Assembly (NCBI GenBank): GCA_025999455.1
Contig: AP024683.1
Span: forward strand, 2,177,501-2,241,500
Direction of reading: 5' to 3'
Source: Geminicoccaceae bacterium
GTDB taxonomy: Bacteria; Pseudomonadota; Alphaproteobacteria; Geminicoccales; Geminicoccaceae
DNA: 64,000 nt
The translations under genes were made by a program, and so were the position numbers. The notes under the pieces are model-generated. The model worked only from the letters and a program-made list of their open reading frames with translations. It searched no databases and was not told the origin of the DNA. Shown here piece after piece: positions 1 to 64,000 of the stretch (the stretch's first letter is position 1; the number at the start of each line of letters is the position of its first letter).

Positions 1-318
1 CTGCTCGTCGGCCGACACACACGGGCAGGTGAGGGGCAACAGGCCCTGATCGCGCAGACCCTCGGCCTCGATCGTCGTCCAGAGGCGATCGAAGGCGGCG
101 AGCGCCGGCTCGACGAGCGCCAAGCCGAAGGCCAGGCGGAATCCGTGCACGAGGACCGGCGAGACGGCGCCGTGGTCGGCGGTCCGCCGGCGCAGCGCCC
201 AGAGGAGGAACTGTTCGACGGGAGCGAGCTGGCCCACCACGCGGCCGGAGAGGCGAGCGGCCTCGACCGCGGCGGGCAGCATCGAACGCTCCCGATCGGG
301 CGGGACGTCGTAAGACAT
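1..318 (-). CDS. Hypothetical protein, C-terminal part beyond window edge
   Basis: The first 106 residues of a leftward protein run off the left edge of the window. The ATG is supported by a GGAG stretch about 8 bases upstream. The visible part begins MSYDVPPDRERSML, has no signal peptide or membrane segment, looks mostly helical, and shows a CPC motif near the edge. I do not recognise the family. It is transcribed divergently from the sugar transporter operon, and the 230-base gap between them holds an inverted repeat that could control either gene. Confidence 0.6.
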   Translation of the reverse strand, partial: MSYDVPPDRERSMLPAAVEAARLSGRVVGQLAPVEQFLLWALRRRTADHGAVSPVLVHGFRLAFGLALVEPALAAFDRLWTTIEAEGLRDQGLLPLTCPCVSADEQ

Positions 319-341
319 CGGAAGAACTCCGGCTCGGTTCG

Positions 342-363
342 TCGGGTTGCCGTAATAACCCGA
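342..363. promoter_or_regulatory. Inverted repeat in divergent intergenic region (operator candidate)
   Basis: Perfect 7-base arms TCGGGTT and AACCCGA flank an 8-base centre between two divergent genes. A TAAAAT hexamer at 402-407 could be the -10 of the rightward sugar operon, but no convincing -35 is visible. The repeat could be an operator for an unseen regulator; it lies only 24 bases from the leftward start codon. Confidence 0.35.
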
Positions 364-548
364 GAGATCGGAAAGTGAAGACGAAAAACGCGCCCGAGCC
401 GTAAAATATAGATCGAAGAATTCCAGAAGACGGGCTTCGCGGCCGCGCCGCCGCTCGGCGGCACGAGCGCCCTTGGCGGGTGGGCCGGGCCGGTCTAAGA
501 GCGGGCGCAGGGCAGCCATGCGCTGTCCGCAAAGATGGGAGGGGACGG

Positions 549-2039
549 ATGCGGGGTCGGCAATTCGCGAGCATGCTCCTGGCGACGACCGCGGCGCTTT
601 CGCTGGCCGGGGCAGCCGGAGAAGCCTCGGCACAGGCGAGGAAGCACGAGGGTGTGACGGTCAACATCATGACCTTCACGGGCCCGCAGATCGCCGAGCC
701 GTTGCAGCGGCGGGCTCCCGACTTCGAGAAGGCGACCGGTGCCAAGATCAACGTGATCACCGTGCCCTTCTCCGACCTCTACCAGAAGCTCCTGACCGAC
801 TGGGCGACCGGCACGAACGCGATCGACGCCGCGGTCTTCGCCCCGCAATGGATGGTCGACTACGTGGCCGCGGGGCTGCTCGAGGATCTGACCGACCGCG
901 TCGCCAAGGACACGGCGCTGCAGGTCGACGACATCGCACCCTTCTTCCGGGAGTTCAGCCAGCAATATGGCGGCCGGACCTATCTGATCACGCTCGACGG
1001 CGATTTTCAGATGGTCTACTACCGTAAGGACCATTTCCAGGCGGCGGGCTTGAAGGCGCCTGAAACCTGGGACGATTACATCGCCGCGGCAAAGGCCCTG
1101 CACGGTAAGGACCTCAACGGCGACGGTCAGCCCGATTACGGCTCCTGCATCGCCAAGAAGCGCAACGCCCAGTCCTATTGGATGATCAGCTCGATCGCCG
1201 GGGCGTTCCTCCAATCCAAGGGCACGAGCCAGGGCGGCTTCTTCGATACCCGCACCATGAAGCCGCTCTACAACAACGAGGCGTTCGGCAAAGCGCTCGA
1301 CGTCTATCTCGAGACGACCAAGTACGGCCCGCCGGACGAGATCAACCTCGACGTCGGCGACACACGGGCGCTGTTCACGACCGGCCGCTGCGCGCTCACC
1401 CTCGATTGGGGCGACATCGGCACGCTCGCGATCGACACCACGACCTCGAAGGTGGTCGACAAGGTGGGAAGCGTGATCCTGCCGGGCTCGCGGGAGGTCT
1501 TGAACCGCGACACGGGCAAGCTCGAGCCCTGCAACCCGACGCTCTGCCCCTACGCCGTCAACGGCGTGAACCACGCGCCCTTCGCGGCCTTCGGCGGCTG
1601 GTCGGGCGGGATCAACAAGAAGGCGCCGGCGAAGGTGAAGGACGCCGCCTACGACTTCATCTCCTACATGAGCCAGCCGGCGCAATCGAACGTCGACGTC
1701 ACGATCGGCCGGACCGGCTTCAACCCCTACCGGATCAGCCAGTTCAAGAACCTCGAGCTCTGGATCAAGGCCGGGATGAGCGAGGCCGCGGCCAGGGACT
1801 ATCTGGGCGCGATCGAGGCGTCGCTCGCTTCACCCAACATGATGCTCGACCTGCGGATCCCCAAGAACCAGCAATATCAGCAGGTCGTGCTGGACACCGC
1901 GCTCGCCCGTCTGCTGGCCAAGGAGATCGACAAGGCGGCTGCCATGCGGGCGATCGAGCGGGGCTGGGAGGAGATCACCGAGGAGGTCGGCCGCGACAAG
2001 CAGCTCGCCGCCTACAAGGCCTCGATCGGCGCGAAGTGA
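549..2039 (+). CDS. Sugar-type ABC transporter, periplasmic substrate-binding protein
   Basis: This 496-residue protein is the extracellular binding subunit of a carbohydrate-type (MalE/UgpB-like, family 1) ABC importer. The ATG at 549 is chosen because a GGGAGGGGAC ribosome site lies just upstream and the protein then begins with a Sec signal peptide (about residues 1-29, ending near ASA-Q). The mature part starts with a typical strand (TVNIMTFTGPQ) and contains FAPQWMVDYV and a DLNGDGQPDYG segment of the kind seen in sugar-binding proteins. It heads an operon with two permease genes. The substrate cannot be read from sequence, and no ATPase gene is in the operon. Confidence 0.9.
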   Translation: MRGRQFASMLLATTAALSLAGAAGEASAQARKHEGVTVNIMTFTGPQIAEPLQRRAPDFEKATGAKINVITVPFSDLYQKLLTDWATGTNAIDAAVFAPQWMVDYVAAGLLEDLTDRVAKDTALQVDDIAPFFREFSQQYGGRTYLITLDGDFQMVYYRKDHFQAAGLKAPETWDDYIAAAKALHGKDLNGDGQPDYGSCIAKKRNAQSYWMISSIAGAFLQSKGTSQGGFFDTRTMKPLYNNEAFGKALDVYLETTKYGPPDEINLDVGDTRALFTTGRCALTLDWGDIGTLAIDTTTSKVVDKVGSVILPGSREVLNRDTGKLEPCNPTLCPYAVNGVNHAPFAAFGGWSGGINKKAPAKVKDAAYDFISYMSQPAQSNVDVTIGRTGFNPYRISQFKNLELWIKAGMSEAAARDYLGAIEASLASPNMMLDLRIPKNQQYQQVVLDTALARLLAKEIDKAAAMRAIERGWEEITEEVGRDKQLAAYKASIGAK

Positions 2040-2047
2040 GGGCCCGG

Positions 2048-2075
2048 GCCGGGTCGGGCGCTCGCCCGGCCCGGC
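2048..2075 (+). terminator. Strong GC hairpin between binding-protein and permease genes
   Basis: GCCGGGTCGGGC and GCCCGGCCCGGC pair over 12 positions (one G-U in RNA) around a 4-base loop, directly after the binding-protein stop codon. There is no T-run, so it is more likely an mRNA-stabilising or partial-attenuation stem than a full terminator. Comparable stems lie after dctP (15756), livJ (34176) and soxZ (45831). Confidence 0.5.
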
Positions 2076-2098
2076 TCCGATCCGCGCTCGAGAGCACC

Positions 2099-3226
2099 TT
2101 GTCGAGCCACCGCGAACCTTCGGCCCTGGGCCGGTTCCTCGAGCGGCACGCCGACCAGATCCTGATCTGGCCGGCCGTGCTGCTTCTTTTGGCGTTCTCG
2201 ATCTTCCCGACGATCGCCTCGGCGACGCTCGCGCTCTCGCGGCTCGATCTCGCCCCGGGCGGCTTCACGCTCACCTTCGTGGGCCTCCGGAACTTCCAGA
2301 GGCTGCTGTTCGGGAGCCAGCAGGACCACCTCCTGGGTACGATGGCCCCACTCGGCCCGCTCGCGACCGGCCTCTGGCTCGCGGCCGCCGGGCTCGTGCT
2401 CGTCGGCATCGCCCGCTACGTCGTGCGCAACCTCGGGCGCGAGCCGCTCGCGCTCGTCGTGGGCCTCTTCGGTCGGGTCCTCGCCGCGCTCCTTTTCCTC
2501 GCGCTCCTCGCTCTCGTGCTGTCGACGAACGCCCCGGGCGGCTTCCCGGGCTCGCTCGTCACCACGCTCGTCTACGTGCTGGGCGGAGTTTCGATCCAGT
2601 TCCTGTTGGGGCTCGGCCTCGCGCTCCTGGTCGCCCGGCCGATCAAGGGGCGGCGCTTCTTCCGGGTCGTCTTCTTCCTGCCGCTCATGGTGACCCCGGT
2701 CGGCATCGCCTACGGCTTCCGCATGCTGGCCGACACCGGCAAGGGTCCGTTGGCGCCGATCTGGCAGGCCTTCGGTCTCGAGGAGTTCGCCTGGGCGGCC
2801 GATCCCTGGGCGGCGCGGATCGTCGTCATGATCGGCGATACCTGGCAGTGGACGCCCTTCATGTTCCTCGTGCTCCTCGCGGCGCTCGAGACCCAGCCCA
2901 AGGACCAGGTCGAGGCGGCCTGGCTCGACGGGGCGGGGCCCTGGCAGGTGTTCCGCTTCGTCACCTGGCCCGCGATCGCACCCGTCGCCGCGACCGTCGT
3001 CCTCATCCGGCTCATCGAGGCCTTCAAGATCATCGACCTTCCCAACGTCTTGACCAACGGCGGCCCGGGCTTCGCGACGGAGAGCCTGACGCTGCACGCT
3101 TTCATCGCCTGGCGGACCCAGGATCTCGGGGGTTCGGCCGCGGTGGGTTACATCCTCCTCTTCGTCGCGGTCGTGACCTGCACGAGCTTCGTCAACTTCC
3201 TCGCCAAGCGGGCGCGCGGGCCGTGA
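2099..3226 (+). CDS. Sugar-type ABC transporter permease 1 (MalF/UgpA type) with extra helices
   Basis: Inner-membrane permease of the carbohydrate ABC importer, 375 residues from the TTG at 2099. An in-frame GTG at 2036 would overlap the preceding stop codon, but the strong hairpin at 2048-2075 suggests that stretch is untranslated. The EAA cytoplasmic loop that docks the ATPase is present (EAAWLDGAGPWQVF), as is the NVLTNGGPG segment typical of the family. The protein is about 70 residues longer than usual: about residues 84-145 (DNA 2348-2533) form an inserted, strongly hydrophobic stretch predicted as two extra membrane helices. The next gene starts within its stop codon (GTGA overlap). 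Confidence 0.85.
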   Translation: MSSHREPSALGRFLERHADQILIWPAVLLLLAFSIFPTIASATLALSRLDLAPGGFTLTFVGLRNFQRLLFGSQQDHLLGTMAPLGPLATGLWLAAAGLVLVGIARYVVRNLGREPLALVVGLFGRVLAALLFLALLALVLSTNAPGGFPGSLVTTLVYVLGGVSIQFLLGLGLALLVARPIKGRRFFRVVFFLPLMVTPVGIAYGFRMLADTGKGPLAPIWQAFGLEEFAWAADPWAARIVVMIGDTWQWTPFMFLVLLAALETQPKDQVEAAWLDGAGPWQVFRFVTWPAIAPVAATVVLIRLIEAFKIIDLPNVLTNGGPGFATESLTLHAFIAWRTQDLGGSAAVGYILLFVAVVTCTSFVNFLAKRARGP

Positions 3227-4272
3227 GCGGAGCTCGGAACATCTGGCGGCGGCTCACCACGCCGAAGGAGCTCGGCGGCATGTCGCCGCTCGGTGCCTTC
3301 TTCACCTACGCGGCCCTCGGGGTCTGGGCCTTCGTCTGCCTCTTCCCGCTCTATTGGATCTTCGTCACGTCTTTCAAACTGCCGATCCACGTCAACGACG
3401 GGCCGGTCTATGTCCCGTTCGTCGACTTCACCCCGTCCTTGCACGCTTGGGAATACATCTTCGTCGATCTCCGCAACGACACGCTCAGGCCCTATCTCAA
3501 CTCGGTCGTGGTGGCGCTCGCTTCGACGTGCTTGTCCCTGCTCGTGGGCTCGCTCGCGGCCTACGCGCTCACCCGCGTGACCTACCGGGTGAGCCTCGGC
3601 GCGGTCGGGCTCTTCCTCGCCCTCCTCGCCGCGACCGTGGTCGCCGTCGTGCTCGCGGGGGTGCCCTGGTGGCTCGCCGCGGCGGTCGCGATCGCGCTCC
3701 TCGTCCTCCTCCTGCGCGCCCTCGCCGGCCGCTTCCGCCGCCATCTCGGCAACGACGACATCCTCTTCTGGATGATCTCGAACCGGATCCTGCCGCCGGT
3801 CGTGGCCGTCTTGCCGATCTACATGATGTTCCAGAAGGTGGGACTCCTCGACACCCACCTGGCCCTCATCCTCACCTACGCCGCGGTCAACCTGCCGATC
3901 GTGGTCTGGCTCATGCGCGACTTCTTCGCGACGATCCCTTACGAGATCGAGGAGAGCGCGCAGATCGACGGCGCCGGGCGGTTCCGGATCGTGGCGACGA
4001 TCATCCTACCGCTCGCGCGCGCCGGCCTCGCCGCGACCTTCCTCTTGGTGCTGATCCTCGCCTGGAACGAATATCTCCTGGCGCTCTTCCTCTCGACCGC
4101 CGACGCCCAGACCATGCCGCTCCTGGTCGCGGGTCAGAACGCGACGCGCGGCCCGCAATGGTGGTACATGTCGGTCCTGATCGTGCTCATGGTGGCCCCG
4201 GTCGTGGCCCTCGCGATCGCCCTCCAGCGCTACATCGCCAAGGGCTTCCTCGTGGGGGCGGTCAAAGGCTGA
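3223..4272 (+). CDS. Sugar-type ABC transporter permease 2 (MalG/UgpE type) with extra helices
   Basis: Second permease of the carbohydrate importer, 349 residues from a GTG overlapping the previous stop. It carries the ATPase-docking EAA loop (EIEESAQIDGAGRF) and the family pattern around LPIYMMFQKVGLLDTH. Between AYALTR and FWMISNRILPP, about residues 122-178 (DNA 3586-3756), there is an insertion of two predicted helices, where ordinary MalG-type permeases have a short loop. The companion permease has a similar insertion. Its last 11 bases overlap the convergent ggt gene. Confidence 0.87.
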   Translation: MSGARNIWRRLTTPKELGGMSPLGAFFTYAALGVWAFVCLFPLYWIFVTSFKLPIHVNDGPVYVPFVDFTPSLHAWEYIFVDLRNDTLRPYLNSVVVALASTCLSLLVGSLAAYALTRVTYRVSLGAVGLFLALLAATVVAVVLAGVPWWLAAAVAIALLVLLLRALAGRFRRHLGNDDILFWMISNRILPPVVAVLPIYMMFQKVGLLDTHLALILTYAAVNLPIVVWLMRDFFATIPYEIEESAQIDGAGRFRIVATIILPLARAGLAATFLLVLILAWNEYLLALFLSTADAQTMPLLVAGQNATRGPQWWYMSVLIVLMVAPVVALAIALQRYIAKGFLVGAVKG

Positions 4273-5857
4273 GACCGTCGGCCGCACCGGGCGCTCGGCG
4301 GGCGGCGAGGGCTCCGGCCCAGGGCTGGACCGGCTCGGCCGCTCCGAAGCCGAGCCCGGTCGAGGGCTCGTGCAGGACCGCGCTCGGGCAGGCGAAGGTC
4401 AAGGGATAGACGACGGGCTGCACCGACCGCACCGGCGCGAGCTCCTCCAGCGCACGTGCGACCTCGGGACCGAGCCGGGCATCCAGCGTGATCCGCTCGG
4501 CCTCGGCCGTGTCGATCCGCGGGGTGTGGAAGGCGGTCTCGAGGTCCATGCGGTGATCGAGGAGGAAGGAGAGGAGCTGCAGGACCGCGGGCAGGATGCG
4601 CCTTCCACCCGAGGCACCGAGGGCGATCCGCCGATCCTCGGCGAGCGCGATCGCCGGGCACATGTTGGCGAGCGGGCGCTTGCCGGGGCCGAGGGCGTTC
4701 GGCCGGCCGGGCCGCGGGTCGAACCACATGACGCCGTTGTTCAAGAGGATGCCCGTGCGCGGCAGCAGGACCTTCGAGCCGAAGAGCGAGAGGAGCGTCT
4801 GGGTGAGGGCCACGAGATTGCCCTCGCGGTCGAGGACGCAGAGATGGCTCGTGCAGGAAGGCGCGGGGCCGCTGTCGCCCATCGTCGCGAGCCGCTCGGC
4901 CTGGGCCGTGCAGAGCGCTCTCGCGTAGGCGCGATAGGCGGCCGCGTCGGGCCGCGCGCCGGCGCGCGGGTGTTCGCTCAGGAGCTCGAGGGCGCGGGCG
5001 AGCGTCGCCCCGGCGAAGAGCCCGGGCATCGCGAGCACCCGGGCGTCGCGGTAGGAGAGGGCGAGCGGCTCGCGGATCGTCGCCCGGGCGGCGGCGAGGT
5101 CCTCGGCGTCGAGCCGGCAGCCGGCTTCGGCGAGATCACGGGCGAGATCGGCCGCGATGCCGCCCCGATAGAAGCTTTCCGGACCCTCGCGGGCGAGCCG
5201 CTCCAGGGTCTGGGCAAGCGCCGGCAGCGGCAGCCGGGCGGGCTCGCCCGTCCAGGCCGGGGCCGGCGGCTGGCCGCCCGGGAGGAACAGCGCGGCGGCG
5301 GCCGGCTGGCGGGCAAGCGCCGCGGCGGCCGAGGCGATCATCGTCATGGCGTAGCCGTCGACCGCGAGGCCCTCGCGGGCGAGGGCGAGGGCCGGGCGCA
5401 CGAGCTCGGCGAAGGGCAGGGTCCCGAAACGCGAGCGGGCGAGCTCGATCCCGGCGAGCCAGGTGGGCAGGCAGACCGAGAGCGGACCCTCGAGGTTGCG
5501 GTTGCCCTCGACCTCGGGCCAGCCGAAGAGGTCGCCGCCCGGCCGGCCGGTCAGGGGATAGTCGGCCGGGTCGAGCCGGCGCGGGGCGACCATGCCCATG
5601 TCGATCGCGTGAGCGCGGCCTTCGCGGGCGAGCCAGACGAGCATGGCTCCACCGCCGCCGAGCCCGCTCATCCAGGGCTCGACCACGCCGAGGGCGAAGC
5701 CCGTGGCGATCGCGGCGTCGACCGCGTTGCCGCCCGCTTCCAGGATCTCGACGCCGGCGCGCGCCGCGAGCAGGCTCTGCGCGGCGACGAGCCCGTAGTG
5801 GCCCGAAACGGCGGGCTTGTGGACGGTCGCGGGCGGTAGCGGCACGAGATCGCTCAC
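4262..5857 (-). CDS. ggt: Gamma-glutamyltransferase family protein
   Basis: This 531-residue N-terminal-nucleophile hydrolase belongs to the gamma-glutamyltranspeptidase family, which cleaves or transfers gamma-glutamyl groups. The GTG at 5857 overlaps the stop of the upstream gene (GTGA), implying coupled translation. The catalytic threonine of the autoprocessing site is probably Thr336 in CTSHLCV, followed by the family patterns FGSKVLLPRTGILLNN and PGKRPLANMCP. No signal peptide is visible, so it is probably cytoplasmic, unlike the periplasmic E. coli enzyme. The MlrC-like partner suggests peptide or cyclic-amide breakdown. Confidence 0.9.
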   Translation of the reverse strand: MSDLVPLPPATVHKPAVSGHYGLVAAQSLLAARAGVEILEAGGNAVDAAIATGFALGVVEPWMSGLGGGGAMLVWLAREGRAHAIDMGMVAPRRLDPADYPLTGRPGGDLFGWPEVEGNRNLEGPLSVCLPTWLAGIELARSRFGTLPFAELVRPALALAREGLAVDGYAMTMIASAAAALARQPAAAALFLPGGQPPAPAWTGEPARLPLPALAQTLERLAREGPESFYRGGIAADLARDLAEAGCRLDAEDLAAARATIREPLALSYRDARVLAMPGLFAGATLARALELLSEHPRAGARPDAAAYRAYARALCTAQAERLATMGDSGPAPSCTSHLCVLDREGNLVALTQTLLSLFGSKVLLPRTGILLNNGVMWFDPRPGRPNALGPGKRPLANMCPAIALAEDRRIALGASGGRRILPAVLQLLSFLLDHRMDLETAFHTPRIDTAEAERITLDARLGPEVARALEELAPVRSVQPVVYPLTFACPSAVLHEPSTGLGFGAAEPVQPWAGALAARRAPGAADGLSL

Positions 5858-7338
5858 GGATCCCCTCCTCCGATCGGATCGGCGAAGGCCGAGTCGGGCG
5901 GGTCCAGGGGCCAGATCGGCCGGCGGACGCGGCGGTAGGGTAGCCGCGCGAAATCCTGCGAGAGCGCACCCGGGCCGTTGATCCAGAGGATCTCGGCGGC
6001 GATCGGCGCGAAGCCGGCGTGGAAATGCTGCATCGATTTCACGACCACGAGCTTCTTGTCGGCGAGCGCGATGCCGTGGTCGGTGAAGAGCGCCGGGTCG
6101 AAGGCCTGGGTGCGGGTCGCGTTCAAGAGCACCTCGACGCCGCCCACCCGGATGGCCGCCACGTCGCCGAGCTGGGTCCAGCCCGGGCCGAAGCGTTGGC
6201 GCGCCCCTTCGGCCACCGCCAGGACCTCGGCCTCGACGTCGAGCGGCGGACCTGAGATCGGCCCCACCTTGCCGCCGATCCGCAAGGAAAGGCGCGCACC
6301 GGGGCCGGCCAGATGGCAGAAGCGGACCGCGACCGGGTCCCACAAGGGGCCGAGACAGGCGCGCTCGACCCGCCGCTCGAGCAGCCGGGCCAGGACGAAG
6401 GTACTGTCGGAGGGCGCACCACCACCCGCATTGTCGGCCGTGTCGGCGAGGACCACGGGACCGCGCGGCGCGGCGAGCGCCCGATCCAACCCCTCCTCGA
6501 GGCCGAGCACGGGCGCGGTCGTGTCGCCGCGCATGGCGCGGACCTCGCGCGCGAGCCGGTCGGCGAGCGCCTTGGCCCGCGCCCGGTCACCGTCGGCCAC
6601 GACCAGGACCTTGGCACCCAGATCCGGCACGTCACCCCAGGGGAAGCCGTGGGCGAGGGAGACCGAAAGGATGCCGTCGCGGCCCTCGAGCGCCTTCATC
6701 CGGTCGACGAAGCTCCGCACCGGCTCGCGCGGGGTGTGGAAGAGGGCGATCATCCGGCAGTCGGCGACGGCGGTGACGGGCCGGATCTCGCCGCGGGCCG
6801 CACGCAGCGCGAGGTCGACGAGCTCGCGGGCGCGCTCGAGCGTGTCGGTGTGCGGATATTCTTTGTAGAGGACGAGGAGGTCGGCAGCCTCGAGCATCGC
6901 CTCCGTCAGGTGGCAATGCGGATCGAGCTCGGCGCCGATCACCACCGCCGGACCCACCCGGGCGCGCACCGCGCGCAACAGATCGCCCTCGCAGTCCTCG
7001 CAACCTTCGGCGATCATCGCGCCGTGCAGGCTCAAGAGCACGATGTCGACCGGGAGCGCCGCTTCGAGCTCGGCGAGCACCCGACCGCGCAGCTCCCGCC
7101 AGGCGGCGGCGGTCGTGAGGCCGGCCGGGGCGGCGAAGGCCTGCAGGCCTTCGATCAGGGTGAGGCCTTCGGCGCGCGCCCGCTCACGCGCGGCGATCAG
7201 GGGCCCGGTGAAGAAGCGGGCCTCCTCGGGGTGCGTTCCGGGCTCGAACCAGAGATATTCGCGGAAGCTCGCGATGCCGGTCGGGATCGGCGAGAAGCTG
7301 TCGGTCTCGGTCCCGACCGCCGCTGCGAAGATGCGCAT
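5854..7338 (-). CDS. M81 family metallopeptidase (MlrC-like)
   Basis: This 494-residue protein belongs to peptidase family M81, named for MlrC of microcystin degradation. It has the N-terminal MlrC domain with LHGAM and the likely zinc-binding GAELDPHCHLTE, and the C-terminal domain with DTADNAGGGAPSDSTF. The ATG at 7338 gives the usual start MRIFAAAVGTETDSFSP. In other bacteria such proteins usually accompany peptide transporters and their natural substrates are mostly unknown. Here it forms a two-gene operon with a gamma-glutamyltransferase through a 4-base overlap. Confidence 0.9.
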   Translation of the reverse strand: MRIFAAAVGTETDSFSPIPTGIASFREYLWFEPGTHPEEARFFTGPLIAARERARAEGLTLIEGLQAFAAPAGLTTAAAWRELRGRVLAELEAALPVDIVLLSLHGAMIAEGCEDCEGDLLRAVRARVGPAVVIGAELDPHCHLTEAMLEAADLLVLYKEYPHTDTLERARELVDLALRAARGEIRPVTAVADCRMIALFHTPREPVRSFVDRMKALEGRDGILSVSLAHGFPWGDVPDLGAKVLVVADGDRARAKALADRLAREVRAMRGDTTAPVLGLEEGLDRALAAPRGPVVLADTADNAGGGAPSDSTFVLARLLERRVERACLGPLWDPVAVRFCHLAGPGARLSLRIGGKVGPISGPPLDVEAEVLAVAEGARQRFGPGWTQLGDVAAIRVGGVEVLLNATRTQAFDPALFTDHGIALADKKLVVVKSMQHFHAGFAPIAAEILWINGPGALSQDFARLPYRRVRRPIWPLDPPDSAFADPIGGGDP

Positions 7339-7409
7339 CGCCGCCTCCCGATCCCGCCCTCGCGGCGGGGCTAAGGCGGGGGCCCGGCCTTGGCAAGACG
7401 GGGAGCGGG

Positions 7410-7417
7410 AAGGAGGT
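7410..7417 (+). promoter_or_regulatory. Near-consensus ribosome binding site
   Basis: AAGGAGGT lies 10 bases before the ATG at 7428. Such a full match to the anti-Shine-Dalgarno sequence is rare in this window and fixes the start of the helix-hairpin-helix gene. Confidence 0.7.
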
Positions 7418-7427
7418 CTGCTCGACG

Positions 7428-8327
7428 ATGGCCGGAGCCCTCGACCAGAAGATCGCCGAACGGCTGCGGCGGGCGGCCGACCTCTTGGAAGCGCAGGGCG
7501 AGAACCCGTTCCGGGTGCGCGCCTACCGGCGGGCCGCCGAGACGGTCGCCGGGCTCGACCGTTCGGTCGAGGACATCTGGCGCGAAGGGGGCACGCGGGC
7601 GCTCGAGGAGCTGCCGGGGATCGGCCCCTCGCTCGCGCGCGCGATGGTCGAGATGATCACGACCGGCCGCTGGGCCCAGCTCGAGCGGCTCGAAGGGGCC
7701 GTGGCCCCGGAAGCGCTCTTCGCGAGCGTGCCCGGGATCGGCCCCGAGCTCGCCCGGCGGATCCACGACCATCTCCACGTCGACACGCTCGAAGATCTGG
7801 AGCTCGCCGCGCACGACGGCCGTTTGCTCACGGTGCCGGGTCTGGGCCCGCGGCGGGCGGCGCAGATCCGCGCGAGCCTGGCCGAGATCTTGACCCGTGC
7901 CCGGCCCTGGCGGCGGGGCCCGCCCGCCGAGGAGCCCGACGTCGCGGTCCTCTTGGACGTCGACGAAGAATATCGGCGGCGGGCGGCCGCCGAGGATCTG
8001 CCCAAGATCGCGCCCCGACGCTTCAACCCGAAGGGCGAGGCGTGGCTCCCGGTCCTGCACACGCGGCGCGGGCCCTGGTCCTTCACGGCCCTCTTCTCGA
8101 ATACGGCGCGCGCCCACGAGCTCGGCCGGATCGGCGATTGGGTCGTCATCTATTTCGAGAAGGACGATGCGGTGAGCGGCCAGCGCACGATCGTGACCGA
8201 GCAGCGCGGGCCCTTGGCCGGGCGGCGGGTGGTGCGCGGCCGCGAGCGCGATTGCTTGCGCTACTGGCGCGAGCGGGAAGCGGGCGGGGGCGGGGCCCCG
8301 GCGGCCGCTTCGGCCGGGTCCTCGTGA
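7428..8327 (+). CDS. Helix-hairpin-helix (PolX-N-terminal-like) DNA-binding protein
   Basis: This 299-residue protein begins like family X DNA polymerases: a helical 8-kDa-type domain (about residues 1-60, with ENPFRVRAYRRAA) followed by repeated helix-hairpin-helix motifs (LPGIGPSLA, VPGIGPELA, VPGLGPRRA at about 60-145). The polymerase nucleotidyltransferase and PHP domains are absent. Instead there is a conserved C-terminal region (about 165-285) with PRRFNPKGEAWLPVLH that I cannot assign to a named domain. It probably binds DNA ends or junctions. Its last 67 bases overlap the convergent endonuclease V gene, which suggests a shared repair context but not co-transcription. Confidence 0.8.
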   Translation: MAGALDQKIAERLRRAADLLEAQGENPFRVRAYRRAAETVAGLDRSVEDIWREGGTRALEELPGIGPSLARAMVEMITTGRWAQLERLEGAVAPEALFASVPGIGPELARRIHDHLHVDTLEDLELAAHDGRLLTVPGLGPRRAAQIRASLAEILTRARPWRRGPPAEEPDVAVLLDVDEEYRRRAAAEDLPKIAPRRFNPKGEAWLPVLHTRRGPWSFTALFSNTARAHELGRIGDWVVIYFEKDDAVSGQRTIVTEQRGPLAGRRVVRGRERDCLRYWREREAGGGGAPAAASAGSS

Positions 8328-9025
8328 CAGCGCGAGAGGCGATCGGCGAGCCGGGTGGGCTCGGGCAGCCGGCGCCCGGCGCAGAGGCGGAGCGTCCAGG
8401 CGACGGCCGTTTCGAGGCTCACCCGGTGGCCGATCGAAACGAAGAGGGGCCGCACGGCGGTCCGGGTGCGCACGACCGCGCCCACGATCTCGCCCCGATC
8501 CTCGAGCGGGACCCAGCCCCCGGCCTCGCGCGGGGGGTCCTCGTGTTCGCCCAAGAGCCGCGATTTGGCGACCCCGACGGTCGGCAGATCGGCCAACAGA
8601 CCCACGTGGCAAGCGAGGCCGAAGCGACGCGGATGGGCGAGACCCTGCCCGTCGACGAGGAGGAGGTCGGGCCGTGGGTCGAGAAGGGAGAGGGCGGCGA
8701 GCCCGGCGGGTGCCTCGCGGAAGGAGAGGAGCCCCGGCACGTAGGGGAAGGCGAGGGGGACGCCGGCCAGGCCCGAGCAGCGGAGCTCGAGGCTCGCGGC
8801 GTCCAAGAGGACGGCGGCGGCGAAGGCGAGACGGCGGGCCGGATCGTAATGGACGTCGAGGCCGGCCACGAAGCGCACGGGTCCGAGCCGATCCTCGCGG
8901 ACGACGCGGGGGGCGAGACGCAGCTGTTCGGCGCGCGCCTCGGCCGGTGAGGCCGGCCAGCGCAGGGGGCGCGGGGGAGCGCTCGCCGCTTCGGGCTTGT
9001 CGGGGGCGGCCGGCTGCTCTCTCAT
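8261..9025 (-). CDS. nfi: Endonuclease V (deoxyinosine 3' endonuclease)
   Basis: Endonuclease V cuts the second phosphodiester bond 3' to deoxyinosine, starting repair of deaminated adenine. The 254-residue protein shows the family core: GLDVHYD with the first catalytic Asp, PYVPGLLSFREAP with the catalytic Glu and the wedge region, and LLVDGQGLAHPRRFGLA with the later catalytic Asp. The first 25 or so residues are low-complexity Pro/Ala/Arg and the real start could lie further in. The 3' end overlaps the helix-hairpin-helix gene by 67 bases. Confidence 0.93.
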   Translation of the reverse strand: MREQPAAPDKPEAASAPPRPLRWPASPAEARAEQLRLAPRVVREDRLGPVRFVAGLDVHYDPARRLAFAAAVLLDAASLELRCSGLAGVPLAFPYVPGLLSFREAPAGLAALSLLDPRPDLLLVDGQGLAHPRRFGLACHVGLLADLPTVGVAKSRLLGEHEDPPREAGGWVPLEDRGEIVGAVVRTRTAVRPLFVSIGHRVSLETAVAWTLRLCAGRRLPEPTRLADRLSRCHEDPAEAAAGAPPPPASRSRQ

Positions 9026-9057
9026 CGCCCGCGGGCCCGCAACCGGGAGTCGCCGGG

Positions 9058-9372
9058 ATGACCTTGAAGCCGATCACCGACCGCGCCGAGGTCGCCATCG
9101 ACTTCCCGGACAAGGCCTACATGGGAAGCTTCGGTCGGGCGTCCTCCTTCGAGGCGACGGCCGACGAGGCGGGCGTGACGATCCGGCTCGCGCGCACGGG
9201 CGAGGACAAGCGGCGGGCCGAGATCCACCTCCACTATTACCTCTTCGCCGGGGTCCTGGCCGACATCGCCGCGGCGATCGCCGCCCGGCCGCCGCTCGAC
9301 GAGGCCCATCGGGAGCCGTTGCTCGCCGCGACCCGGGCTCTCCTGGCGGCCCTCGAGCGGACGGCAGGCTGA
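9058..9372 (+). CDS. Small conserved-looking hypothetical protein
   Basis: A 104-residue soluble protein divergent from endonuclease V (32-base gap). The ATG at 9058 follows a GGGAGT stretch about 10 bases upstream. The sequence alternates strands and helices (VAIDFPDKAYMGSF, VTIRLART, AEIHLHYYLFAG) and ends in two amphipathic helices. There is no signal peptide, metal motif or recognisable domain. Codon use matches the neighbours, which supports a real gene. Confidence 0.6.
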   Translation: MTLKPITDRAEVAIDFPDKAYMGSFGRASSFEATADEAGVTIRLARTGEDKRRAEIHLHYYLFAGVLADIAAAIAARPPLDEAHREPLLAATRALLAALERTAG

Positions 9373-9382
9373 GGGCCCGGCG

Positions 9383-9478
9383 TCACGGCAATGGCGGGCG
9401 GAAGGCGAAGGCGAGCGTGGCCGCGACCAGGAGGAGCGTGAGGCCGCGATAGGCCAGGAGCAGGCGACGGTAGTGCAA
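9383..9478 (-). CDS. Possible 31-residue single-helix membrane miniprotein
   Basis: Starting at a TTG, 19 bases beyond the end of the flavoprotein gene and read in the same direction, a 31-codon frame encodes a basic N-terminus (HYRRLLLAYRG), one hydrophobic helix (LTLLLVAATLAFAF) and RPPLP before the stop. A GGGAGGACC ribosome site sits about 7-10 bases upstream. The spacing and the membrane character of the upstream flavoprotein make a small accessory subunit plausible, but the unusual start and tiny size leave real doubt. Confidence 0.4.
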   Translation of the reverse strand: MHYRRLLLAYRGLTLLLVAATLAFAFRPPLP

Positions 9479-9497
9479 GGCTCCGGTCCTCCCGCCT

Positions 9498-10886
9498 TCA
9501 GGCCCAATCGTAGCGGAAGCGCTCGGCCACGATCCGCCCGAGCGGCACGCCGAGCTCGACGAGCGCGCGCTCGACCGTGTCGATCATGGCGGGCGGGCCG
9601 CAGACGAAGAAGAGCCGGCCGGCCATCTCCGGCAAACGAACGTGGCGGGCGAGGAACGCGCGGTCGAACTGGCCGACCTCGCCCGACCAGCCGGGAGGCG
9701 GCTCGCCCAACAGGTGAACGATCTGGAGGTCGAGCCGGTCGCGCAAGGAATCGAGCTCCGCGCCGTGGACGATCTGCCCGGCGTGCCGGTTGCCGTAGAG
9801 GAGGAGCCAGGGTCGCGGGTCGCGCTCGGCCGCGGCTTGGCGCAGGAGCGAGAGCATCGGCGCGATGCCGACCCCGCCAGCGATCAGAACCAGCCCGTCG
9901 GCCGTCCGTCCCTCGAGGGTGAAGTTGCCGTGCGGGCCGTCGAGATGGGCTCGGCCGCCCACCCGCAGCCGGTCGAGCCGGCTCGTGAAGTCACCCGCTT
10001 CCTTGATGACGAGCTCGAGGTTCGGGAGGTCGGCCGGGGCGGAAGCGATCGAGAAGGGATGCTCGACCACCGAGAAGGGGCTGCGGTCGAGGGTGAACCA
10101 GGCGAACTGGCCGGCGCGGAAGCGGAAAGCGCCGGGCCGTTCGTCGACGAGCCGCACCGACCAGGTCCGGTCGGCGATCCGCTCCACGGATTCGATCCGC
10201 CAGGGGCGGGCGAGCTGACGCAAGGGCCGGCCGACATAGACATCGAGGAGCGTGAGGACGGCGACCCCGAGGAGCACGAGCCAGAGTCCGGCGAGCCAGG
10301 GATCGGCGCTGTAGCGGCCGGCTTCGAGCGCGTGATGCGTCCCGAGCCCGGCGACGAGCAATGCCCCGAGGCCGTGGCTCACCCGCCAGACCTCGTAGGG
10401 GAAGGGAAGCTGGTCGCGGCCGATCGCCGTGATCACGAGGAGAGCGAGCAGGACCCAGGCCGCCACACCCGAGAGGATCGAGGGACCCGTGAGGCCCAAG
10501 CTCGTCTGCCCGGTCGTGTCCGAGGGTATCGGGAAGGGCTGCAGCGCGGTCGTGTAGAGGAACGGGTGGAGGAGCAAGAAGAGGGCCGCGGTGCGGGCCA
10601 GGAGCTGGTGCGCGCCCATCGTCGTGTCCATGCCGATCCGGCCGGAAACGAAGCGGAACCGGCCCGAGAGCACGAATTCGACGAAGAAGACGACGAAACC
10701 AACGAGCGCGAGCCCACTCGCGAGCTCGTCGCGCCAGGGGCGGGGCGGACCACCGCGCAACGCCGCGATCACGAGCGGGGCGAAGGCCAGACCCAGATAG
10801 AGGAAGAGGAGGAGAAGGGGCGGCAGGCCGCGGCGGCGGGGTTCCTTCGTGGCGGATGCGTGGGCCGGGGTGGTCACGGTCGCCAT
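9498..10886 (-). CDS. Ferric-reductase-like transmembrane flavoprotein
   Basis: A 462-residue membrane oxidoreductase. About residues 20-225 form six or so helices of a ferric-reductase/NADPH-oxidase-like haem domain with candidate haem histidines in GAHQLL, LLLHPFLY, VSHGLG and GTHHAL. About 230-330 is an FAD-binding ferredoxin-reductase fold (HPFSIASAP) and the rest an NAD-binding domain (LIAGGVGIAPMLSL, FVCGPPAMID). It should pass electrons from NAD(P)H through FAD and haem across the membrane. The acceptor is unknown. Seven bases separate it from the upstream dehydratase gene, so they probably share a transcript. Confidence 0.85.
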   Translation of the reverse strand: MATVTTPAHASATKEPRRRGLPPLLLLFLYLGLAFAPLVIAALRGGPPRPWRDELASGLALVGFVVFFVEFVLSGRFRFVSGRIGMDTTMGAHQLLARTAALFLLLHPFLYTTALQPFPIPSDTTGQTSLGLTGPSILSGVAAWVLLALLVITAIGRDQLPFPYEVWRVSHGLGALLVAGLGTHHALEAGRYSADPWLAGLWLVLLGVAVLTLLDVYVGRPLRQLARPWRIESVERIADRTWSVRLVDERPGAFRFRAGQFAWFTLDRSPFSVVEHPFSIASAPADLPNLELVIKEAGDFTSRLDRLRVGGRAHLDGPHGNFTLEGRTADGLVLIAGGVGIAPMLSLLRQAAAERDPRPWLLLYGNRHAGQIVHGAELDSLRDRLDLQIVHLLGEPPPGWSGEVGQFDRAFLARHVRLPEMAGRLFFVCGPPAMIDTVERALVELGVPLGRIVAERFRYDWA

Positions 10887-10893
10887 CGTCGGC

Positions 10894-12096
10894 TCAAAGG
10901 CGGCTCGTCACGACGGTAGCATCGGCGCGTCGGGTCACGTCCGGCAAGAGGCGCGTGCCGAGCCCGGGGCCGTCCACGGGGTGGATCCAGCCCTGCTCGA
11001 TGCGCGGCAGGTCGGTCACGAGCTCCTTGTACCAGCCGGTGTAGAAGGCGCGCACGCTCTCCTGCACGAGCGCGTTCGGGGCGTTCAAGGAGAGGTGGCA
11101 GGAGGCCACGAACACGACGGGACCGGTGCAGTCGTGCGGGGCCACGGGGAGGTGGTGGGCCTCGGCCATCGTCGCGATCTTCTTGGCCTCGGAGAGGCCG
11201 CCACACCAGGCGATGTCGAGCATCACGACACCGACCGCGCGCTGCGCCATCATCTGCCGGAAGAGCGGCCGGGTCGCAACCGTCTCGGAGGCGGTGATCG
11301 GCACGCGGGTGCTCGCGGCGAGGTCGGCCAAGGCTTCGAAATCGTTCATCTTGATGGGATCTTCGAACCAGAAGGGCTCGATCTCCTCGAGCGCGGCGAA
11401 GATCCGTTTGGCGGTCGGCACGTTCCACAAGGAGTGGAACTCGACCATGATGTCCATCTTCGAGCCGACCGCCTTCCTGATCTTGCGGAACGGCTCCATC
11501 GCCGCCTCGAGCTCCTCGGGCGAGATGTAGAGCCCGCCCCAGCGTTCGGCCGCGACGTCGAACGGCCAGATCTTCATGGCCGAGATACCCTGCTCGAGCA
11601 GCGAGTGCGCGAGCTCGTCGGCACGGTGCAGGAAGGCGTCGAGATCTTCGTAGGGTCCTTCCTGCGCGTCGAGGCCCCAATTCTCGGTGAGCTGGCCCTT
11701 CGCGCCGCGCACGTAGCGGTAGCCCGCACAGGTGTTGTAGGTGCGGATCTTGGGCCGCGAGAGGCCGCCCAGGAGCTGCCAGATCGGCTGGCCGGTCGCC
11801 TGACCCCAGATGTCCCAGAGCGCGATGTCGATCGCCGAGGCCCCACGCAGCTCCGCCCCGCTCGAGGCGAAGCCGAGATAGTAGTCGTGGAGCAGCGTGC
11901 GCGCATGGCGGTCGATCGCGAGCGGATCCTTGCCCAGAAGGCGCGGGGCCGCGGTCTCGTGGACATAGGCCTCGACGGCCTTGGGCCCGAAGAAGGTCTC
12001 ACCGAGCCCGACGAGGCCCTGGTCGGTGTGCACCCGCACCCAGAGCAGGTTGGGGAACTCGTCGAGCCGGATCGTCTCGATCGCCTCGATCCGCAT
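10894..12096 (-). CDS. Mandelate racemase/muconate lactonizing enzyme family protein, probable sugar-acid dehydratase
   Basis: A 400-residue enolase-superfamily enzyme. The expected metal ligands are Glu219 (MVEFH), Glu245 (WFEDP) and Glu271 (TASE). A lysine in AMKIWPFD (about 175) and His321 (APHDCTG) are candidate acid/base residues. The Glu-Phe-His arrangement at 219-221 resembles acid-sugar dehydratases such as D-galactonate dehydratase more than mandelate racemase. The likely reaction is dehydration of a sugar acid to a 2-keto-3-deoxy acid. Near it lie a LacI regulator and TRAP transporter, which would fit sugar-acid use. Confidence 0.87.
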   Translation of the reverse strand: MRIEAIETIRLDEFPNLLWVRVHTDQGLVGLGETFFGPKAVEAYVHETAAPRLLGKDPLAIDRHARTLLHDYYLGFASSGAELRGASAIDIALWDIWGQATGQPIWQLLGGLSRPKIRTYNTCAGYRYVRGAKGQLTENWGLDAQEGPYEDLDAFLHRADELAHSLLEQGISAMKIWPFDVAAERWGGLYISPEELEAAMEPFRKIRKAVGSKMDIMVEFHSLWNVPTAKRIFAALEEIEPFWFEDPIKMNDFEALADLAASTRVPITASETVATRPLFRQMMAQRAVGVVMLDIAWCGGLSEAKKIATMAEAHHLPVAPHDCTGPVVFVASCHLSLNAPNALVQESVRAFYTGWYKELVTDLPRIEQGWIHPVDGPGLGTRLLPDVTRRADATVVTSRL

Positions 12097-12242
12097 GGCC
12101 TCCGCCTCCCGCCGTGGCGCCGCCTCCGGTCGCCGCGCCTCGCCTAGCCGGCCCGACGAGCGAGCGGAAGGGCGGGCGGCGCGGCCCCCTCAACCGGCCG
12201 CCGCGGGGACGAGCCCGTGGGCGCGCACGGGCCGAAGCCGCC

Positions 12243-13457
12243 TCACCCCGGGGACGGGGCCACCAGCCCTCGCATGATCCGCTCCAGGCTCTCGGCGGCC
12301 CGCGACCAGCGTGCGGTGCGATCGACCTGGGCGCGCGCCGCGGCGCCGAGCCGAGCGGCGAGCTGGCGGTCCTCGATCAAGCGCAACAAGGCCTCGGCGA
12401 AGCAATCGGTGTCGCCGTCCGGACAAAGGAGCGCCGTCTCGCCGTGGACGACACCCGGTGCGGCCCCCGCGAAGGACACGATCGGCCGGCCGGCGGCCAT
12501 GTAGTTCAAAAGCTTGACCGGCGTGCCGTCGGCGTCGGTGCGAGGGTTCGCGGCGACGTCGGCTTCCGCCAGGAGCGCCGGCAGCTCGGCGAACGGGACC
12601 GCCGGGCGCAAGTCGACGCGCTCGGTGAGCCCGAGCGCCGCGATTCGCGAGCGCAACGACGCGGTGTCACCGTCGAGCGAGAGGACCAGCTCCGCGGAGG
12701 GGTGCCGACGCGCGAGCTTCGCGAAGGCGTCCAACAAGAGGTCGAGCCGTTGATAGGGAGCCGGGTTGCCGGTGAAGAGGATCCGCGGCGGTCGCGCCTG
12801 GTCGAGCGGGCCGGCCGGCGGCACGGACGCGAAGTGGTCGACCTCGACCCCGTTCGGGACGGTCGAGACGCGCTCGGCGGGCAGACCGAGCTCACCGATC
12901 AGCTTGTCGCGGATCCGTTCGGTCACGGTCGTCACGTGGTCGGCGCGGCGCGGCAGCGTCCGATCGAAGAGGAGGGCCAGGCGGCGGACCGGACCGGTCG
13001 GTAGGTAGCCCAGATAGCTCGGCAATTCCGAGGCGAGGAGCGTGTGCACGTCGAAGATCACGGGCGGGCACGACCGCAGGCCCCGACGCGCCGCCAGGGC
13101 GACGAGGACGCCCTCGAAATGGTGTGCGTAGACGACATCGGCCGGCGCTCGCGCGAGCTCGCTTCGCAGGGTCCAGGCGAGTTGCGGGTCGAGCGCGACG
13201 AGCTTGGCGATCGAAGGGCCCGGCGACGCCTTGCGGTAGCCGAGGCCGTGGGCTAGGCGCCTGATCGTGAGCCGATCATCCGCTGCACCTTTTCCCAAAT
13301 GGTAGGTCACGACGCGGACGCGATGGCCGCGGTCGAGAAGCGCTTCCGCCGTCCGCAGGATACGGATCGGCGTGCCGCGCGGGTAGGGGAAAGGGCAGGC
13401 CGCGACGACGACGATGTCGAGAGGTCGGTCCAAGCGAAAATCCGATCGAAGCAGCAC
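12243..13457 (-). CDS. Family 4 glycosyltransferase
   Basis: A 404-residue GT-B glycosyltransferase. The N-terminal half has a PYPRGTPIRI loop typical of acceptor binding near the start. The C-terminal half has the sugar-nucleotide site: ILFTGNPAPYQRLDLLLDAF, LAEADVAANPR and TPVKLLNYMAAGRPIV, in which the family's EX7E motif is only partly kept. It would transfer a sugar from a nucleotide donor to a surface glycan or lipid. It is divergent from the LacI regulator (128-base gap), and 146 featureless bases separate it from the dehydratase gene. Confidence 0.85.
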   Translation of the reverse strand: MLLRSDFRLDRPLDIVVVAACPFPYPRGTPIRILRTAEALLDRGHRVRVVTYHLGKGAADDRLTIRRLAHGLGYRKASPGPSIAKLVALDPQLAWTLRSELARAPADVVYAHHFEGVLVALAARRGLRSCPPVIFDVHTLLASELPSYLGYLPTGPVRRLALLFDRTLPRRADHVTTVTERIRDKLIGELGLPAERVSTVPNGVEVDHFASVPPAGPLDQARPPRILFTGNPAPYQRLDLLLDAFAKLARRHPSAELVLSLDGDTASLRSRIAALGLTERVDLRPAVPFAELPALLAEADVAANPRTDADGTPVKLLNYMAAGRPIVSFAGAAPGVVHGETALLCPDGDTDCFAEALLRLIEDRQLAARLGAAARAQVDRTARWSRAAESLERIMRGLVAPSPG

Positions 13458-13585
13458 GCGATCCGGGCGGGTCGGCCGGGTGGCGGGACGATCGCACCGA
13501 GAGCCGCGGCTCGTAAAGCGCCGTGGTCGAAAGGTGCGGCGCGGCCCGCGCGGTGGTTCCCTCGGGGTACGACCGGGCGACGCAC

Positions 13586-14605
13586 GTGACGCGACGGCCG
13601 ACGATCAAGGACGTGGCGCGGGCCGCCGGCACTTCGACGGTCACGGTCTCGCGCGTCGTCAACGCCCCGCATCTCGTCCAGCCGGCCACCCGGGCCCGGG
13701 TCGAGCAGGCGATGCGCGAGCTCGGCTACGTGCCGAACCTCGCCGCGCGCTCGATGCGCACCCGGCTCACCCGCTCGGTGGGCTTCCTCACCCCCGAACT
13801 CACGAGCCTCACCAACGCCGCGGTGGCGCAGGCCTGCGAGCAGGCGCTCTCGGAAGCCGGCTACGGCATGCTCTTGACCTCGAGCGACTACCGGGTCGAG
13901 CGCGAGCTCCAGGCCCTCGAGCTCCTGCGCCAGCGCCAGGTCGACGGCCTCGTCCTCTACCTCTCGGACGAGGAGGATCCCGCACTCCTGCGGGCGGTGC
14001 GCGAGCTCGACGTGCCGCTAGTCGTGCTCGACCGGGAGATCGAGACGGGCGATCGGGTCCTGACCGAGCATCGGGGCGCGCTCTCGACGGCGGTCCGCCG
14101 GCTCCTCGCGATGGGGCATCGTCGCTTCGCCCTCCTGCAGCCCGATCTCGCGACCCGCCCGGTCCGCGAGCGGCGCGCGGCGGTCGAAGAGACGCTCGCC
14201 GCGGCCGGGATCGGCGCCGCAGGGCTCGTGCGGATCGCCGTGCCGCCGGCGGCGCTCGACAAGGCGCTCGTCCCCGCCGAGCGGCTCGCCGGGCCGGATC
14301 GGCCCACCGCTTTCCTCGTCGAAGGCAGCCGGCTCCTGCGCGCCGCGCTCCTGGCCTTGCGGGCGGCCGGGCTCGAGGTGCCGAAGGACGTCTCGCTCGT
14401 CGCGATCGACGCCGAGGAGGCGGCGAGCCTCACCACCCCCGAGACGACCCGGATCGCCCGCGATTTCGCGGCGATCGGGCGGACCGCGGCGGCCCTTCTC
14501 CTGCGCCGGCTCGCACGACCGAACCTGCCGCGCCAGGAGGTCGTGCTCGAGAGCCGGCTCGTGCTCGGGGCCTCCTGCGCGCCGCCGCCGGCATCCTCTG
14601 CCTGA
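13586..14605 (+). CDS. LacI family transcriptional regulator
   Basis: A 339-residue repressor-type protein. The GTG at 13586 gives the usual start directly before the helix-turn-helix (TIKDVARAAGTSTVTVSRVV, residues about 5-25), followed by the hinge (ELGYVPNLAARSMRT) and a periplasmic-binding-protein-like ligand domain to the end. Upstream in-frame starts would add an unlikely extension. It lies just before a TRAP transporter operon. An imperfect LacI-type palindrome begins 4 bases after its stop codon and overlaps the TRAP promoter, and a perfect one lies before the phyH gene. These are its likely targets (inference). Confidence 0.9.
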   Translation: MTRRPTIKDVARAAGTSTVTVSRVVNAPHLVQPATRARVEQAMRELGYVPNLAARSMRTRLTRSVGFLTPELTSLTNAAVAQACEQALSEAGYGMLLTSSDYRVERELQALELLRQRQVDGLVLYLSDEEDPALLRAVRELDVPLVVLDREIETGDRVLTEHRGALSTAVRRLLAMGHRRFALLQPDLATRPVRERRAAVEETLAAAGIGAAGLVRIAVPPAALDKALVPAERLAGPDRPTAFLVEGSRLLRAALLALRAAGLEVPKDVSLVAIDAEEAASLTTPETTRIARDFAAIGRTAAALLLRRLARPNLPRQEVVLESRLVLGASCAPPPASSA

Positions 14606-14608
14606 TCG

Positions 14609-14641
14609 CCTGTTGACGTTTTCATCGGCGCTCGCGAGAGT
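14609..14641 (+). promoter_or_regulatory. TRAP operon promoter with LacI-type operator
   Basis: TTGACG (14613-14618, -35) and GAGAGT (14636-14641, a weak -10) have 17-base spacing. Bases 14609-14626 match the perfect operator at 19456-19473 at 12 of 18 positions, 8 of 9 in the right half (ACGTTTTCATC), with CG at the same centre. An operator over the -35 would allow repression. Confidence 0.5.
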
Positions 14642-14697
14642 GCGACGAGCCGCCGCACCGGGCGGCCGCGGGGCGAAAACGCACAGGGAGGGACGGC

Positions 14698-15729
14698 ATG
14701 CGGACAGGGATCGCGAGCTTCGCCGCGGCGGGGCTCATGATGCTCGCCGGCAACGCCGAGGCGCAGCAGACCTGGAAGGTCCAGACCTCGATGCAGGCGG
14801 GCGAATTCTTCTACCAGGTCATCGAGAAGCACTGGCTGCCCGTGTTGGCCGAGATGACCGAAGGCAAGCTCAAGCTCGAGCTCACCCCGGCCAACTCGGT
14901 GGTGCCCTACAACGAGACGATGGACGCGATCGCCCAGGGCGTACTCCAGGGCGACTTCACCGCCACCGTCTATTTCGCCGGCCGCAACAAGGCCTTCGCG
15001 ATCCTGGGCGATCTCGTGGCGGGCTACGATCATCCCGACCAGCTCATGGCCTATTGCTACCACGGCGGCGGCCGCGAGCTCTTGCAGGAACTGTTCGACA
15101 AATATTCGGGCGGTGGGGTCAAGGTGATCGGCTGCGCCCCGGTCGCCCGGGAGTCCTTCACCGCCAAGGTGCCGATCCGCACGATCGACGACCTCAAGGG
15201 CAAGAAGATGCGCTCGCCCGAGGGTCTGACGGCCGAGGTCTTCAAGCGCGCCGGCGCCTCGACCGTGGCGCTGCCGGCTTCCGAGGTCTACACGGCACTC
15301 GAGAAGGGCGTCGTCGACATCGCCGACTTCTCGACCTACACCATGGACAAGAGCTTCGGCCTCCACAAGATCGCCAAATATCCGATCTATCCCGGCATCC
15401 ATTCGATGCCGGTCCTCCAGTTCACGGTCAACAAGGCGGCCTGGGAGAAGCTGCCGAAATCGCTGCAGACCACGCTCGACGTCTGGTACCGGGCGATGAT
15501 CCACGATCTGCGGATGCGCAACGACATCTCCGACCGCGAGCTCGTGGCGCAAGACGCGGCCGACAAGGCGAGCGGCATGGAGATCGTCAACTGGAGCCAG
15601 AAGGACCGCGACGCGCTGCGCAAGATCGCCCGCGGTGCGTGGGAAGACTTCGCCAAGGGCGACCCGCTCGCGACCAAGGCGTACGAATCGAACATCGCCT
15701 TCATGAAGAAGATGGGCCTGCTCGACTGA
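14698..15729 (+). CDS. dctP: TRAP transporter substrate-binding protein (DctP family)
   Basis: A 343-residue periplasmic binding protein of a tripartite ATP-independent transporter. A Sec signal peptide covers about residues 1-22 (cleavage near AEA-Q). The family pattern DLKGKKMRSPEGLTAEVFK includes the arginine that normally binds the substrate carboxylate, and the helix MKKMGLLD closes the protein. RBS AGGGAGGGACGGC precedes the ATG. Substrates of this family are usually organic or sugar acids, in keeping with the nearby dehydratase. A strong hairpin separates it from dctQ. Confidence 0.92.
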   Translation: MRTGIASFAAAGLMMLAGNAEAQQTWKVQTSMQAGEFFYQVIEKHWLPVLAEMTEGKLKLELTPANSVVPYNETMDAIAQGVLQGDFTATVYFAGRNKAFAILGDLVAGYDHPDQLMAYCYHGGGRELLQELFDKYSGGGVKVIGCAPVARESFTAKVPIRTIDDLKGKKMRSPEGLTAEVFKRAGASTVALPASEVYTALEKGVVDIADFSTYTMDKSFGLHKIAKYPIYPGIHSMPVLQFTVNKAAWEKLPKSLQTTLDVWYRAMIHDLRMRNDISDRELVAQDAADKASGMEIVNWSQKDRDALRKIARGAWEDFAKGDPLATKAYESNIAFMKKMGLLD

Positions 15730-15755
15730 GCGGCCGCGTCCGACGGGGGTGAGGA

Positions 15756-15785
15756 GCGTCCGGGCCCGGGGCGGGGCCCGGACGC
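15756..15785 (+). terminator. Strong GC hairpin between dctP and dctQ
   Basis: GCGTCCGGGCCC and GGGCCCGGACGC form a perfect 12-base stem around a 6-base loop, in the 75-base gap after dctP. There is no T-run. It probably protects the 3' end of the binding-protein message or reduces read-through, so that more binding protein than membrane subunit is made. Confidence 0.55.
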
Positions 15786-15804
15786 GCGCGGGGAGGGGCG
15801 TGCC

Positions 15805-16278
15805 GTGATCGACCGCGTCAATCGCTGGCTCGGCGAACATCTCTCTTGGCTCTACTTGGTCGCGGTCGCCGCCACGGCGTACGAAGTCGTGATGCGCTAC
15901 GTCTTCAACGCGCCCACCGATTGGGCGTTCGAGCTCACGATCCTGCTCTGTGGGATCTGTTATCTCCTGGCCGGTGGCTACGTCACCCAGAAGGACGTGC
16001 ACATCGCGATCACGAGCCTGCTCGACATCGCCCCGGCACCGGTCCGCCGCGGCTTGCGGATCTTCGCGACGCTCGTCGGGATCCTCGCGAGCGCGGGCCT
16101 CCTCTGGTCGGCCTGGGGGCCGGCACTGCGGGCCGCCACGATCGTCGAGCGGACCGGGAGTGCTTGGAACTCGCCCGCGCCCGCGATCATCAAGCCCTTG
16201 ATCGCGCTCGCCGCGCTGCTCGTGCTCCTGCAGCTCCTGGTCCGCCTCGGCCGTCAGCTCCGCGGCCGCGAGACCTGA
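15805..16278 (+). CDS. dctQ: TRAP transporter small permease (DctQ family)
   Basis: The 157-residue small membrane subunit of the TRAP system. It starts at a GTG preceded by GGGAGGGGCG. Four hydrophobic segments are visible, with the family features FELTILLCGICYLLAGGYV and a following basic/acidic QKDVHIAI loop. It pairs with DctM to form the sodium- or proton-driven membrane part. The large subunit follows after 40 bases. Confidence 0.9.
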   Translation: MIDRVNRWLGEHLSWLYLVAVAATAYEVVMRYVFNAPTDWAFELTILLCGICYLLAGGYVTQKDVHIAITSLLDIAPAPVRRGLRIFATLVGILASAGLLWSAWGPALRAATIVERTGSAWNSPAPAIIKPLIALAALLVLLQLLVRLGRQLRGRET

Positions 16279-16318
16279 CCCGCCGACCCCGCCCGCCGCC
16301 GATCCGGGAGAGCCCGCC

Positions 16319-17632
16319 TTGCCCATCGAGACCATCACGCTGCTCGTCGTGGCCGCGATGCTGCTCTTGATGCTGGCGGGCGTGCCGCTCGCCTGGATCA
16401 TGATGACGATCGCCGTCGGCAGCACGCTCGCCTGGCTCGGGCCGGCGGGCCTGCCGCTCGTCGCGAGCCGGGTCTACGGCTTCGTTTCCGAATACGTCTT
16501 CGTGGCCGTGCCGCTCTTCGTCCTCATGGCCTGCATCCTCGAACGCTCGGGCGTGGCCAAGGACCTGTACGACGCCATGCGCCTCCTGGCCGGCCGGCTG
16601 CCCGGTGGTGTGGCGGTCCAGACCACGCTCGTCGCCATCGTCATGGCGGCCATGACCGGCATCATCGGCGGCGAGGTCGTGCTCTTGGGCCTGATCGCCC
16701 TGCCGCAGATGCTGCGCCTGGGTTACGACCGGCGCCTCGCGATCGGCGTCATCTGCGCCGGCGGCTCGCTCGGCACGATGATCCCGCCGTCGGTCGTGCT
16801 GCTGGTCTACGGGCTGACGGCCGGGGTCTCGATCGGCGATCTCTTCCTCGCCGCCGTGCTGCCGGGCCTCCTCCTGGGCTCGCTCTACGTCGGCTACGTG
16901 ATGCTGCGCTGCTGGCTCGACCCGGCGCTCGGGCCGCCGGCCCCGCCCGAGGAGCTGGCCGTGCCCCTGGCCGAGAAGCTGCGGCTGCTCAAGGGCCTTA
17001 TCCTGCCGATCCTGATCATCGTCTGGGTCCTGGGCTCGATCTACGGCGGGATCGCCTCGGTCACCGAATCGGCCGGGGTGGGGTGCGTGGGGGCCATCCT
17101 TTCGGCCGCGATCCGCCGCGAGCTCACGCTCGAGATGCTCAAAGGTGCCTTGATCCAGACGATGACGACGGTGGGCGTCATCATCTGGCTCACGCTCGGC
17201 GCCAACGCCTTCATCGGCATCTACAACATCATGGGCGGGACGGGTTACCTGCGCGGCCTGCTCGCGGGCTTGCCGCTGCCGCCGCTCGGCATCGTCCTCG
17301 TGATGATGGTGATCCTCCTCGTCCTCGGCTGCATCATCGACTGGATCGGCATCTGCCTTTTGACGATGCCGATCTTCGTGCCGGTCGTCAAATCCCTCGG
17401 CTACGATCCGGTCTGGTTCGGCGTGCTCTTCTGCATGAACATGCAGGTGAGCTATCTGACCCCGCCCTTCGGCCCGGCCGCGTTCTATTTGAAGGGCGTG
17501 GCACCACCCGACGTCACGCTGCAGGAGATCTTCGGCTCGGTCTGGCCCTTCGTGGGTCTCCAGCTCGTCGGCCTCACGGTCGTCCTGCTGTTCCCCGGGA
17601 TCGCGCTCTGGCTGCCGTCGCTCGGCGGGTGA
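16319..17632 (+). CDS. dctM: TRAP transporter large permease (DctM family)
   Basis: The 437-residue large membrane subunit of the TRAP importer, with about 12 hydrophobic segments. Recognisable family stretches are GGSLGTMIPPSVVLLVYG and SYLTPPFGPAAFYLKGVAP. It starts at a TTG with a GGGAG site about 9 bases upstream, and no ATG or GTG fits better. It completes a dctPQM operon. The gene ends 21 bases before the convergent DUF3011 gene. Confidence 0.92.
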   Translation: MPIETITLLVVAAMLLLMLAGVPLAWIMMTIAVGSTLAWLGPAGLPLVASRVYGFVSEYVFVAVPLFVLMACILERSGVAKDLYDAMRLLAGRLPGGVAVQTTLVAIVMAAMTGIIGGEVVLLGLIALPQMLRLGYDRRLAIGVICAGGSLGTMIPPSVVLLVYGLTAGVSIGDLFLAAVLPGLLLGSLYVGYVMLRCWLDPALGPPAPPEELAVPLAEKLRLLKGLILPILIIVWVLGSIYGGIASVTESAGVGCVGAILSAAIRRELTLEMLKGALIQTMTTVGVIIWLTLGANAFIGIYNIMGGTGYLRGLLAGLPLPPLGIVLVMMVILLVLGCIIDWIGICLLTMPIFVPVVKSLGYDPVWFGVLFCMNMQVSYLTPPFGPAAFYLKGVAPPDVTLQEIFGSVWPFVGLQLVGLTVVLLFPGIALWLPSLGG

Positions 17633-17653
17633 GGGGTGGTGTGCGGGCCGGGC

Positions 17654-18454
17654 TCAGCGACGCCCACCGCGCCAGAGACCGGATTGGCGGAACGCCACGA
17701 TCTCCTTCCCGCCCGCGAAATCGACCCGGCAATCGATCGTTCCGCGGCTCGTGTCGCCGCGCCGCCAATCGGCTCGCGCGACCGCCTCGAGCTCGAGCTT
17801 CTTGCCGCGCTCGCGCGCCCGCTCGATGCGGAGGATCTTGCCGCCACGGCCGCCGCGATCCCGCACCTCCCGATCGAGCCGGCGCTCGCAGAGGGCCACC
17901 GCCTCACGCTTGCGGTTCTTGTCGTTCTCGTCGCCGGAGAGGAGCGCCGCCGCCGCACCGCCGGCCACGATCGCGCCCAGGATCAAGAGCGCGGTGCCGC
18001 CGTCGATGCCGGAACCGCTCGTCGCCGCGCGATCCTCGGCCCGCGCGGCCGGGTCGTCGGTCGGGGCGGGCGCGGTGTCGGGAGCGGGTCCGGCCACGCG
18101 GAACTCGCCGCGGCAGCCTTTGTCGACCCAGATGCCGGCACCGTCGAAGCCCCAGGTCGAGCGCGCGACGCAGCGGCCGGTCGAGAGCTCGCGCGCGAGC
18201 ACCACGCCGGCCGAGGTGTCGGCCGGGCAGCGACGGAAGCTGCCGTCGCTTTCGCAGCGCAGCGTCCGTCCGGGTTCCGCGCCGGGCATCGCCCGTGGGC
18301 CGGGATCGCTCGCCGCGGGCGGGGCCGTGCTGCCGCCGGACGGTGGCGAGGCGGTGAGCGCCCATGCCGGCCGGCTCGGCCCGAGCCCCACGAGTTGGGC
18401 CGCGACGAGGGTCGTCGCGAGCCACCGCCGCCCGGCCCCGACCTCGTTCCGCAT
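17654..18454 (-). CDS. DUF3011 domain secreted or membrane-anchored protein
   Basis: A 266-residue protein with an N-terminal signal sequence (about 1-32), a Pro/Ser-rich linker, and a DUF3011-type cysteine-containing domain (about 65-120) with LRCESDGSFRRCP, RCVARSTWGFDGAGIWVD and CRGEFRVAG. A hydrophobic helix (TALLILGAIVAGGAAAALL, about 153-171) follows, then a charged C-terminal region with two further cysteines. The function of DUF3011 is unknown; in other proteins it looks like a small disulfide-stabilised periplasmic domain. It lies 78 bases beyond phyH in the same direction. Confidence 0.75.
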   Translation of the reverse strand: MRNEVGAGRRWLATTLVAAQLVGLGPSRPAWALTASPPSGGSTAPPAASDPGPRAMPGAEPGRTLRCESDGSFRRCPADTSAGVVLARELSTGRCVARSTWGFDGAGIWVDKGCRGEFRVAGPAPDTAPAPTDDPAARAEDRAATSGSGIDGGTALLILGAIVAGGAAAALLSGDENDKNRKREAVALCERRLDREVRDRGGRGGKILRIERARERGKKLELEAVARADWRRGDTSRGTIDCRVDFAGGKEIVAFRQSGLWRGGRR

Positions 18455-18496
18455 GACCCGCTCCCCGGCGAACGCCGGTCGCAGGATAGAGCGGGT

Positions 18497-18521
18497 GCGG
18501 CGGCCGACAACGGGCCGCCGC
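18497..18521 (-). terminator. GC stem-loop after the phyH gene
   Basis: GCGGCGGCC and GGCCGCCGC form a 9-base stem around a 7-base loop, 12 bases beyond the phyH stop. Without a T-run it is a weak candidate terminator separating phyH from the DUF3011 gene. Confidence 0.35.
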
Positions 18522-18532
18522 GCGCTTCCCGC

Positions 18533-19441
18533 TCAGGCGTGCACGGGCACCTTCTTCGGGGCCTCGGCCGTGCCGAAATAGCGCTGCTTCAAGCTGCGCT
18601 GGTTCTCGTAGATCGAGCCTTGATGCTTGGCCGGCGGCAGCGGCAGCCGGACCGGGACGGGCTCGAGGCGCGGGGCGACCGGGTCGGTCGCGCCACAGAG
18701 CAGGAGTGCGTTCCACTCCTCCATGCTCTTGGGCATGAGCGCGGGCACGAGCGGCCAGGCATCGGCGGCGCGGTACTGGAAGAGCAGCAGGCGGCGCGGC
18801 CGATCCGAGGTGTTGACGGCCGAGCCGTGCACGGTGCGGGCGTGGTGGATCGAGATCGAGCCGGCCGGGCCGAGGCAGGGCACCGCCGCCTCGTAATCGA
18901 CCTCGCGCCGCGCCGGGTCCATGGCGCCGCAGAAATAGCCTTCGTCGTCGTGATGGTCGAAGATCGGCCCCTTGTGCGTGCCGGGGATGCACAGGAGCGG
19001 GCCGTTCTCGAGGGCGACGTCGTCCATGAACACGCCCACCGCCGCGAGATCGTCGTTGGTGTGCGGGTAGAAGGCCCAGTCCTGGTGCCATTCGACGGCC
19101 GCCCCGTAGCCCGCCGCCTTCATGTTGAGCTTGGAGGTGTCGAAGCGGATGGCCGGGGCCACGAGCTTCTGCAGGATCGCGAGGATGTTCGGGTGGCGCA
19201 TGACCCGGTCGAACACCGGGTGCACCTTGTGCGGGGTCTTGATCCGCCGCACCCGGGGCTCCTCGGGGCTGTGGCTGTCCTCGAGGTCGTAGACCTCGTC
19301 GTGGGTGCGGACCGCGCGCGCCTTCTCGACGAGCTCGTCGGTGACCGCGCGGAGCTCGGCCACCTCGGCCGGGCTCAACACGTTCTCGACGACGAGGAAC
19401 CCGTCCCGCCGGTACCGTTCGACTTCCGCCTCACCGATCAT
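18533..19441 (-). CDS. Phytanoyl-CoA dioxygenase (PhyH) family protein
   Basis: A 302-residue Fe(II)/2-oxoglutarate-dependent oxygenase. The iron-binding triad is His119 and Asp121 (WHQDW) plus His205 (TVHGSAVN). Arginines in SDRPRRLLL are placed to bind 2-oxoglutarate. A hydroxylation of a small molecule is likely, but the family is broad and the substrate is not predictable. The ATG at 19441 sits 7 bases after GGGGAGG; a GTG one codon upstream is also possible. A perfect LacI-type operator overlaps its promoter, linking it to the nearby LacI regulator. Confidence 0.9.
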   Translation of the reverse strand: MIGEAEVERYRRDGFLVVENVLSPAEVAELRAVTDELVEKARAVRTHDEVYDLEDSHSPEEPRVRRIKTPHKVHPVFDRVMRHPNILAILQKLVAPAIRFDTSKLNMKAAGYGAAVEWHQDWAFYPHTNDDLAAVGVFMDDVALENGPLLCIPGTHKGPIFDHHDDEGYFCGAMDPARREVDYEAAVPCLGPAGSISIHHARTVHGSAVNTSDRPRRLLLFQYRAADAWPLVPALMPKSMEEWNALLLCGATDPVAPRLEPVPVRLPLPPAKHQGSIYENQRSLKQRYFGTAEAPKKVPVHA

Positions 19442-19455
19442 CACCGAACCTCCCC

Positions 19456-19499
19456 GATGGAAACGTTTCCATCGTACAGCCCGCCCGGGGTCCGGGCAA
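19456..19499 (-). promoter_or_regulatory. phyH promoter overlapped by a perfect LacI-type operator
   Basis: On the minus strand, TTGCCC (19499-19494) and TACGAT (19476-19471) have exactly 17-base spacing. The 18-base perfect palindrome GATGGAAACGTTTCCATC at 19456-19473 has the central CG typical of LacI-family operators and covers part of the -10 and the expected start of transcription, so a bound protein should block initiation. The likely binder is the regulator encoded at 13586 (inference). Confidence 0.7.
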
Positions 19500-19565
19500 G
19501 CCCGCCCTCACCCGCATCCGGACATGGCCCCCCGGCGCCGGTGGGCGGTGATCGACGACGAGCGC

Positions 19566-20360
19566 TCAGCGTCGGGGCAGCAGCAATTGCGCGCCGCCCA
19601 GGAGGCCGACCGATATCACGATCAGAAGCGAGGAGATGGCGGCGATCGTGGGGTCCACCTGGTCGCGCAGGCCCGTGAACATGCGGCGGGTCAGGGTCGA
19701 CATCTCGCCGCCCGAGACGAAGAGGGCGACGACGACCTCGTCGAGCGAGGTCACGAAGGCGAGCACCGCGGCCGCGGCGAGCGAGCGTTCGAGCTGGGGC
19801 AGGACGACCGTCAGGAAGGCGCGGAGCGGCGACGCACCGAGCGAGCGCGCGACCCGCTCCTGGTCGAGGTCGATCCGCCGCAGCCCGGCATCGACGAGCA
19901 CGACGACGAAGGGGAGTGCGAGCGCGGTGTGGGCGAGGACGAGGCCCGTCATCGTGTTGACGAGGCCGAGCCGCACGTAGAGGTAGAAAATCCCGATCGC
20001 GAGGATGATCACGGGCACCACGAGCGGGGCCACGAGGGCGGCGCGCAGGACCCGGGCGGTCCGACCACCGGCCCGATGCAGGCCGTAGGCCGCGGCGAGC
20101 CCGAGCGGGGTGGCCAAGACCGTGGTGAGCAGGGCCGCGAGGAGCGAGATCCGGGTCGCCCGCATCCAATCCGCGGAGCCGAGATAGGCCTCGTACCAGC
20201 GCAGCGACCAGGCCCGTGGCGGGAATTCGAGATATTGGCTGTCGGAAAAGCTCATCGGCAGGACGATGAAGACCGGCAGCACGAGGAAGGCGAGCACGAG
20301 CAGGGCGAGGGCCGCGAGCCAGGCCCGTCGCCAGGGCGCGATCCAGGGCTCGGCGCTCAC
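19566..20360 (-). CDS. Polyamine-type ABC transporter permease (PotC-like)
   Basis: A 264-residue inner-membrane permease of the spermidine/putrescine family, starting at a GTG that overlaps the previous stop. There are six hydrophobic segments, the early FSDSQYLEFPP segment typical of PotC/PotI, and the EAA-type loop ERVARSLGASPLRAF. It is the last gene of a four-gene operon with binding protein, ATPase and a second permease. The following phyH gene has its own promoter. Confidence 0.9.
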   Translation of the reverse strand: MSAEPWIAPWRRAWLAALALLVLAFLVLPVFIVLPMSFSDSQYLEFPPRAWSLRWYEAYLGSADWMRATRISLLAALLTTVLATPLGLAAAYGLHRAGGRTARVLRAALVAPLVVPVIILAIGIFYLYVRLGLVNTMTGLVLAHTALALPFVVVLVDAGLRRIDLDQERVARSLGASPLRAFLTVVLPQLERSLAAAAVLAFVTSLDEVVVALFVSGGEMSTLTRRMFTGLRDQVDPTIAAISSLLIVISVGLLGGAQLLLPRR

Positions 20361-21259
20361 GACCGGCTCACGAGGAGGCGCTCGAGCGGGACGAGCCGGG
20401 CGAGGAGCGCGAACATGGCGAGCGTCGCGAGGAGCAACACGACGGCGAGCGCCGAAGCCGCCCCCCAGTCGAGGTAGAGGCCGGCATTCTCCTGGACCTT
20501 CATGGCGACCATGAGGACACGGCCGCCGCCCAGGATCGCGGGCGTGACGTAGAAGCCGAGCGCCAGGACGAAGACCAAGAGGCAACCGGCGAGGAGGCCG
20601 GGGAGCGAGAGCGGGAAGAAGACCGTCCAGAAGGCGCGCACGGGCGAGGCCCCGAGGCTCGCCGCGGCGGCGAGATAAGCGGGGTCGATCGCGCGCAGGC
20701 TCGCATAGGCCGGCAGGACCAAGAAGGGCAGCAGGATGTGGAGCATCCCGATCACCGTGCCGGTCCAGTTGTGGACGAGGCGCAAGGGCTCCTCGATCAG
20801 CCCGAGGTCGAGCAGCGCGCGATTGACGAGCCCCCGGCGCTGCAAGAGCACGAGCCAGGCGTAGGTGCGGACGAGGAGCGAGGTCCAGAAGGGAACGAGG
20901 ACAAGGACGAGGCCGACATTCGCCCAGCGTTCGGGCAGCCGCGAGAGCCAATACGCGAGCGGGTAGCCGAGCAGGGCGGCCAGGATCGTGACGACCGCGG
21001 CGATCTCGAAGGTCGTCCAGAAGATCCGCCGATACGATTCTACCTGGATCAAGCGGAGATAGTGCGCGGCCGAGAAGCTCTCCCCTTCGATCACGGAAAG
21101 CCAGAAGAGCCACCCCGTCGGCAGGAGCGCCACCGCACCCACGAGGAGGAGCGCGGGTGCAGCGAGCACCAGGGCGCGACGGCGTTCGCGCCGCGCGTCG
21201 CGGGCGAGGGCCGCGGCCTCGGGCTCGTCGGGGCCGGCGCGCGCCCGGGCGGAAGCCAT
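20357..21259 (-). CDS. Polyamine-type ABC transporter permease (PotB-like)
   Basis: A 300-residue permease, partner of the PotC-like protein. The ATG at 21259 overlaps the ATPase stop (ATGA). Six membrane segments follow a charged N-terminus of about 35 residues. The EAA-type loop is LAAAASLGASPVRAFWTVFF, and LVRTYAWLVLL and LGFYVTPAILGGGR are typical of PotB/PotH. Together the two permeases would form the translocation channel. Confidence 0.9.
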   Translation of the reverse strand: MASARARAGPDEPEAAALARDARRERRRALVLAAPALLLVGAVALLPTGWLFWLSVIEGESFSAAHYLRLIQVESYRRIFWTTFEIAAVVTILAALLGYPLAYWLSRLPERWANVGLVLVLVPFWTSLLVRTYAWLVLLQRRGLVNRALLDLGLIEEPLRLVHNWTGTVIGMLHILLPFLVLPAYASLRAIDPAYLAAAASLGASPVRAFWTVFFPLSLPGLLAGCLLVFVLALGFYVTPAILGGGRVLMVAMKVQENAGLYLDWGAASALAVVLLLATLAMFALLARLVPLERLLVSRS

Positions 21260-22335
21260 CAGCCCGTCTCGCTCACGAGCACGGCATCCTCGGGGGCGAA
21301 CCACGCCCAGACGGTGCCGCCGCGCCGGATCGAATCCGAAAGCTCCGCACCGGTGGGGAGCCGAACGGCCAAAAGCTCGCCCGCCTCCAGGCGGATCTCG
21401 GCCAAGAGGCTCTCGCCCTGGAAGACCAGGTCCTCGAGCGTGCCGGCGAGCGTGTTGACCGGCTCGGCCGGTGGGCTCGTCGCGAGGCGGACCCGTTCGG
21501 GACGGAGCACGAGGTGGAGCGGCTCGCCCGGTGGGAGGGGCCGGGTGGTCCGGAGCGGACGCCCGGCACAGAAGAGGGCGCCGTTCCGTCGCTCGACCGG
21601 TAGGATCGTCGATTCGCCCACGAACTCGGCGACGAAGCGCGAGCGCGGTTCCTCGTAGAGGAGGCGTGGCGGGTCGAGCTGACGGATCCGGCCGCCGTCG
21701 ATCACCGCGACCCGGTCGGACAGCGTCAAGGCCTCGCGCTGGTCGTGGGTGACGTAGATCGTCGTGATGCCGAGCCGTTCGTGCAGCTGCCGGATCTCGA
21801 TTTGCATCGCCTCGCGGAGCTTCTTGTCGAGCGCCGAGAGCGGCTCGTCCATCAGGAGCACGCGCGGCTCGAAGACGATCGCCCTGGCGAGCGCCACCCG
21901 CTGCTTCTGCCCCCCGGAGAGTTGGTCCGGGCGACGGTCGCCGAACCCCTCGAGGCGGACGAGGGCCAGCGCCTCGGCGACCCGCCGGGCCATCTCGGCG
22001 CGCGGCCGACCGCGCATGCGCAGGGGATAGGCGACGTTCTGGGCGACCGTCATGTGCGGGAAGAGGGCGTAGCTCTGGAAGACCACGCCGAAGTCGCGCC
22101 GGTGCGGCGGGGTGCGGGTGACGTCCTCGCCGCCCACGACGATCCGGCCGCTCGTGGGCCGGGTGAAGCCCGCGAGCACCATGAGGAGCGTGGTCTTGCC
22201 CGAACCCGAGGGGCCGAGGAGCGTCAAGAACTCACCCGGCGCGACCTCGAGCGAGACGCAGTCGAGTGCCGCGACCGCGCCGTAGAGCTTCGTAACCGCT
22301 TCGAAGCGGATCCCGACCGGTGCCCGACGATCCAT
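21259..22335 (-). CDS. Polyamine-type ABC transporter ATP-binding protein (PotA-like)
   Basis: A 358-residue ATPase of the importer. Walker A is GPSGSGKTT (about 42-50), the Q-loop is VVFQSYALFPH, the signature is LSGGQKQRVALARA, and Walker B is VLLMDEPLSALD, followed by the switch histidine in THDQREAL. The C-terminal third is a TOBE domain, typical of the PotA/MalK/FbpC group. The gene sits 19 bases after the binding-protein gene and overlaps the first permease gene. Confidence 0.93.
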   Translation of the reverse strand: MDRRAPVGIRFEAVTKLYGAVAALDCVSLEVAPGEFLTLLGPSGSGKTTLLMVLAGFTRPTSGRIVVGGEDVTRTPPHRRDFGVVFQSYALFPHMTVAQNVAYPLRMRGRPRAEMARRVAEALALVRLEGFGDRRPDQLSGGQKQRVALARAIVFEPRVLLMDEPLSALDKKLREAMQIEIRQLHERLGITTIYVTHDQREALTLSDRVAVIDGGRIRQLDPPRLLYEEPRSRFVAEFVGESTILPVERRNGALFCAGRPLRTTRPLPPGEPLHLVLRPERVRLATSPPAEPVNTLAGTLEDLVFQGESLLAEIRLEAGELLAVRLPTGAELSDSIRRGGTVWAWFAPEDAVLVSETG

Positions 22336-22354
22336 ACCCGCGAAGGACGAGGGC

Positions 22355-23401
22355 TCAGCGGGTCTTCCAAGCGTCCCAGCGCTCCTGCATCTTCTGCCGG
22401 TGGACGGCCCAAAAGCGGGCGTCGATCACGAGCTGCTTCTTGGCGTTGTCCGGACTCGACGGGCTGATCTTCGCCATCTCGGGCGTGATCTTGCCGGTCT
22501 CGAAGGCCTTGCTCGTGGTCGGCCCGTAATTGATGTAGAGCGGCATGTTGGCCTGCAGATCGGGGGCCACCATCCGGGCCAGGGCCTTCATCGCCAGATC
22601 CTTGTTCTTGCTGCCTTTGATGACGGCGAGGCAGTCGAGCGAGAGGATCCCGTCGTCGTAGGAATAGGTGAATTTGGCGCCGTCCTTGATGACCGTGTCG
22701 AGGCGACCGTTCCAGATCGAGAGCATGTCGACCTCGCCGTCCTTGGCGAGCTGGGCCGACTGCGCCCCCGACTTCCACCAGACCGTGATGTGTGATTTGA
22801 TCTCGTCGAGCTTCTTGAAGGCGCGCTGCACGCCCTCCTCGGTCGCGAGCACCTGGTAGACCTGATCCTTCGGCACGCCGTCGACCAGGAGCGCGATCTC
22901 GAGGTTCGGCGTCGGATAGTCGCGCAGCGAGCGGACACCCGGGAAGCCCTTCACGTCCCAGAAGTCCTTCCAGCCGAGCGGCGTTTTGTCTTTGTATTTT
23001 TCCGTGGAGTAGCCCAATACCGTCGAATAGTAGATGATCCCGATCCAATGCGTGTCGAAGGCCATCTTGTCGAAGCCTTCCGTCGAGATCAACGAATAAT
23101 CGAGCGGCTCGAGCAGCCCCTCGCTCTGCGCGGCGGCGCAATCGGCGAGGCCGAGATCGACGATGTCCCAGCTCACGGCACCGGCGCGGACCTGGGCACG
23201 GACCTCGGCGATGCCGGTCAAGGTGTCCTCGACCCAGGTGATCCCGAGCTCCTTGGCGACCGGCTCGAGCAGGGCCTTGCGCTGGGCTTCCTGGTAGGCG
23301 CCGCCGAAGGAGGTGAAGGCGAGCTTCTGTTGCGCCTCGGCCGTACCCACCGCCGCGATCAGCGCGAGTGCGGCGGCACCGGCCAGGAACGTCGTGCGCA
23401 T
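22355..23401 (-). CDS. Polyamine-type ABC transporter substrate-binding protein (PotD-like)
   Basis: A 348-residue periplasmic binding protein. The ATG at 23401 gives a Sec signal peptide (about 1-23, cleavage after AEA). The mature start KLAFTSFGGAYQEAQ and the stretch SLDCLAVIKGSKNKDLA resemble the PotD/PotF group. It is first in the operon with ATPase and two permeases, and is divergent from a PuuB-like oxidase, so polyamines or related amines are the likely cargo (inference from context). Confidence 0.9.
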   Translation of the reverse strand: MRTTFLAGAAALALIAAVGTAEAQQKLAFTSFGGAYQEAQRKALLEPVAKELGITWVEDTLTGIAEVRAQVRAGAVSWDIVDLGLADCAAAQSEGLLEPLDYSLISTEGFDKMAFDTHWIGIIYYSTVLGYSTEKYKDKTPLGWKDFWDVKGFPGVRSLRDYPTPNLEIALLVDGVPKDQVYQVLATEEGVQRAFKKLDEIKSHITVWWKSGAQSAQLAKDGEVDMLSIWNGRLDTVIKDGAKFTYSYDDGILSLDCLAVIKGSKNKDLAMKALARMVAPDLQANMPLYINYGPTTSKAFETGKITPEMAKISPSSPDNAKKQLVIDARFWAVHRQKMQERWDAWKTR

Positions 23402-23445
23402 CGTGCGGGCCTCCCCGTTCTCGTCTCTTGTCAGCCCCCGACTCG

Positions 23446-23474
23446 TCGATACGGTGCGGGCATCGGCCCGACAA
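23446..23474 (-). promoter_or_regulatory. Candidate promoter of the polyamine-type ABC operon
   Basis: On the minus strand, TTGTCG (23474-23469) and TATCGA (23451-23446) have 17-base spacing, 45 bases before the ATG. The -10 matches consensus at only 3 of 6 positions. Confidence 0.35.
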
Positions 23475-23494
23475 GGCCGGGCGCGAGATCGGGG

Positions 23495-24805
23495 ATGCAC
23501 GGGCGCCGCATGATCGAGGACGAGAAGCCGGCCCTCGCCGACAGTCTCTGGAGCGCGACCGCGCCGCCCGGGCCGGCTTGCCCGCCGCTTTCGGGCGAGG
23601 TCGAGGCCGAGGTCGCGATCGTGGGCGGTGGCTACACCGGGCTCTCGGCGGCGCTGCACCTGGCCGAGCGCAAGGTGCCGGTCGTGCTGCTCGAGGCGCG
23701 CGAGCCCGGCTGGGGCGCCTCGGGGCGCAACGGCGGGCAGGTGATCCCGGGCCTCGAGGAGGATCCGGACGAGGTCGAGCGGATCTTGGGCCCGAGCTTC
23801 GGCCGGCGCGCGGTGCGGCTCTCCGGCGCCGCACCGGACCTCGTCTTCGACCTCGTCGCCCGCTACGGCATCGCCTGCGACGCGGTGCGCGCCGGCTGGA
23901 TCCAGCCGGCCCCCGACGCGGCGGGCGTGAAGCTCCAGCGGGCCCGGGTCGAGCAGTGGCAGCGCCGTGGTGCCCCCGTCGAATGGCTCGACCGGGCGGC
24001 GGTGAGCACGGCCCTCGGCACCGGGCTCTACGAGGGCGGGCTCCTCGATCGGCGCGGCGGCAGCCTGCAGCCGCTCGCCTACGCCCGCGGGCTCGCCGCC
24101 GCGGCGATCCGGACGGGGGCCGCGATCCACGGCCACTCACCGGCCCGCCGGCTCGAGCGGGTCGGGGCGGGCTGGCGGGTGGTCACGCCGCGCGGTGTGG
24201 TCCGGGCCCGGATCGTCCTCGTCTGCACCAACGCCTATGCCGACGGGCTCGTGCCCGGGCTCGCCCGCACGCTCGTCCCGGTCACCTCGGTCCAGGTCGC
24301 GAGCGCGCCGCTCTCGCACAATGTCCGTCGCTCGATCCTGCCGGGCGGCGAAGCCGCGTCCGACACGCGACGACTGCTCGTCTATTTCCGGCTCGATGCG
24401 GCCGGCCGCTTCGTGATCGGCGGCCGTGGCGCCTACGGCGAGCGCGGGATCCGCGCGGCCCAGGCGCGTCTGCGCCGCCTCGCGCATCGGATGTTCCCGC
24501 AGCTGCCCGACGAGCTCGCTTGGGAGCGGGCCTGGGGCGGGCTCGTGGCCTTGACCGAGAACCATCTGCCGTTCCTGGTCGAGCCCGAGCCGGGGCTCGT
24601 GGCGGCGGGCGGCTACAATGGCCGCGGGATCGCGATGGCGACGGCGATGGGCCGAGTGCTGGCCGACAAGGCGTCGGGTGTGCCGGATGCCGAGCTCGAC
24701 TTCCCGCTCACCCGGCTCGCGCCGATCCCGTTCCACGCGCTCCGCCGGCCGGCGGTCGCGCTCGCCGTCGCCGCGAAAGGGATCCGGGACCGGCTCGGGT
24801 TCTGA
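23495..24805 (+). CDS. FAD-dependent amine oxidoreductase (PuuB/DAO family)
   Basis: A 436-residue D-amino-acid-oxidase-fold flavoprotein. The dinucleotide-binding motif is VAIVGGGYTGLSAALHL (about 40-56), followed by the GASGRNGGQV segment found in gamma-glutamylputrescine oxidase and related enzymes, and a C-terminal FAD contact AAGGYNGRGIAMATAMG. It should oxidise an amine with flavin as acceptor. Lying divergent from a polyamine-type importer, it is a good candidate for the first catabolic step of the imported compound. Two starts are possible (23495 or 23510), and neither has a strong ribosome site. Confidence 0.87.
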   Translation: MHGRRMIEDEKPALADSLWSATAPPGPACPPLSGEVEAEVAIVGGGYTGLSAALHLAERKVPVVLLEAREPGWGASGRNGGQVIPGLEEDPDEVERILGPSFGRRAVRLSGAAPDLVFDLVARYGIACDAVRAGWIQPAPDAAGVKLQRARVEQWQRRGAPVEWLDRAAVSTALGTGLYEGGLLDRRGGSLQPLAYARGLAAAAIRTGAAIHGHSPARRLERVGAGWRVVTPRGVVRARIVLVCTNAYADGLVPGLARTLVPVTSVQVASAPLSHNVRRSILPGGEAASDTRRLLVYFRLDAAGRFVIGGRGAYGERGIRAAQARLRRLAHRMFPQLPDELAWERAWGGLVALTENHLPFLVEPEPGLVAAGGYNGRGIAMATAMGRVLADKASGVPDAELDFPLTRLAPIPFHALRRPAVALAVAAKGIRDRLGF

Positions 24806-24829
24806 GTCGGGGCGAGCTCGGTGTCGGGC

Positions 24830-25807
24830 TCAGTGGAGCTTCGGCCGGCGCATCATGCTCTCGCGGTCGATCGAGCGCAGGACCCGGTCGAAACGCCGGC
24901 CGTCGCGCACGGTCAAGAGCGGCACGAGCGTGCCGGCCGGCCCGAGCGCCCAGACCTTGCGCCAGAGATCGGCCAGATCGACGACCGCCCGGCCGGCCAC
25001 CGCGACGACGAGATCGCCCCGCTGCAAGCCCGCTTCGGCGGCCGGCCCGCCGGGTGCCACCCCGCTCACGACGAGCCGATCCCCGGCTTCGACGACGTAA
25101 ACGCCGAGCCAGGGCCGGGGCGGCCGGTCGACCCGGCCCTTGCGCGCGAGCTCGTCGCCGATCGCGGCGAAGAGGTCGATCGGTACGACCATGTTGGCGG
25201 CGGCACTCTCGCCCGAGCCGGACTCCGCCTCGATCAGGAGCGAGCCGATGCCGACGAGCCGCCCGTCCGGGCCGATGCAGCCCGTGCCGCCCCAATGCGG
25301 ATGGGCGGGGGCGGTGAAGAGCGCCTCGTCGAGGAGATATTCCCAATAGCCCGCGAACTCGCGCTTGCCGATGAGCCGTGCTTGGACGGCGGCGGCACGG
25401 CCACCGCAGGCGGCGAGGATCACGGGATCGCCGGGCCGCAGCCGCTCGCTGCTGCCGAGGGCGAGCCCCGGGGTCGGGAGCCGGCCGAGCAGCAGGAGGA
25501 GGCCGAAGCCCGTCACGAAGTCGTAGCCCAAGGGATGCGCTTCGACCGCCCGACCGTCGGCCGAAGTGAGCCAGACCCGCTCGGCTTCGGCGATCAGATA
25601 GCCGATCGTGAGCGCGTGGCGGCCGCCTTCGAGGAGGACGGCGCTGCCCTCGCGCTCGGTGCCGAGGATGCCGGCGGTGAAGGCGTCGGACGGGATCTCG
25701 GCGCGCAGCTTCACGACCGCGGCGAGCGCGCGGTCGAGGTCGAAGGCACAGGCCTCGGGCCGGGGCCGGATGATCGGCGGTATCGACCAGCCCTCGTCGG
25801 CGCTCAC
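24830..25807 (-). CDS. HtrA-like protein with PDZ domain and apparently lost catalytic triad
   Basis: A 325-residue protein that aligns by pattern with trypsin-like HtrA proteases plus one PDZ domain (about 232-312, PWLGVYVVEAGDRL and LQRGDLVVAVAGRAV). The usual LTNAHV histidine region reads ALTIGYLI, and the usual GNSGGP serine region reads WGGTGCIGPDGR, so neither the His nor the Ser is present. There is no signal peptide. It is therefore probably a cytoplasmic pseudoprotease that binds protein tails. The GTG at 25807 follows GGGGGAGG. It lies 55 bases downstream of a GntR regulator in the same direction. Confidence 0.75.
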   Translation of the reverse strand: MSADEGWSIPPIIRPRPEACAFDLDRALAAVVKLRAEIPSDAFTAGILGTEREGSAVLLEGGRHALTIGYLIAEAERVWLTSADGRAVEAHPLGYDFVTGFGLLLLLGRLPTPGLALGSSERLRPGDPVILAACGGRAAAVQARLIGKREFAGYWEYLLDEALFTAPAHPHWGGTGCIGPDGRLVGIGSLLIEAESGSGESAAANMVVPIDLFAAIGDELARKGRVDRPPRPWLGVYVVEAGDRLVVSGVAPGGPAAEAGLQRGDLVVAVAGRAVVDLADLWRKVWALGPAGTLVPLLTVRDGRRFDRVLRSIDRESMMRRPKLH

Positions 25808-25862
25808 GGGAACCTCCCCCGATGTTCCCCCGCGATCTTCGAACACCCGCGGCCGGGCGCCG

Positions 25863-26630
25863 TCAACCCGGAGCGGGCCGGCCGCTCGCCCCGAGCGGTG
25901 GCGACGTGGGGCGCGGGTCGCGCTCGGACCCGGCCGCGGCGGGCTCGAGGAGACCGGCCGGACGCTCCAGGAGGTTGCGGCGCACGCTCGTGAGGTGCCG
26001 GCGCATCGCCGAGGCGGCCGCCTCGGGGTCGCGGTCGGCGATCGCGCCCACGATCGCCTCGTGCTCGGCGAAGCTGTGATGGTCCGGGGCCGGGCGCTGC
26101 GGCCCGCGCCGCAAGCGGCCCCAGGTGATCGCCCGGCGGATCGTGTTGAGGCTGTCGAGGAGGGCGAGCAGCACGCCGTTGCCGGTCGCCTGGGCGACCA
26201 CCCGGTGCAGACGATTGTCCCAATATTCGTAGCTCCGCCAGTCGGGCGCTCCGCGGCTCTCGCGCAGGCACAAGCCGAGCTCCTCGAGGTCGGCGGCGGT
26301 GGCGTGGAGGGCGGCGAGGCGGGCGAGCTCGGGCTCGAGCAGGAGCCGAGCCTCCATGACGTCGGCCGGGTTGGTCCGCCGCATGACCTCGGTGAGGTCG
26401 AGGCGCGGCTCGACCGGTCGGTCGCCCACGAAGGTCCCACGGCCGACGTGGCGCCAGATGAGGCCTTCGGCCTCGAGCTCGGCGAGGGCTTTGCGCAGCG
26501 TGCCGCGGCTCACGCCGAGGGTCGCGGCGAGCTCGCGTTCGGGCGGCAGGCGCGGATCGGCGCCCGGTCCGCGGTTGGCGAGCCAGGCGCGGAGCTGGGT
26601 GAGGGCGCTCTGGGTCTCGCCATTGGCCAT
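25863..26630 (-). CDS. GntR family transcriptional regulator, FadR/FCD subfamily
   Basis: A 255-residue regulator. Residues about 8-75 form the winged helix with LPPERELAATLGVSRGTLRKA and the wing HVGRGTFVGDR. The rest is the all-helical FCD ligand domain with likely metal residues in DNRLHRVVAQATGN and HEAIVGAIADRD. Such proteins sense small organic acids. It is divergent from the NitT/TauT-type operon, and an inverted repeat overlapping that operon's likely -35 is a probable operator. Confidence 0.9.
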   Translation of the reverse strand: MANGETQSALTQLRAWLANRGPGADPRLPPERELAATLGVSRGTLRKALAELEAEGLIWRHVGRGTFVGDRPVEPRLDLTEVMRRTNPADVMEARLLLEPELARLAALHATAADLEELGLCLRESRGAPDWRSYEYWDNRLHRVVAQATGNGVLLALLDSLNTIRRAITWGRLRRGPQRPAPDHHSFAEHEAIVGAIADRDPEAAASAMRRHLTSVRRNLLERPAGLLEPAAAGSERDPRPTSPPLGASGRPAPG

Positions 26631-26705
26631 GAACCGGTCCACCTTCGGCTGCGCGTCGGAACCTAAGCGGCACGCGCCGAACCCGCAAGAGTTCGGCGTG
26701 CGGTG

Positions 26706-26736
26706 GGTTGACTTCGTGAACCAATCCGCCGATGGT
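26706..26736 (+). promoter_or_regulatory. Promoter and GntR-type operator before the NitT/TauT-type operon
   Basis: GGTTGAC and GTGAACC (26706-26722) form an inverted repeat with 6 of 7 arm positions matching around TTC, a layout like FadR-subfamily operators. It contains the -35 TTGACT (26708-26713). GATGGT (26731-26736) is a weak -10 at 17-base spacing. The repeat lies in the 172-base gap between regulator and transporter. Confidence 0.5.
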
Positions 26737-26802
26737 CCAGCCGAACGGTTCGACGGCCGACGGCGCGCCCGGTGCGGCGCGACCCGGCCAGGGAGGCGAC
26801 CC

Positions 26803-27792
26803 ATGGGTGCTGCTGCGACCCGCCGCGATTTCCTGCTCGCCACCGCCGCTTCGCTGCCGCTGCTCGCCGGCCGGCCGGCCGCCGCCGCGGGCAAGGTCCG
26901 GGTGGCCCTCGGCGACGTGCTCTCGACCGAAACGCTCTGCGTGCAGATCGCCCTCGAGCGGGCCAAGGAACGCGGCGTCGACTACGAATTGACCTCGTTC
27001 TCGAAGGAGGACCTGGCGATCCAGGCGGTGATCGGCGGCCAGGCCGATCTCGGTGTCGGCACACCCTACGCGGTCATCCAGAAGACCAAGGTGCCGCTCA
27101 AGATCCTCTTCCAGATCAACCGGCTGGTCTTCTTCCCGGTGGTCGACGCTTCCTACAAGAGCTGGAAGGACCTGGACGGCCAGCCCTTCGCCTTCCACGC
27201 CCGCGGCAGCGGCACCGAGGCGATCGGCAACATCATCGCCCGCCGCGAGGGCATCACCTTCGGCCAGCGCTCCTACGTGCCCGGCTCGGAGAACCGCGTC
27301 GTGGCGATGCTCAACGGCCAGATCAAGGCCACCATCGTCGACCTCGCGAACAAGAACCTGCTCCTGGAGAAGGGCGGCGACCGCTTCCGCGTGCTGCCGG
27401 GCGTCGACCAGCCGGCTTCCGACGAGACCCTGTTCGGCCGCAAGGATTGGATCGACGCCAATCGGCCGGTGGTCGAGACCATCGTCGAAGCGTTCCTCGC
27501 GACCTGGCGGCAGATGGTCGCCAACCCGGCTTGGGTCGAAGAGGAGCGGGCGCGTCGCAACCTCTTGGCCGACCGGCCCAAGGAGCTGCTCGCCGGGGTC
27601 GAGAAGTTCTACCGCCAGGGTGTGGAGGCCGGCATGTTCTCGGCCGACGGCGGCGGTGCCACGGCGGCGCGCGCCGATTTCGAGTTCTACACCGAGGCGG
27701 GCCAGCTGCAGGGGCCGGCGAGCAGCCTCGCCGTCGAGGAGTTCTGGGACCTCGGGCCGCTCGAGGCGGCGCGCAAGAAGCTCGGCGTCTGA
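26803..27792 (+). CDS. NitT/TauT-type ABC transporter substrate-binding protein
   Basis: A 329-residue binding protein of the SsuA/TauA/NMT1 type. A twin-arginine-like signal (TRRDFLLATAA) covers about residues 1-30. The mature part shows the family pattern QAVIGGQADLGVGTPYAV and later MLNGQIKATIVDLANKN. RBS GGGAGG lies 5 bases before the ATG. It heads an operon of permease, ATPase, second permease and an FAA hydrolase. The substrate is not evident; the hydrolase suggests an aromatic or dicarboxylic compound (inference). Confidence 0.88.
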   Translation: MGAAATRRDFLLATAASLPLLAGRPAAAAGKVRVALGDVLSTETLCVQIALERAKERGVDYELTSFSKEDLAIQAVIGGQADLGVGTPYAVIQKTKVPLKILFQINRLVFFPVVDASYKSWKDLDGQPFAFHARGSGTEAIGNIIARREGITFGQRSYVPGSENRVVAMLNGQIKATIVDLANKNLLLEKGGDRFRVLPGVDQPASDETLFGRKDWIDANRPVVETIVEAFLATWRQMVANPAWVEEERARRNLLADRPKELLAGVEKFYRQGVEAGMFSADGGGATAARADFEFYTEAGQLQGPASSLAVEEFWDLGPLEAARKKLGV

Positions 27793-27815
27793 ACGCGGCC
27801 GGGGCGGAGGCGGGG

Positions 27816-28628
27816 GTGCGCAGCGCGGCGCTCGACGAGCCGGCGGCGGTCCCGGTCGAGGCGGAAGACGGCCGTACTGCGCTCGGCGGTGCGGCGCTGC
27901 GCCTCCTCTCGGTCGCGATCGTGCTCGGGCTCTGGGAGGTGGCCGGGCGGGGCGGCGTCAACCCGGCGCTCCCGGCCTTCAGCGAGACCGCGCTCGCCGC
28001 CCTCGCGATGCTCGCCGACGGCTCGCTGCCCGCGGCCTTCCTCGTCACGCTCGAGCCGCTCGTCCTCGGCCTCGCGATCTCGACCCTGCTCGGCGTCGGG
28101 CTCGGGATCGCCATGGGTCTCTGGCGGCCGGCCGAATGGCTGGGCGTGCCGGTGCTCGTCATCCTCCAAGCCGCACCGCTCGCCGCGCTCGTCCCGCTCC
28201 TCACCTTCGCCTACGGCATCGGGCTCACCTCCAAGACGCTCGTCGTCTGCATCATGGCGCTGCCCGTGATCGTGCTGAACGCCTACCGAGCGATCCGCCA
28301 CACGCCGCAGTCGCTCGTCGAGATGGGCCGGGTGTTCCTCGCGAGCCCGCGGATCATCGTGCTCCGGATCGTCCTGCCGGCGGCGAGCCCGGTGATCTTC
28401 GCGGGTCTCCGGCTCGGCGTTGCGGCGGGCTTCATCGGCGCGATCCTGGCCGAGCTCCTCATCACCCCCACCGGGATCGGCGATCTCGTGACCTACCACC
28501 AATCGGTTGCCGACTATCCGCGCATGTACGCCGCGATCGCGGCGATCGTGCTCGCTTCCGCCCTGACGATCGGGCTCTTGGAGCGGGTCGAGATCCGCCT
28601 CTTCCGTCCCGAGCGGGCCGGCCGATGA
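27816..28628 (+). CDS. NitT/TauT-type ABC transporter permease 1
   Basis: A 270-residue permease starting at a GTG 5 bases after GGAGG. About six membrane segments follow a charged N-terminus of about 25 residues. The EAA-type loop is LVEMGRVFLASPRIIVLRIV, and the end has the family's VADYPRMYAAI segment. It overlaps the ATPase gene by 4 bases (ATGA). The operon has a second, dissimilar permease, so the channel is probably a heterodimer. Confidence 0.9.
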   Translation: MRSAALDEPAAVPVEAEDGRTALGGAALRLLSVAIVLGLWEVAGRGGVNPALPAFSETALAALAMLADGSLPAAFLVTLEPLVLGLAISTLLGVGLGIAMGLWRPAEWLGVPVLVILQAAPLAALVPLLTFAYGIGLTSKTLVVCIMALPVIVLNAYRAIRHTPQSLVEMGRVFLASPRIIVLRIVLPAASPVIFAGLRLGVAAGFIGAILAELLITPTGIGDLVTYHQSVADYPRMYAAIAAIVLASALTIGLLERVEIRLFRPERAGR

Positions 28629-29428
28629 GCGCGCCCTCGACCGCGACGGCCACCCGGCCCACCGCCCCGAGCACCCGCCCGATCGTCGAGGTGCGCGGGG
28701 TCTCCAAGGTCTACGGCAAGGTCCGCGCGCTGCACGCGATCGACCTCGAGTTCGAGCCGGGGCGGCTCACCTCGCTCCTCGGGCCCTCGGGCTGTGGCAA
28801 GACCACGCTCTTGAAGATCATCGCCGGCTTGATCCCGCCGAGCGAGGGTGAGGTGCGCATCCAGGGACGTCCGGTGACCGGCCCGGGCCCCGAACGCGCC
28901 TTCGTCTTCCAGGACTTCGCGCTCCTCCCCTGGGCCACGGTGCTCAAGAACGTGGCCTTCGGCCTGGAGCTCCGGGGTGTGCCCAGGGCCGAACGGGAGG
29001 AGCGGGCCCGGCATTGGATCGCCGAGGTGGGCCTCGCGGGCTTCGAGCAGAGCTATCCGCACCAGCTCTCGGGCGGGATGCGCCAGCGGGTGGGACTCGC
29101 CCGCGCACTCGCCGTCGACGCCCAGGTCCTCCTCATGGACGAGCCCTTCTCGGCGGTCGACGAGCAGACCCGGCGCAAGTTCCAGGAGGACCTCCTGGGG
29201 CTCGTGGCCCGTGAGAAGAAGACGTTCCTGTTCGTGACCCACAGCATCGAGGAGGCGGTCTACCTCTCGGATCGGATCGTGCTGCTCTCGCCGCGGCCGG
29301 GCCGCGTGGCCGGGATCGTCGAGCCCAAGATCCGCCGCGACGGGGACCCCGAGCGCATCCGCCGCGACCCGGTCTATCTCGACACGGTCGAGACGATCTG
29401 GCGCGGGCTCAAGGGCTACGTGGAGTAG
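28625..29428 (+). CDS. NitT/TauT-type ABC transporter ATP-binding protein
   Basis: A 267-residue ATPase of the SsuB/TauB type. It has Walker A GPSGCGKTT, Q-loop VFQDFALLPW, signature [14 protein letters not shown], Walker B VLLMDEPFSAVD and switch THSIEEAV. The first 20 residues are a Thr/Pro-rich extension. It lies between the two permease genes and overlaps the first. Confidence 0.93.
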   Translation: MSAPSTATATRPTAPSTRPIVEVRGVSKVYGKVRALHAIDLEFEPGRLTSLLGPSGCGKTTLLKIIAGLIPPSEGEVRIQGRPVTGPGPERAFVFQDFALLPWATVLKNVAFGLELRGVPRAEREERARHWIAEVGLAGFEQSYPHQLSGGMRQRVGLARALAVDAQVLLMDEPFSAVDEQTRRKFQEDLLGLVAREKKTFLFVTHSIEEAVYLSDRIVLLSPRPGRVAGIVEPKIRRDGDPERIRRDPVYLDTVETIWRGLKGYVE

Positions 29429-29433
29429 CGCGC

Positions 29434-30189
29434 GTGCAGGTCGCGGGATTCCGGCTGCCGGCTTCGAGCTCGCTCCTCTTGTGGCTCCTGCTCTGGGAGC
29501 TCGTGGGCCGCGCCGAGGTCACGATCCTTTTGCCGCCGATCACGGCGATCGCGGCGCGTCTCGTCGAGATCGTGCCGACACCCTCCTTCGCCGAAGCGCT
29601 CGCGATCACCGGCCAGGCTTTCTTTTTGGGCAATGCGATCGCGATCCTCGTGGGCGTGCCGGTGGGCGTGCTCATGGGCCGCTCGCGGATCGCCGACGAG
29701 CTCCTCTTGCCCTGGGTCAACCTCTTCGTGAGCGCGCCGCTCTCGGCCCTCGTCCCGGTCCTCATGCTCTTGTTCGGGATCGGCCAGACGACGATCGTCA
29801 CGACCGTGTTCCTGTTCGCGGTCTGGATCATCGTGCTGGACACCCGCGCCGGGGTCCGCGGCATCCCGCCCTCGCTCCTCGAGATGGCACGCTGTTACGG
29901 GGCCGGGCCGCTCCAGTGCTTTTTCAAGATCCACCTCCTGGCGGCCCTCCCGGAGATCCTCACCGGCATCCGGATGGGTGTGATCCGCGGCGTGAAGGGT
30001 GTGGTGATCGGCCAGCTCCTCGTTTCGGTCGTGGGCTTCGGCCACCTCTTCGAGATCTATTCCTCGAACTTCCTCATGGAGCATTTCTGGGCGCTCCTGT
30101 TCGTGCTGTTCGCCTTCGCCGTGCTGGTGGCGGAAGGGCTCGCCTGGCTCGAGCGCCGGGTCGACTACTTCGCCGCGGCGCGCCATTGA
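29434..30189 (+). CDS. NitT/TauT-type ABC transporter permease 2
   Basis: A 251-residue permease starting at a GTG 5 bases after the ATPase stop. It has six membrane segments, an EAA-type loop [20 protein letters not shown] and a [11 protein letters not shown] segment typical of the SsuC family. It differs clearly from permease 1 of this operon. The FAA hydrolase gene follows after 28 bases. Confidence 0.9.
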
Positions 30190-30217
30190 GCCGTCGAGAA
30201 CGACTGAGGGAACCGCG

Positions 30218-30898
30218 ATGTCCTACGTGATCGATCCGCCGCCGCGGCCCGCCTTGCCGGTGCGCGGCGGCGGGCTCTTCCCGGTCCGCCGAGTCTATTG
30301 CATCGGCCGCAACTACGCCGCGCACGCGGTCGAGATGGGCGGCGACCCGAACCGCGAGCCGCCCTTCTTCTTCCAGAAGAACCCGGACGATCTCGATCCG
30401 TCCGGGCGGTTCCCCTATCCGCGCCGCTCGCGCAACGTCCATCACGAGGTGGAGCTCGCGGTCGCCCTCGCGGCCGGCGGCGAGGAGATCCCGGTCGAGC
30501 GCGCGCTCGCGCTCGTCTGGGGCTATGCCGTCGCGATCGACATGACCCGCCGCGACCTCCAGGACGAGGCCAAGAAGCTGCAGCGGCCCTGGGAGGTGGC
30601 CAAGGCCTTCGCGCGCTCCGCCCCGATCGGCGAGCTCGTGCCGGCGTCCGCGATCGGCCACCCGAGCCGGGGCCGCATCGCCCTCGAGGTCGACGGCGCG
30701 CTGCGGCAGGAGGGTGACCTCGCCCAGATGATCTGGAAGGTGCCGGAGATCGTCGCGACGCTCTCGCAATATTTCACGCTCGCCCCGGGCGACGTGATCC
30801 TGACCGGCACGCCTTCGGGGGTGGGGCCGGTCGAGCGCGGGCAGAGGATGCGCGCGACGATCGAGGGCGTGGGCGAGCTCGAGGTCCTGGTCGTCTAG
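30218..30898 (+). CDS. Fumarylacetoacetate (FAA) hydrolase family protein
   Basis: A 226-residue enzyme of the FAH family, close in length to fumarylpyruvate hydrolases and acylpyruvases. The start of the catalytic domain reads [11 protein letters not shown], the metal ligands are Glu77 and Glu79 (HHEVELAV) and Asp108 ([10 protein letters not shown]), and [11 protein letters not shown] is the usual C-terminal signature. It would hydrolyse a C-C bond in an acylpyruvate or a related keto acid. Its position last in the transporter operon suggests it acts on a product of the imported compound. It overlaps the convergent livF gene by 4 bases. Confidence 0.9.
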
Positions 30899-31578
30899 GG
30901 CGGAGCGAGGCGAGGCGCGGGGGCGAGGCCCACGATCTCGCCGCGCTCGATCGTCGCCACCCGGTCGACGAAGGGGATGAGGAGCTCCGGGTTGCTCTCG
31001 CTCACCAGCAGCGCCATCGCCCGCTCGCGCTCGACGAGCCGTGCCAGGATCTCGCCGTAGCGGCGGGCGAGCGCCGGGGCGAGGCCCTGGAAGGGCTCGT
31101 CCAAGAGAAGGAGCCGGGTCCCGGTCACGAGCGCGCGGGCGAGCGCCGCCATCTTGCCCTGGCCGCCCGAGAGCGCCCCGGCCTTGCGGTCGGCGAGCTC
31201 GCGGAGTTCGGGCAGGAGCTCGAACACCCGATCGAGCCGGGCTTCGAGCTCGCCGCGCGGCAGGCCCAGGAGCTCGGCCGGCAGGCGGACGTTCTCGGCG
31301 ACCGTGAAGGTCGGGAAGAGGCGGCGGTCTTCGGGCGCGTAGCCGATCCCGAGGGCGGTGCGCCGGTGCGCCGGCACCCGCGCGAGGTCCCGGCCGTCGA
31401 AGCGGATCGCCCCGCCCACGAGGGGCACGAGGCCCATGATCGCCCGCATGGTCGTGGTCTTACCGGCACCGTTGCGGCCGACGAGCGCGAGCCGCCCGCC
31501 CGCGGGCAGCTCGAGGTCGACGCCGCGCAGGATCCGCGCCCCCTGGATCGCGACCTCGACCTTTTCGAGGCTCAGCAC
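30895..31578 (-). CDS. livF: Branched-chain-amino-acid-type ABC transporter ATPase LivF
   Basis: A 227-residue ATPase with Walker [10 protein letters not shown], a [15 protein letters not shown]-loop region typical of LivF, signature [14 protein letters not shown] (the usual QQ is QG) and Walker [14 protein letters not shown]. The GTG at 31578 lies inside the end of livG (7-base overlap). The expected switch histidine region reads [11 protein letters not shown], with Ser-Glu instead of the usual Glu-His/Gln, as in some HAAT ATPases. Confidence 0.9.
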
Positions 31579-32336
31579 GGCACCGCGACCCCTTCGACGC
31601 CGATGACCTCGCGGCGGACGACCGGGTCGGCCAGCACCTTCGCGGGCGGGCCCTCGGCCAGGATCCGCCCCTGGCTCCACACCGCGACCCGATCGGCGTG
31701 GCGGGCCACGACCTCCATGTCGTGCTCGACGAAGACGGCCGTCACCCCTCGCGCGCGCAGCGCCCGCAGGAGCCGGTCCATGATCGCGTGCTTCTCGGCC
31801 GCGGCCACGCCCGAGGTGGGCTCGTCCATGAGGAGAAGGCGGGGCTCGAGGGCGAGCGCCATCGCGATGTCGACGAGCTTCCGCGCTCCCTCGTCGAGCT
31901 GGTCGGCGCGCGTGTGGGCGAGATGCGCGAGGTCGAGCCCTTCGAGGATCGCGCGCGCCCGGGCTTCCCGGCCCGCCCCGCCGAGCGGCGTCCAAGGCGC
32001 CCAGAAGCCCGAGCGGGCGGCGAGGCAGAGGGCGACGTTGGCGAGCACGGTGTGCTCGGTGAAGAGCTGGGGGATCTGGAAGCTCCGGGCGATGCCGAGC
32101 TTCACGATCCGGCGCGGCGGCAGGCCCGCGATCTCGCGCCCGGCGAAGCGGATCGAGCCCGCCTGCGGCCGCAGATAGCCCGTGACCATGTTGATGAAGG
32201 TCGTCTTGCCGGCGCCGTTCGGGCCGATGATCGCGAGGATCTCGCCCTCACCCACCTCGAGATCGACCCCGTCGGCGGCGCGCACGCCACCGAAGGCGAG
32301 GACCAGGCCTCGGGCCGAAAGGAGCGCCTCGCTCAC
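31572..32336 (-). CDS. livG: Branched-chain-amino-acid-type ABC transporter ATPase LivG
   Basis: A 254-residue ATPase with Walker A GPNGAGKTT, the LivG-type segment IARSFQIPQLF, and Walker B LLLMDEPTSGVA followed by VEHDMEVVARHADR. The signature region reads DQLDEGARKLVDIAMAL, where most relatives have LSYGEQR. This substitution is found in some liv-type ATPases. The GTG at 32336 overlaps the livM stop (GTGA). It pairs with LivF. Confidence 0.9.
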   Translation of the reverse strand: MSEALLSARGLVLAFGGVRAADGVDLEVGEGEILAIIGPNGAGKTTFINMVTGYLRPQAGSIRFAGREIAGLPPRRIVKLGIARSFQIPQLFTEHTVLANVALCLAARSGFWAPWTPLGGAGREARARAILEGLDLAHLAHTRADQLDEGARKLVDIAMALALEPRLLLMDEPTSGVAAAEKHAIMDRLLRALRARGVTAVFVEHDMEVVARHADRVAVWSQGRILAEGPPAKVLADPVVRREVIGVEGVAVPC

Positions 32337-33268
32337 GCCCGTCGCCCGAAACGCGCGAGGAGGTCGTCGACGAGACCCACGAGGCCGCGGGTGGCCGCCA
32401 GGATGATGCCGAGGAGCACGAGCCCCAGGATCATCTGCCAGGCATCGGGGAAGCTCGCCGCGGCGTAGACCCGGACGAGCTCGAACACGACGGCCCCGAG
32501 GAAGGGCCCGAGCACGTGGCCCGTACCGCCCAGGATCGCCACGAAGACGAGCTCGCCCGAATGGGTCCAGTAAGCCAGGAGCGGCGTCACGTGGAGCGTG
32601 GCGAGCGCGGCGATCGCCCCACCCACGCCCGCGAGCGCGGCCGAGGCGAGATAAGCTTGCAGGAGCACGCGGCGGGCCGAGATTCCGGCGAATTCGAGCC
32701 GGGTCTCGCGCGTCTTGACGGCCCCGAGGGCTTCGCCCGCGGGCGTGCGCAGGTAGCGCGCGACGAGACCGCCCGAGGTGAGGGCGAGCGCGAGCGCCAA
32801 CAAAAGGAGCGCCCATTCGTAGGCCGGGCCTTCGAGGGCGAGGCCCGCGACCTCGGGCCGCGCGACCCGGATCCCGTCCGTACCACGGGTCAAGGCGTAG
32901 AGCTTCTCCAGCAGCGACCAGGCGACCATCGAGAAGGCGAGGTTGAGCATGCCGAAGAAGATGTCGCGGTAGCGGGTGACGAAGAGTCCGACCAGGAGGC
33001 CGATTCCGGTCGCGACGATCGCCCCGGCGAGCACGAGGAGGAGCGCTTCACCGCTGTGCGGGCGCAGGAACGCGACCGTGTAGGCACCGGCGGCGACGTA
33101 GAGGGCGTGGCCGAAGCTCACCTGGCCCGCCCGCAACAACATCATGATGCCGAGCACGGCGAGGCCCGTGGAAAGCGCGATCGTGAGGACGAAGCGCAGC
33201 CAGGGCTGGGCCGTGGCCAAGAGCAGGAGGAGGGCCGCGGCGGCCGCGACGAGGAGCCGGTTCGCCAT
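32333..33268 (-). CDS. livM: Branched-chain-amino-acid-type ABC transporter permease LivM
   Basis: A 311-residue permease with nine or so hydrophobic segments. It has the LivM patterns LLRAGQVSFGHALYVAAGAY and VAILGGTGHVLGPFLGAV. The ATG at 33268 overlaps the livH stop (ATGA). The reading frame stays open far upstream across livH and livJ, but the permease sequence begins only here. Confidence 0.92.
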   Translation of the reverse strand: MANRLLVAAAAALLLLLATAQPWLRFVLTIALSTGLAVLGIMMLLRAGQVSFGHALYVAAGAYTVAFLRPHSGEALLLVLAGAIVATGIGLLVGLFVTRYRDIFFGMLNLAFSMVAWSLLEKLYALTRGTDGIRVARPEVAGLALEGPAYEWALLLLALALALTSGGLVARYLRTPAGEALGAVKTRETRLEFAGISARRVLLQAYLASAALAGVGGAIAALATLHVTPLLAYWTHSGELVFVAILGGTGHVLGPFLGAVVFELVRVYAAASFPDAWQMILGLVLLGIILAATRGLVGLVDDLLARFGRRA

Positions 33269-34158
33269 CAGACGCGCCGGAGCTCGCGGCGGCCGAAGAG
33301 GCCGGCCGGGCGGATCAGGAGGACGGCGACCATCAAGAGGTAGGGGACGACGACCTCGAGCTCGGGGGCGAAATAGACGGCGAGCGAGCGGGCGAGGCCG
33401 ATCAGGAGCGCGGTCACCGCCGCCCCCTCGATCTGGCCGAGCCCGGCGGTCGCGACGACGGCGAAGGAGAGCACGATCATCTGCACGCCGATGCCGGGCA
33501 CGAGGCTCGTCGTGGGCGCGGCGAGCGCCCCACCCAGAGCGGCGAGCCCGGCGCCGATCGTGAAGGTCGAGAGGTAGACGAAGCGGGCATCGATGCCGAT
33601 CGCCACGGCCGCCTCGCGGTCGTGGGTGACGGCGACGATCGACCGGCCGAGGAGCGTCCTGCGCAGGAACCAGACGAGGAGGAGGAGGGCGACCAGCGCC
33701 ACGCCGGGCAGGAGGAGGAGCTGGTAGGCCGTGTAGAAGATGCCGCCGACTTCGACCTGGCCCAGGAGCCGGACCGGCGCGTCCTCGAAGCGCGGCTGTA
33801 CGCCCCACAAGAGCTTCTGCAGGTCCTCGAGGATCATGAAGAGGGCGAAGGTCACGAGGAGCTGGAGGACGTGCTCCTTGTCGTAGATGCGGGCGAGCAG
33901 GCCGCGCTCGATCGAGGGGCCCAAGAGCGCACCCACGGCGAGGGCGGCGATCGCGAGGGCCAGGAGCGAGAGCTCTTCCGCGCCGAACCAGCCGATCAGC
34001 GTCGCCGCCACGTAGGCGCCGATCGCGAAGAGGCTGCCGTGGGCGACGTTCAAGATCTTGAGCACGCCGAAGACGAGCGTGAGGCCCACGGCCACCATGA
34101 AGAGCTGGCCGGCATAGGCGAGGCCGTCGAGCACGGCCAGAAGGAGGAGGAGCCCCAT
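33268..34158 (-). CDS. livH: Branched-chain-amino-acid-type ABC transporter permease LivH
   Basis: A 296-residue permease with eight or so hydrophobic segments, LivH patterns GVLKILNVAHGSLFAIGAYV and AALGGALAAP, and a C-terminal RPAGLFGRRELRRV typical of the family. It is separated from the binding-protein gene by a 57-base gap that is almost filled by a strong hairpin. Confidence 0.92.
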   Translation of the reverse strand: MGLLLLLAVLDGLAYAGQLFMVAVGLTLVFGVLKILNVAHGSLFAIGAYVAATLIGWFGAEELSLLALAIAALAVGALLGPSIERGLLARIYDKEHVLQLLVTFALFMILEDLQKLLWGVQPRFEDAPVRLLGQVEVGGIFYTAYQLLLLPGVALVALLLLVWFLRRTLLGRSIVAVTHDREAAVAIGIDARFVYLSTFTIGAGLAALGGALAAPTTSLVPGIGVQMIVLSFAVVATAGLGQIEGAAVTALLIGLARSLAVYFAPELEVVVPYLLMVAVLLIRPAGLFGRRELRRV

Positions 34159-34175
34159 CCTGCGCGAACGCGGCC

Positions 34176-34209
34176 GGGTCGGGCCCGCCCGAAAGGCGGG
34201 GCCCGACCC
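34176..34209 (-). terminator. Strong GC hairpin between livJ and livH
   Basis: GGGTCGGGCCCGCC and GGCGGGGCCCGACCC pair along 14 positions with one bulged base, around a CGAAA loop on the plus strand. No T-run follows, so partial attenuation or protection of the livJ message is more likely than full termination. Confidence 0.55.
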
Positions 34210-34215
34210 GAAGCC

Positions 34216-35535
34216 TCAGGCCTTGTAGGGGATCGGGGCCGGGGCCTTGGCGACGGTCTCCATGGTGAGGCCCTTCACCCAGTCGAGGCCCTTCGTCCCC
34301 ATCGGGTTCATGGTGAGCTCGGGTGGGAAGAGGACCATCTGGTCGAGCACGGGGAAGGGGTATTCCGGCACGTGCTTCGACACACCGATCAGCATGGGTT
34401 CGAGGCCCTGGCCGTCGGGGCGGATCTTCATCCGACCCGTCAGATGATCGAATTCGAGGCCGCGGAGCGTGTCCATCAGCTGCTCGCGCGACGGCCAGAC
34501 TCCGCCGTTCGCGGCGAGCGCCTTGGTGTAGGCGGCTTCGAGGGCGAAGAGCGCTTGGGCCATGTGGAAGGTCGGGTAGATCGGCCAGGCGCCGTAGCGC
34601 TTCCGGTACTCGGCCACGAAGCCGTCGAGCCGGCCGTTGCCGCGCGCGGTCGGATGGAGGAACCAGTGGTCGCCGCGCGCACCCACGATCACGCCCTCGG
34701 GCAGGGTCTTGCCGACCCGCTCGAGGCTCGATTCGGCGAGCGGCAGGACGAAGAGCGAACGTTCGAAGAGTCGCCGCTCGGCCGCCTGGCGGATGAAGGT
34801 GTCGAGCTCGCCACCCCAGCTCGTCGAGAAGACGACGTCGGGGCGGAGCGCTTGCAGGCGGGTGATCTCGGTCGAGAAGTCGGTCGCCCCGAATTTCGGG
34901 AAGAGCTCGGCCACCACGCGGATGCCGGGCTTGATCGCCTCCATGGCGGTCTTCCAGATCGCCCAGGAGTCGCGGCCCCAGGCATAGTCCTGGTTGACCA
35001 CCGCCACGGTCTGCACGTCGGGGCGGATCTTCAAGAGATAGAGGAGCGGCGCCACGATCTCGGGCACCGCGTTGGCCTGGGTGCGCACCGAATAGCGCCA
35101 GGTGCCTTCTTCGAAGATCCGCTGCGTGCCGCAGTCCCACATGATGTTGGGCATGCGCAGCTCTTCGGCGAGCGGGGCGACCGCGAGGCACGAGCCCGAG
35201 GAGATCGAGGCGAGCATCACGTCGACGTTCTCGTTCTGCACGAGCCGGCGGCACTCGCCCAAGAGGAAGTTCACACCCGGGGCTTCGTCGATGACGAGGG
35301 CCTCGACCGGCACGCCGGCGATGCCGCCCTTGGCGTTGAGATGCTCGATCAGGAGGTCGGCGGCGTTGCGGCCGGGCACGCCGAACACGGAAGCCGGGCC
35401 CGAGAGGAAGGTCGAGATCCCGATCCGGAGCTTCGCGGGCTTCTGTTGGCCGAGCGCCGAGCGCGGCAGGATCCAAGGTGCGGCGAGCGCGGATGCGGTC
35501 GTGGCGAGCGCGGCACGACGGGTGAGTTCGGTCAT
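34216..35535 (-). CDS. Branched-chain-amino-acid-type ABC transporter binding protein
   Basis: A 439-residue periplasmic binding protein of the LivJ/LivK (HAAT, leucine-binding) group. A signal sequence with paired arginines (LTRRAALATTASALAA) covers about residues 1-29. The mature part starts KLRIGISTFLSGPASVFG, the family's ligand-binding start, and contains RTQANAVPEIVAPLLYLL and TAMEAIKPGIRVV. It is first in the liv operon. The ligand may be an amide or aromatic compound rather than leucine. RBS GGGAGGACTGCGAGG precedes the ATG. Confidence 0.9.
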   Translation of the reverse strand: MTELTRRAALATTASALAAPWILPRSALGQQKPAKLRIGISTFLSGPASVFGVPGRNAADLLIEHLNAKGGIAGVPVEALVIDEAPGVNFLLGECRRLVQNENVDVMLASISSGSCLAVAPLAEELRMPNIMWDCGTQRIFEEGTWRYSVRTQANAVPEIVAPLLYLLKIRPDVQTVAVVNQDYAWGRDSWAIWKTAMEAIKPGIRVVAELFPKFGATDFSTEITRLQALRPDVVFSTSWGGELDTFIRQAAERRLFERSLFVLPLAESSLERVGKTLPEGVIVGARGDHWFLHPTARGNGRLDGFVAEYRKRYGAWPIYPTFHMAQALFALEAAYTKALAANGGVWPSREQLMDTLRGLEFDHLTGRMKIRPDGQGLEPMLIGVSKHVPEYPFPVLDQMVLFPPELTMNPMGTKGLDWVKGLTMETVAKAPAPIPYKA

Positions 35536-35592
35536 CCTCGCAGTCCTCCCCGATCGCTCCGATCCCGTCGACGGGCCGGGCGTTCGACCTCG

Positions 35593-35621
35593 CAGCTAGC
35601 CCTGGTGCGGGCTGCTGGCAA
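35593..35621 (-). promoter_or_regulatory. Weak candidate promoter of the liv operon
   Basis: On the minus strand, TTGCCA (35621-35616, 5 of 6 to consensus) lies 17 bases from TAGCTG (35598-35593), which matches a -10 poorly. It is the best candidate in the 97-base gap before livJ. Confidence 0.25.
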
Positions 35622-35632
35622 GGCGGGCGGGA

Positions 35633-36583
35633 TCAATCCCCGATCGTCGCACTCGCCTGCCTCTTGTGGGCGAGGAGCGCCATGAGCCGGCGGTCGCGCC
35701 ACCTTTGCCGGTGGGCGATCTCGGCAGCGAGGAGGCGGAGCCGCCGGCTCGCCTCGATTTCGTCGAGGACGGGACCCGTCCAGTCGGGACGCGGCAGGGC
35801 GGACGCGAGCACCGAATCGAAGACGCTCCGGTAACGGGTGACGTAATCGCGGATCCCGCCCGGGGCGTTGAGGTCGCCCACCTCGAACGGCCCGGCGAAG
35901 CACCAGCGCAGCGCGAGCCCGTCGCGGAGCCCGATGTCGACCTCCTCGGCCGTGCAGATGCCGGCCGCCACGAGCTTGAACGCTTCCTCGACGAGCGCGG
36001 CCTGCAGGCGGTTCATGACGAAGCCGTCGATCTCGCGGGCAAGCCGGATCACGGAATGGCCGAGCCCGCGCATCACGGTTTCGGCGCGGAGCAGGGTGTC
36101 CATGCTCGTCCAGGGTGCGGGGCAGAGCTCGACGGCCGGGACGAGATAGGGCGGGTTCAAGGGGTGGACGACGAGGCAGCGCGCGCGGCCCGCGAGATCC
36201 TCGGTGAAGCGCGAGGGGAGGATCGCCGAGGTCGAGGAGGCGAGCACGGCCTCGGCCGTTGCCAGCCGGTCGAGCTCACACCAGAGCTCGCGCTTGAGCT
36301 CGAGCTTCTCGGGGGCGCTCTCCTGCACCCAGGCCGCGCCGGCGAGCGCCGCCTCGAGGCTCGAGGCGGGCTCGAGCCGGGCGCGGGTGGCGGCTTTCGC
36401 CTCGGCGTCGAGCAGCCCGTTCTCGACGAGATCGGCCAAAAGCCCGTCGATCGCGGCGAGCGCGGCCGGGACGGCGCCCTCGACCGGGTCGAACAGCCGG
36501 ACCTGCCAGCCCGCCCGGGCGAAATCGATCGCCCAGGCCCGGCCGATCAGCCCGCATCCCACGATCGCACAGACCTCGCCCAC
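35633..36583 (-). CDS. 3-hydroxyacyl-CoA dehydrogenase family protein (L-gulonate 3-dehydrogenase-like)
   Basis: A 316-residue NAD-dependent dehydrogenase. The Rossmann motif is CAIVGCGLIGRAWAIDF, the catalytic region is ASSTSAILPSRF with HPLNPPYLVPAVEL, and the C-terminal helical domain contains GFVMNRLQAALVEEAFKLV. The NPPYLVPAVEL variant is typical of lambda-crystallin/L-gulonate 3-dehydrogenase and carnitine dehydrogenase relatives rather than true fatty-acid enzymes. It lies 97 bases upstream of the liv operon in the same direction and divergent from the metallo-beta-lactamase-like gene. Confidence 0.88.
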   Translation of the reverse strand: MGEVCAIVGCGLIGRAWAIDFARAGWQVRLFDPVEGAVPAALAAIDGLLADLVENGLLDAEAKAATRARLEPASSLEAALAGAAWVQESAPEKLELKRELWCELDRLATAEAVLASSTSAILPSRFTEDLAGRARCLVVHPLNPPYLVPAVELCPAPWTSMDTLLRAETVMRGLGHSVIRLAREIDGFVMNRLQAALVEEAFKLVAAGICTAEEVDIGLRDGLALRWCFAGPFEVGDLNAPGGIRDYVTRYRSVFDSVLASALPRPDWTGPVLDEIEASRRLRLLAAEIAHRQRWRDRRLMALLAHKRQASATIGD

Positions 36584-36664
36584 GTCCGGCCTCCCCGCTG
36601 CTCCGGGGTCTCGCTAGACGCGCGGCGCGTGCGGCGTCAACGAGGGGGAACCGGAGCTTCGAAC

Positions 36665-37783
36665 GTGCGCGTGCGCATCCTCTCGGGCCTGTTCGCCAAG
36701 GGACCGGCGGCGATCCTGGTCGAAGTCGCCGGGCGGCGGTTGCTGCTCGACCTCGGGCGCGGGCCGGAGCCCGGGGCCGAGGTGCCGCTCGCGGGCACGG
36801 GGCCGGTCGACGCGCTCCTCCTCACGCACGGCCACGTCGATCACGCGGGGGCGATCGACCGGCTCGGCGAGCTCGGCTTCCCGCCCGTCTGGGCGACGGC
36901 GGAGCTCCGGGCGCTGCGCGATCTCCCGCCGGGCAGGACGCTGCCGCTTTCGGGCGCGGTCGAGATCGCGGGCGTGCCGATCCGGATTGGGCGGGCGGGG
37001 CACGCGCCCGGCGGGGTATGGCTGCATCTCGGGGTGGGCGAGGGGCTGCTCTACACCGGCGACCCGTTCGACCGATCGGAGGTCTGGGCCTTCGACCCGC
37101 CGCCGCCCGCGGCGACGCTCCTGGTCGACGCCTCCTACGGGCTCGACCCGACCCCGCTCGAGGCGCGGCGGGCGGCCCTCCTCGCCGCGCTCGATCGACC
37201 GCGGGTGCTCCTGCCGGCACCGGCCGACGGGCGCGGGCCGGAGCTCTCGTTGTTCCTGGGCGAGGCCCGGGGCGAGGTGCCCGTCCTCTGCCCGCGGACG
37301 CGCGACCGATTGGCAAAGATCCTCGGGGCGGCGCGGGCCAGCTTGCGGGAGGGCGTGGCCGAGCGGCTCGCGGCCCTGCTCGATCGGACACCTGCCTGGT
37401 CGGACGATCCGTCGGGCCTCGTGATCGCCGAGGGGGCGAAGCTCGACCAGGGCCCAGCGGCCGAGCTCGCGCGTGCCTGGGCGGATCGCGACGACGCGCG
37501 GATCGTGCTCACCGGCCACGTCCCGCGCGGCTCGCCGGCGCACGAGCTCTTGCGGCGCGGGACCGCGCTCCACCGCCGCTGGCCGGTCCATCCCGACCGG
37601 ACGACACTCGACGCGCTCGTGGCGGCGGTGCGGCCGCGCCGGATCGTGCCGCTCTTCGACCCGGCGCCCGAGCCCGCGGCCTGGGCCGCGGCCTTTCCGG
37701 GCGTGGCGATCCACCTCGAGCCGACGCTCGCGCGCGACGAAGGGCGTGGCGGCGGTCACGCCATCGTCACAACCGGTCTCTAA
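36665..37783 (+). CDS. Metallo-beta-lactamase fold protein, short beta-CASP-like
   Basis: A 372-residue hydrolase. The metal site motif THGHVDHAG is at about 54-62, with a third histidine in GHAPGG (about 113) and Asp133 in YTGDP. After this, segments LVDASYG, VLLPAPADGRGPELSLFL and RIVLTGHVPRGSPAHEL follow the order of the beta-CASP domain of nucleic-acid-processing enzymes (CPSF-73/RNase J group), and the last motif reads WPVHPDRTTLDAL. It is shorter than typical members (about 450). The start could be GTG 36665 or GTG 36671. RNA or DNA processing is likely but unproven. Confidence 0.75.
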   Translation: MRVRILSGLFAKGPAAILVEVAGRRLLLDLGRGPEPGAEVPLAGTGPVDALLLTHGHVDHAGAIDRLGELGFPPVWATAELRALRDLPPGRTLPLSGAVEIAGVPIRIGRAGHAPGGVWLHLGVGEGLLYTGDPFDRSEVWAFDPPPPAATLLVDASYGLDPTPLEARRAALLAALDRPRVLLPAPADGRGPELSLFLGEARGEVPVLCPRTRDRLAKILGAARASLREGVAERLAALLDRTPAWSDDPSGLVIAEGAKLDQGPAAELARAWADRDDARIVLTGHVPRGSPAHELLRRGTALHRRWPVHPDRTTLDALVAAVRPRRIVPLFDPAPEPAAWAAAFPGVAIHLEPTLARDEGRGGGHAIVTTGL

Positions 37784-37818
37784 CGCCGCGGAAGCGATCG
37801 CAGCGGAGGGAGCGAACC

Positions 37819-38798
37819 ATGCGCGCGCGGTCGACGGGGATCGCGGCACTCGTGCTCGCCGGCTGGCTGGGCACGGCGCAGGCGGCCGCGAAGCTCGTGC
37901 TCTACACCAGCCAGCCGACCGACCAGATGAAGGCGGTCCTCGACCTCTTCGAGAAAGTCGAGCCGGGGATCGAGGTCGAGATGTTCCGCTCCGGCACGAC
38001 GGAAGTCATGAACAAGCTCGCCGCCGAGTTCGCGGCCGGCGCGCCGCAGGCGGACGTGCTGTTGATCGCCGACGAGGTCGCGATGAGCCAGCTCGCGCGC
38101 GAGGGGCGGCTCATGGCCTATCCGGAAGCGCCGGTCGCGCGCCTGCCCAAGCATTTCTACGACCCGCAAATGCGCTGGTTCGGGACCAAGGTCATCACGA
38201 CCGGGATCGTCTACAACACCAACCTCGTGAAGGACCGGCCCGAGAGCTGGAACGACCTGTTGCGCCCGGACGCCAGGGGCCGGGTGATCATGCCCTCGCC
38301 ACTCTATTCCGGGGCGGCCGTGATCCACGTCGGTATTCTCGTCGAGCAGCCCGGCTTCGGCTGGTCCTATTTCGAGAAGCTCGCCGAAGCCGGTGCCCTT
38401 TCGGCCCGCGGCAACGGCGCGGTGCTCGACGCCGTGGCCAAGGGTGAGCGGGCCTACGGCATGCTCATCGACTACATGGCCTCGAACGCCAAGGCGAAGG
38501 GCTCGCCCGTCGACTTCGTCTTCCCGGTCGAGGGCGTGACCGCCATCACCCAGCCCGTGGCGATCCTCGCGACCGCCAAGAACGTCGCCGCGGCCAAGAA
38601 GTTCGTCGATTTCCAACTGTCCGAGGCGGCGCAGCGGCAAGCGGTCGAGCAGAGCTACATCCCGGCCCTCGAAGGGATCGCCCCGCCGCCCGCCTTCCCC
38701 CGGTCGACTCGATCGAGGTGATCTCGGTCGATCCGGAGATCCTCCTGCGCAAGGACGCGGAGAACAAGAAGCGGTTCGCCGACCTGTTCGGTGGCTGA
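37819..38798 (+). pseudogene. Iron-type ABC transporter substrate-binding protein, frameshifted near C-terminus
   Basis: A binding protein of the AfuA/FbpA type with a Sec signal peptide (about 1-23, ending AQAA), mature start KLVLYTSQPTDQMKAVLDLF and the segment GTKVITTGIVYNTNLVKD. The frame opened at ATG 37819 stops at 38721, but the expected end continues in another frame from 38702: PVDSIEVISVDPEILLRKD, then ENKKRFADLFGG and a stop at 38798. One C is missing from the run at 38697-38701. With it the protein would have about 326 residues and its end would overlap the permease start, as is usual in operons. It may be a sequencing error or a real mutation; only the last 30 or so residues are affected. 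Confidence 0.85.
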
Positions 38799-40545
38799 GG
38801 CGATCGTCGGTCGATCGGCGCCGGGGGCGGGCGAGGGGCGGTCTTGGCTCGCCCGCATCGTCCGGGGTGACGTCGACCGCGCCCTTCTGCTCGCGCTCGT
38901 CCCCCTCTACGTCGGGACGAGCTGCGTCCTGCCGCTCGCCCGCCTCGGTCTGGAGCTCGTCTTCGCCGGGGAGAGCGGGCTCGTGGGCGAGGTGCTCGCC
39001 GCACGCAGCACGCAGCGCGCGCTCCGGAACACCCTCGAGGCCGCCACGCTCTCGGCGCTCCTCGCGGTCTTCTCGGGCGCGACCTTCGCCTTCCTGACCG
39101 GCCTCTTCGATCTGCGCGGGCGGCGGCTCGCGACCCTCCTCTTCCTCCTCCCGATCCTCGTCCCCGCACAGATCGCGGCGATCGCCTGGCTGCAGCTCGC
39201 GAGCCCCGCGAGCCCGGTCTCGGGCCTTTTGGGCCTGACCCCGGAGCCGGGTGCCGAGAACCCGCTCTATTCGCGGGAAGGTGTCATCCTCCTGCTCGCG
39301 CTCGAGCATGCCACGATGCCCTTCCTCACCGTGCGGGCCGGGCTCGCGGCCATCTCGGCCGAGCAGGTCGAGGCGGCGCGCAACGCCGGGGCGCGGCCCG
39401 CGCGCGTCCTCGTCCGGATCGTCTTGCCGCTCCTGCGCCCGGCACTCTGGGCCGGCGGCGCGCTCGCCTTCGTGGCGGCCCTCGGCAATTTCGGGATCTC
39501 GGCGCTGCTCGGCATCCCGGGCCGTTACACCCTCCTCACGAGCCTGATCTACCAGCGGCTCTCCGGTTTCGGCCCGCGCGTGCTGCCGGAAGTCGGGGTG
39601 CTCGCGGGGCTCCTCGCCCTCCTCGCGGTCGTGGGCCTGCTCCTCCAGGCCGCACTCGGGCGCGGTGTGGCGGGCGAGGCCGGCCGCCGCCAGCTCGACC
39701 ACCCGCCCATTCCGCTCGGCCGTGCCCGCTGGCTCCTCGAGCCGCTCGCTTGGGGTGTGCTCCTGCTCGTGACGGTGATGCCGCTCCTGGCCCTCCGCGC
39801 GAGCGCCCTCGTGCCGGCCGTGGGCGTGCCCTTGACCCTGGAGACCCTCACCTTCCGCCATTTCGAGCTGCTGGCCGCGGCCCACGGGGCGGTCCCGCGC
39901 GCCTTCACGAACAGCCTCCTGCTCGCGGCCCTCGCGGCCCTCCTCTGCGCCGCGGCGAGCCTGCCCTTGGCCTGGCTCGTGCACGCCGCCCGCTCGCGCG
40001 TCGCCCGCGCACTCGACCTCCTCGCCGATGCACCCTGGGCGCTTTCCGGGATCGTGCTCGCGATCGCGGTGATCCTCGTCTTCTCGACGCCCCTGCCGGT
40101 CCTGGGGGTGTCGCTCTACGGCACGCTCGCGATCCTGATCGTGGCTTATGCCGGACGGTTCCTCGCTCTGGCACTTCGGCCGATCGCCGCCGGTGTGCAG
40201 CAGATCGAGCCGGCCCTGGACGAGGCCGCGGCCAATCTCGGCGCGCGGCCGATCCGCCGCCTCTCGAGCGTCCACCTGCCCCTCCTGCTCCCGTCGGTGG
40301 CGGCCGGCGCGCTCCTCGTCTTCATGACCGCGCTCAACGAGCTCACGGTTTCGGCCCTTCTGTGGTCGACCGGCAACGGGAGGCTCGGCGTCGTCGTCTT
40401 CATGCTCTACGACGAGGGGAACACGGGCGGTGCGGCGGCGGTCGGCACGGTCGCGGTGGCGGTGGTCCTGCTCCTGGCGGCCGGGGCTTCGGCACTCGCC
40501 CGCATCCTCGGGCTGCCGCGCGGCGTCCTGCCGTGGCAGAGCTGA
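38791..40545 (+). CDS. Iron-type ABC transporter permease (fused two-domain, FbpB-like)
   Basis: A 584-residue permease of two homologous halves, each with about six membrane segments and its own ATPase-docking loop: EQVEAARNAGARPARVLVRI in the first half and LDEAAANLGARPIRRLSSVH in the second. This fusion is typical of Fe(III), thiamine and phosphonate importers. It starts at a GTG within the end of the binding-protein gene. No ATPase gene follows; the next gene, lepA, is unrelated and 192 bases away. Confidence 0.9.
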   Translation: MAEAIVGRSAPGAGEGRSWLARIVRGDVDRALLLALVPLYVGTSCVLPLARLGLELVFAGESGLVGEVLAARSTQRALRNTLEAATLSALLAVFSGATFAFLTGLFDLRGRRLATLLFLLPILVPAQIAAIAWLQLASPASPVSGLLGLTPEPGAENPLYSREGVILLLALEHATMPFLTVRAGLAAISAEQVEAARNAGARPARVLVRIVLPLLRPALWAGGALAFVAALGNFGISALLGIPGRYTLLTSLIYQRLSGFGPRVLPEVGVLAGLLALLAVVGLLLQAALGRGVAGEAGRRQLDHPPIPLGRARWLLEPLAWGVLLLVTVMPLLALRASALVPAVGVPLTLETLTFRHFELLAAAHGAVPRAFTNSLLLAALAALLCAAASLPLAWLVHAARSRVARALDLLADAPWALSGIVLAIAVILVFSTPLPVLGVSLYGTLAILIVAYAGRFLALALRPIAAGVQQIEPALDEAAANLGARPIRRLSSVHLPLLLPSVAAGALLVFMTALNELTVSALLWSTGNGRLGVVVFMLYDEGNTGGAAAVGTVAVAVVLLLAAGASALARILGLPRGVLPWQS

Positions 40546-40575
40546 GCCGCGGGCAGGCGGTAGCGGGCGCGACCC

Positions 40576-40595
40576 GCCGAGGGGCTCCGCTCGGC
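40576..40595 (+). terminator. Short stem-loop after the permease gene
   Basis: GCCGAG and CTCGGC form a 6-base stem with an 8-base loop in the 192-base gap before lepA. There is no T-run. It is a weak terminator candidate. Confidence 0.25.
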
Positions 40596-40737
40596 CGCGT
40601 CTCGTCCTATATGCTCGGGCAGGGCGAGCCCGCGCGCACCGTGCCGTGACGGCTGCGGCGGGCTCCGGACGTGTCGACGGGCCCCCGGGCGCGCCGTGTG
40701 TGGAAGCCGAGGGCCAGGATCAACCGAGCGGGGGTCG

Positions 40738-42534
<1,797 letters not shown>

Positions 42535-42541
42535 GCGGGGC

Positions 42542-43423
42542 GTGGCGCCGCTCGTCTCGGTCCTGATCCCGGTCTACCGGGCGCGCGCCACCCTCGCGCG
42601 GTCGATCGCCTGCCTGCACGCCCAGAGCCTCCCCGATTGGGAGGCCGTCGTGGCGGTCGACGACGGCGATCCGGGCTATCCGCAGCTCCTCGCCGAAGCC
42701 GGGCTGGTCGATGCGCGGATCCGCTTCGTGAGCACGGGCGGGGTACGCACCGGTGTGGCGCGGGCCCGCAACGTGGCGCTCGACGCCGCTCGCGGTCGGC
42801 TCGTGGCCCCGCTCGACGCCGACGACACCTACGAGCCCGACCGGCTCGCCACGCTCGCTCCCTTGGCCCTCGCCCGCGGGGCGGCGAGCGACGACGTGCG
42901 GATCGTCGAGGAGGCGGACGGCACGCTGTTGCGCACCTGGCTCCCGCCGGGCGAGGGGCCGGTCGAGCTCGACGCCGAGCTCCTGCTCGAGGATCCGGTG
43001 CCGATCCTCCCCGTGGTCGATCGCACGCTCGGCCTGCGCTGGCTCGAGGTGCCGATCTGCGACGACGTCGTCTTCAACCTCCTCCTCCTCGACCGGCTCG
43101 GCTCCTACCCGATCGTGCGCCGGGCGATGCGCGTCTATCGGCAAAGGCCGGATTCGGAGTGCAACGCGCCGGATGCGGTCTTCCGCGCCGAGGCGGGCTA
43201 TCGCCGGGTCCTCGCCATGCTGGACTCGGGCGAGCTGCGCCTTCGACCCGAGCTCGCGCGGAAGGTGCGGGCGAACTTCCGCCGGCGGATCGCGATCAAC
43301 GCCGCCTTCGGCCGGGCCCGTGCGAGGGGATGGGTGGGGTCCTACCAGGCCTTCGTGGCGCGCCTCAGCCGATGCGGCCGAGGATCGGAAAAGTCTCGAG
43401 CAGCCAGAACGAAAGCTCGTTGA
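42542..43423 (+). CDS. Family 2 glycosyltransferase
   Basis: A 293-residue GT-A glycosyltransferase starting at a GTG 7 bases after lepA. It has the family pattern VSVLIPVYRARATLARSI, VVAVDDGDPG, RARNVALDAARGRLV and the metal-binding LDADDTYEPDRL. It probably adds a sugar to a surface glycan or small molecule. The last 59 bases overlap the convergent soxV gene, and the C-terminal 25 residues are basic and low-complexity. Confidence 0.85.
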   Translation: MAPLVSVLIPVYRARATLARSIACLHAQSLPDWEAVVAVDDGDPGYPQLLAEAGLVDARIRFVSTGGVRTGVARARNVALDAARGRLVAPLDADDTYEPDRLATLAPLALARGAASDDVRIVEEADGTLLRTWLPPGEGPVELDAELLLEDPVPILPVVDRTLGLRWLEVPICDDVVFNLLLLDRLGSYPIVRRAMRVYRQRPDSECNAPDAVFRAEAGYRRVLAMLDSGELRLRPELARKVRANFRRRIAINAAFGRARARGWVGSYQAFVARLSRCGRGSEKSRAARTKAR

Positions 43424-44105
43424 GCCGGCCGGTCACGAAGAGGAGGCCGGTGCCCACGAGGAGCACGCCCGTGGCCCGCTCGACCGTCGGGATCCACCGC
43501 CGCATCCGCCGCAGTCCCGCGACCGCCCGGTCGAGGAGCAGGGCCGAGAGGACGAAGGGCAGGCCGAGCCCGGCCGCGTAGGTGGCGAGCAAGAGCGCAC
43601 CGCGCAGCATCGTCTCCTCGGTGCCGGCGACGAAGAGCACGCCCGCGAGCACCGGTCCCACACACGGCGTCCAGCCGAAGGCGAAGGCGAGGCCGATCAC
43701 GTAGGCGCCGAGCAGGCCGGCCGGCTTCTCCGGCTGGAAACGGATGTCGCGGTTCAAGAAGGCGATCTTGAAGACGCCCAAGAAATGCAGGCCCAAGACG
43801 ATGATGATCACGCCCGCCACTTGCGCGAGGACCAGGCTCCACTCGGCGAGGAGCCGGCCCACGGCGCTCGCGGTCGCACCCAAGGAGACGAAGACCGTGC
43901 CGAAGCCGAGCACGAACATGAGCGAGGCGAGCACGGTCCGGCGACGCAGGGCGGCCGCCTCCGCGCCCGCGACCCCGCTTTGGAGCTGCTCCATCGAGAG
44001 CCCGCCCAGGAAGCAGAGATAGGGCGGGACGAGCGGCAGGACGCAGGGGCTCAAGAAGGAGAGGACGCCGGCGCCGAAGGCCGCGAGGAAGCCGACCTCG
44101 AGCAT
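43365..44105 (-). CDS. soxV: SoxV, CcdA-family thiol electron transporter
   Basis: A 246-residue membrane protein with six predicted helices. The redox cysteines are Cys21 (LSPCVLP) and Cys148 (WTPCVGP), the conserved pair of CcdA/SoxV. It carries reducing power across the membrane to periplasmic thioredoxins, here most likely SoxW and SoxS, which keep the SoxY cysteine usable. It is last in the leftward soxYZBV operon, 13 bases after soxB. Its end overlaps the GT2 gene by 59 bases. Confidence 0.92.
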   Translation of the reverse strand: MLEVGFLAAFGAGVLSFLSPCVLPLVPPYLCFLGGLSMEQLQSGVAGAEAAALRRRTVLASLMFVLGFGTVFVSLGATASAVGRLLAEWSLVLAQVAGVIIIVLGLHFLGVFKIAFLNRDIRFQPEKPAGLLGAYVIGLAFAFGWTPCVGPVLAGVLFVAGTEETMLRGALLLATYAAGLGLPFVLSALLLDRAVAGLRRMRRWIPTVERATGVLLVGTGLLFVTGRLNELSFWLLETFPILGRIG

Positions 44106-44118
44106 CGAGGCCGCCGCC

Positions 44119-45804
44119 TCAGCCGCCCTTGACGATCACCCGCCCGGCGGTCGGCAGGTCGATCACCTTGCGCGCTTCGATGTAGCGGGCGACGAGTTCC
44201 CAGACGGGCGGCCCCTCCACCCCTTCGTTGACCGAGGCCCAGCCGGCCACGACGTATTTCCGGCTCGGCTCGATCGGCTGGCCGGTCTTCGTGAAGGTCA
44301 TGTCGGAGATGCGCCTGCCGATCGGCTGGTCGACGTCGATCGTGAAGGCCATCCCACCCACGCGGACCATGTCGCCCCCGCCCTGGTAATAAGGGTCGGG
44401 GTTGAAGATGTTGTCGGCGACGTCCTCGAGCACTTCCTTGAGCTGGGCGCCGGTCATTTCGATCCGGTAGACCTGCGGGTAGGTCATCGCCGTCTGCGCC
44501 CAGACGTCCTCCATGCGGATCGGCTGGTCCGGCAACAGCGTCGGGCCCCAGCGGAAGCCGGGCGAGAGGGCGATCTCGGCGTCGCGCTGCTCGAGCAGCG
44601 CGGCGCAGATGAGATCGTCCCAGCTGCCCTGGAAGTTGCCGCGCCGGTAGAGGAGGCTCTTGGTGTGGCCGACCACGCGATCGAGCTCGGCGCGATAGGG
44701 GGCGCGCAGCTCGTCGATCAGCTTCGCCATCTCGGGATCGGGGCGGATCGCGTCCGCGAACACCGGGATCAGCTTGAACGCGTAGTCCTTGACCTCGCCG
44801 TCGCGCACGTCGAGGTCGAGCCGGGCGAGGAACTTGCCGTTCGAACCCGAGCCCACGACGAGCGTCTTGCCGACCCGGAGTGCCCGGGGCAGCGCGTCGT
44901 GGGTGTGGCCGGTGAGCACGACGTCGATCCCCGGCACCCGCGAGACGAGCTTGCGGTCGACGTCGAAGCCGTTGTGGCTCAAGAGCACGACGAGCTCGGC
45001 GCCCTCGGCGCGGGCGTTCTCGACGTGTTCGGCCACCCGCTCCTCGCGGATCCCGAACGACCATTGCGGGATCATCCAGCGCGGGTTCGAGACCGGCGTG
45101 TAGGGGAAAGCTTGGCCGATCACCGCGATCTTGACGCCGCCGCGCTCGAAGAAGGCGGTCGATTCGAAGACCGGCTCCTCCCACTCGGTGTCGAAGACGT
45201 TGCCGCCCAGGAAGGGAAAGCCGAGTTCCTCGACGATCTCCTTCACCCGCTCGGCGCCGTAGGTGAATTCCCAATGCGCGGTCATGGCCTCGACACCGAG
45301 CGCCTTCAGGGCCGCCACCATGTCGCCGCCCTTGCGCTGCAGCGCGACCCAGGAGCCCTGCATGGCATCGCCGCCGTCGAGGAGCAGCGTCCGGCCTTCG
45401 CGCTCGGCGCGGATCGCCTTCACGAGCGTGGCGATCCGGTCGAGCCCGCCGACCCTACCGTAGCGGCGGGCCAGTTCCACGAAGTCGCGATCGGTGAAGG
45501 CGTACGCTTCGGCGGTGCCCGGCGCGATGCCGAAGTGATTGAGGAAGGCGTCGCCGGTCAGATGCGGCGGCAGGCCGCGCACCTCCCCCACGCCGATGTT
45601 GGTCGAGGGCTCGCGGAACCAGATCGGGACGAGCTGGGCGTGCAGATCCGTGACGTGCAGGATCGTGACGTTGCCGACCGGCCGGAAGGCCAGGAGATCG
45701 GCTTCGCTCAAGCGATCCTGCGCCGCCAGACGCCCGGCCCGTCCCGGGCCGAGGATCGCGCAAGCGGCGGCCGTCAGCGTCAAGAAATCACGGCGGCTGA
45801 CCAA
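44119..45804 (-). CDS. soxB: SoxB, thiosulfohydrolase
   Basis: A 561-residue periplasmic dimanganese hydrolase of the 5'-nucleotidase family that releases sulfate from thiosulfate bound to SoxYZ. It has a twin-arginine export signal (SRRDFLTLTAAACA). Metal and catalytic residues are in HVTDLHAQ (Asp53, His55), LDGGDAMQGS, LLSHNGFD and TGHTHDALP. MTAHWEFTYG and the NFQGSWDDLICAALL region are SoxB-specific. Between soxZ and soxB lies an 81-base gap with a strong hairpin. Confidence 0.96.
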   Translation of the reverse strand: MVSRRDFLTLTAAACAILGPGRAGRLAAQDRLSEADLLAFRPVGNVTILHVTDLHAQLVPIWFREPSTNIGVGEVRGLPPHLTGDAFLNHFGIAPGTAEAYAFTDRDFVELARRYGRVGGLDRIATLVKAIRAEREGRTLLLDGGDAMQGSWVALQRKGGDMVAALKALGVEAMTAHWEFTYGAERVKEIVEELGFPFLGGNVFDTEWEEPVFESTAFFERGGVKIAVIGQAFPYTPVSNPRWMIPQWSFGIREERVAEHVENARAEGAELVVLLSHNGFDVDRKLVSRVPGIDVVLTGHTHDALPRALRVGKTLVVGSGSNGKFLARLDLDVRDGEVKDYAFKLIPVFADAIRPDPEMAKLIDELRAPYRAELDRVVGHTKSLLYRRGNFQGSWDDLICAALLEQRDAEIALSPGFRWGPTLLPDQPIRMEDVWAQTAMTYPQVYRIEMTGAQLKEVLEDVADNIFNPDPYYQGGGDMVRVGGMAFTIDVDQPIGRRISDMTFTKTGQPIEPSRKYVVAGWASVNEGVEGPPVWELVARYIEARKVIDLPTAGRVIVKGG

Positions 45805-45830
45805 GAGGGTCCTCCCTGGGCGGCGAAACG

Positions 45831-45859
45831 GGCGGGCCGCACCCGTGGTGCGGCCCGCC
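45831..45859 (-). terminator. Strong GC hairpin between soxZ and soxB
   Basis: GGCGGGCCGCACC and GGTGCGGCCCGCC form a perfect 13-base stem with a 3-base CGT loop. No T-run follows. It would allow a stable short soxYZ message and less soxB and soxV, in keeping with the high need for carrier protein. Confidence 0.6.
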
Positions 45860-45885
45860 TCGGCGAACGGGGCGCGTACCCGCCC

Positions 45886-46215
45886 TCAGGCGGTGACCTC
45901 GATCTTGCTCTCGGTCTTGTAGACGGTGCCGTCGTCGTCGAACCAGCTGAAGACGAACGTCCCGCTCTCTTCGACCTTCACGAAGAACGAGATGTAGGGA
46001 TTGGCCGAAATCGCCGGGTGCAGGATCATCTCGCAGACCGGCTTGCCGTTCAGCTCGCAGGTGAAGCGGTTGATGATCCTGCGCGGGATCGTCTTGCCCT
46101 CGGCGTCCTTGCGCTGGCCGGTCTCCATGACGTGGCTGACGAGGGTCTTGATCTCGACGATCTCGCCCTTCTTGGCGGTCTTCGGGACCTTGATGCGCGG
46201 CTTGACGTCGGTCAT
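45886..46215 (-). CDS. soxZ: SoxZ, carrier subunit
   Basis: A 109-residue immunoglobulin-like protein without signal peptide; it is exported as a complex with SoxY. The family pattern runs RIKVPKTAKKGEIVEIKTL, SHVMETGQRKD and NPYISFFVKVEESG, ending SKIEVTA. It forms the SoxYZ heterodimer on which sulfur intermediates are carried. It lies 22 bases after soxY. Confidence 0.96.
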   Translation of the reverse strand: MTDVKPRIKVPKTAKKGEIVEIKTLVSHVMETGQRKDAEGKTIPRRIINRFTCELNGKPVCEMILHPAISANPYISFFVKVEESGTFVFSWFDDDGTVYKTESKIEVTA

Positions 46216-46237
46216 GTCTCGTTCCCTCCGCTCTCGC

Positions 46238-46702
46238 TCAGCCGCCGCAGCCGCCGATCGTCACCTTGACCTCGGTCTTGGTCATCCAGACCGAGCCGTC
46301 CGACATCTCCGCCACCGCCCAGACGTTCTGGGTCTGGGCGAGCCGCATCCGGGTCGAGAACTCGGCGCGGCCGCTCGCCGGGGTGAACTTGAAGCTGCAC
46401 ACGCCGGCTTCGGGATTACCTTCCGCCAAGATGTGGATGACTTTGCAGTAATCGTTCGCCGTCATCGGGCTGTCGACGGACGCCGTGAGCGGCACGGTCT
46501 GGCCGTTCTCGGCGATCTCCGGCATGTCGAGTCGGACCTTGCCCTCCTGGGGGGTCTTCCCGCCCGTCAACTCGGCCAGCAGCTTCTGCAGCTTCGGCAG
46601 GTCGGCCTCGGCGGGCCGGCCGGCGAGCCACAGCCCGCCGAGCGCGAGCGCGCCCGCTCCCTGGATCACTCGGCGGCGGCTCGCCGCGCTCCGTTCCCTC
46701 AT
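46238..46702 (-). CDS. soxY: SoxY, sulfur-carrier subunit
   Basis: A 154-residue protein whose C-terminal GGCGG swinging arm (Cys152) covalently carries thiosulfate-derived sulfur. The N-terminus has a twin-arginine signal (ASRRRVIQGAGALALGG). The ATG at 46702 is chosen because the upstream in-frame ATG at 46768 would add a charged extension before the signal. It is first in the leftward soxYZBV operon and is read from the control region shared with soxS. Confidence 0.95.
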   Translation of the reverse strand: MRERSAASRRRVIQGAGALALGGLWLAGRPAEADLPKLQKLLAELTGGKTPQEGKVRLDMPEIAENGQTVPLTASVDSPMTANDYCKVIHILAEGNPEAGVCSFKFTPASGRAEFSTRMRLAQTQNVWAVAEMSDGSVWMTKTEVKVTIGGCGG

Positions 46703-47079
46703 CTTCGCTCTCCCGTCGTCCTCGTCGTGGCACCGTCCGCGGCACCCGATGGCCGCGCCGTGGATCACGAGCCTACTCTACGTCGAACCGAGGAGGAGGT
46801 CATCCTCGAGGCCGAAGACCATCCGGTCCGGGCGACGCCCACCGCGCCGTTGCCGTCGATCGGCCGTCCTCGCACCTCGTGTCACCCCCCCTTGTCCGTC
46901 GCGGCGTCGACGCCGACGTCACCGTGTCGGCGCCGGCGCAGCGGCGCCCTTGCCGCTGCCTTGCCCTGAACATAAGCTGAGGATAATATAAAGGGCAAGC
47001 GACTCCTCGTTGCGGCGAACGGTCGCCCGGAGCACGATGTCGGCTCCTCGGCGGAACCGGGGACGGGAGGTGAGAGCCG
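46703..47079. other. Divergent soxY/soxS intergenic region
   Basis: This 377-base stretch holds no convincing gene. It contains the paired promoters at 46961-46998 and a 14-base palindrome CGGCGTCGACGCCG at 46902-46915. About 265 bases of leader would precede soxY, and about 85 would precede soxS. No riboswitch was recognised. Confidence 0.6.
46961..46998. promoter_or_regulatory. Face-to-face sox promoters within an inverted repeat
   Basis: Rightward: TTGCCC (46961-46966), 17 bases, TAATAT (46984-46989), a good sigma-70-type promoter for soxSW and onward. Leftward: TTGCCC (46998-46993), 18 bases, TATGTT (46974-46969), for soxYZBV. The two -35 boxes belong to a 7-base inverted repeat, TTGCCCT and AGGGCAA, and the -10 boxes lie within each other's footprint. 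Polymerase could use only one at a time, and one regulator bound to the repeat could control both. Confidence 0.65.
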
Positions 47080-47490
47080 GTGAGGATCTCGGTTGCACAG
47101 CGGTTCTTCGGACGGCTCCTCGGGGCGATCGCCCTGCTGGCCACGTCGATCGGCGGGTGGACGCACACCGAGGCCGCCGAGCTCGTGATGTTCGGCGAGC
47201 GCGGCTGCGCGTGGTGCGCGCGCTTCGAGGCCGAAATCGGCGGCATCTATCCGAAGACCGACGAAGCGCGCCGCGCTCCCCTGCGCCGCGTCGACCTCGA
47301 CGAGGGCATCCCGAGCGACTTGACCCATCTGGACCGCCCGCGTGTGACGCCGACCTTCGTCCTCGTCGACGGCGGTCGCGAGGTCGGGCGGATCCTGGGC
47401 TATCCCGGCGAACTCCATTTCTGGGGTCTTTTGGGCATGCTGCTCGAGCGCCTGCCCGAGCCCCGTCCGGCCCCGCTCACCGGAGGTTGA
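47080..47490 (+). CDS. soxS: SoxS-like periplasmic thioredoxin
   Basis: A 136-residue thioredoxin-fold protein with a signal sequence (about 1-32) and redox motif CAWC (Cys43, Cys46), followed by RVTPTFVLVDGGREVGRI with the cis-proline. SoxS in Paracoccus reactivates SoxYZ by reducing it. The GTG at 47080 follows GGGAGGTGAGAGCC. It is first in the rightward sox operon, 5 bases before soxW. It differs from cytoplasmic E. coli SoxS despite the name. Confidence 0.85.
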   Translation: MRISVAQRFFGRLLGAIALLATSIGGWTHTEAAELVMFGERGCAWCARFEAEIGGIYPKTDEARRAPLRRVDLDEGIPSDLTHLDRPRVTPTFVLVDGGREVGRILGYPGELHFWGLLGMLLERLPEPRPAPLTGG

Positions 47491-47495
47491 CGTCC

Positions 47496-48056
47496 ATGCC
47501 CTTGGCTCGCCGCACGCTCTTCGGGCTCGCCGCCGGCACCGTCCTCGCCCGAACCGCGCGGGCGGTCGTGACGGACGCGAGCGGCTTGCCCGGGCAACCC
47601 TGGTTCCTCCAGTCCTTCCTCGATCTGCGCGAAGACCTCCAGACCGCGGCCGGCAACGGCAAACGCCTCGTGATCCTGATCGAGCAACGTGGCTGCCCGT
47701 TCTGCAAGCAGCTCCACGAGGTCAACTTCGCCGAGCCCGGGATCACCGAGTGGATCCGTCCGCGTTTCGAGATCCTGCAGCTCGACCTGCACGGCGCGCG
47801 CGAGGTCACCGATCTCGACGGCAAGACTTACGAAGAACGCGCCTTCGCCCGGGCGATCGCGGGGCAGATGACGCCGGTGGCGATCTTCCTGCCCGCCGAT
47901 CCGGCCGAGGCGCTCGGCCGGCCGACACGAGAGGTGGCGGTGGCCAAGATGCCGGGCTATTTACCTCCGCGGGAGTTCCTCCTGCTGTTCCGCTACGTCC
48001 ACGAGGAGGCCTATCGGCGCGAAAGCTTCGAGAGCTATCGGCTCCGCCAAGCCTGA
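47496..48056 (+). CDS. soxW: SoxW-like periplasmic thioredoxin
   Basis: A 186-residue thioredoxin-fold protein with an N-terminal signal (RRTLFGLAAGTVLARTARA) and the motif CPFC (Cys67, Cys70). The TPVAIFLPA segment carries the cis-proline. It resembles the SoxW/thioredoxin-2-like group with KRLVILIEQRGCPFC and would be reduced by SoxV in the membrane. RBS GGAGG lies about 10 bases before the ATG. Confidence 0.87.
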   Translation: MPLARRTLFGLAAGTVLARTARAVVTDASGLPGQPWFLQSFLDLREDLQTAAGNGKRLVILIEQRGCPFCKQLHEVNFAEPGITEWIRPRFEILQLDLHGAREVTDLDGKTYEERAFARAIAGQMTPVAIFLPADPAEALGRPTREVAVAKMPGYLPPREFLLLFRYVHEEAYRRESFESYRLRQA

Positions 48057-48173
48057 ACGCGCGACGTTCCGCCGCGGCCGGGCACGATTGGCGAGGTTCG
48101 AATATTAGGGTTTTTGCAGATGCGGGCGGTCGGCGGCGGGGGGCTCCGCCCGGATAACCGAGGAGGCTGAGGA

Positions 48174-48473
48174 ATGCGCACACAACGGACCGTGCTTTCG
48201 GGGGCCGCACTCGCGACCCTCGTTCTCGTGGCGCCGGCTCAGGCGGCGCCGTCGGCCGAGGCGATCGCCCGGAACTGTGTCGTCTGCCACGGGCCCAAGG
48301 AGGCGGGCCAGCTCGAAATTCCGAAGCTCGCCAACTACCCCGCGCGTAAGATGGTCGAGATGCTCACGGGCTTCCGCGACGGACAAAAAGAAGCGACGAT
48401 CATGAACCGGATCGCGAAAGCCTTCACGGACGAGCAGATCCAGGCGCTCGCCGCCCATTTCGCGGCGCAGTGA
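48174..48473 (+). CDS. soxE: Monohaem cytochrome c, flavocytochrome c sulfide dehydrogenase subunit (FccA/SoxE-like)
   Basis: A 99-residue periplasmic cytochrome. A Sec signal covers about 1-24 (ending AQAA) and one haem site CVVCH lies at about 35-39. A methionine in RKMVEMLTGF is a likely sixth ligand. Paracoccus SoxE has two haems; here there is one, which fits the small FccA subunit. It directly precedes the flavoprotein gene by 15 bases, and a 117-base gap with GAATATTAGGG separates it from soxW. It would accept electrons from SoxF. Confidence 0.85.
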   Translation: MRTQRTVLSGAALATLVLVAPAQAAPSAEAIARNCVVCHGPKEAGQLEIPKLANYPARKMVEMLTGFRDGQKEATIMNRIAKAFTDEQIQALAAHFAAQ

Positions 48474-48488
48474 GGGGGAGGACGGACC

Positions 48489-49751
48489 ATGGTCACGACA
48501 CGGCGCAGCTTCGTCGGCGCGAGCTTGAGCCTCGGGGCGACCCTCGCACTCCCCAACATCGCCCGCGGTGCCTCGCCCAAGGTGGTCGTTGTGGGCGGCG
48601 GTTTCGGCGGCGGTACGGCCGCCAAATACGTCAAGCGCTTCATGCCACAGGCCGAGGTCACGCTCGTCGAGCGCGATCGGCAGTTCGTCACCTGCCCCTT
48701 CTCGAACTACGTGATCGGCGGTCTCATCAAGGACATCAAGCAGATCACCCACGGCTACGACAAGATCGCCAAGCGCGGCGTGAAAGTCGTCCACGACGAA
48801 GCGGTCGGGGTGGATCCCTCGGCCCGCAAGGTGACCCTGAAGGGCGGGAGCGTGCTCGACTACGATCGGCTGGTCCTCGCTCCGGGCATCGACTTCAACT
48901 ACGAAGGCCTGCCCGGTTACAGCGAGGCGGCGGCGGAGGTCATGCCGCACGCCTGGAAGGCGGGGCCGCAGACGCTGCTGCTGCGCAAGCAGCTCGAGGC
49001 CATGCCGGACGGCGGCACGGTCATCATCGTGGCCCCGGCCAATCCGTTCCGTTGCCCGCCGGGGCCCTACGAGCGGGCCGGGATGATCGCCTGGTACCTC
49101 AAGAACAACAAGCCCAAGTCGAAGATCTTGATCTTCGACCCCAAGGAGACCTTCTCGAAGCAGGCGCTCTTCTTCGAGAGTTACGAGATCCTCTATCCCG
49201 GCATGATCCAGTGGATCGGCGGCAAGCAGGGCGGCAAGGTCACCCGGGTCGACCCGAAAGCGATGACCGTCGAGGCCGAGTTCGGCGAGGAAAAGGGGAA
49301 CGTCATCAACGTCATCCCGCCGCAGCGGGCCGGCAAGATCGCCCAGCTCGCCGGGGTCACGGACGACAAGGGTTGGTGCCCGATCAAGCCCGAGAGCATG
49401 GAATCGGCCAAGGTCCCGGGTATCTACGTGGTCGGTGACGCTTGCATCGCGGGTGCGATGCCGAAATCGGGCACCGCGGCCAACAGCCAAGCGCGCAACG
49501 CCGCGGCGGCCCTCGTCGCTTCGCTCGAGGGTAAACCCGCCCCCGAGCCTTCCTACGCCAACACCTGCTATTCGATCGTGGCCGAAGGCTACGGCTTCTC
49601 GGTCACGGGCGTCTACGCGGCGACACCGGAAGGCATCAAGGAGATCGCGGGCGGGGTGAGCAAGGCCAAGGCGCCGCCCAAGGACCGCGATCTCGAAGCG
49701 GCTTACGCCTTCGATTGGTATCGCGGGATCGTCCACGACGCGCTCGGCTGA
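48489..49751 (+). CDS. soxF: SoxF/FccB, flavocytochrome c sulfide dehydrogenase flavoprotein
   Basis: A 420-residue FAD protein that oxidises sulfide to sulfur. A twin-arginine signal ([14 protein letters not shown]) covers about 1-28, and the FAD motif is [17 protein letters not shown]. Cys69 in FVTCPFSN matches the cysteine that binds FAD covalently in flavocytochrome c. Cys189 (NPFRCPPG) and Cys360 (NTCYSIV) match the redox-active disulfide. The C-terminal FCSD domain ends with [13 protein letters not shown]. It forms the functional unit with the preceding cytochrome. Confidence 0.93.
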
Positions 49752-49783
49752 GCGGTCGTCGACCCCCGAACGGGAGGAGGAAC

Positions 49784-51064
49784 ATGACGAAAGAGGATGG
49801 GGGCCGGCGCGGTCGCGCCGGCCTCGACCGGCGGAGTCTGTTGGGTGGTGCGGCCGGGGTCGGCGGGACGCTCCTGGCGGCGGCCGGCGGCGCGCGGGCG
49901 GAGGAGGCGGCCATCCCGGCCGAATTGCCGGAATGGAGCCGCTATCTCGGGCCGGGGGTCGACGACGAGCCCTACGGCAAGCCGTCGAAGTACGAAGCGC
50001 ACGTCATCCGGCGCAATGTCGAGTGGCTCACGGCGTCGACCGAATCCTCGGTCAATTTCACGCCGCTGCCGTGGCTCAACGGGATCATCACGCCGAACGG
50101 GGTGTTCTTCGAGCGGCACCACGGGGGACGGGCGGAGATCGATCCGACCAAGCACCGGCTCTTGATCCACGGGCTCGTCGAGAAGCCGCTCGTCTACACG
50201 ATGGAGGACATCAAGCGGCTGCCCTGCGAAGACCGGATCTGGTTCCTCGAATGTGCCGCCAACGGCGGCATGGAATGGCGCGGCGCGCAGCTCAACGGCT
50301 GCCAATATGTCCGCGGCATGATCGGCTGCGCCCAGTGGACCGGGGTGCGGCTCAAGACCCTGCTCGAGCGGTCGGGATTGAAGCCGAACGCGAAATGGGT
50401 GCTCGCCGAAGGCGCGGACGCCTCGGCGCTCACCCGAAGCTTCCCGATCGAGAAGGCGCTCGACGACGCCTTCGTCGCCTATGCCCAGAACGGCGAGGCA
50501 CTCCGGCCCGGTCAGGGCTACCCGCTCCGGCTCATCCTGCCGGGCTGGGAAGCCAACATGAGCGTCAAATGGCTGCGCCGGATCGAGGTCGGTGACGCGC
50601 CCTGGTACACGCGCTGGGAGACCTCGAAGTACACGGACCTCCTGCCGAGCGGCAAGGCCTACAAGTTCACCTGGGTGCAGGAGGCCAATTCGGTCATCAC
50701 CTGGCCCGCGCCGGAGCACAAGGTGGACGGGCCGGGTCAGTACATGATCCGCGGGCTCGCCTGGTCGGGTCGCGGCCGGATCGTGCGCGTCGATCTCACC
50801 TTCGACGGCGGCAAGAACTGGGTGACCGCGCCTCTGCAGGAGCCGATCCTGCCCAAGGCGCTAACCCGGTTCTACTATCCTTGGCGGTGGGACGGTTCGT
50901 CGGTGATCATCGCCTCGCGCGCGATCGACGAGACGGGCTACGTGCAGCCGACGATCACGCAGCTGCGCAACGCCCGCGGCCGCAACTCGATCTACCACAA
51001 CAACGCCATCATCACCTGGCTCGTGAATTCGAGCGGCGAGGTCGAAAATGTTCAAGTCGCGTGA
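49784..51064 (+). CDS. soxC: SoxC, sulfane dehydrogenase molybdenum subunit
   Basis: A 426-residue molybdopterin enzyme of the sulfite-oxidase family. A twin-arginine signal (LDRRSLLGGAAGVGG) covers about 1-40. The molybdenum ligand is Cys157 in LECAANGGMEW. The C-terminal dimerisation domain includes GRIVRVDLTFDGGKNW and YYPWRWDG. SoxCD oxidises the carrier-bound sulfane sulfur, giving six extra electrons per thiosulfate and no sulfur globules. RBS GGGAGGAGG precedes the ATG; it overlaps soxD by 17 bases. Confidence 0.96.
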   Translation: MTKEDGGRRGRAGLDRRSLLGGAAGVGGTLLAAAGGARAEEAAIPAELPEWSRYLGPGVDDEPYGKPSKYEAHVIRRNVEWLTASTESSVNFTPLPWLNGIITPNGVFFERHHGGRAEIDPTKHRLLIHGLVEKPLVYTMEDIKRLPCEDRIWFLECAANGGMEWRGAQLNGCQYVRGMIGCAQWTGVRLKTLLERSGLKPNAKWVLAEGADASALTRSFPIEKALDDAFVAYAQNGEALRPGQGYPLRLILPGWEANMSVKWLRRIEVGDAPWYTRWETSKYTDLLPSGKAYKFTWVQEANSVITWPAPEHKVDGPGQYMIRGLAWSGRGRIVRVDLTFDGGKNWVTAPLQEPILPKALTRFYYPWRWDGSSVIIASRAIDETGYVQPTITQLRNARGRNSIYHNNAIITWLVNSSGEVENVQVA

Positions 51065-51695
51065 TTTCCTGCTGGCGGGGGCCGTCGCCGCGGTGTTGCT
51101 ACCGTTCACCGCTCTCTCCGCCGCCGAGAAGCCGATCGGGCGCGTGCCGACGGCCGAGGAGATCGCCCGGTGGGACATCGACGTCCGACCGGACGGGCTC
51201 GGCCTGCCACCCGGCCGCGGCACCGCCAAGGAGGGGGAAGAGATCTACCTGGCGCGCTGCGCCTCCTGCCACGGCGAGTTCGGCGAGGCGGTGGGTCGGT
51301 GGCCGCCGCTCGTGGGCGGCCAGGGCTCGCTCACCTGGGACGAACCGATCAAGACGGTCACGAGCTATTGGCCCTACGCCACAACCGTCTTCGACTACAT
51401 CAAGCGGGCGATGCCGTTCGGCGACGCGCAGTCTCTGACCGACGACGAGGTGTACGCGATCACGGCGTTCTTGCTGGCCTCCGACGGTATCATCTCGGAA
51501 GACTTCGTGGTCGACGCCCAGAGCTTACCCAAGATCGTCATGCCCAACGCCGACGGCTTCGTCGAGGATCCGCGGCCCGACGTGCCCAAGGGTGAGCCCT
51601 GCATGAAGGATTGCGTGGCCGAGGTGACGATCATCGGCCATGCCCGCAAGATCGGGGTGACGCCCGAGGACAAGGCGCGGCCCGTCACCGACTGA
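51048..51695 (+). CDS. soxD: SoxD, sulfane dehydrogenase cytochrome subunit (short, one haem)
   Basis: A 215-residue periplasmic cytochrome c with a signal peptide (about 1-26). There is one haem site CASCH (about 71-75) with Met122 (RAMPFGD) as the likely sixth ligand. A C-terminal CMKDC motif (about 185-189) follows. The two-haem SoxD of Paracoccus is about 385 residues; this is the shorter single-haem type. It accepts electrons from SoxC and passes them to the respiratory chain. It ends 6 bases before the convergent membrane-protein gene. Confidence 0.94.
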   Translation: MFKSRDFLLAGAVAAVLLPFTALSAAEKPIGRVPTAEEIARWDIDVRPDGLGLPPGRGTAKEGEEIYLARCASCHGEFGEAVGRWPPLVGGQGSLTWDEPIKTVTSYWPYATTVFDYIKRAMPFGDAQSLTDDEVYAITAFLLASDGIISEDFVVDAQSLPKIVMPNADGFVEDPRPDVPKGEPCMKDCVAEVTIIGHARKIGVTPEDKARPVTD

Positions 51696-51701
51696 ACGGG
51701 C

Positions 51702-52004
51702 TCAGCCGAAGCCGCGGCGCTCGCGGCGGCCGAGGAGCCAAGCGGCGAGGCCGAGGAGGCCGAGGACGAGCCAGGCCGGCAGCGCCAGAAGGGCGATCAG
51801 GACGTTGCCGGCGAGCTCACCGAGGTTGCGCTCGACGGCGGCCTGGAAGCCGACCAGGCTGTTGGCGGAAAGTGCGTACCAGATGCTGCCCAGGCTCACG
51901 CGGCTCGCGCCGCCGCTCGCCACGAGGGTGAGTACCTCGGCGACCGCGGCGGCGGCGCCGAGCAGCAGGAGGGTGAGGCCGAGGCCGCGCAGGAAGCGGT
52001 GCAT
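51702..52004 (-). CDS. Small hypothetical membrane protein
   Basis: A 100-residue protein with two strong hydrophobic stretches, about 7-30 and 67-91, separated by a polar region with SLGSIWYALSANSLVGFQ, and a basic C-terminal RRERRG. It resembles unnamed small inner-membrane proteins. It is convergent with soxD and ends just beyond it. I assign no function. Confidence 0.65.
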   Translation of the reverse strand: MHRFLRGLGLTLLLLGAAAAVAEVLTLVASGGASRVSLGSIWYALSANSLVGFQAAVERNLGELAGNVLIALLALPAWLVLGLLGLAAWLLGRRERRGFG

Positions 52005-52102
52005 GGGGTCCCCGACGGGTGGAGGGCACCATCGCCGAGCGGGCGAGGCGGGGCAAGCGGCGGTTGCGAGGGCGCGCGGCGGGGATTATCTCAAGGCCGG
52101 CC

Positions 52103-52190
52103 GGAGGGATGGCCGAGCGGTCTAAGGCGCACGCCTGGAGAGCGTGTTGGGGGCAACTCCTCGCGGGTTCGAATCCCGCTCCCTCCGCCA
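52103..52190 (+). tRNA. tRNA-Ser, anticodon GGA
   Basis: A full cloverleaf: acceptor stem GGAGGGA with TCCCTCC, anticodon stem CACGC/GCGTG with loop CTGGAGA (anticodon GGA at 52137-52139), a long variable arm as in serine tRNAs, and T arm GCGGG-TTCGAAT-CCCGC. The 3' CCA is encoded. A TTGCGA at 52064-52069 may be a weak -35 for its promoter. Confidence 0.97.
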
Positions 52191-52250
52191 GTTCGTTCTC
52201 GCAAAAGTCCGCCGCGGGCGGGATCGAAAGGCGCGAACGCCCGGCCACCC

Positions 52251-52269
52251 CCGCCGCACGGGGCGGCGG
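52251..52269 (+). terminator. Stem-loop between tRNA-Ser and copB
   Basis: CCGCCGC and GCGGCGG form a 7-base stem with loop ACGGG in the gap between the convergent tRNA and copB. There is no T-run, so it is a weak candidate. Confidence 0.3.
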
Positions 52270-52299
52270 AGGCGGCCTGGGCGGCGCGACGATCTCGGC

Positions 52300-53043
52300 T
52301 CAGAGGAAGAAGCGGATGCCCACGAGGAAGGAGAGATCGTCGGCATCCTCGCCCTCCTCGCGCGCCAGATCGGCCGTGTCGCCGAACTTGCGCTCCCAGA
52401 GGATGCCGACATAGGGCGCGACCTTGCGGACGAGCTCGTAGCGCAGGCGAAGGCCGAGCTCGACCGCGCCGAGCCCGCTCCCGATCCCGCGCTCGCGCAC
52501 GCTCTGGGCGGCGAGGTCCACCTCCGCCGACGGCTGGAGGATCAGCTGCTGGGTGATCAAGAGCTCGTACTCGGCAGAAATCCTGGCCGAGAGCTCGCCC
52601 TCGTCGCTCAGGAACGCCGACGCGTCGACCTCGAACCAGTAAGGTGCCAGACCGTGCAGCGAGAGCACGGCGAACCCACGGTCGGGGCTCGGTGCGACGT
52701 CGTAGCGGATGCCCACCCGGCCGTCGAAGTAATCCGAGATCCGCCGGCTGTAGAGCAACTGGAACTCGGCCTGTTCCGGCCGCTCGCCGTTCGGCTTCTC
52801 ACCCTTCGTCTCGAGCCAGGCCTTGTGGTCGTCGGTACCGATCCAGGCATGGGCTTCCCAAGCGACGGCGTTGGCGCCGTTGCGGATCCGCTGCTCGAGC
52901 TGCTCCACCTGCAAAGCGTGGAAAAGGTGGAGGTGGCCGGTCTCCGCCGCCCGCACGGGCTCAACGAGCGTCAGGGCCGGTAGGACGGCGGCGCACGCCG
53001 CGAGGCCGAGGCGCGCCGCGTCGGATCCCTCGATGGAGTCCAT
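52300..53043 (-). CDS. copB: Copper resistance protein B (outer membrane)
   Basis: A 247-residue outer-membrane beta-barrel of the CopB/PcoB family. A signal sequence of about 32 residues is followed by EQLEQRIRNGANAVAWEAHAW and DHKAWLETKGEK, both typical of CopB, and amphipathic strands ending in VGIRFFL with a terminal aromatic region. The methionine/histidine-rich N-terminal part found in many CopB proteins is missing. It is last in the copper operon, 9 bases after copA. Confidence 0.9.
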   Translation of the reverse strand: MDSIEGSDAARLGLAACAAVLPALTLVEPVRAAETGHLHLFHALQVEQLEQRIRNGANAVAWEAHAWIGTDDHKAWLETKGEKPNGERPEQAEFQLLYSRRISDYFDGRVGIRYDVAPSPDRGFAVLSLHGLAPYWFEVDASAFLSDEGELSARISAEYELLITQQLILQPSAEVDLAAQSVRERGIGSGLGAVELGLRLRYELVRKVAPYVGILWERKFGDTADLAREEGEDADDLSFLVGIRFFL

Positions 53044-53052
53044 CCGTGGGCC

Positions 53053-54741
53053 TCACGCGAGCTTCGGCTCGACGACGAACCGCGTCATCATCCCCGCTTC
53101 CATGTGGTAGAGGAGATGGCAGTGGAACGGCCACTCACCGGGCTCGTTCGCCGTGAGGACGACCGAGACGGTCCGGCCGGGCGGCACGACCACGACGTGC
53201 TTGCGCGGCTTGCGGTCGCCTTGCCCGTTCTCGAGCTCGACGAACATGCCGTGCAGGTGCATCGGGTGGGCCATCATCGTCGTGTTGACGAACTTGATCC
53301 GCACCCGGTCCCCGTAGCGCACGCGGATGGGCTCCTCCTTGCCGAAGGGCCGGCCGTTCAAGCTCCACATGTAGCGTTCCATGATGCCGGTGAGCCGGAC
53401 CTCGATCTCGTGCGTGGGCTCCCGGTCGTCCGGGTTGCGCGTGGCGGCGCGGAGGTCGGCGTAGGCGAGCGCCTTCATGCCGGGCGGCGTGGCCGCGTCG
53501 GCCCAGCCGAACGGTCGCCGCGGCCGGCCGACGGGCGTGGACGCGCCGTGCCCCGCGGCACCGTGGTCCATGCCGGCGCCGTGATGACCGGCGTGCGCCG
53601 CCCCGTGGTCCGCGGCGCCTCCGTGGCCCGACTCGCCGTGGTCCATGCCCATGTCGGCCATGCTCAAGATCGTGCGCGGGCGCCGTTCGGGGATCGGTCC
53701 CTCCATGCCCGCGCGTGGCGCGAGCGTCGCCCGGGCGTAGCCCGACCGGTCGATCGGCTCGGCGAAGATCGTGAAGGCCTTGTCCTCGCGCGGTAGGACG
53801 ACGACGTCGTAGGTCTCGCCGACCCCGAAGCGGAACTCGTCGACCCGAATCGGCTGGACGTTCTGGCCGTCGGCCGCGACCACGGTCATGGGCAGCCCCG
53901 GGATCCGCACGTCGAAGAAGGTCATCGCCGAGGCGTTGATGAAGCGGAGCCGGACGCGTTGGCCCGGCTCGAAGAGCGCGGTCCAGTTGTCCTTCGGACC
54001 ACGCCCGTTGACGAGGAAGGTGTAGCCCGTGACGTCGGCCAGGTCGGTCGGGTCCATCCGCATCTCGGCCCAGTGCAGCCGGTCGGTGAGCGCGTTCCAG
54101 AACCCCTCCCGGCTCACGTCACGGAAGAAATCGACGAGCGTTCGTTTCTGGTAGTTGTAATAGCCGGGATCGATCTTGAGGTTGCCGAGGACCCGGCGCG
54201 GATCCTCCTGGGTGTGGTCGGAGAGGACGACGACGTAGTCGCGATCGGCCTTGACCGGCTCGCGTCCGGCCGGCTCGATCACGATCGCCCCGTACATCCC
54301 CTGCTGCTCCTGCATCGCGGAGTGGCTGTGGTACCAATAGGTTCCCGATTGCCGGAGCTTGAACCGATAGGTGTAGGTCTCGCCCGGGCGGATGGCGACG
54401 AAGCCGTTGAAGCCGGGCGCGCCGTCCATGACCCCTTCGAGCAGGAGCCCGTGCCAGTGGATCGAGGTCGGCACGTCCAGGCGGTTGGTGGCGTGGATCA
54501 CGACCTCCTCGCCCTCGCGCCAGCGCAGGGTCGGCGCCGGCACGGAGCCACCCATCATGATCGCCTTGCTGCTGATCCCGTCGACGGTGATCCGCCCGGC
54601 TGTGATCTCGAGCTCGTATTCACGGGCCGCCGTCGCGAAACTGCGGCGACCCGGGTGGATCGAGAAAGTTCCCGCGATTCCCGCGGCGCCGGCCAGTTGG
54701 AGGGCGCGCCGCCGGGAGAAGGTGAAGCCTCGTCCGGTCAT
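53053..54741 (-). CDS. copA: Copper resistance multicopper oxidase CopA
   Basis: A 562-residue periplasmic oxidase that oxidises Cu(I) and binds copper. The twin-arginine signal is FSRRRALQLAGAAG. Copper ligands lie in HWHG (95-98), WYHSH (136-140), HPMHLHG (492-498) and HCHLLYHMEAGM (540-551). A His/Met/Gly-rich stretch at about 361-399 should bind extra Cu(I). The FNGFVAIRPGETYTY region is typical of the family. RBS GGAG precedes the ATG. This is the oxidase, not the P-type ATPase of the same name. Confidence 0.95.
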   Translation of the reverse strand: MTGRGFTFSRRRALQLAGAAGIAGTFSIHPGRRSFATAAREYELEITAGRITVDGISSKAIMMGGSVPAPTLRWREGEEVVIHATNRLDVPTSIHWHGLLLEGVMDGAPGFNGFVAIRPGETYTYRFKLRQSGTYWYHSHSAMQEQQGMYGAIVIEPAGREPVKADRDYVVVLSDHTQEDPRRVLGNLKIDPGYYNYQKRTLVDFFRDVSREGFWNALTDRLHWAEMRMDPTDLADVTGYTFLVNGRGPKDNWTALFEPGQRVRLRFINASAMTFFDVRIPGLPMTVVAADGQNVQPIRVDEFRFGVGETYDVVVLPREDKAFTIFAEPIDRSGYARATLAPRAGMEGPIPERRPRTILSMADMGMDHGESGHGGAADHGAAHAGHHGAGMDHGAAGHGASTPVGRPRRPFGWADAATPPGMKALAYADLRAATRNPDDREPTHEIEVRLTGIMERYMWSLNGRPFGKEEPIRVRYGDRVRIKFVNTTMMAHPMHLHGMFVELENGQGDRKPRKHVVVVPPGRTVSVVLTANEPGEWPFHCHLLYHMEAGMMTRFVVEPKLA

Positions 54742-54757
54742 CTCCCGCTCCTCCCCG

Positions 54758-55321
54758 TCACTTCGCGAAGGTGATCTTGCCGACCATGCCGGCCTCGTAA
54801 TGGCCCGGCACGTTGCAGGCGAATTCGAGTTCCGTGGCCTTCGAGAATTTCCAGACGAGCTCGGCGGTCTTGCCCGGCTCGACCAGCACGCTGTTGGGAT
54901 GGTCGTGCTTCATCATCTCGTCCATGCTCATGCCGCCCATCTTGGAATGATCGATCTTGGACGGATCGCTGATGAAGCTGGTCGGGGTGAGCACGCCGTG
55001 CTCCATCAACATCGCCATCTCGGCTTGGTGTTCGGCGTGCATGGCGGCGGTGCCGATGCTGAACTCGTGCAGGAGCTCGCCTTTGTTGACGACGACGAAG
55101 CGGACGATTTCTCCCGCTTTCACCGTCACCTTGTCGGGCTCGAATTCGTTGTCGCGCATCGTGATGGTGACGGTGCGCGTGGCTTGCTTCGCTTTGGCGG
55201 GCTCACCGAAGGGCAGCCGATGGTCGGGCCCGGCGAGCGCGGCGCCGGCGAGGACGGCGGTCGCGAGGACCGTCGAAAGGCGAAGGGAGACACGAAGCGC
55301 ACGGGAACGTGCACGCGACAT
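54758..55321 (-). CDS. Cupredoxin-domain periplasmic protein (CopI-like)
   Basis: A 187-residue secreted cupredoxin. A signal peptide (about 1-30) is followed by a blue-copper fold with the copper ligands in LLHEFSIG and FACNVPGHYEAGM (Cys, His, Met). Two inserted Met/His-rich stretches, HAEHQAEMAMLMEH and DHSKMGGMSMDEMMKHDH, should bind more copper. Similar proteins confer copper tolerance in other proteobacteria. It lies between the Cys/His-rich protein and copA in one operon. Confidence 0.87.
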   Translation of the reverse strand: MSRARSRALRVSLRLSTVLATAVLAGAALAGPDHRLPFGEPAKAKQATRTVTITMRDNEFEPDKVTVKAGEIVRFVVVNKGELLHEFSIGTAAMHAEHQAEMAMLMEHGVLTPTSFISDPSKIDHSKMGGMSMDEMMKHDHPNSVLVEPGKTAELVWKFSKATELEFACNVPGHYEAGMVGKITFAK

Positions 55322-55375
55322 GGTTCGGCTCCGGTCGATGGGGTCGAAAACGACGTCGGAAATAGGGCGCGGAGA

Positions 55376-55813
55376 TCAGCCGCGCGGCGGGCGCAACGGT
55401 CCTTCCGACAGGGTCGCGGGGACGAAGGGCGCCGAGAAAAGACAACGCGGTGCCGACGGTCCCGAACTCGGACCGACGATCGGCTCGGCCGCGGCGATCA
55501 CCGGCGAGCACGCCGCCATGCAGCAGCCCGGCGAGGCCTCGTGCCCCGCGGCCGGTGCGCCGTGCTCTCGCGCGCCGCAGCTCGCTCGGCCGGGAGCCGA
55601 CACCTCGCGCTCGAGATCGAATCCGTCGACCGCGAGGACCGCTGCGTCCTGCGACGCGACCCCTCGGGGTCCGTGATCGTGTGGGCAGGGGGACACCCCT
55701 GCGTGGGCCAGGCCACCGACCACGACGAGCAGGAGCAAGGCCGAGAGCACACCGCGAACCCGGTACGCCGCCACCCGCGCGTTCGTGAGGAACCTCTTCG
55801 GGAGAGCGAGCAT
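55376..55813 (-). CDS. Small Cys/His-rich protein at head of copper operon
   Basis: A 145-residue protein with an N-terminal hydrophobic signal or anchor (VLSALLLLVVVGGLAHA, about 22-38) and cysteines and histidines in SPCPHDHGP and GCCMAACSPVIAA. It resembles short DUF2946-like proteins near copper genes, but I cannot assign a family with confidence. It is the first gene after a good leftward promoter and 54 bases before the cupredoxin gene. The ribosome site is weak and the start uncertain. Confidence 0.55.
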   Translation of the reverse strand: MLALPKRFLTNARVAAYRVRGVLSALLLLVVVGGLAHAGVSPCPHDHGPRGVASQDAAVLAVDGFDLEREVSAPGRASCGAREHGAPAAGHEASPGCCMAACSPVIAAAEPIVGPSSGPSAPRCLFSAPFVPATLSEGPLRPPRG

Positions 55814-56174
55814 CCGGCTCGTCGCCTCGCTCCTGAGCGCACGCCACAGACTTCGGTCTGCGACCGGCAGGCCCGCACCGAGGGCACGGTCCGCAGCTTC
55901 CTCGTCGTGACGGCTCGCGCAGCCGCGATCCGCAACGTCTTATAACGCAGGTGTCGGGCGAGGACAAGCGTCGGGCTCGGCTCGTTTTCTCTCGTGACCC
56001 GACCCTTTTCCCCCGGGGCGTGCCGGGCGCGGGCCACTCCCCGTCACCGGTTCGGCGCTCCACCCTGCCCGGCGGCGGCGCTCGACCCGGCGCCGGGGCC
56101 GGCCGCCTGCAGGTTGGCGACACGGCGGCGGGGATGTAACCATCGCGCCGCACCGACGCGGAGCCCGATCGTCC
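55814..56174. other. Intergenic region between copper operon and dppC
   Basis: This 361-base gap holds the copper promoter at 55939-55967 with its leader of about 120 bases. The remaining 200 bases before dppC are very GC-rich and show no gene, no dppA or dppB remnant and no clear rightward promoter. Confidence 0.5.
55939..55967 (-). promoter_or_regulatory. Promoter of the copper-resistance operon
   Basis: On the minus strand, TTGTCC (55967-55962) and TATAAG (55944-55939) have 17-base spacing. The -10 is one of the best in the window. No clear CopR or CueR box was recognised around it. Confidence 0.6.
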
Positions 56175-57089
56175 GTGACCGCCGCCCTCCGGCGTTTCTT
56201 CGATCACGATCTCTGGTGGAGCTTCACCCGCTCGCCGCTCACCGTCGCGGCCGCCCTCGTCACCCTCCTCTTCCTGGTCGCCGCACTCGCGGCCCCCTGG
56301 ATCACCCCGCACGACCCGTTCGATCCGGCGCGCGTCGATCTCCTCGACGCCTTCACCCCGCCCGTCTGGACCGAACGCGGCGATCCGCGCTTCCTCCTCG
56401 GCACCGACGATCAGGGCCGCGACATCCTCTCGACGATCGTCTGGGGCTCCAGGATCTCGCTGCTCGTGGGCTTCGCGGCCGTGCTCCTCTCGGCCACGCT
56501 CGGCGTCGCCCTCGGCGTTTCCGCCGGCTACGTGGGCGGGGTGTACGAGTCGGTCGTCATGCGGCTCGCCGACGTCCAGCTCACGATCCCGGGCATCCTC
56601 GTGGCGCTCACGATCAACGGCGTGGCCCGCACGCTCGTCCCGCGCGAGCTCCAAGAAGCCGCGGCGATCTGGGTCCTCGTGCTCGCGATCGGGATCTCGG
56701 ATTGGCCCAAATACGCCCGCCTCGCGCGCGGCACGACGCTCGTCGAGAAGAACAAGGAATACATCGCGGCGGCGCGGGTGATGGGGCTGCACCCCTTGCG
56801 CATCATGGTGAGCCATCTCCTGCCGAACGTGATCGGGCCCGTGCTCGTCATCGGCACGATCGGCCTCGCCCTCGCCATCATCTCCGAGGCCACGCTGTCG
56901 TTCCTCGGGGTCGGCGTGCCGCCCACCACCCCCTCGCTCGGCACGCTCATCCGGATCGGCAACGACTTCCTCTTCTCGGGCGAGTGGTGGATCACGCTCT
57001 TCCCCTCGCTCGCCCTCGTCCTGCTCGTCCTCGCGGTCAATCTCTTGGGGGATTGGCTGCGCGACGCCTTCAACCCGAAGCTCCGCTGA
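56175..57089 (+). CDS. Peptide/nickel-type ABC transporter permease (DppC-like)
   Basis: A 304-residue permease of the dipeptide/oligopeptide family with the N-terminal OppC domain (first helix about 24-43) and RFLLGTDDQGRDILSTIVWG, a strong DppC pattern. The ATPase-docking loop reads IAAARVMGLHPLRIMVSHLL, followed by SEATLSFLGVGVPP. It starts at a GTG. Such operons normally begin with a binding protein (A) and a first permease (B); both are missing here, and the upstream gap holds no trace of them. Confidence 0.92.
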   Translation: MTAALRRFFDHDLWWSFTRSPLTVAAALVTLLFLVAALAAPWITPHDPFDPARVDLLDAFTPPVWTERGDPRFLLGTDDQGRDILSTIVWGSRISLLVGFAAVLLSATLGVALGVSAGYVGGVYESVVMRLADVQLTIPGILVALTINGVARTLVPRELQEAAAIWVLVLAIGISDWPKYARLARGTTLVEKNKEYIAAARVMGLHPLRIMVSHLLPNVIGPVLVIGTIGLALAIISEATLSFLGVGVPPTTPSLGTLIRIGNDFLFSGEWWITLFPSLALVLLVLAVNLLGDWLRDAFNPKLR

Positions 57090-57096
57090 GGCCCGC

Positions 57097-58067
<971 letters not shown>

Positions 58068-58071
<4 letters not shown>

Positions 58072-59069
58072 CGCGGCCGCTCGTCGAGGTCGAGGGGCTC
58101 GCGCGGCGCTTCGACGTCTCGCGGCCCTGGCTCGCCCGCTTGCTCGCCCGCGAACCGCGCCGCTTCCTCCACGCCGTGGCCGGGGTCGACTTCGCGATCC
58201 CGCGCGGCACGACGATGGCGCTCGTCGGCGAATCGGGCTGCGGGAAATCGACCGTGGCGCGGATGCTCGTGGGGCTGCTCCGGCCGAGCGCTGGGCGGAT
58301 CGTCTTCGACGGCACGCCGCTCGATCCGGACGCCGGGCGCAAGGCGCTCGCGCCGATTCGCCGCCGGATGCAGATGATCTTCCAGGACCCTTACGCCAGC
58401 CTCGATCCGCGCTGGCGGGTCGAGGCGATCGTCGCCGAACCGCTCGACGCCTTCGGGCTCGTGCGCGACCGGGCCGAGCGGCGCGAACGGGTGGCCGAGC
58501 TCTTGCGCGCCGTGGGGCTGAGCCCCGCCGACGGGCGCAAATATCCGCACGAGTTCTCCGGGGGTCAGCGGCAGCGGATCAGCATCGCCCGCGCCCTCGC
58601 GAGCCGGCCCGACTTCCTGGTGTGCGACGAGCCCACCTCCGCCCTCGACGTGTCGGTCCAGGCGCAGATCTTGAACCTCATGAAGGAGCTGCAGGAGCAG
58701 CTCGGACTCACCTACCTCCTGATCAGCCACAATCTGGCGGTGGTGAGCGTGATGGCCGATCAGGTCGGCGTCATGTATCTCGGCCGGATCGTCGAGTTGG
58801 CACCGGCCGACGAGCTCTTCGCGAGGCCGCGCCATCCCTACACGCGGCTCCTGCTCGACACGGTCCCCGACCTCGAGATGCGCCGGCGCGAGCGCGCACC
58901 CGTGGCGGGCGAGGTGCCGAGCCCGATCGATCCGCCGCCGGGCTGCGCCTTCCACCCGCGCTGCCCGTTCGCCGAGCGGCGCTGCCGGGCGGAGCGGCCC
59001 GCGCTCCTGCCCGCCGGCCCCGCTCGGGTCGCCTGCCACGCGGTCGAGGAGGGGCGCCTTCCGGCCTGA
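58068..59069 (+). CDS. Peptide-type ABC transporter ATPase (DppF-like)
   Basis: A 333-residue ATPase with Walker [11 protein letters not shown]-loop [13 protein letters not shown], signature [16 protein letters not shown], Walker [15 protein letters not shown] and switch SHNLAVV. The C-terminal [14 protein letters not shown] repeats the cysteine motif of DppD. The two ATPases would form the heterodimer that drives the importer. Confidence 0.94.
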
Positions 59070-59081
59070 GAAGGCGGGCCC

Positions 59082-59549
59082 TCAGCTCGCGGTCCGCTGC
59101 TCGGCGAGCAACATCGAGCGGAGGTCTTCGGCGGCCCGCTCGAGGAACAAGAGCACGCGCGCGTCGCCGTAATCGTAGAAGACGTCGTCCGGATCGCTCA
59201 CCGTGGTCGCGCGGAAGCGGCTCACCGCGAGATCGAGGACGGCCATCACGCTCTCGAGGTTGCGCGCCGGGGTCGTCAAGAGCATGTTCTCGAGCTCCTC
59301 GATCTGCCGATCGACCTGCTCGATCTCGCGTTCGATCTCGTCGAGCCCGGCTTCCTTCTCGGCCTTGGAGAGATCGCTCATCATCGAGCGGATCTCCTCG
59401 GCCGACATGCCGACGAGCTGGAGCGGCACGAAGGTCCATTCGGGCAGGCTGCGGCGCAGCCGGTCCTGACGCTCGACGAGCGCGTCGCGACGCCGCTGCA
59501 GCTCGCTCAAGCGCCGGACGAGGAGCATCGTGTTCGTGATCACCGCCAT
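59082..59549 (-). CDS. Coiled-coil hypothetical protein
   Basis: A 155-residue acidic, soluble protein without a signal sequence. Two coiled-coil stretches are visible, about 9-35 (VRRLSELQRRRDALVERQDRL, shortened here) and 58-91 (DLSKAEKEAGLDEIEREIEQ), followed by a globular end with VSDPDDVFYDYGDARVLLF. It could be a scaffold or cell-envelope-associated protein, but I do not recognise the family. It is divergent from the DUF502 gene across an AT-rich gap. Confidence 0.65.
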   Translation of the reverse strand: MAVITNTMLLVRRLSELQRRRDALVERQDRLRRSLPEWTFVPLQLVGMSAEEIRSMMSDLSKAEKEAGLDEIEREIEQVDRQIEELENMLLTTPARNLESVMAVLDLAVSRFRATTVSDPDDVFYDYGDARVLLFLERAAEDLRSMLLAEQRTAS

Positions 59550-59833
59550 GCTCTTCCCTCCACCCTCATCGTCGACCCGCCGGAGACGGCCGAATTCGTG
59601 GGGTGAGCTTGGCGATGGATTGCAGGCCTGTCAACGATTTTTTCATGTTTGGTGAAGACGTTATTTGGAATGAACTTCGATAAAATCCACGATATTTGAA
59701 TTGCCGACAAATTTGATTGAGAGACGGCGAAAATTTTAGGGAAATGCGTCGCGCATCCGCGCGATGGACGCGACGGCCGGCCGGCCGCATAATCCGGCCT
59801 GCCGTGGCCCGTCGGCCGCGAGCGGGTTTCGCC
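59550..59833. other. AT-rich divergent intergenic region
   Basis: Most of this 284-base gap is normal, but about 59620-59745 is visibly AT-rich, unlike anything else in the window. It has a TAAAAT (59681-59686) on the plus strand and a TTGACA (59635-59630) on the minus strand, but no complete promoter is clear. It separates the coiled-coil gene from the DUF502 gene. Confidence 0.4.
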
Positions 59834-60583
59834 ATGAAGCTGAACGAGCCGAGCGGGACGAACACGGATCCGGTCGCGGGGCCCGGCCGGACGTCGCGGT
59901 TCGTGGGGCTGCGCGGCTATCTCCTGGCCGGGATCATCGTCACCGCCCCGATCGGCATCACGCTCTGGCTCGTCTGGCAGGTCGTCGATTACGTGGACCG
60001 GACGGCCGCCGCTCTCCTGCCGGCCCGCTACAATCCCGAGACCTACCTGCCGTTCAGCGTGCCCGGGCTCGGCCTCCTCGTGATCCTCGGGCTCTTGACC
60101 CTGATCGGCTGGTTCACCGCGGGCTTCGTCGGGCGGTCGGTCATGCGGCTCGGCGAAGAGCTCGTCGGCCGCACCCCCGTGGTGCGGACCATCTACGGGA
60201 CCTTGAAGCAGATCTTCGAGACCGTCTTGACCTCCTCCTCGCGCTCGTTCCGCGAGGTCGTGCTCGTCGAGTGGCCGCGCCGCGGCTGCTGGTCGATCGG
60301 CTTCGTCACCGGCACGACCCACTGGGAGATCCCGGGGAAGGGGGCGCCCGACATGGTCAACGTCTTCATGCCCTGCACCCCGAACCCGACGACCGGCTAT
60401 CTGATGTTCGTGTCGCGCACCGAGCTCGTGCCGATCGCCCTGACGGTCGAGGAGGGGATGCGGATGGTCGTCTCGGGCGGGATCGTCAACATGCCGCTGC
60501 GTGAGGCCGAGCCGCGAGGCTCAACCGGCCGCGAGGAGGCCGAGCGCCGCCGTCCGATCGAACAGCTCCAAGAGGTGCCGTAA
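59834..60583 (+). CDS. DUF502 family membrane protein
   Basis: A 249-residue inner-membrane protein of the DUF502 family. The first helix is about 27-49 (GYLLAGIIVTAPIGITLWLV), the second about 71-93 (LGLLVILGLLTLIGWFTAG). Conserved patterns follow: TPVVRTIYGTLKQIFETV, RGCWSIGFVTG and VFMPCTPNPTTGYLMFV. The function is unknown; relatives are widespread in bacteria and plants. An upstream ATG at 59744 would add a basic tail. The end overlaps recG by 63 bases. Confidence 0.9.
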   Translation: MKLNEPSGTNTDPVAGPGRTSRFVGLRGYLLAGIIVTAPIGITLWLVWQVVDYVDRTAAALLPARYNPETYLPFSVPGLGLLVILGLLTLIGWFTAGFVGRSVMRLGEELVGRTPVVRTIYGTLKQIFETVLTSSSRSFREVVLVEWPRRGCWSIGFVTGTTHWEIPGKGAPDMVNVFMPCTPNPTTGYLMFVSRTELVPIALTVEEGMRMVVSGGIVNMPLREAEPRGSTGREEAERRRPIEQLQEVP

Positions 60584-62632
60584 GGCCCGGCCGCGCCGTC
60601 CCTCGAGGCGCGGATCGGCGGCGAGCGCGTCCCGGGCGAGATCGCGCGCGAGCGGCAGGAGATCGCCGTCGCGGGCGAGATCGGCGAAATCGAAGCTCGG
60701 CAGGCCCGATTGCCGGTCGCCCAGGAGCTCGCCCGGGCCGCGCAGCGCGAGGTCGGCCTCGGCCAGGGCGAAGCCGTCGGTGGTGCGCCGCAAGGTCGCG
60801 AGGCGGGAGCGCGCCGCTTCGCCGCCCGCCTCGTCCCACAGGAGGAGGCAGGTGGAGGGACGGCTGCCGCGGCCGACCCGACCGCGCAGCTGGTGGAGTT
60901 GGGCGAGGCCGAACCGCTCCGCGCCTTCGATCACGATCACCGTGGCCTCGGGCACGTCGACCCCGACCTCGACCACGGTCGTGGCGACCAGGAGGCGGAT
61001 CCGGCCGGCGGCGAAGGCGTCCATGACCGCCCGCCGCTCGGCGGCCGGCTGGCGGCCGTGGGCGAGACCCACGAGGTCGCCGAACCGGGCGGCGAGCTCG
61101 GCCCAGCGCGCCCGGGCGGCCGCCCGCTCGGCCCGGCTTTCGCCCTCGATCGCGGGGCAGATCCAATAGAGCCGCTCGCCGCGGGCGAGGGCGCGCCCGC
61201 ACGCCTCGACGACCTCCGCGAGCCGGCGCAGCGGCACCGCGCGGGTGAGAACGGGCAGCCGTCCGGCCGGCCGGGTGCGCAGCTCGCTTACCGCCACGTC
61301 CCCCCATTGCGCCATCAAGAGCGTGCGCGGGATCGGCGTCGCCGAGAGCAGGAGGAGGTCGACACCGCTTCCCTTCTCGACGAGGGCCAGCCGCTGGCGG
61401 ACGCCGAAGCGGTGCTGCTCGTCGATCACCGCGAGGGCGAGATCGGCGAAGCCGACCTCGGGCTCGAGCAGCGCGTGGGTCCCGACCACGAGCGGGAGCT
61501 CGCCGGAAGCGAGCCGGGCGAGCGTGGTCGCCCGCGCCCGCTTCGGCTCGGACCCGACCAGGAGGCCGAGCTCGACGCCGAGCGGGGCGAACCAACGACC
61601 GAGCGTGGCCGCGTGCTGACGGGCGAGGATCTCGGTCGGCGCGAGCAGCGCGGCTTGCCGGCCGGCTTCGACGACCTCGAGGAGCGCGAGCGCCGCGACC
61701 AGCGTCTTGCCCGTGCCGACGTCGCCCATCAGCAGCCGGGTCGCGGCTCGGGGGCCGGCGAGCATGGCCGAGATCTCGGCCGCCGCCCGGCGCTGATCGT
61801 CGGTCGGCGCGAAGGGCAGGGCCGCGAGCAGGGCGCGGCGCAGCCGCCCGTCGCCCCGGGTCGGGCGTTTCGGGACGGCCTCGCGCCGGCGGCGCTCGAG
61901 GGCGAGGGCGAGCTGGGCCGCGATGAGCTCGTCGAGCGCGAGGCGCCGCCGCGCCGTCTCGAGCTCCGTCCGATCGGCCGGGAGGAGCCCGTGCACGCGG
62001 CGGAGCGCGGTCGCGAAGGCGGGGAGGCCGCGCGCGGCCGGGCCGAGCCACTCCTCGAGCGGGACGAGGCGGGCCGCGGCCGCGTGGAGGAGGGCCCGGA
62101 GTTTCGGCTGGGCGAGCCCCTCGACGAGCGGATAGAGGGGGAGAGGGCGAGGTGCCGCGGCGAGCTCGCTCGGCAGGAGCTCGGGATGGGCGATGCGGAA
62201 GCGGCCAGCGTGTCGGCCGAGCCGGCCGTGGACGAGGCGGACGGCACCGACCGCGAACGGGCGGAGCATCCATTCGCCGCGCAGATGGAACCAGACGAGC
62301 TCACCCGGCCGTCCGCCGGCTTCGACCGGCACACGGGTGGGTCGCCCGGCGCGCCCGAGCACGGGCGGCCCGGTCACGGTGACGCGGAGGGTGATCGCCG
62401 CGCCCTCCGCGACGAGGTCGGGATCGTCGGCCGGGCGCGGATCGAGCCAGTCGCGGGGCAGCAGCCGCAGGAGATCGAGGACGCGCGGCGCGTCACGACC
62501 CAGGAGGCGGGCGAGGGCGGCCGCCGTCGCGGGGCCGACCCCCGGCAGGCTCGTGAGCGGGGCCAGGAGCGGGGCGAGCGCCGAGGCGGGTTGCCCGCGC
62601 GCGTCCTCGCGTCGCTTGGCCGGCAGGCCCAA
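60521..62632 (-). CDS. recG: ATP-dependent DNA helicase RecG
   Basis: A 703-residue helicase that remodels stalled forks and Holliday junctions. The N-terminal wedge domain begins with LTSLPGVGPATAAAL. Helicase motifs follow: MGDVGTGKT (Walker A), VIDEQHRFG (the DEQH box), LLLLSATPIPRTL, ICPAIE, and LHQLRGRVGRG. TTG 62632 is chosen because it gives the usual short lead-in to LTSLPGVG and follows GGCGGAG. ATG 62695 is possible but would share CATG with the divergent sdhE start. It converges with the DUF502 gene, overlapping it by 63 bases. Confidence 0.95.
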   Translation of the reverse strand: MGLPAKRREDARGQPASALAPLLAPLTSLPGVGPATAAALARLLGRDAPRVLDLLRLLPRDWLDPRPADDPDLVAEGAAITLRVTVTGPPVLGRAGRPTRVPVEAGGRPGELVWFHLRGEWMLRPFAVGAVRLVHGRLGRHAGRFRIAHPELLPSELAAAPRPLPLYPLVEGLAQPKLRALLHAAAARLVPLEEWLGPAARGLPAFATALRRVHGLLPADRTELETARRRLALDELIAAQLALALERRRREAVPKRPTRGDGRLRRALLAALPFAPTDDQRRAAAEISAMLAGPRAATRLLMGDVGTGKTLVAALALLEVVEAGRQAALLAPTEILARQHAATLGRWFAPLGVELGLLVGSEPKRARATTLARLASGELPLVVGTHALLEPEVGFADLALAVIDEQHRFGVRQRLALVEKGSGVDLLLLSATPIPRTLLMAQWGDVAVSELRTRPAGRLPVLTRAVPLRRLAEVVEACGRALARGERLYWICPAIEGESRAERAAARARWAELAARFGDLVGLAHGRQPAAERRAVMDAFAAGRIRLLVATTVVEVGVDVPEATVIVIEGAERFGLAQLHQLRGRVGRGSRPSTCLLLWDEAGGEAARSRLATLRRTTDGFALAEADLALRGPGELLGDRQSGLPSFDFADLARDGDLLPLARDLARDALAADPRLEGRRGRALRHLLELFDRTAALGLLAAG

Positions 62633-62693
62633 GTCGATTACATCTCCGCCACGCTGGCGCCTCCGGGCGCCTCTTCCCGGAGCGGCACTTAGC

Positions 62694-62978
62694 ATGGACG
62701 AAACCGACCTGGCCATCCGGCGGCGGCGGCTGCGCCACCGCTGCCGTTACCGCGGCTTCCTCGAGGCCGATCTCCTGCTCGGCCGGTTCGCCGACGCGTG
62801 GCTCGATCGGCTCGACGGCGGCCTGCTCGACCGCTTCGAGGCGCTTTTGGCCGAACCCGACGTCGACATCTGGGATTGGGCGACCGGTCGCCGGCCCGCC
62901 CCGGCCCGGCACGAGGGGGAGCTTCTGGCGCTCCTGCGGGATTTCGCCCGCGGGGGTGGCGCGGTCCGGGAGGCGTGA
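62694..62978 (+). CDS. sdhE: SdhE, FAD assembly factor for succinate dehydrogenase
   Basis: A 94-residue protein of the SdhE/DUF339 family, which helps to attach FAD to the flavoprotein subunit of succinate dehydrogenase. The signature is YRGFLEADLLLGRF with the RGxxE motif, and an IWDWATGRRPAP segment ends the helical bundle. It lies between divergent recG and mfd, an order common in alphaproteobacteria, and its stop overlaps the mfd start (GTGA). Confidence 0.95.
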   Translation: MDETDLAIRRRRLRHRCRYRGFLEADLLLGRFADAWLDRLDGGLLDRFEALLAEPDVDIWDWATGRRPAPARHEGELLALLRDFARGGGAVREA

Positions 62979-64000
62979 CGACCGCGATGGCCGAACCGGC
63001 TCGGATCCTCGAGGCGCCGCCCGCACCCGTCCGCGCGCGGGCCGTTCTCCTCGGCAACGCGCGCGAGGGGCTCGAGGCACGCTATCTGGCCGACCGCCTC
63101 GCCCGCGGCCGGGCGCGGCAGATCCTCCACGTCGCCCGCGATCTCGACCGCGCCCGCCAGATCGCCGAGCTCGCCCGCTTCTTCGCCCCCGAGCTCGAGA
63201 TCCTGATCTTCCCGGCCTGGGATTGCCTGCCCTACGACCGGATCTCGCCGAACCCGCAGCTCATGGCCGAGCGGCTCTTGACGCTCGCGCGGCTCGCCGA
63301 GCCGGGCACGGCACCGCGGCTCGTCTTGACCACCGTGAACGCGGTCCTGCAGCGGGTCCCGACCCGGGAGACGGTGCTCGCGGGCCATCTCGTCATCGAG
63401 ACCGGCAAGCGGCTCGACCGCGAGGCGCTCGCGGTCCGTCTCGAGCGCGACGGCTACCGGCGGGTCGGTACGGTGGTCGAGCCCGGCGAATACGCGCTGC
63501 GGGGCGGGCTCGTCGACCTCTTCCCGATCGGCGCGGCCCGACCGGTCCGGCTCGACCTGTTCGGCACGGTCGTCGAATCGATCCGCCATTTCGACCCGTT
63601 GAGCCAGCGCTCGGCGGGCAAGCTCCGCCGCTTCGAGCTCGTGCCGGCGAGCGAGGTGCTGCTCGACCCCGCGGCGATCGAGCGGTTCCGGGTGGGCTAT
63701 CTGCAGGAGTTCGGCGCGGTCACCGACGATCCGCTGCTCGAAGCGGTGACCGCGGGGCGGCGCATCGCCGGCATGGAGCATTGGCTGCCGCTCTTCCACG
63801 AGCGGCTCGTCACGCTGTTCGACCATCTCGAACCCGAGGCCGAGGTCGGTTTCGACCATCTCGCGATCGAGGCGATCCACGAGCGCGCGGCGCTGATCGG
63901 CGAGCATTACGAGGCCCGTCGTACCCCACCCCTGGCCGGCACGAGCTTCGGCTCGGCACCCTACCGGCCGCTCCCGCCCGAACGCCTCTATCTCGACGAG
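62975..64000 (+). CDS. mfd: Transcription-repair coupling factor Mfd, N-terminal part
   Basis: The first 342 residues of Mfd run off the right edge; the protein is normally about 1,150. The UvrB-homologous domain is visible: LIFPAWDCLPYDRISPN, LVLTTVNAVLQRVP, RVGTVVEPGEYALRGGLVD and FPIGAARPVRLDLFG. Mfd removes RNA polymerase stalled at DNA damage and recruits the Uvr repair proteins. GTG 62975 overlaps the sdhE stop; an in-frame ATG at 62987 is an alternative. Confidence 0.96.
   Translation, partial: MTTAMAEPARILEAPPAPVRARAVLLGNAREGLEARYLADRLARGRARQILHVARDLDRARQIAELARFFAPELEILIFPAWDCLPYDRISPNPQLMAERLLTLARLAEPGTAPRLVLTTVNAVLQRVPTRETVLAGHLVIETGKRLDREALAVRLERDGYRRVGTVVEPGEYALRGGLVDLFPIGAARPVRLDLFGTVVESIRHFDPLSQRSAGKLRRFELVPASEVLLDPAAIERFRVGYLQEFGAVTDDPLLEAVTAGRRIAGMEHWLPLFHERLVTLFDHLEPEAEVGFDHLAIEAIHERAALIGEHYEARRTPPLAGTSFGSAPYRPLPPERLYLDE

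Follow-up and report, generated by a model that had tools for sequence, protein, structure and literature searches.

Genes and predicted sites of the locus

The window, by which we mean the whole stretch of 64 kb that was analysed, encodes a LacI-family regulator (LacI1), a TRAP importer (TRAP1) and, on the opposite strand, a PhyH-family dioxygenase (phyH1). The features considered here are as follows.

10894-12096, minus strand: mandelate racemase/enolase-superfamily enzyme (PF13378/PF02746), possible partner
13586-14605, plus strand: LacI1, LacI-family regulator of 339 aa, with helix-turn-helix (HTH) TIKDVARAAGTSTVTVSRVVN and effector domain Peripla_BP_3
14609-14626: predicted imperfect operator over the TRAP promoter, CCTGTTGACGTTTTCATC, 12/18 match; core 14610-14625, CTGTTGACGTTTTCAT, 23.4 bits
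14613-14618, plus strand: TTGACG, likely TRAP -35 by sequence, within the operator; without a match in a strict scan
14698-15729, plus strand: TRAP1 solute-binding protein DctP (PF03480, 149 bits)
15805-16278, plus strand: TRAP small permease DctQ (PF04290, 76.9 bits)
16319-17632, plus strand: TRAP large permease DctM (PF06808, 263.7 bits; TIGR00786 above cut-off)
18533-19444, minus strand: phyH1, PhyH-family Fe(II)/2-oxoglutarate dioxygenase (PF05721, 127.5 bits, cut-off 22)
19456-19473: predicted perfect palindromic operator, its own reverse complement, between the -10 and the phyH1 start codon (matrix score 27.7 bits)
19471-19499, minus strand: predicted phyH1 promoter, TTGCCC (19499-19494), 17 bases, TACGAT (19476-19471)

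Both LacI1 domains score above their cut-offs, the N-terminal HTH (PF00356) with 68.7 bits against 27 and the C-terminal effector domain (PF13377) with 96.6 bits against 26.5. The whole genome has two LacI HTH matches, LacI1 and a second protein, LacI2. LacI1 scored below the cut-offs of the named NCBIfam equivalogs (RbsR, PurR, GntR, CcpA and others), the best being lactose_RbsR with 156.3 of 382 bits. The predicted operators, even palindromes with a central CG near the promoters, are of the LacI-family type.

DctP, DctQ and DctM all score above the Pfam cut-offs, as in a TRAP transporter. PhyH1 carries the HxD...H motif of a PhyH dioxygenase (WHQD at 118, HHARTVHGS at 199), which is the iron ligand in this family, and its motifs are invariant in 12 aligned homologs save for two residues following HHAR. 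It scored below the cut-off of the ectoine-hydroxylase model TIGR02408 (69.5 of 336.5 bits). An AlphaFold model built on 12 sequences had a mean pLDDT of 43 and was set aside.

Conservation of the predicted operators

On the minus strand, the order before the phyH start is TTGCCC, 17 bases, TACGAT, the palindrome, GGGGAGG and GTGATG. A sequence-only reading of this DNA had described the perfect 18-base palindrome and its overlap with the promoter; both descriptions are correct, the overlap consisting of the last three bases of TACGAT. The same reading had placed a 12-of-18 match over the TRAP -35 just past the regulator gene, and its sequence, position and TTGACG were verified. The lacI stop ends at 14605 and the site starts at the fourth base beyond. 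The best guess for the -10 of this promoter is GAGAGT (3/6) at a spacing of 17. Both promoters are weak matches, as a strict sigma-70 scan of 13400-20000 returned no promoter-like sites.

When searching with up to three mismatches, the 18-mer was found once in the 64 kb (mean of 0.03 in shuffles), and the genome search that had been proposed as a check gave one place in 3.76 Mb. The palindrome is also the only perfect TG-N4-CG-N4-CA palindrome in the window. Perfect 18-bp palindromes of any kind occur there six times and are thus not rare as such, so that the case for operators rests on conservation. The 14-base core at up to three mismatches showed no genome-wide excess (26 places versus 28 for the reversed control). 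Of these 26, the four at two mismatches (668648, 2313132, 3503979 and 3606958) were inspected; all lie inside predicted ORFs and were rejected; three of them scored 6.9 to 9.9 bits, 3503979 having been left out of scoring. In the whole order, a degenerate 14-mer search matched in 31/31 genomes and is too loose for defining regulons.

We built a matrix from nine phyH/lacI intergenic sites of other genera, with training sites and consensus chosen by resemblance to the palindrome of the earlier reading. The consensus is about ATGKWRACGTTWYCAT, 16-18 bp long with a central CG. Over the 64 kb, the phyH1 and TRAP1 sites rank first and second (27.7 and 23.4 bits) and the next score is 11.1 bits, while the highest score in 40 simulated 64-kb windows (first-order Markov sequences) was 16.6 bits. 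Upstream of the enolase-superfamily gene in the window no operator was found (best score -6.9), nor was one found in the window upstream of lacI itself, unlike in the genomes G003, G029 and G030.

A site of the same type precedes phyH in all nine other genomes of the family that have both a LacI1 ortholog and phyH, with best upstream scores of 23.9 to 28.7 bits; six of the nine also supplied training sites for the matrix. Among phyH homologs from genomes without LacI1, 0/7 have the operator (best scores 0 to 13.1 bits), a contrast that is partly one of relatedness, these homologs being more distant (46-66% identical). This comparison took in 17 of the 21 loci found. The contig-end pieces L041 and L042 were left out, and L043 and L044, scored afterwards, gave 3.8 and 5.3 bits. 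In G003, G004, G005, G029 and G030, lacI and phyH are divergent neighbours. G020 has lacI1 and TRAP1, and phyH1 was not found in its 260-contig assembly at E <= 1e-40.

The TRAP site has six mismatches to the palindrome, and TTGACG by itself is a common -35, which would fit a chance match at TRAP1 next to a real site at phyH1, with phyH1 alone being regulated. We consider this very unlikely. The 16-mer core of the TRAP site is identical but for a single base to the phyH operators in G004, G005, G029 and G030, and the gap between lacI and dctP holds the operator in 7/8 other genomes with TRAP1 beside lacI, the exception being G030 (6.1 bits). Moreover, the downstream half-site varies among genomes (TTTTCA, TTACCA, TTATCA), and these variants recur in phyH or lacI operators. 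Behind lacI of G005 lies a non-orthologous TRAP system (large permease 27%), where no site was found (6.4 bits).

A second PhyH-TRAP set and the probable owner of the sites

A further genome-wide search revealed an equally strong third site at C1:3310064-3310079 (23.4 bits), in front of phyH2-dctPQM. The importer behind phyH2 (TRAP2) is paralogous to TRAP1. Copies of this site were seen in G021 (25.0 bits) and, weakly, in G024 (13.5 bits); it is present in three genomes of the genus, and two loci end too early to show one. A paralog in G020 lacks the site, as do the phyH2 homologs of the LacI1-bearing G025 and G030 (51-55% and 48%). Elsewhere in the class, only 8/28 phyH2 relatives have a TRAP component within 1.5 kb. 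The betaproteobacterial contig L142 carries phyH1, phyH2 and TRAP2 homologs together without LacI1, and in L149 phyH1 and phyH2 homologs lie near each other; these are two of 80 named loci. Separately, C1:2154654, ahead of an RTX-like ORF with a low coding score, scored 17.8 bits.

Operators of 1173/1303 LacI-family regulators have a central CG according to PMC4052901, so the site alone cannot name its owner. The palindrome could belong to LacI2 (C1:3344502-3345599) or to an unlinked regulator, and four genomes with LacI1 (G003, G004, G005 and G030) do encode LacI2-like proteins (36-46%). However, no LacI2 ortholog was found (E <= 1e-45) in G020-G024, that is, in the rest of the genus, whereas sites are present in G020, G021, G022 and G024; LacI2 is therefore not the owner. 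In addition, LacI2 lies ahead of sugar-type ABC importer genes (PF13407, PF00005, PF02653), nothing upstream of LacI2 scores above -3.2 bits, and the sites track LacI1 through four other genera. LacI2 was rejected on these grounds, and with it the refutation that the earlier reading had named, ownership by another LacI-family protein; LacI2 or an unlinked regulator as owner is extremely improbable. In a quick-method tree, LacI1 and ten orthologs form one clade.

The proposed regulon and its substrate

Comparison among genomes supports the predicted operators, their ownership by LacI1 and the gene sets. We consider it likely that a catabolic regulon comprising TRAP1, phyH1 and also phyH2-TRAP2 has LacI1 as its local repressor. 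The single regulon of importer and dioxygenase that had been proposed from the sequence is borne out to the extent that both sites are conserved with LacI1, and it apparently reaches the second PhyH-TRAP set. From family knowledge we infer repression with release by an effector. LacI1 without effector would bind the 16-18 bp central-CG palindrome, just past the -10 at phyH1 and across the -35 at TRAP1, and would keep RNA polymerase off or block its start at both promoters. LacI1 would be freed by a small carboxylate that the cell imports, or by a compound derived from it, so that importer and dioxygenase are induced jointly. The operator at C1:3310064-3310079 would bring phyH2 and its TRAP importer under LacI1 as well.

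Such a regulon of dioxygenase and TRAP pairs probably serves the breakdown of a carboxylate. The recurrent pairing of PhyH with TRAP lends support to the idea of a dioxygenase acting on what is imported, and from this gene context we infer that the PhyH dioxygenases may act on TRAP cargo. A shared regulator could also govern separate substrates, with phyH1 serving the cargo of the neighbouring PotABCD-type ABC importer or a compound made by the cell. In its own genome phyH1 shares its strand with this importer's operon and follows the ABC permease at a distance of 121 bases; it lies behind the same operon, also on the same strand, in G024 and again in G025, there with an amidohydrolase-like gene on the opposite strand in between. 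On the other hand, phyH accompanies lacI and TRAP1 in G003, G029 and G030, where no potD homolog was found at E 1e-10 within 19-20 kb, phyH2 has a TRAP set immediately behind it, with the same type of operator, and in the three loci examined from beyond the order (Bradyrhizobium L153, Reyranella L139 and Paraburkholderia L147) an MFS transporter gene comes after phyH. Separate substrates thus appear rather unlikely.

The assignment of the compound as probably a sugar acid is weak. The nearest solved relatives of DctP1 are 4pe3, 2zzv (the latter aligned over almost the full length) and chains labelled lactate-binding TTHA0766, which we take to be the same protein as 2zzv. The enolase-superfamily enzyme scored below the cut-offs of the named sugar-acid dehydratase models (galactonate dehydratase, 202.5 of 311 bits). 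Its gene immediately follows phyH in G029 and G030, is one gene off in G002, and lies within about 12 kb of phyH in its own genome, G022, G024 and G025.

The component types are known. According to the survey PMC4052901, local LacI regulons of sugar and sugar-acid metabolism (GntR, IdnR, UxuR, KdgR and others) resemble that of LacI1 in the HTH and Peripla_BP effector domain, in even central-CG palindromes near promoters, in few targets clustered with the regulator and in the multiple sites of some divergent pairs. The targets of LacI1 differ in being PhyH dioxygenases and TRAP importers, and 'TRAP', 'oxygenase' and 'phyH' have no occurrence in the main text of that survey. EvdO2 (4xab), the leucine hydroxylase 5nch and the ectoine hydroxylase EctD share PF05721 and HxD...H with phyH1, but its best PDB match reaches only 75 bits and its locus is LacI-controlled, by our prediction, and linked to transport. 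Lactate- and keto-acid-binding TRAP systems (TTHA0766 chains, 2zzv, 7ug8) likewise have DctP, DctQ and DctM; here, in contrast, two paralogous systems each accompany a PhyH enzyme and share one type of predicted operator.

Divergent LacI-phyH pairs also occur in Bradyrhizobium, Reyranella, Rhodospirillales and Paraburkholderia, with PhyH proteins 54-60% identical to phyH1 and likewise with central-CG palindromes (found without a control set). Several Bradyrhizobium pairs have a different operator, ATGTTAGCGCTAACAT, and the three loci examined have an MFS transporter in place of TRAP. The LacI proteins of these pairs fall in a separate clade of the quick tree, which took in 9/14 of the other divergent LacI genes and a tenth row, L140, near phyH but not divergent; several rows from beyond the order were cut at the N-terminus.

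In the open-access literature searched, the combination of LacI, TRAP and PhyH appears not to have been described, and the earlier remark that the link had not been seen described holds within that scope. Co-mentions of phytanoyl-CoA dioxygenase and TRAP transporter in the portion consulted had the terms in unrelated sections. Tentatively, two paralogous TRAP importers, each with a different PhyH dioxygenase and under one LacI repressor, might represent an undescribed catabolic strategy. The dioxygenases could open a carboxylate closed to ordinary dehydratases, for example through oxidative removal of an O- or N-methyl group or introduction of a hydroxyl that the compound lacks, after which an enolase-superfamily dehydratase would act. 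PhyH enzymes of this kind may have been recruited by LacI regulators on at least two occasions, with operators and importers that differ.

To our knowledge, many PhyH enzymes of bacteria still lack an assigned substrate. The conserved predicted operator links two PhyH enzymes to two importers, and a ligand screen of the importers' binding proteins is feasible, which makes the substrate question testable. The system is also an example of how two distinct LacI lineages, with operators unlike each other, may come to control related enzymes.

Predicted operators at phyH1 and TRAP1

The window carries the following genes of interest:
10894-12096: enolase-superfamily enzyme
13586-14605, plus strand: LacI-family regulator gene (lacI1)
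17654-18454, same strand as phyH1 and downstream of it: DUF3011 protein gene
18533-19444, minus strand: PhyH-type dioxygenase gene (phyH1)
19566-23401, same strand as phyH1 and upstream of it: PotABCD-like ABC importer operon

The perfect 18-base palindrome claimed by the sequence-only reading is present at 19456-19473, between phyH1 and its -10 box. Six perfect 18-bp palindromes occur in this window of 71% G+C, so palindromy by itself is nothing special; the distinguishing feature is the LacI-type form, as this is the only perfect TG-N4-CG-N4-CA palindrome in the window. A further perfect 18-bp palindrome, GAAGGCCTGCAGGCCTTC, lies at 7135-7152. The genome search proposed in that reading, which allowed up to three mismatches across 3.76 Mb, found the 18-mer at a single position. 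The imperfect site at 14609-14626, said to match the palindrome at 12 of 18 positions, was also confirmed; it starts just past the lacI1 stop and contains TTGACG, the best -35 candidate of the dctPQM importer genes (TRAP1).

We scored operators with a matrix built from nine phyH/lacI intergenic sites of other genera only. When all window positions were ranked, the two sites came first (27.7 bits) and second (23.4 bits), followed by a third at 11.1 bits, and on 40 simulated windows the mean best score was 11.1 and the highest 16.6 bits. Compared with the phyH operator of G004, G005, G029 and G030, all genomes of the order, the core of the TRAP1 site has a single differing base. A lacI-dctP intergenic site of at least 17.6 bits was found in seven of eight other genomes (G003, G020, G021, G022, G024, G025 and G029), and none reached this score in G030. 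Because G003 and G029 carry a second site near the lacI start, and G030 a weaker one, the sequences suggest autoregulation of lacI in these three genomes; upstream of the window lacI1, the matrix found no operator of its own.

Regulator and ownership of the site

A search for LacI1 orthologues covered 30 other genomes of the order and found them in 10 (identity at least 53%); together with LacI1 they form one clade in the tree. In five genomes from three other genera (G003, G004, G005, G029 and G030), lacI1 and phyH are divergent neighbours. All nine other genomes with both LacI1 and phyH harbour a phyH upstream site with at most four mismatches to ATGGAAACGTTTCCAT (23.9 to 28.7 bits), whereas for seven phyH homologues from genomes without LacI1 the best upstream 16-mer has 5 to 8 mismatches (matrix scores 0 to 13.1 bits); the latter homologues are also more distant (46-66% identity), so relatedness may explain part of this contrast. 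In G001 and G026, genomes that lack LacI1, the regions upstream of the phyH homologues (L037 and L040) contain 16-mers, ATGTTTGCGCAAACAC and ATGTTAGCGATAACAA, that resemble palindromes of another LacI type.

The genome contains two LacI-type HTH matches, and the palindrome might instead belong to the second protein, LacI2, an outcome the sequence-only reading had named as refuting its proposal. Against LacI2 as owner stand the absence of an orthologue from G020-G024 and the location of its gene before sugar-type ABC importer genes; this argument is tempered by distant relatives (36-46%) in G003, G004, G005 and G030. For LacI1, site conservation at phyH (9/9) and TRAP (7/8 genomes) argues for the proposal that importer and dioxygenase would form one regulon. 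G020, the tenth genome with LacI1, has lacI1 and TRAP1, and phyH1 was not found among its 260 contigs. In G023, of the same genus, the enolase-superfamily gene is kept (83%), and lacI1, TRAP1 and phyH1 orthologues were not found at the cut-offs used, so the other parts of the module seem to have been lost.

A third candidate target, phyH2-TRAP2

The degenerate core TGDHRACGWHHYCA, used for a genome-wide search, occurs in four places: the phyH1 site, the TRAP1 site, C1:3310065 and one further place. The site at C1:3310065 scores 23.4 bits and is located about 65 to 81 bases upstream of another PhyH gene, phyH2, whose product is 28% identical to PhyH1. Same-strand dctP, dctQ and dctM genes follow (TRAP2; 60% identity to TRAP1 for the large permease, 37% for the binding protein), and then a class IV aminotransferase gene (L240:5111-9998, G000:C1:3305111-3309998). 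Adjacent to this set are another TRAP system and a regulator of the GntR/UTRA type (L240:254-4229). Separately, a 17.8-bit match lies before an RTX-like ORF (G000:C1:2154653-2154668) and a 12.5-bit match within it.

In G021, a 25.0-bit site is located 47 bases upstream of a tandem of two phyH2-type genes with the same TRAP. G024 has a weak site before its phyH2 copy (13.5 bits) and 11.7 bits before a paralogue; in G020 and G022 the contigs end too near the main phyH2 copy to judge, and one G020 paralogue has no site. Distant phyH2 homologues of other genera also have none, including those of the LacI1-bearing G025 and G030.

On a betaproteobacterial contig without LacI1 (L142), homologues of phyH1, phyH2, dctP2 and dctM2 lie together on one strand, and at L149, also without LacI1, the phyH1 and phyH2 homologues are separated by 2.3 kb; these are two of 80 loci among the matches listed, a small number, but neither locus belongs to the family. 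Among 28 phyH2 relatives elsewhere in the class, eight show any TRAP component within 1.5 kb.

Gene context and other LacI lineages

PhyH1 retains the motifs WHQD and HHARTVHGS, which are invariant in 12 homologues except for the two residues after HHAR. The nearest structures to DctP1 are 4pe3 and 2zzv, then chains labelled lactate-binding TTHA0766, and likewise for DctP2. The best named model for the enolase-superfamily enzyme is galactonate dehydratase, under cut-off. Its gene lies directly 3' of phyH in G029 and G030, followed by a second one and an RraA-like (aldolase/RraA) gene, and one gene off in G002; G029 and G030 also carry an Amidohydro_2 gene after TRAP1. This context would be consistent with a pathway that degrades a hydroxy- or sugar-acid-like carboxylate, without naming the compound. 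The DUF3011 gene is less conserved in G021 and G024 (55-66%), was not found in the stretches of G022 and G025 examined, and is probably outside the module. The binding protein of the PotABCD-like operon scores 38.6 of 582 bits, far under the PotD cut-off.

Of at least 590 confirmed phyH loci, 80 named ones were analysed, and 17 of those listed lie within 600 bases of a divergently oriented LacI gene. This gene is LacI1 at 3 of them and of another lineage at 14, nine of the latter titled Bradyrhizobium. Nine of the 14 were placed in a tree (quick method) and fall into a clade apart from LacI1. A central-CG palindrome with at least 7/8 pairs was found in 11 of 13 upstream regions of such non-LacI1 pairs, a count made without a control set; the palindromes, for instance ATGTTAGCGCTAACAT, differ in sequence from the LacI1 operator. 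Seven Bradyrhizobium loci with a divergent LacI gene of a clade other than LacI1 (L152, L153, L155, L159, L162, L163 and L165) show tandem palindromes, ATGTTAGCGCTAGCAT and ATGTTAGCGCTAACAT, upstream of phyH. At three loci of non-LacI1 pairs examined, an MFS transporter gene comes after phyH; its nearest models are metabolite/H+ or galactonate, all below cut-offs.

No description of a LacI regulon with a PhyH dioxygenase and a TRAP importer was found in the open-access literature searched. The predicted regulon, a small one in which LacI1 would control pairs of importer and dioxygenase genes, is well supported by comparison among genomes; LacI1 and the operators belong to an ordinary type, and the gene content is unusual. 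Since divergent LacI-phyH pairs with an importer occur in other LacI lineages as well, LacI, PhyH and importer recur together, a set apparently arrived at by at least two LacI lineages.
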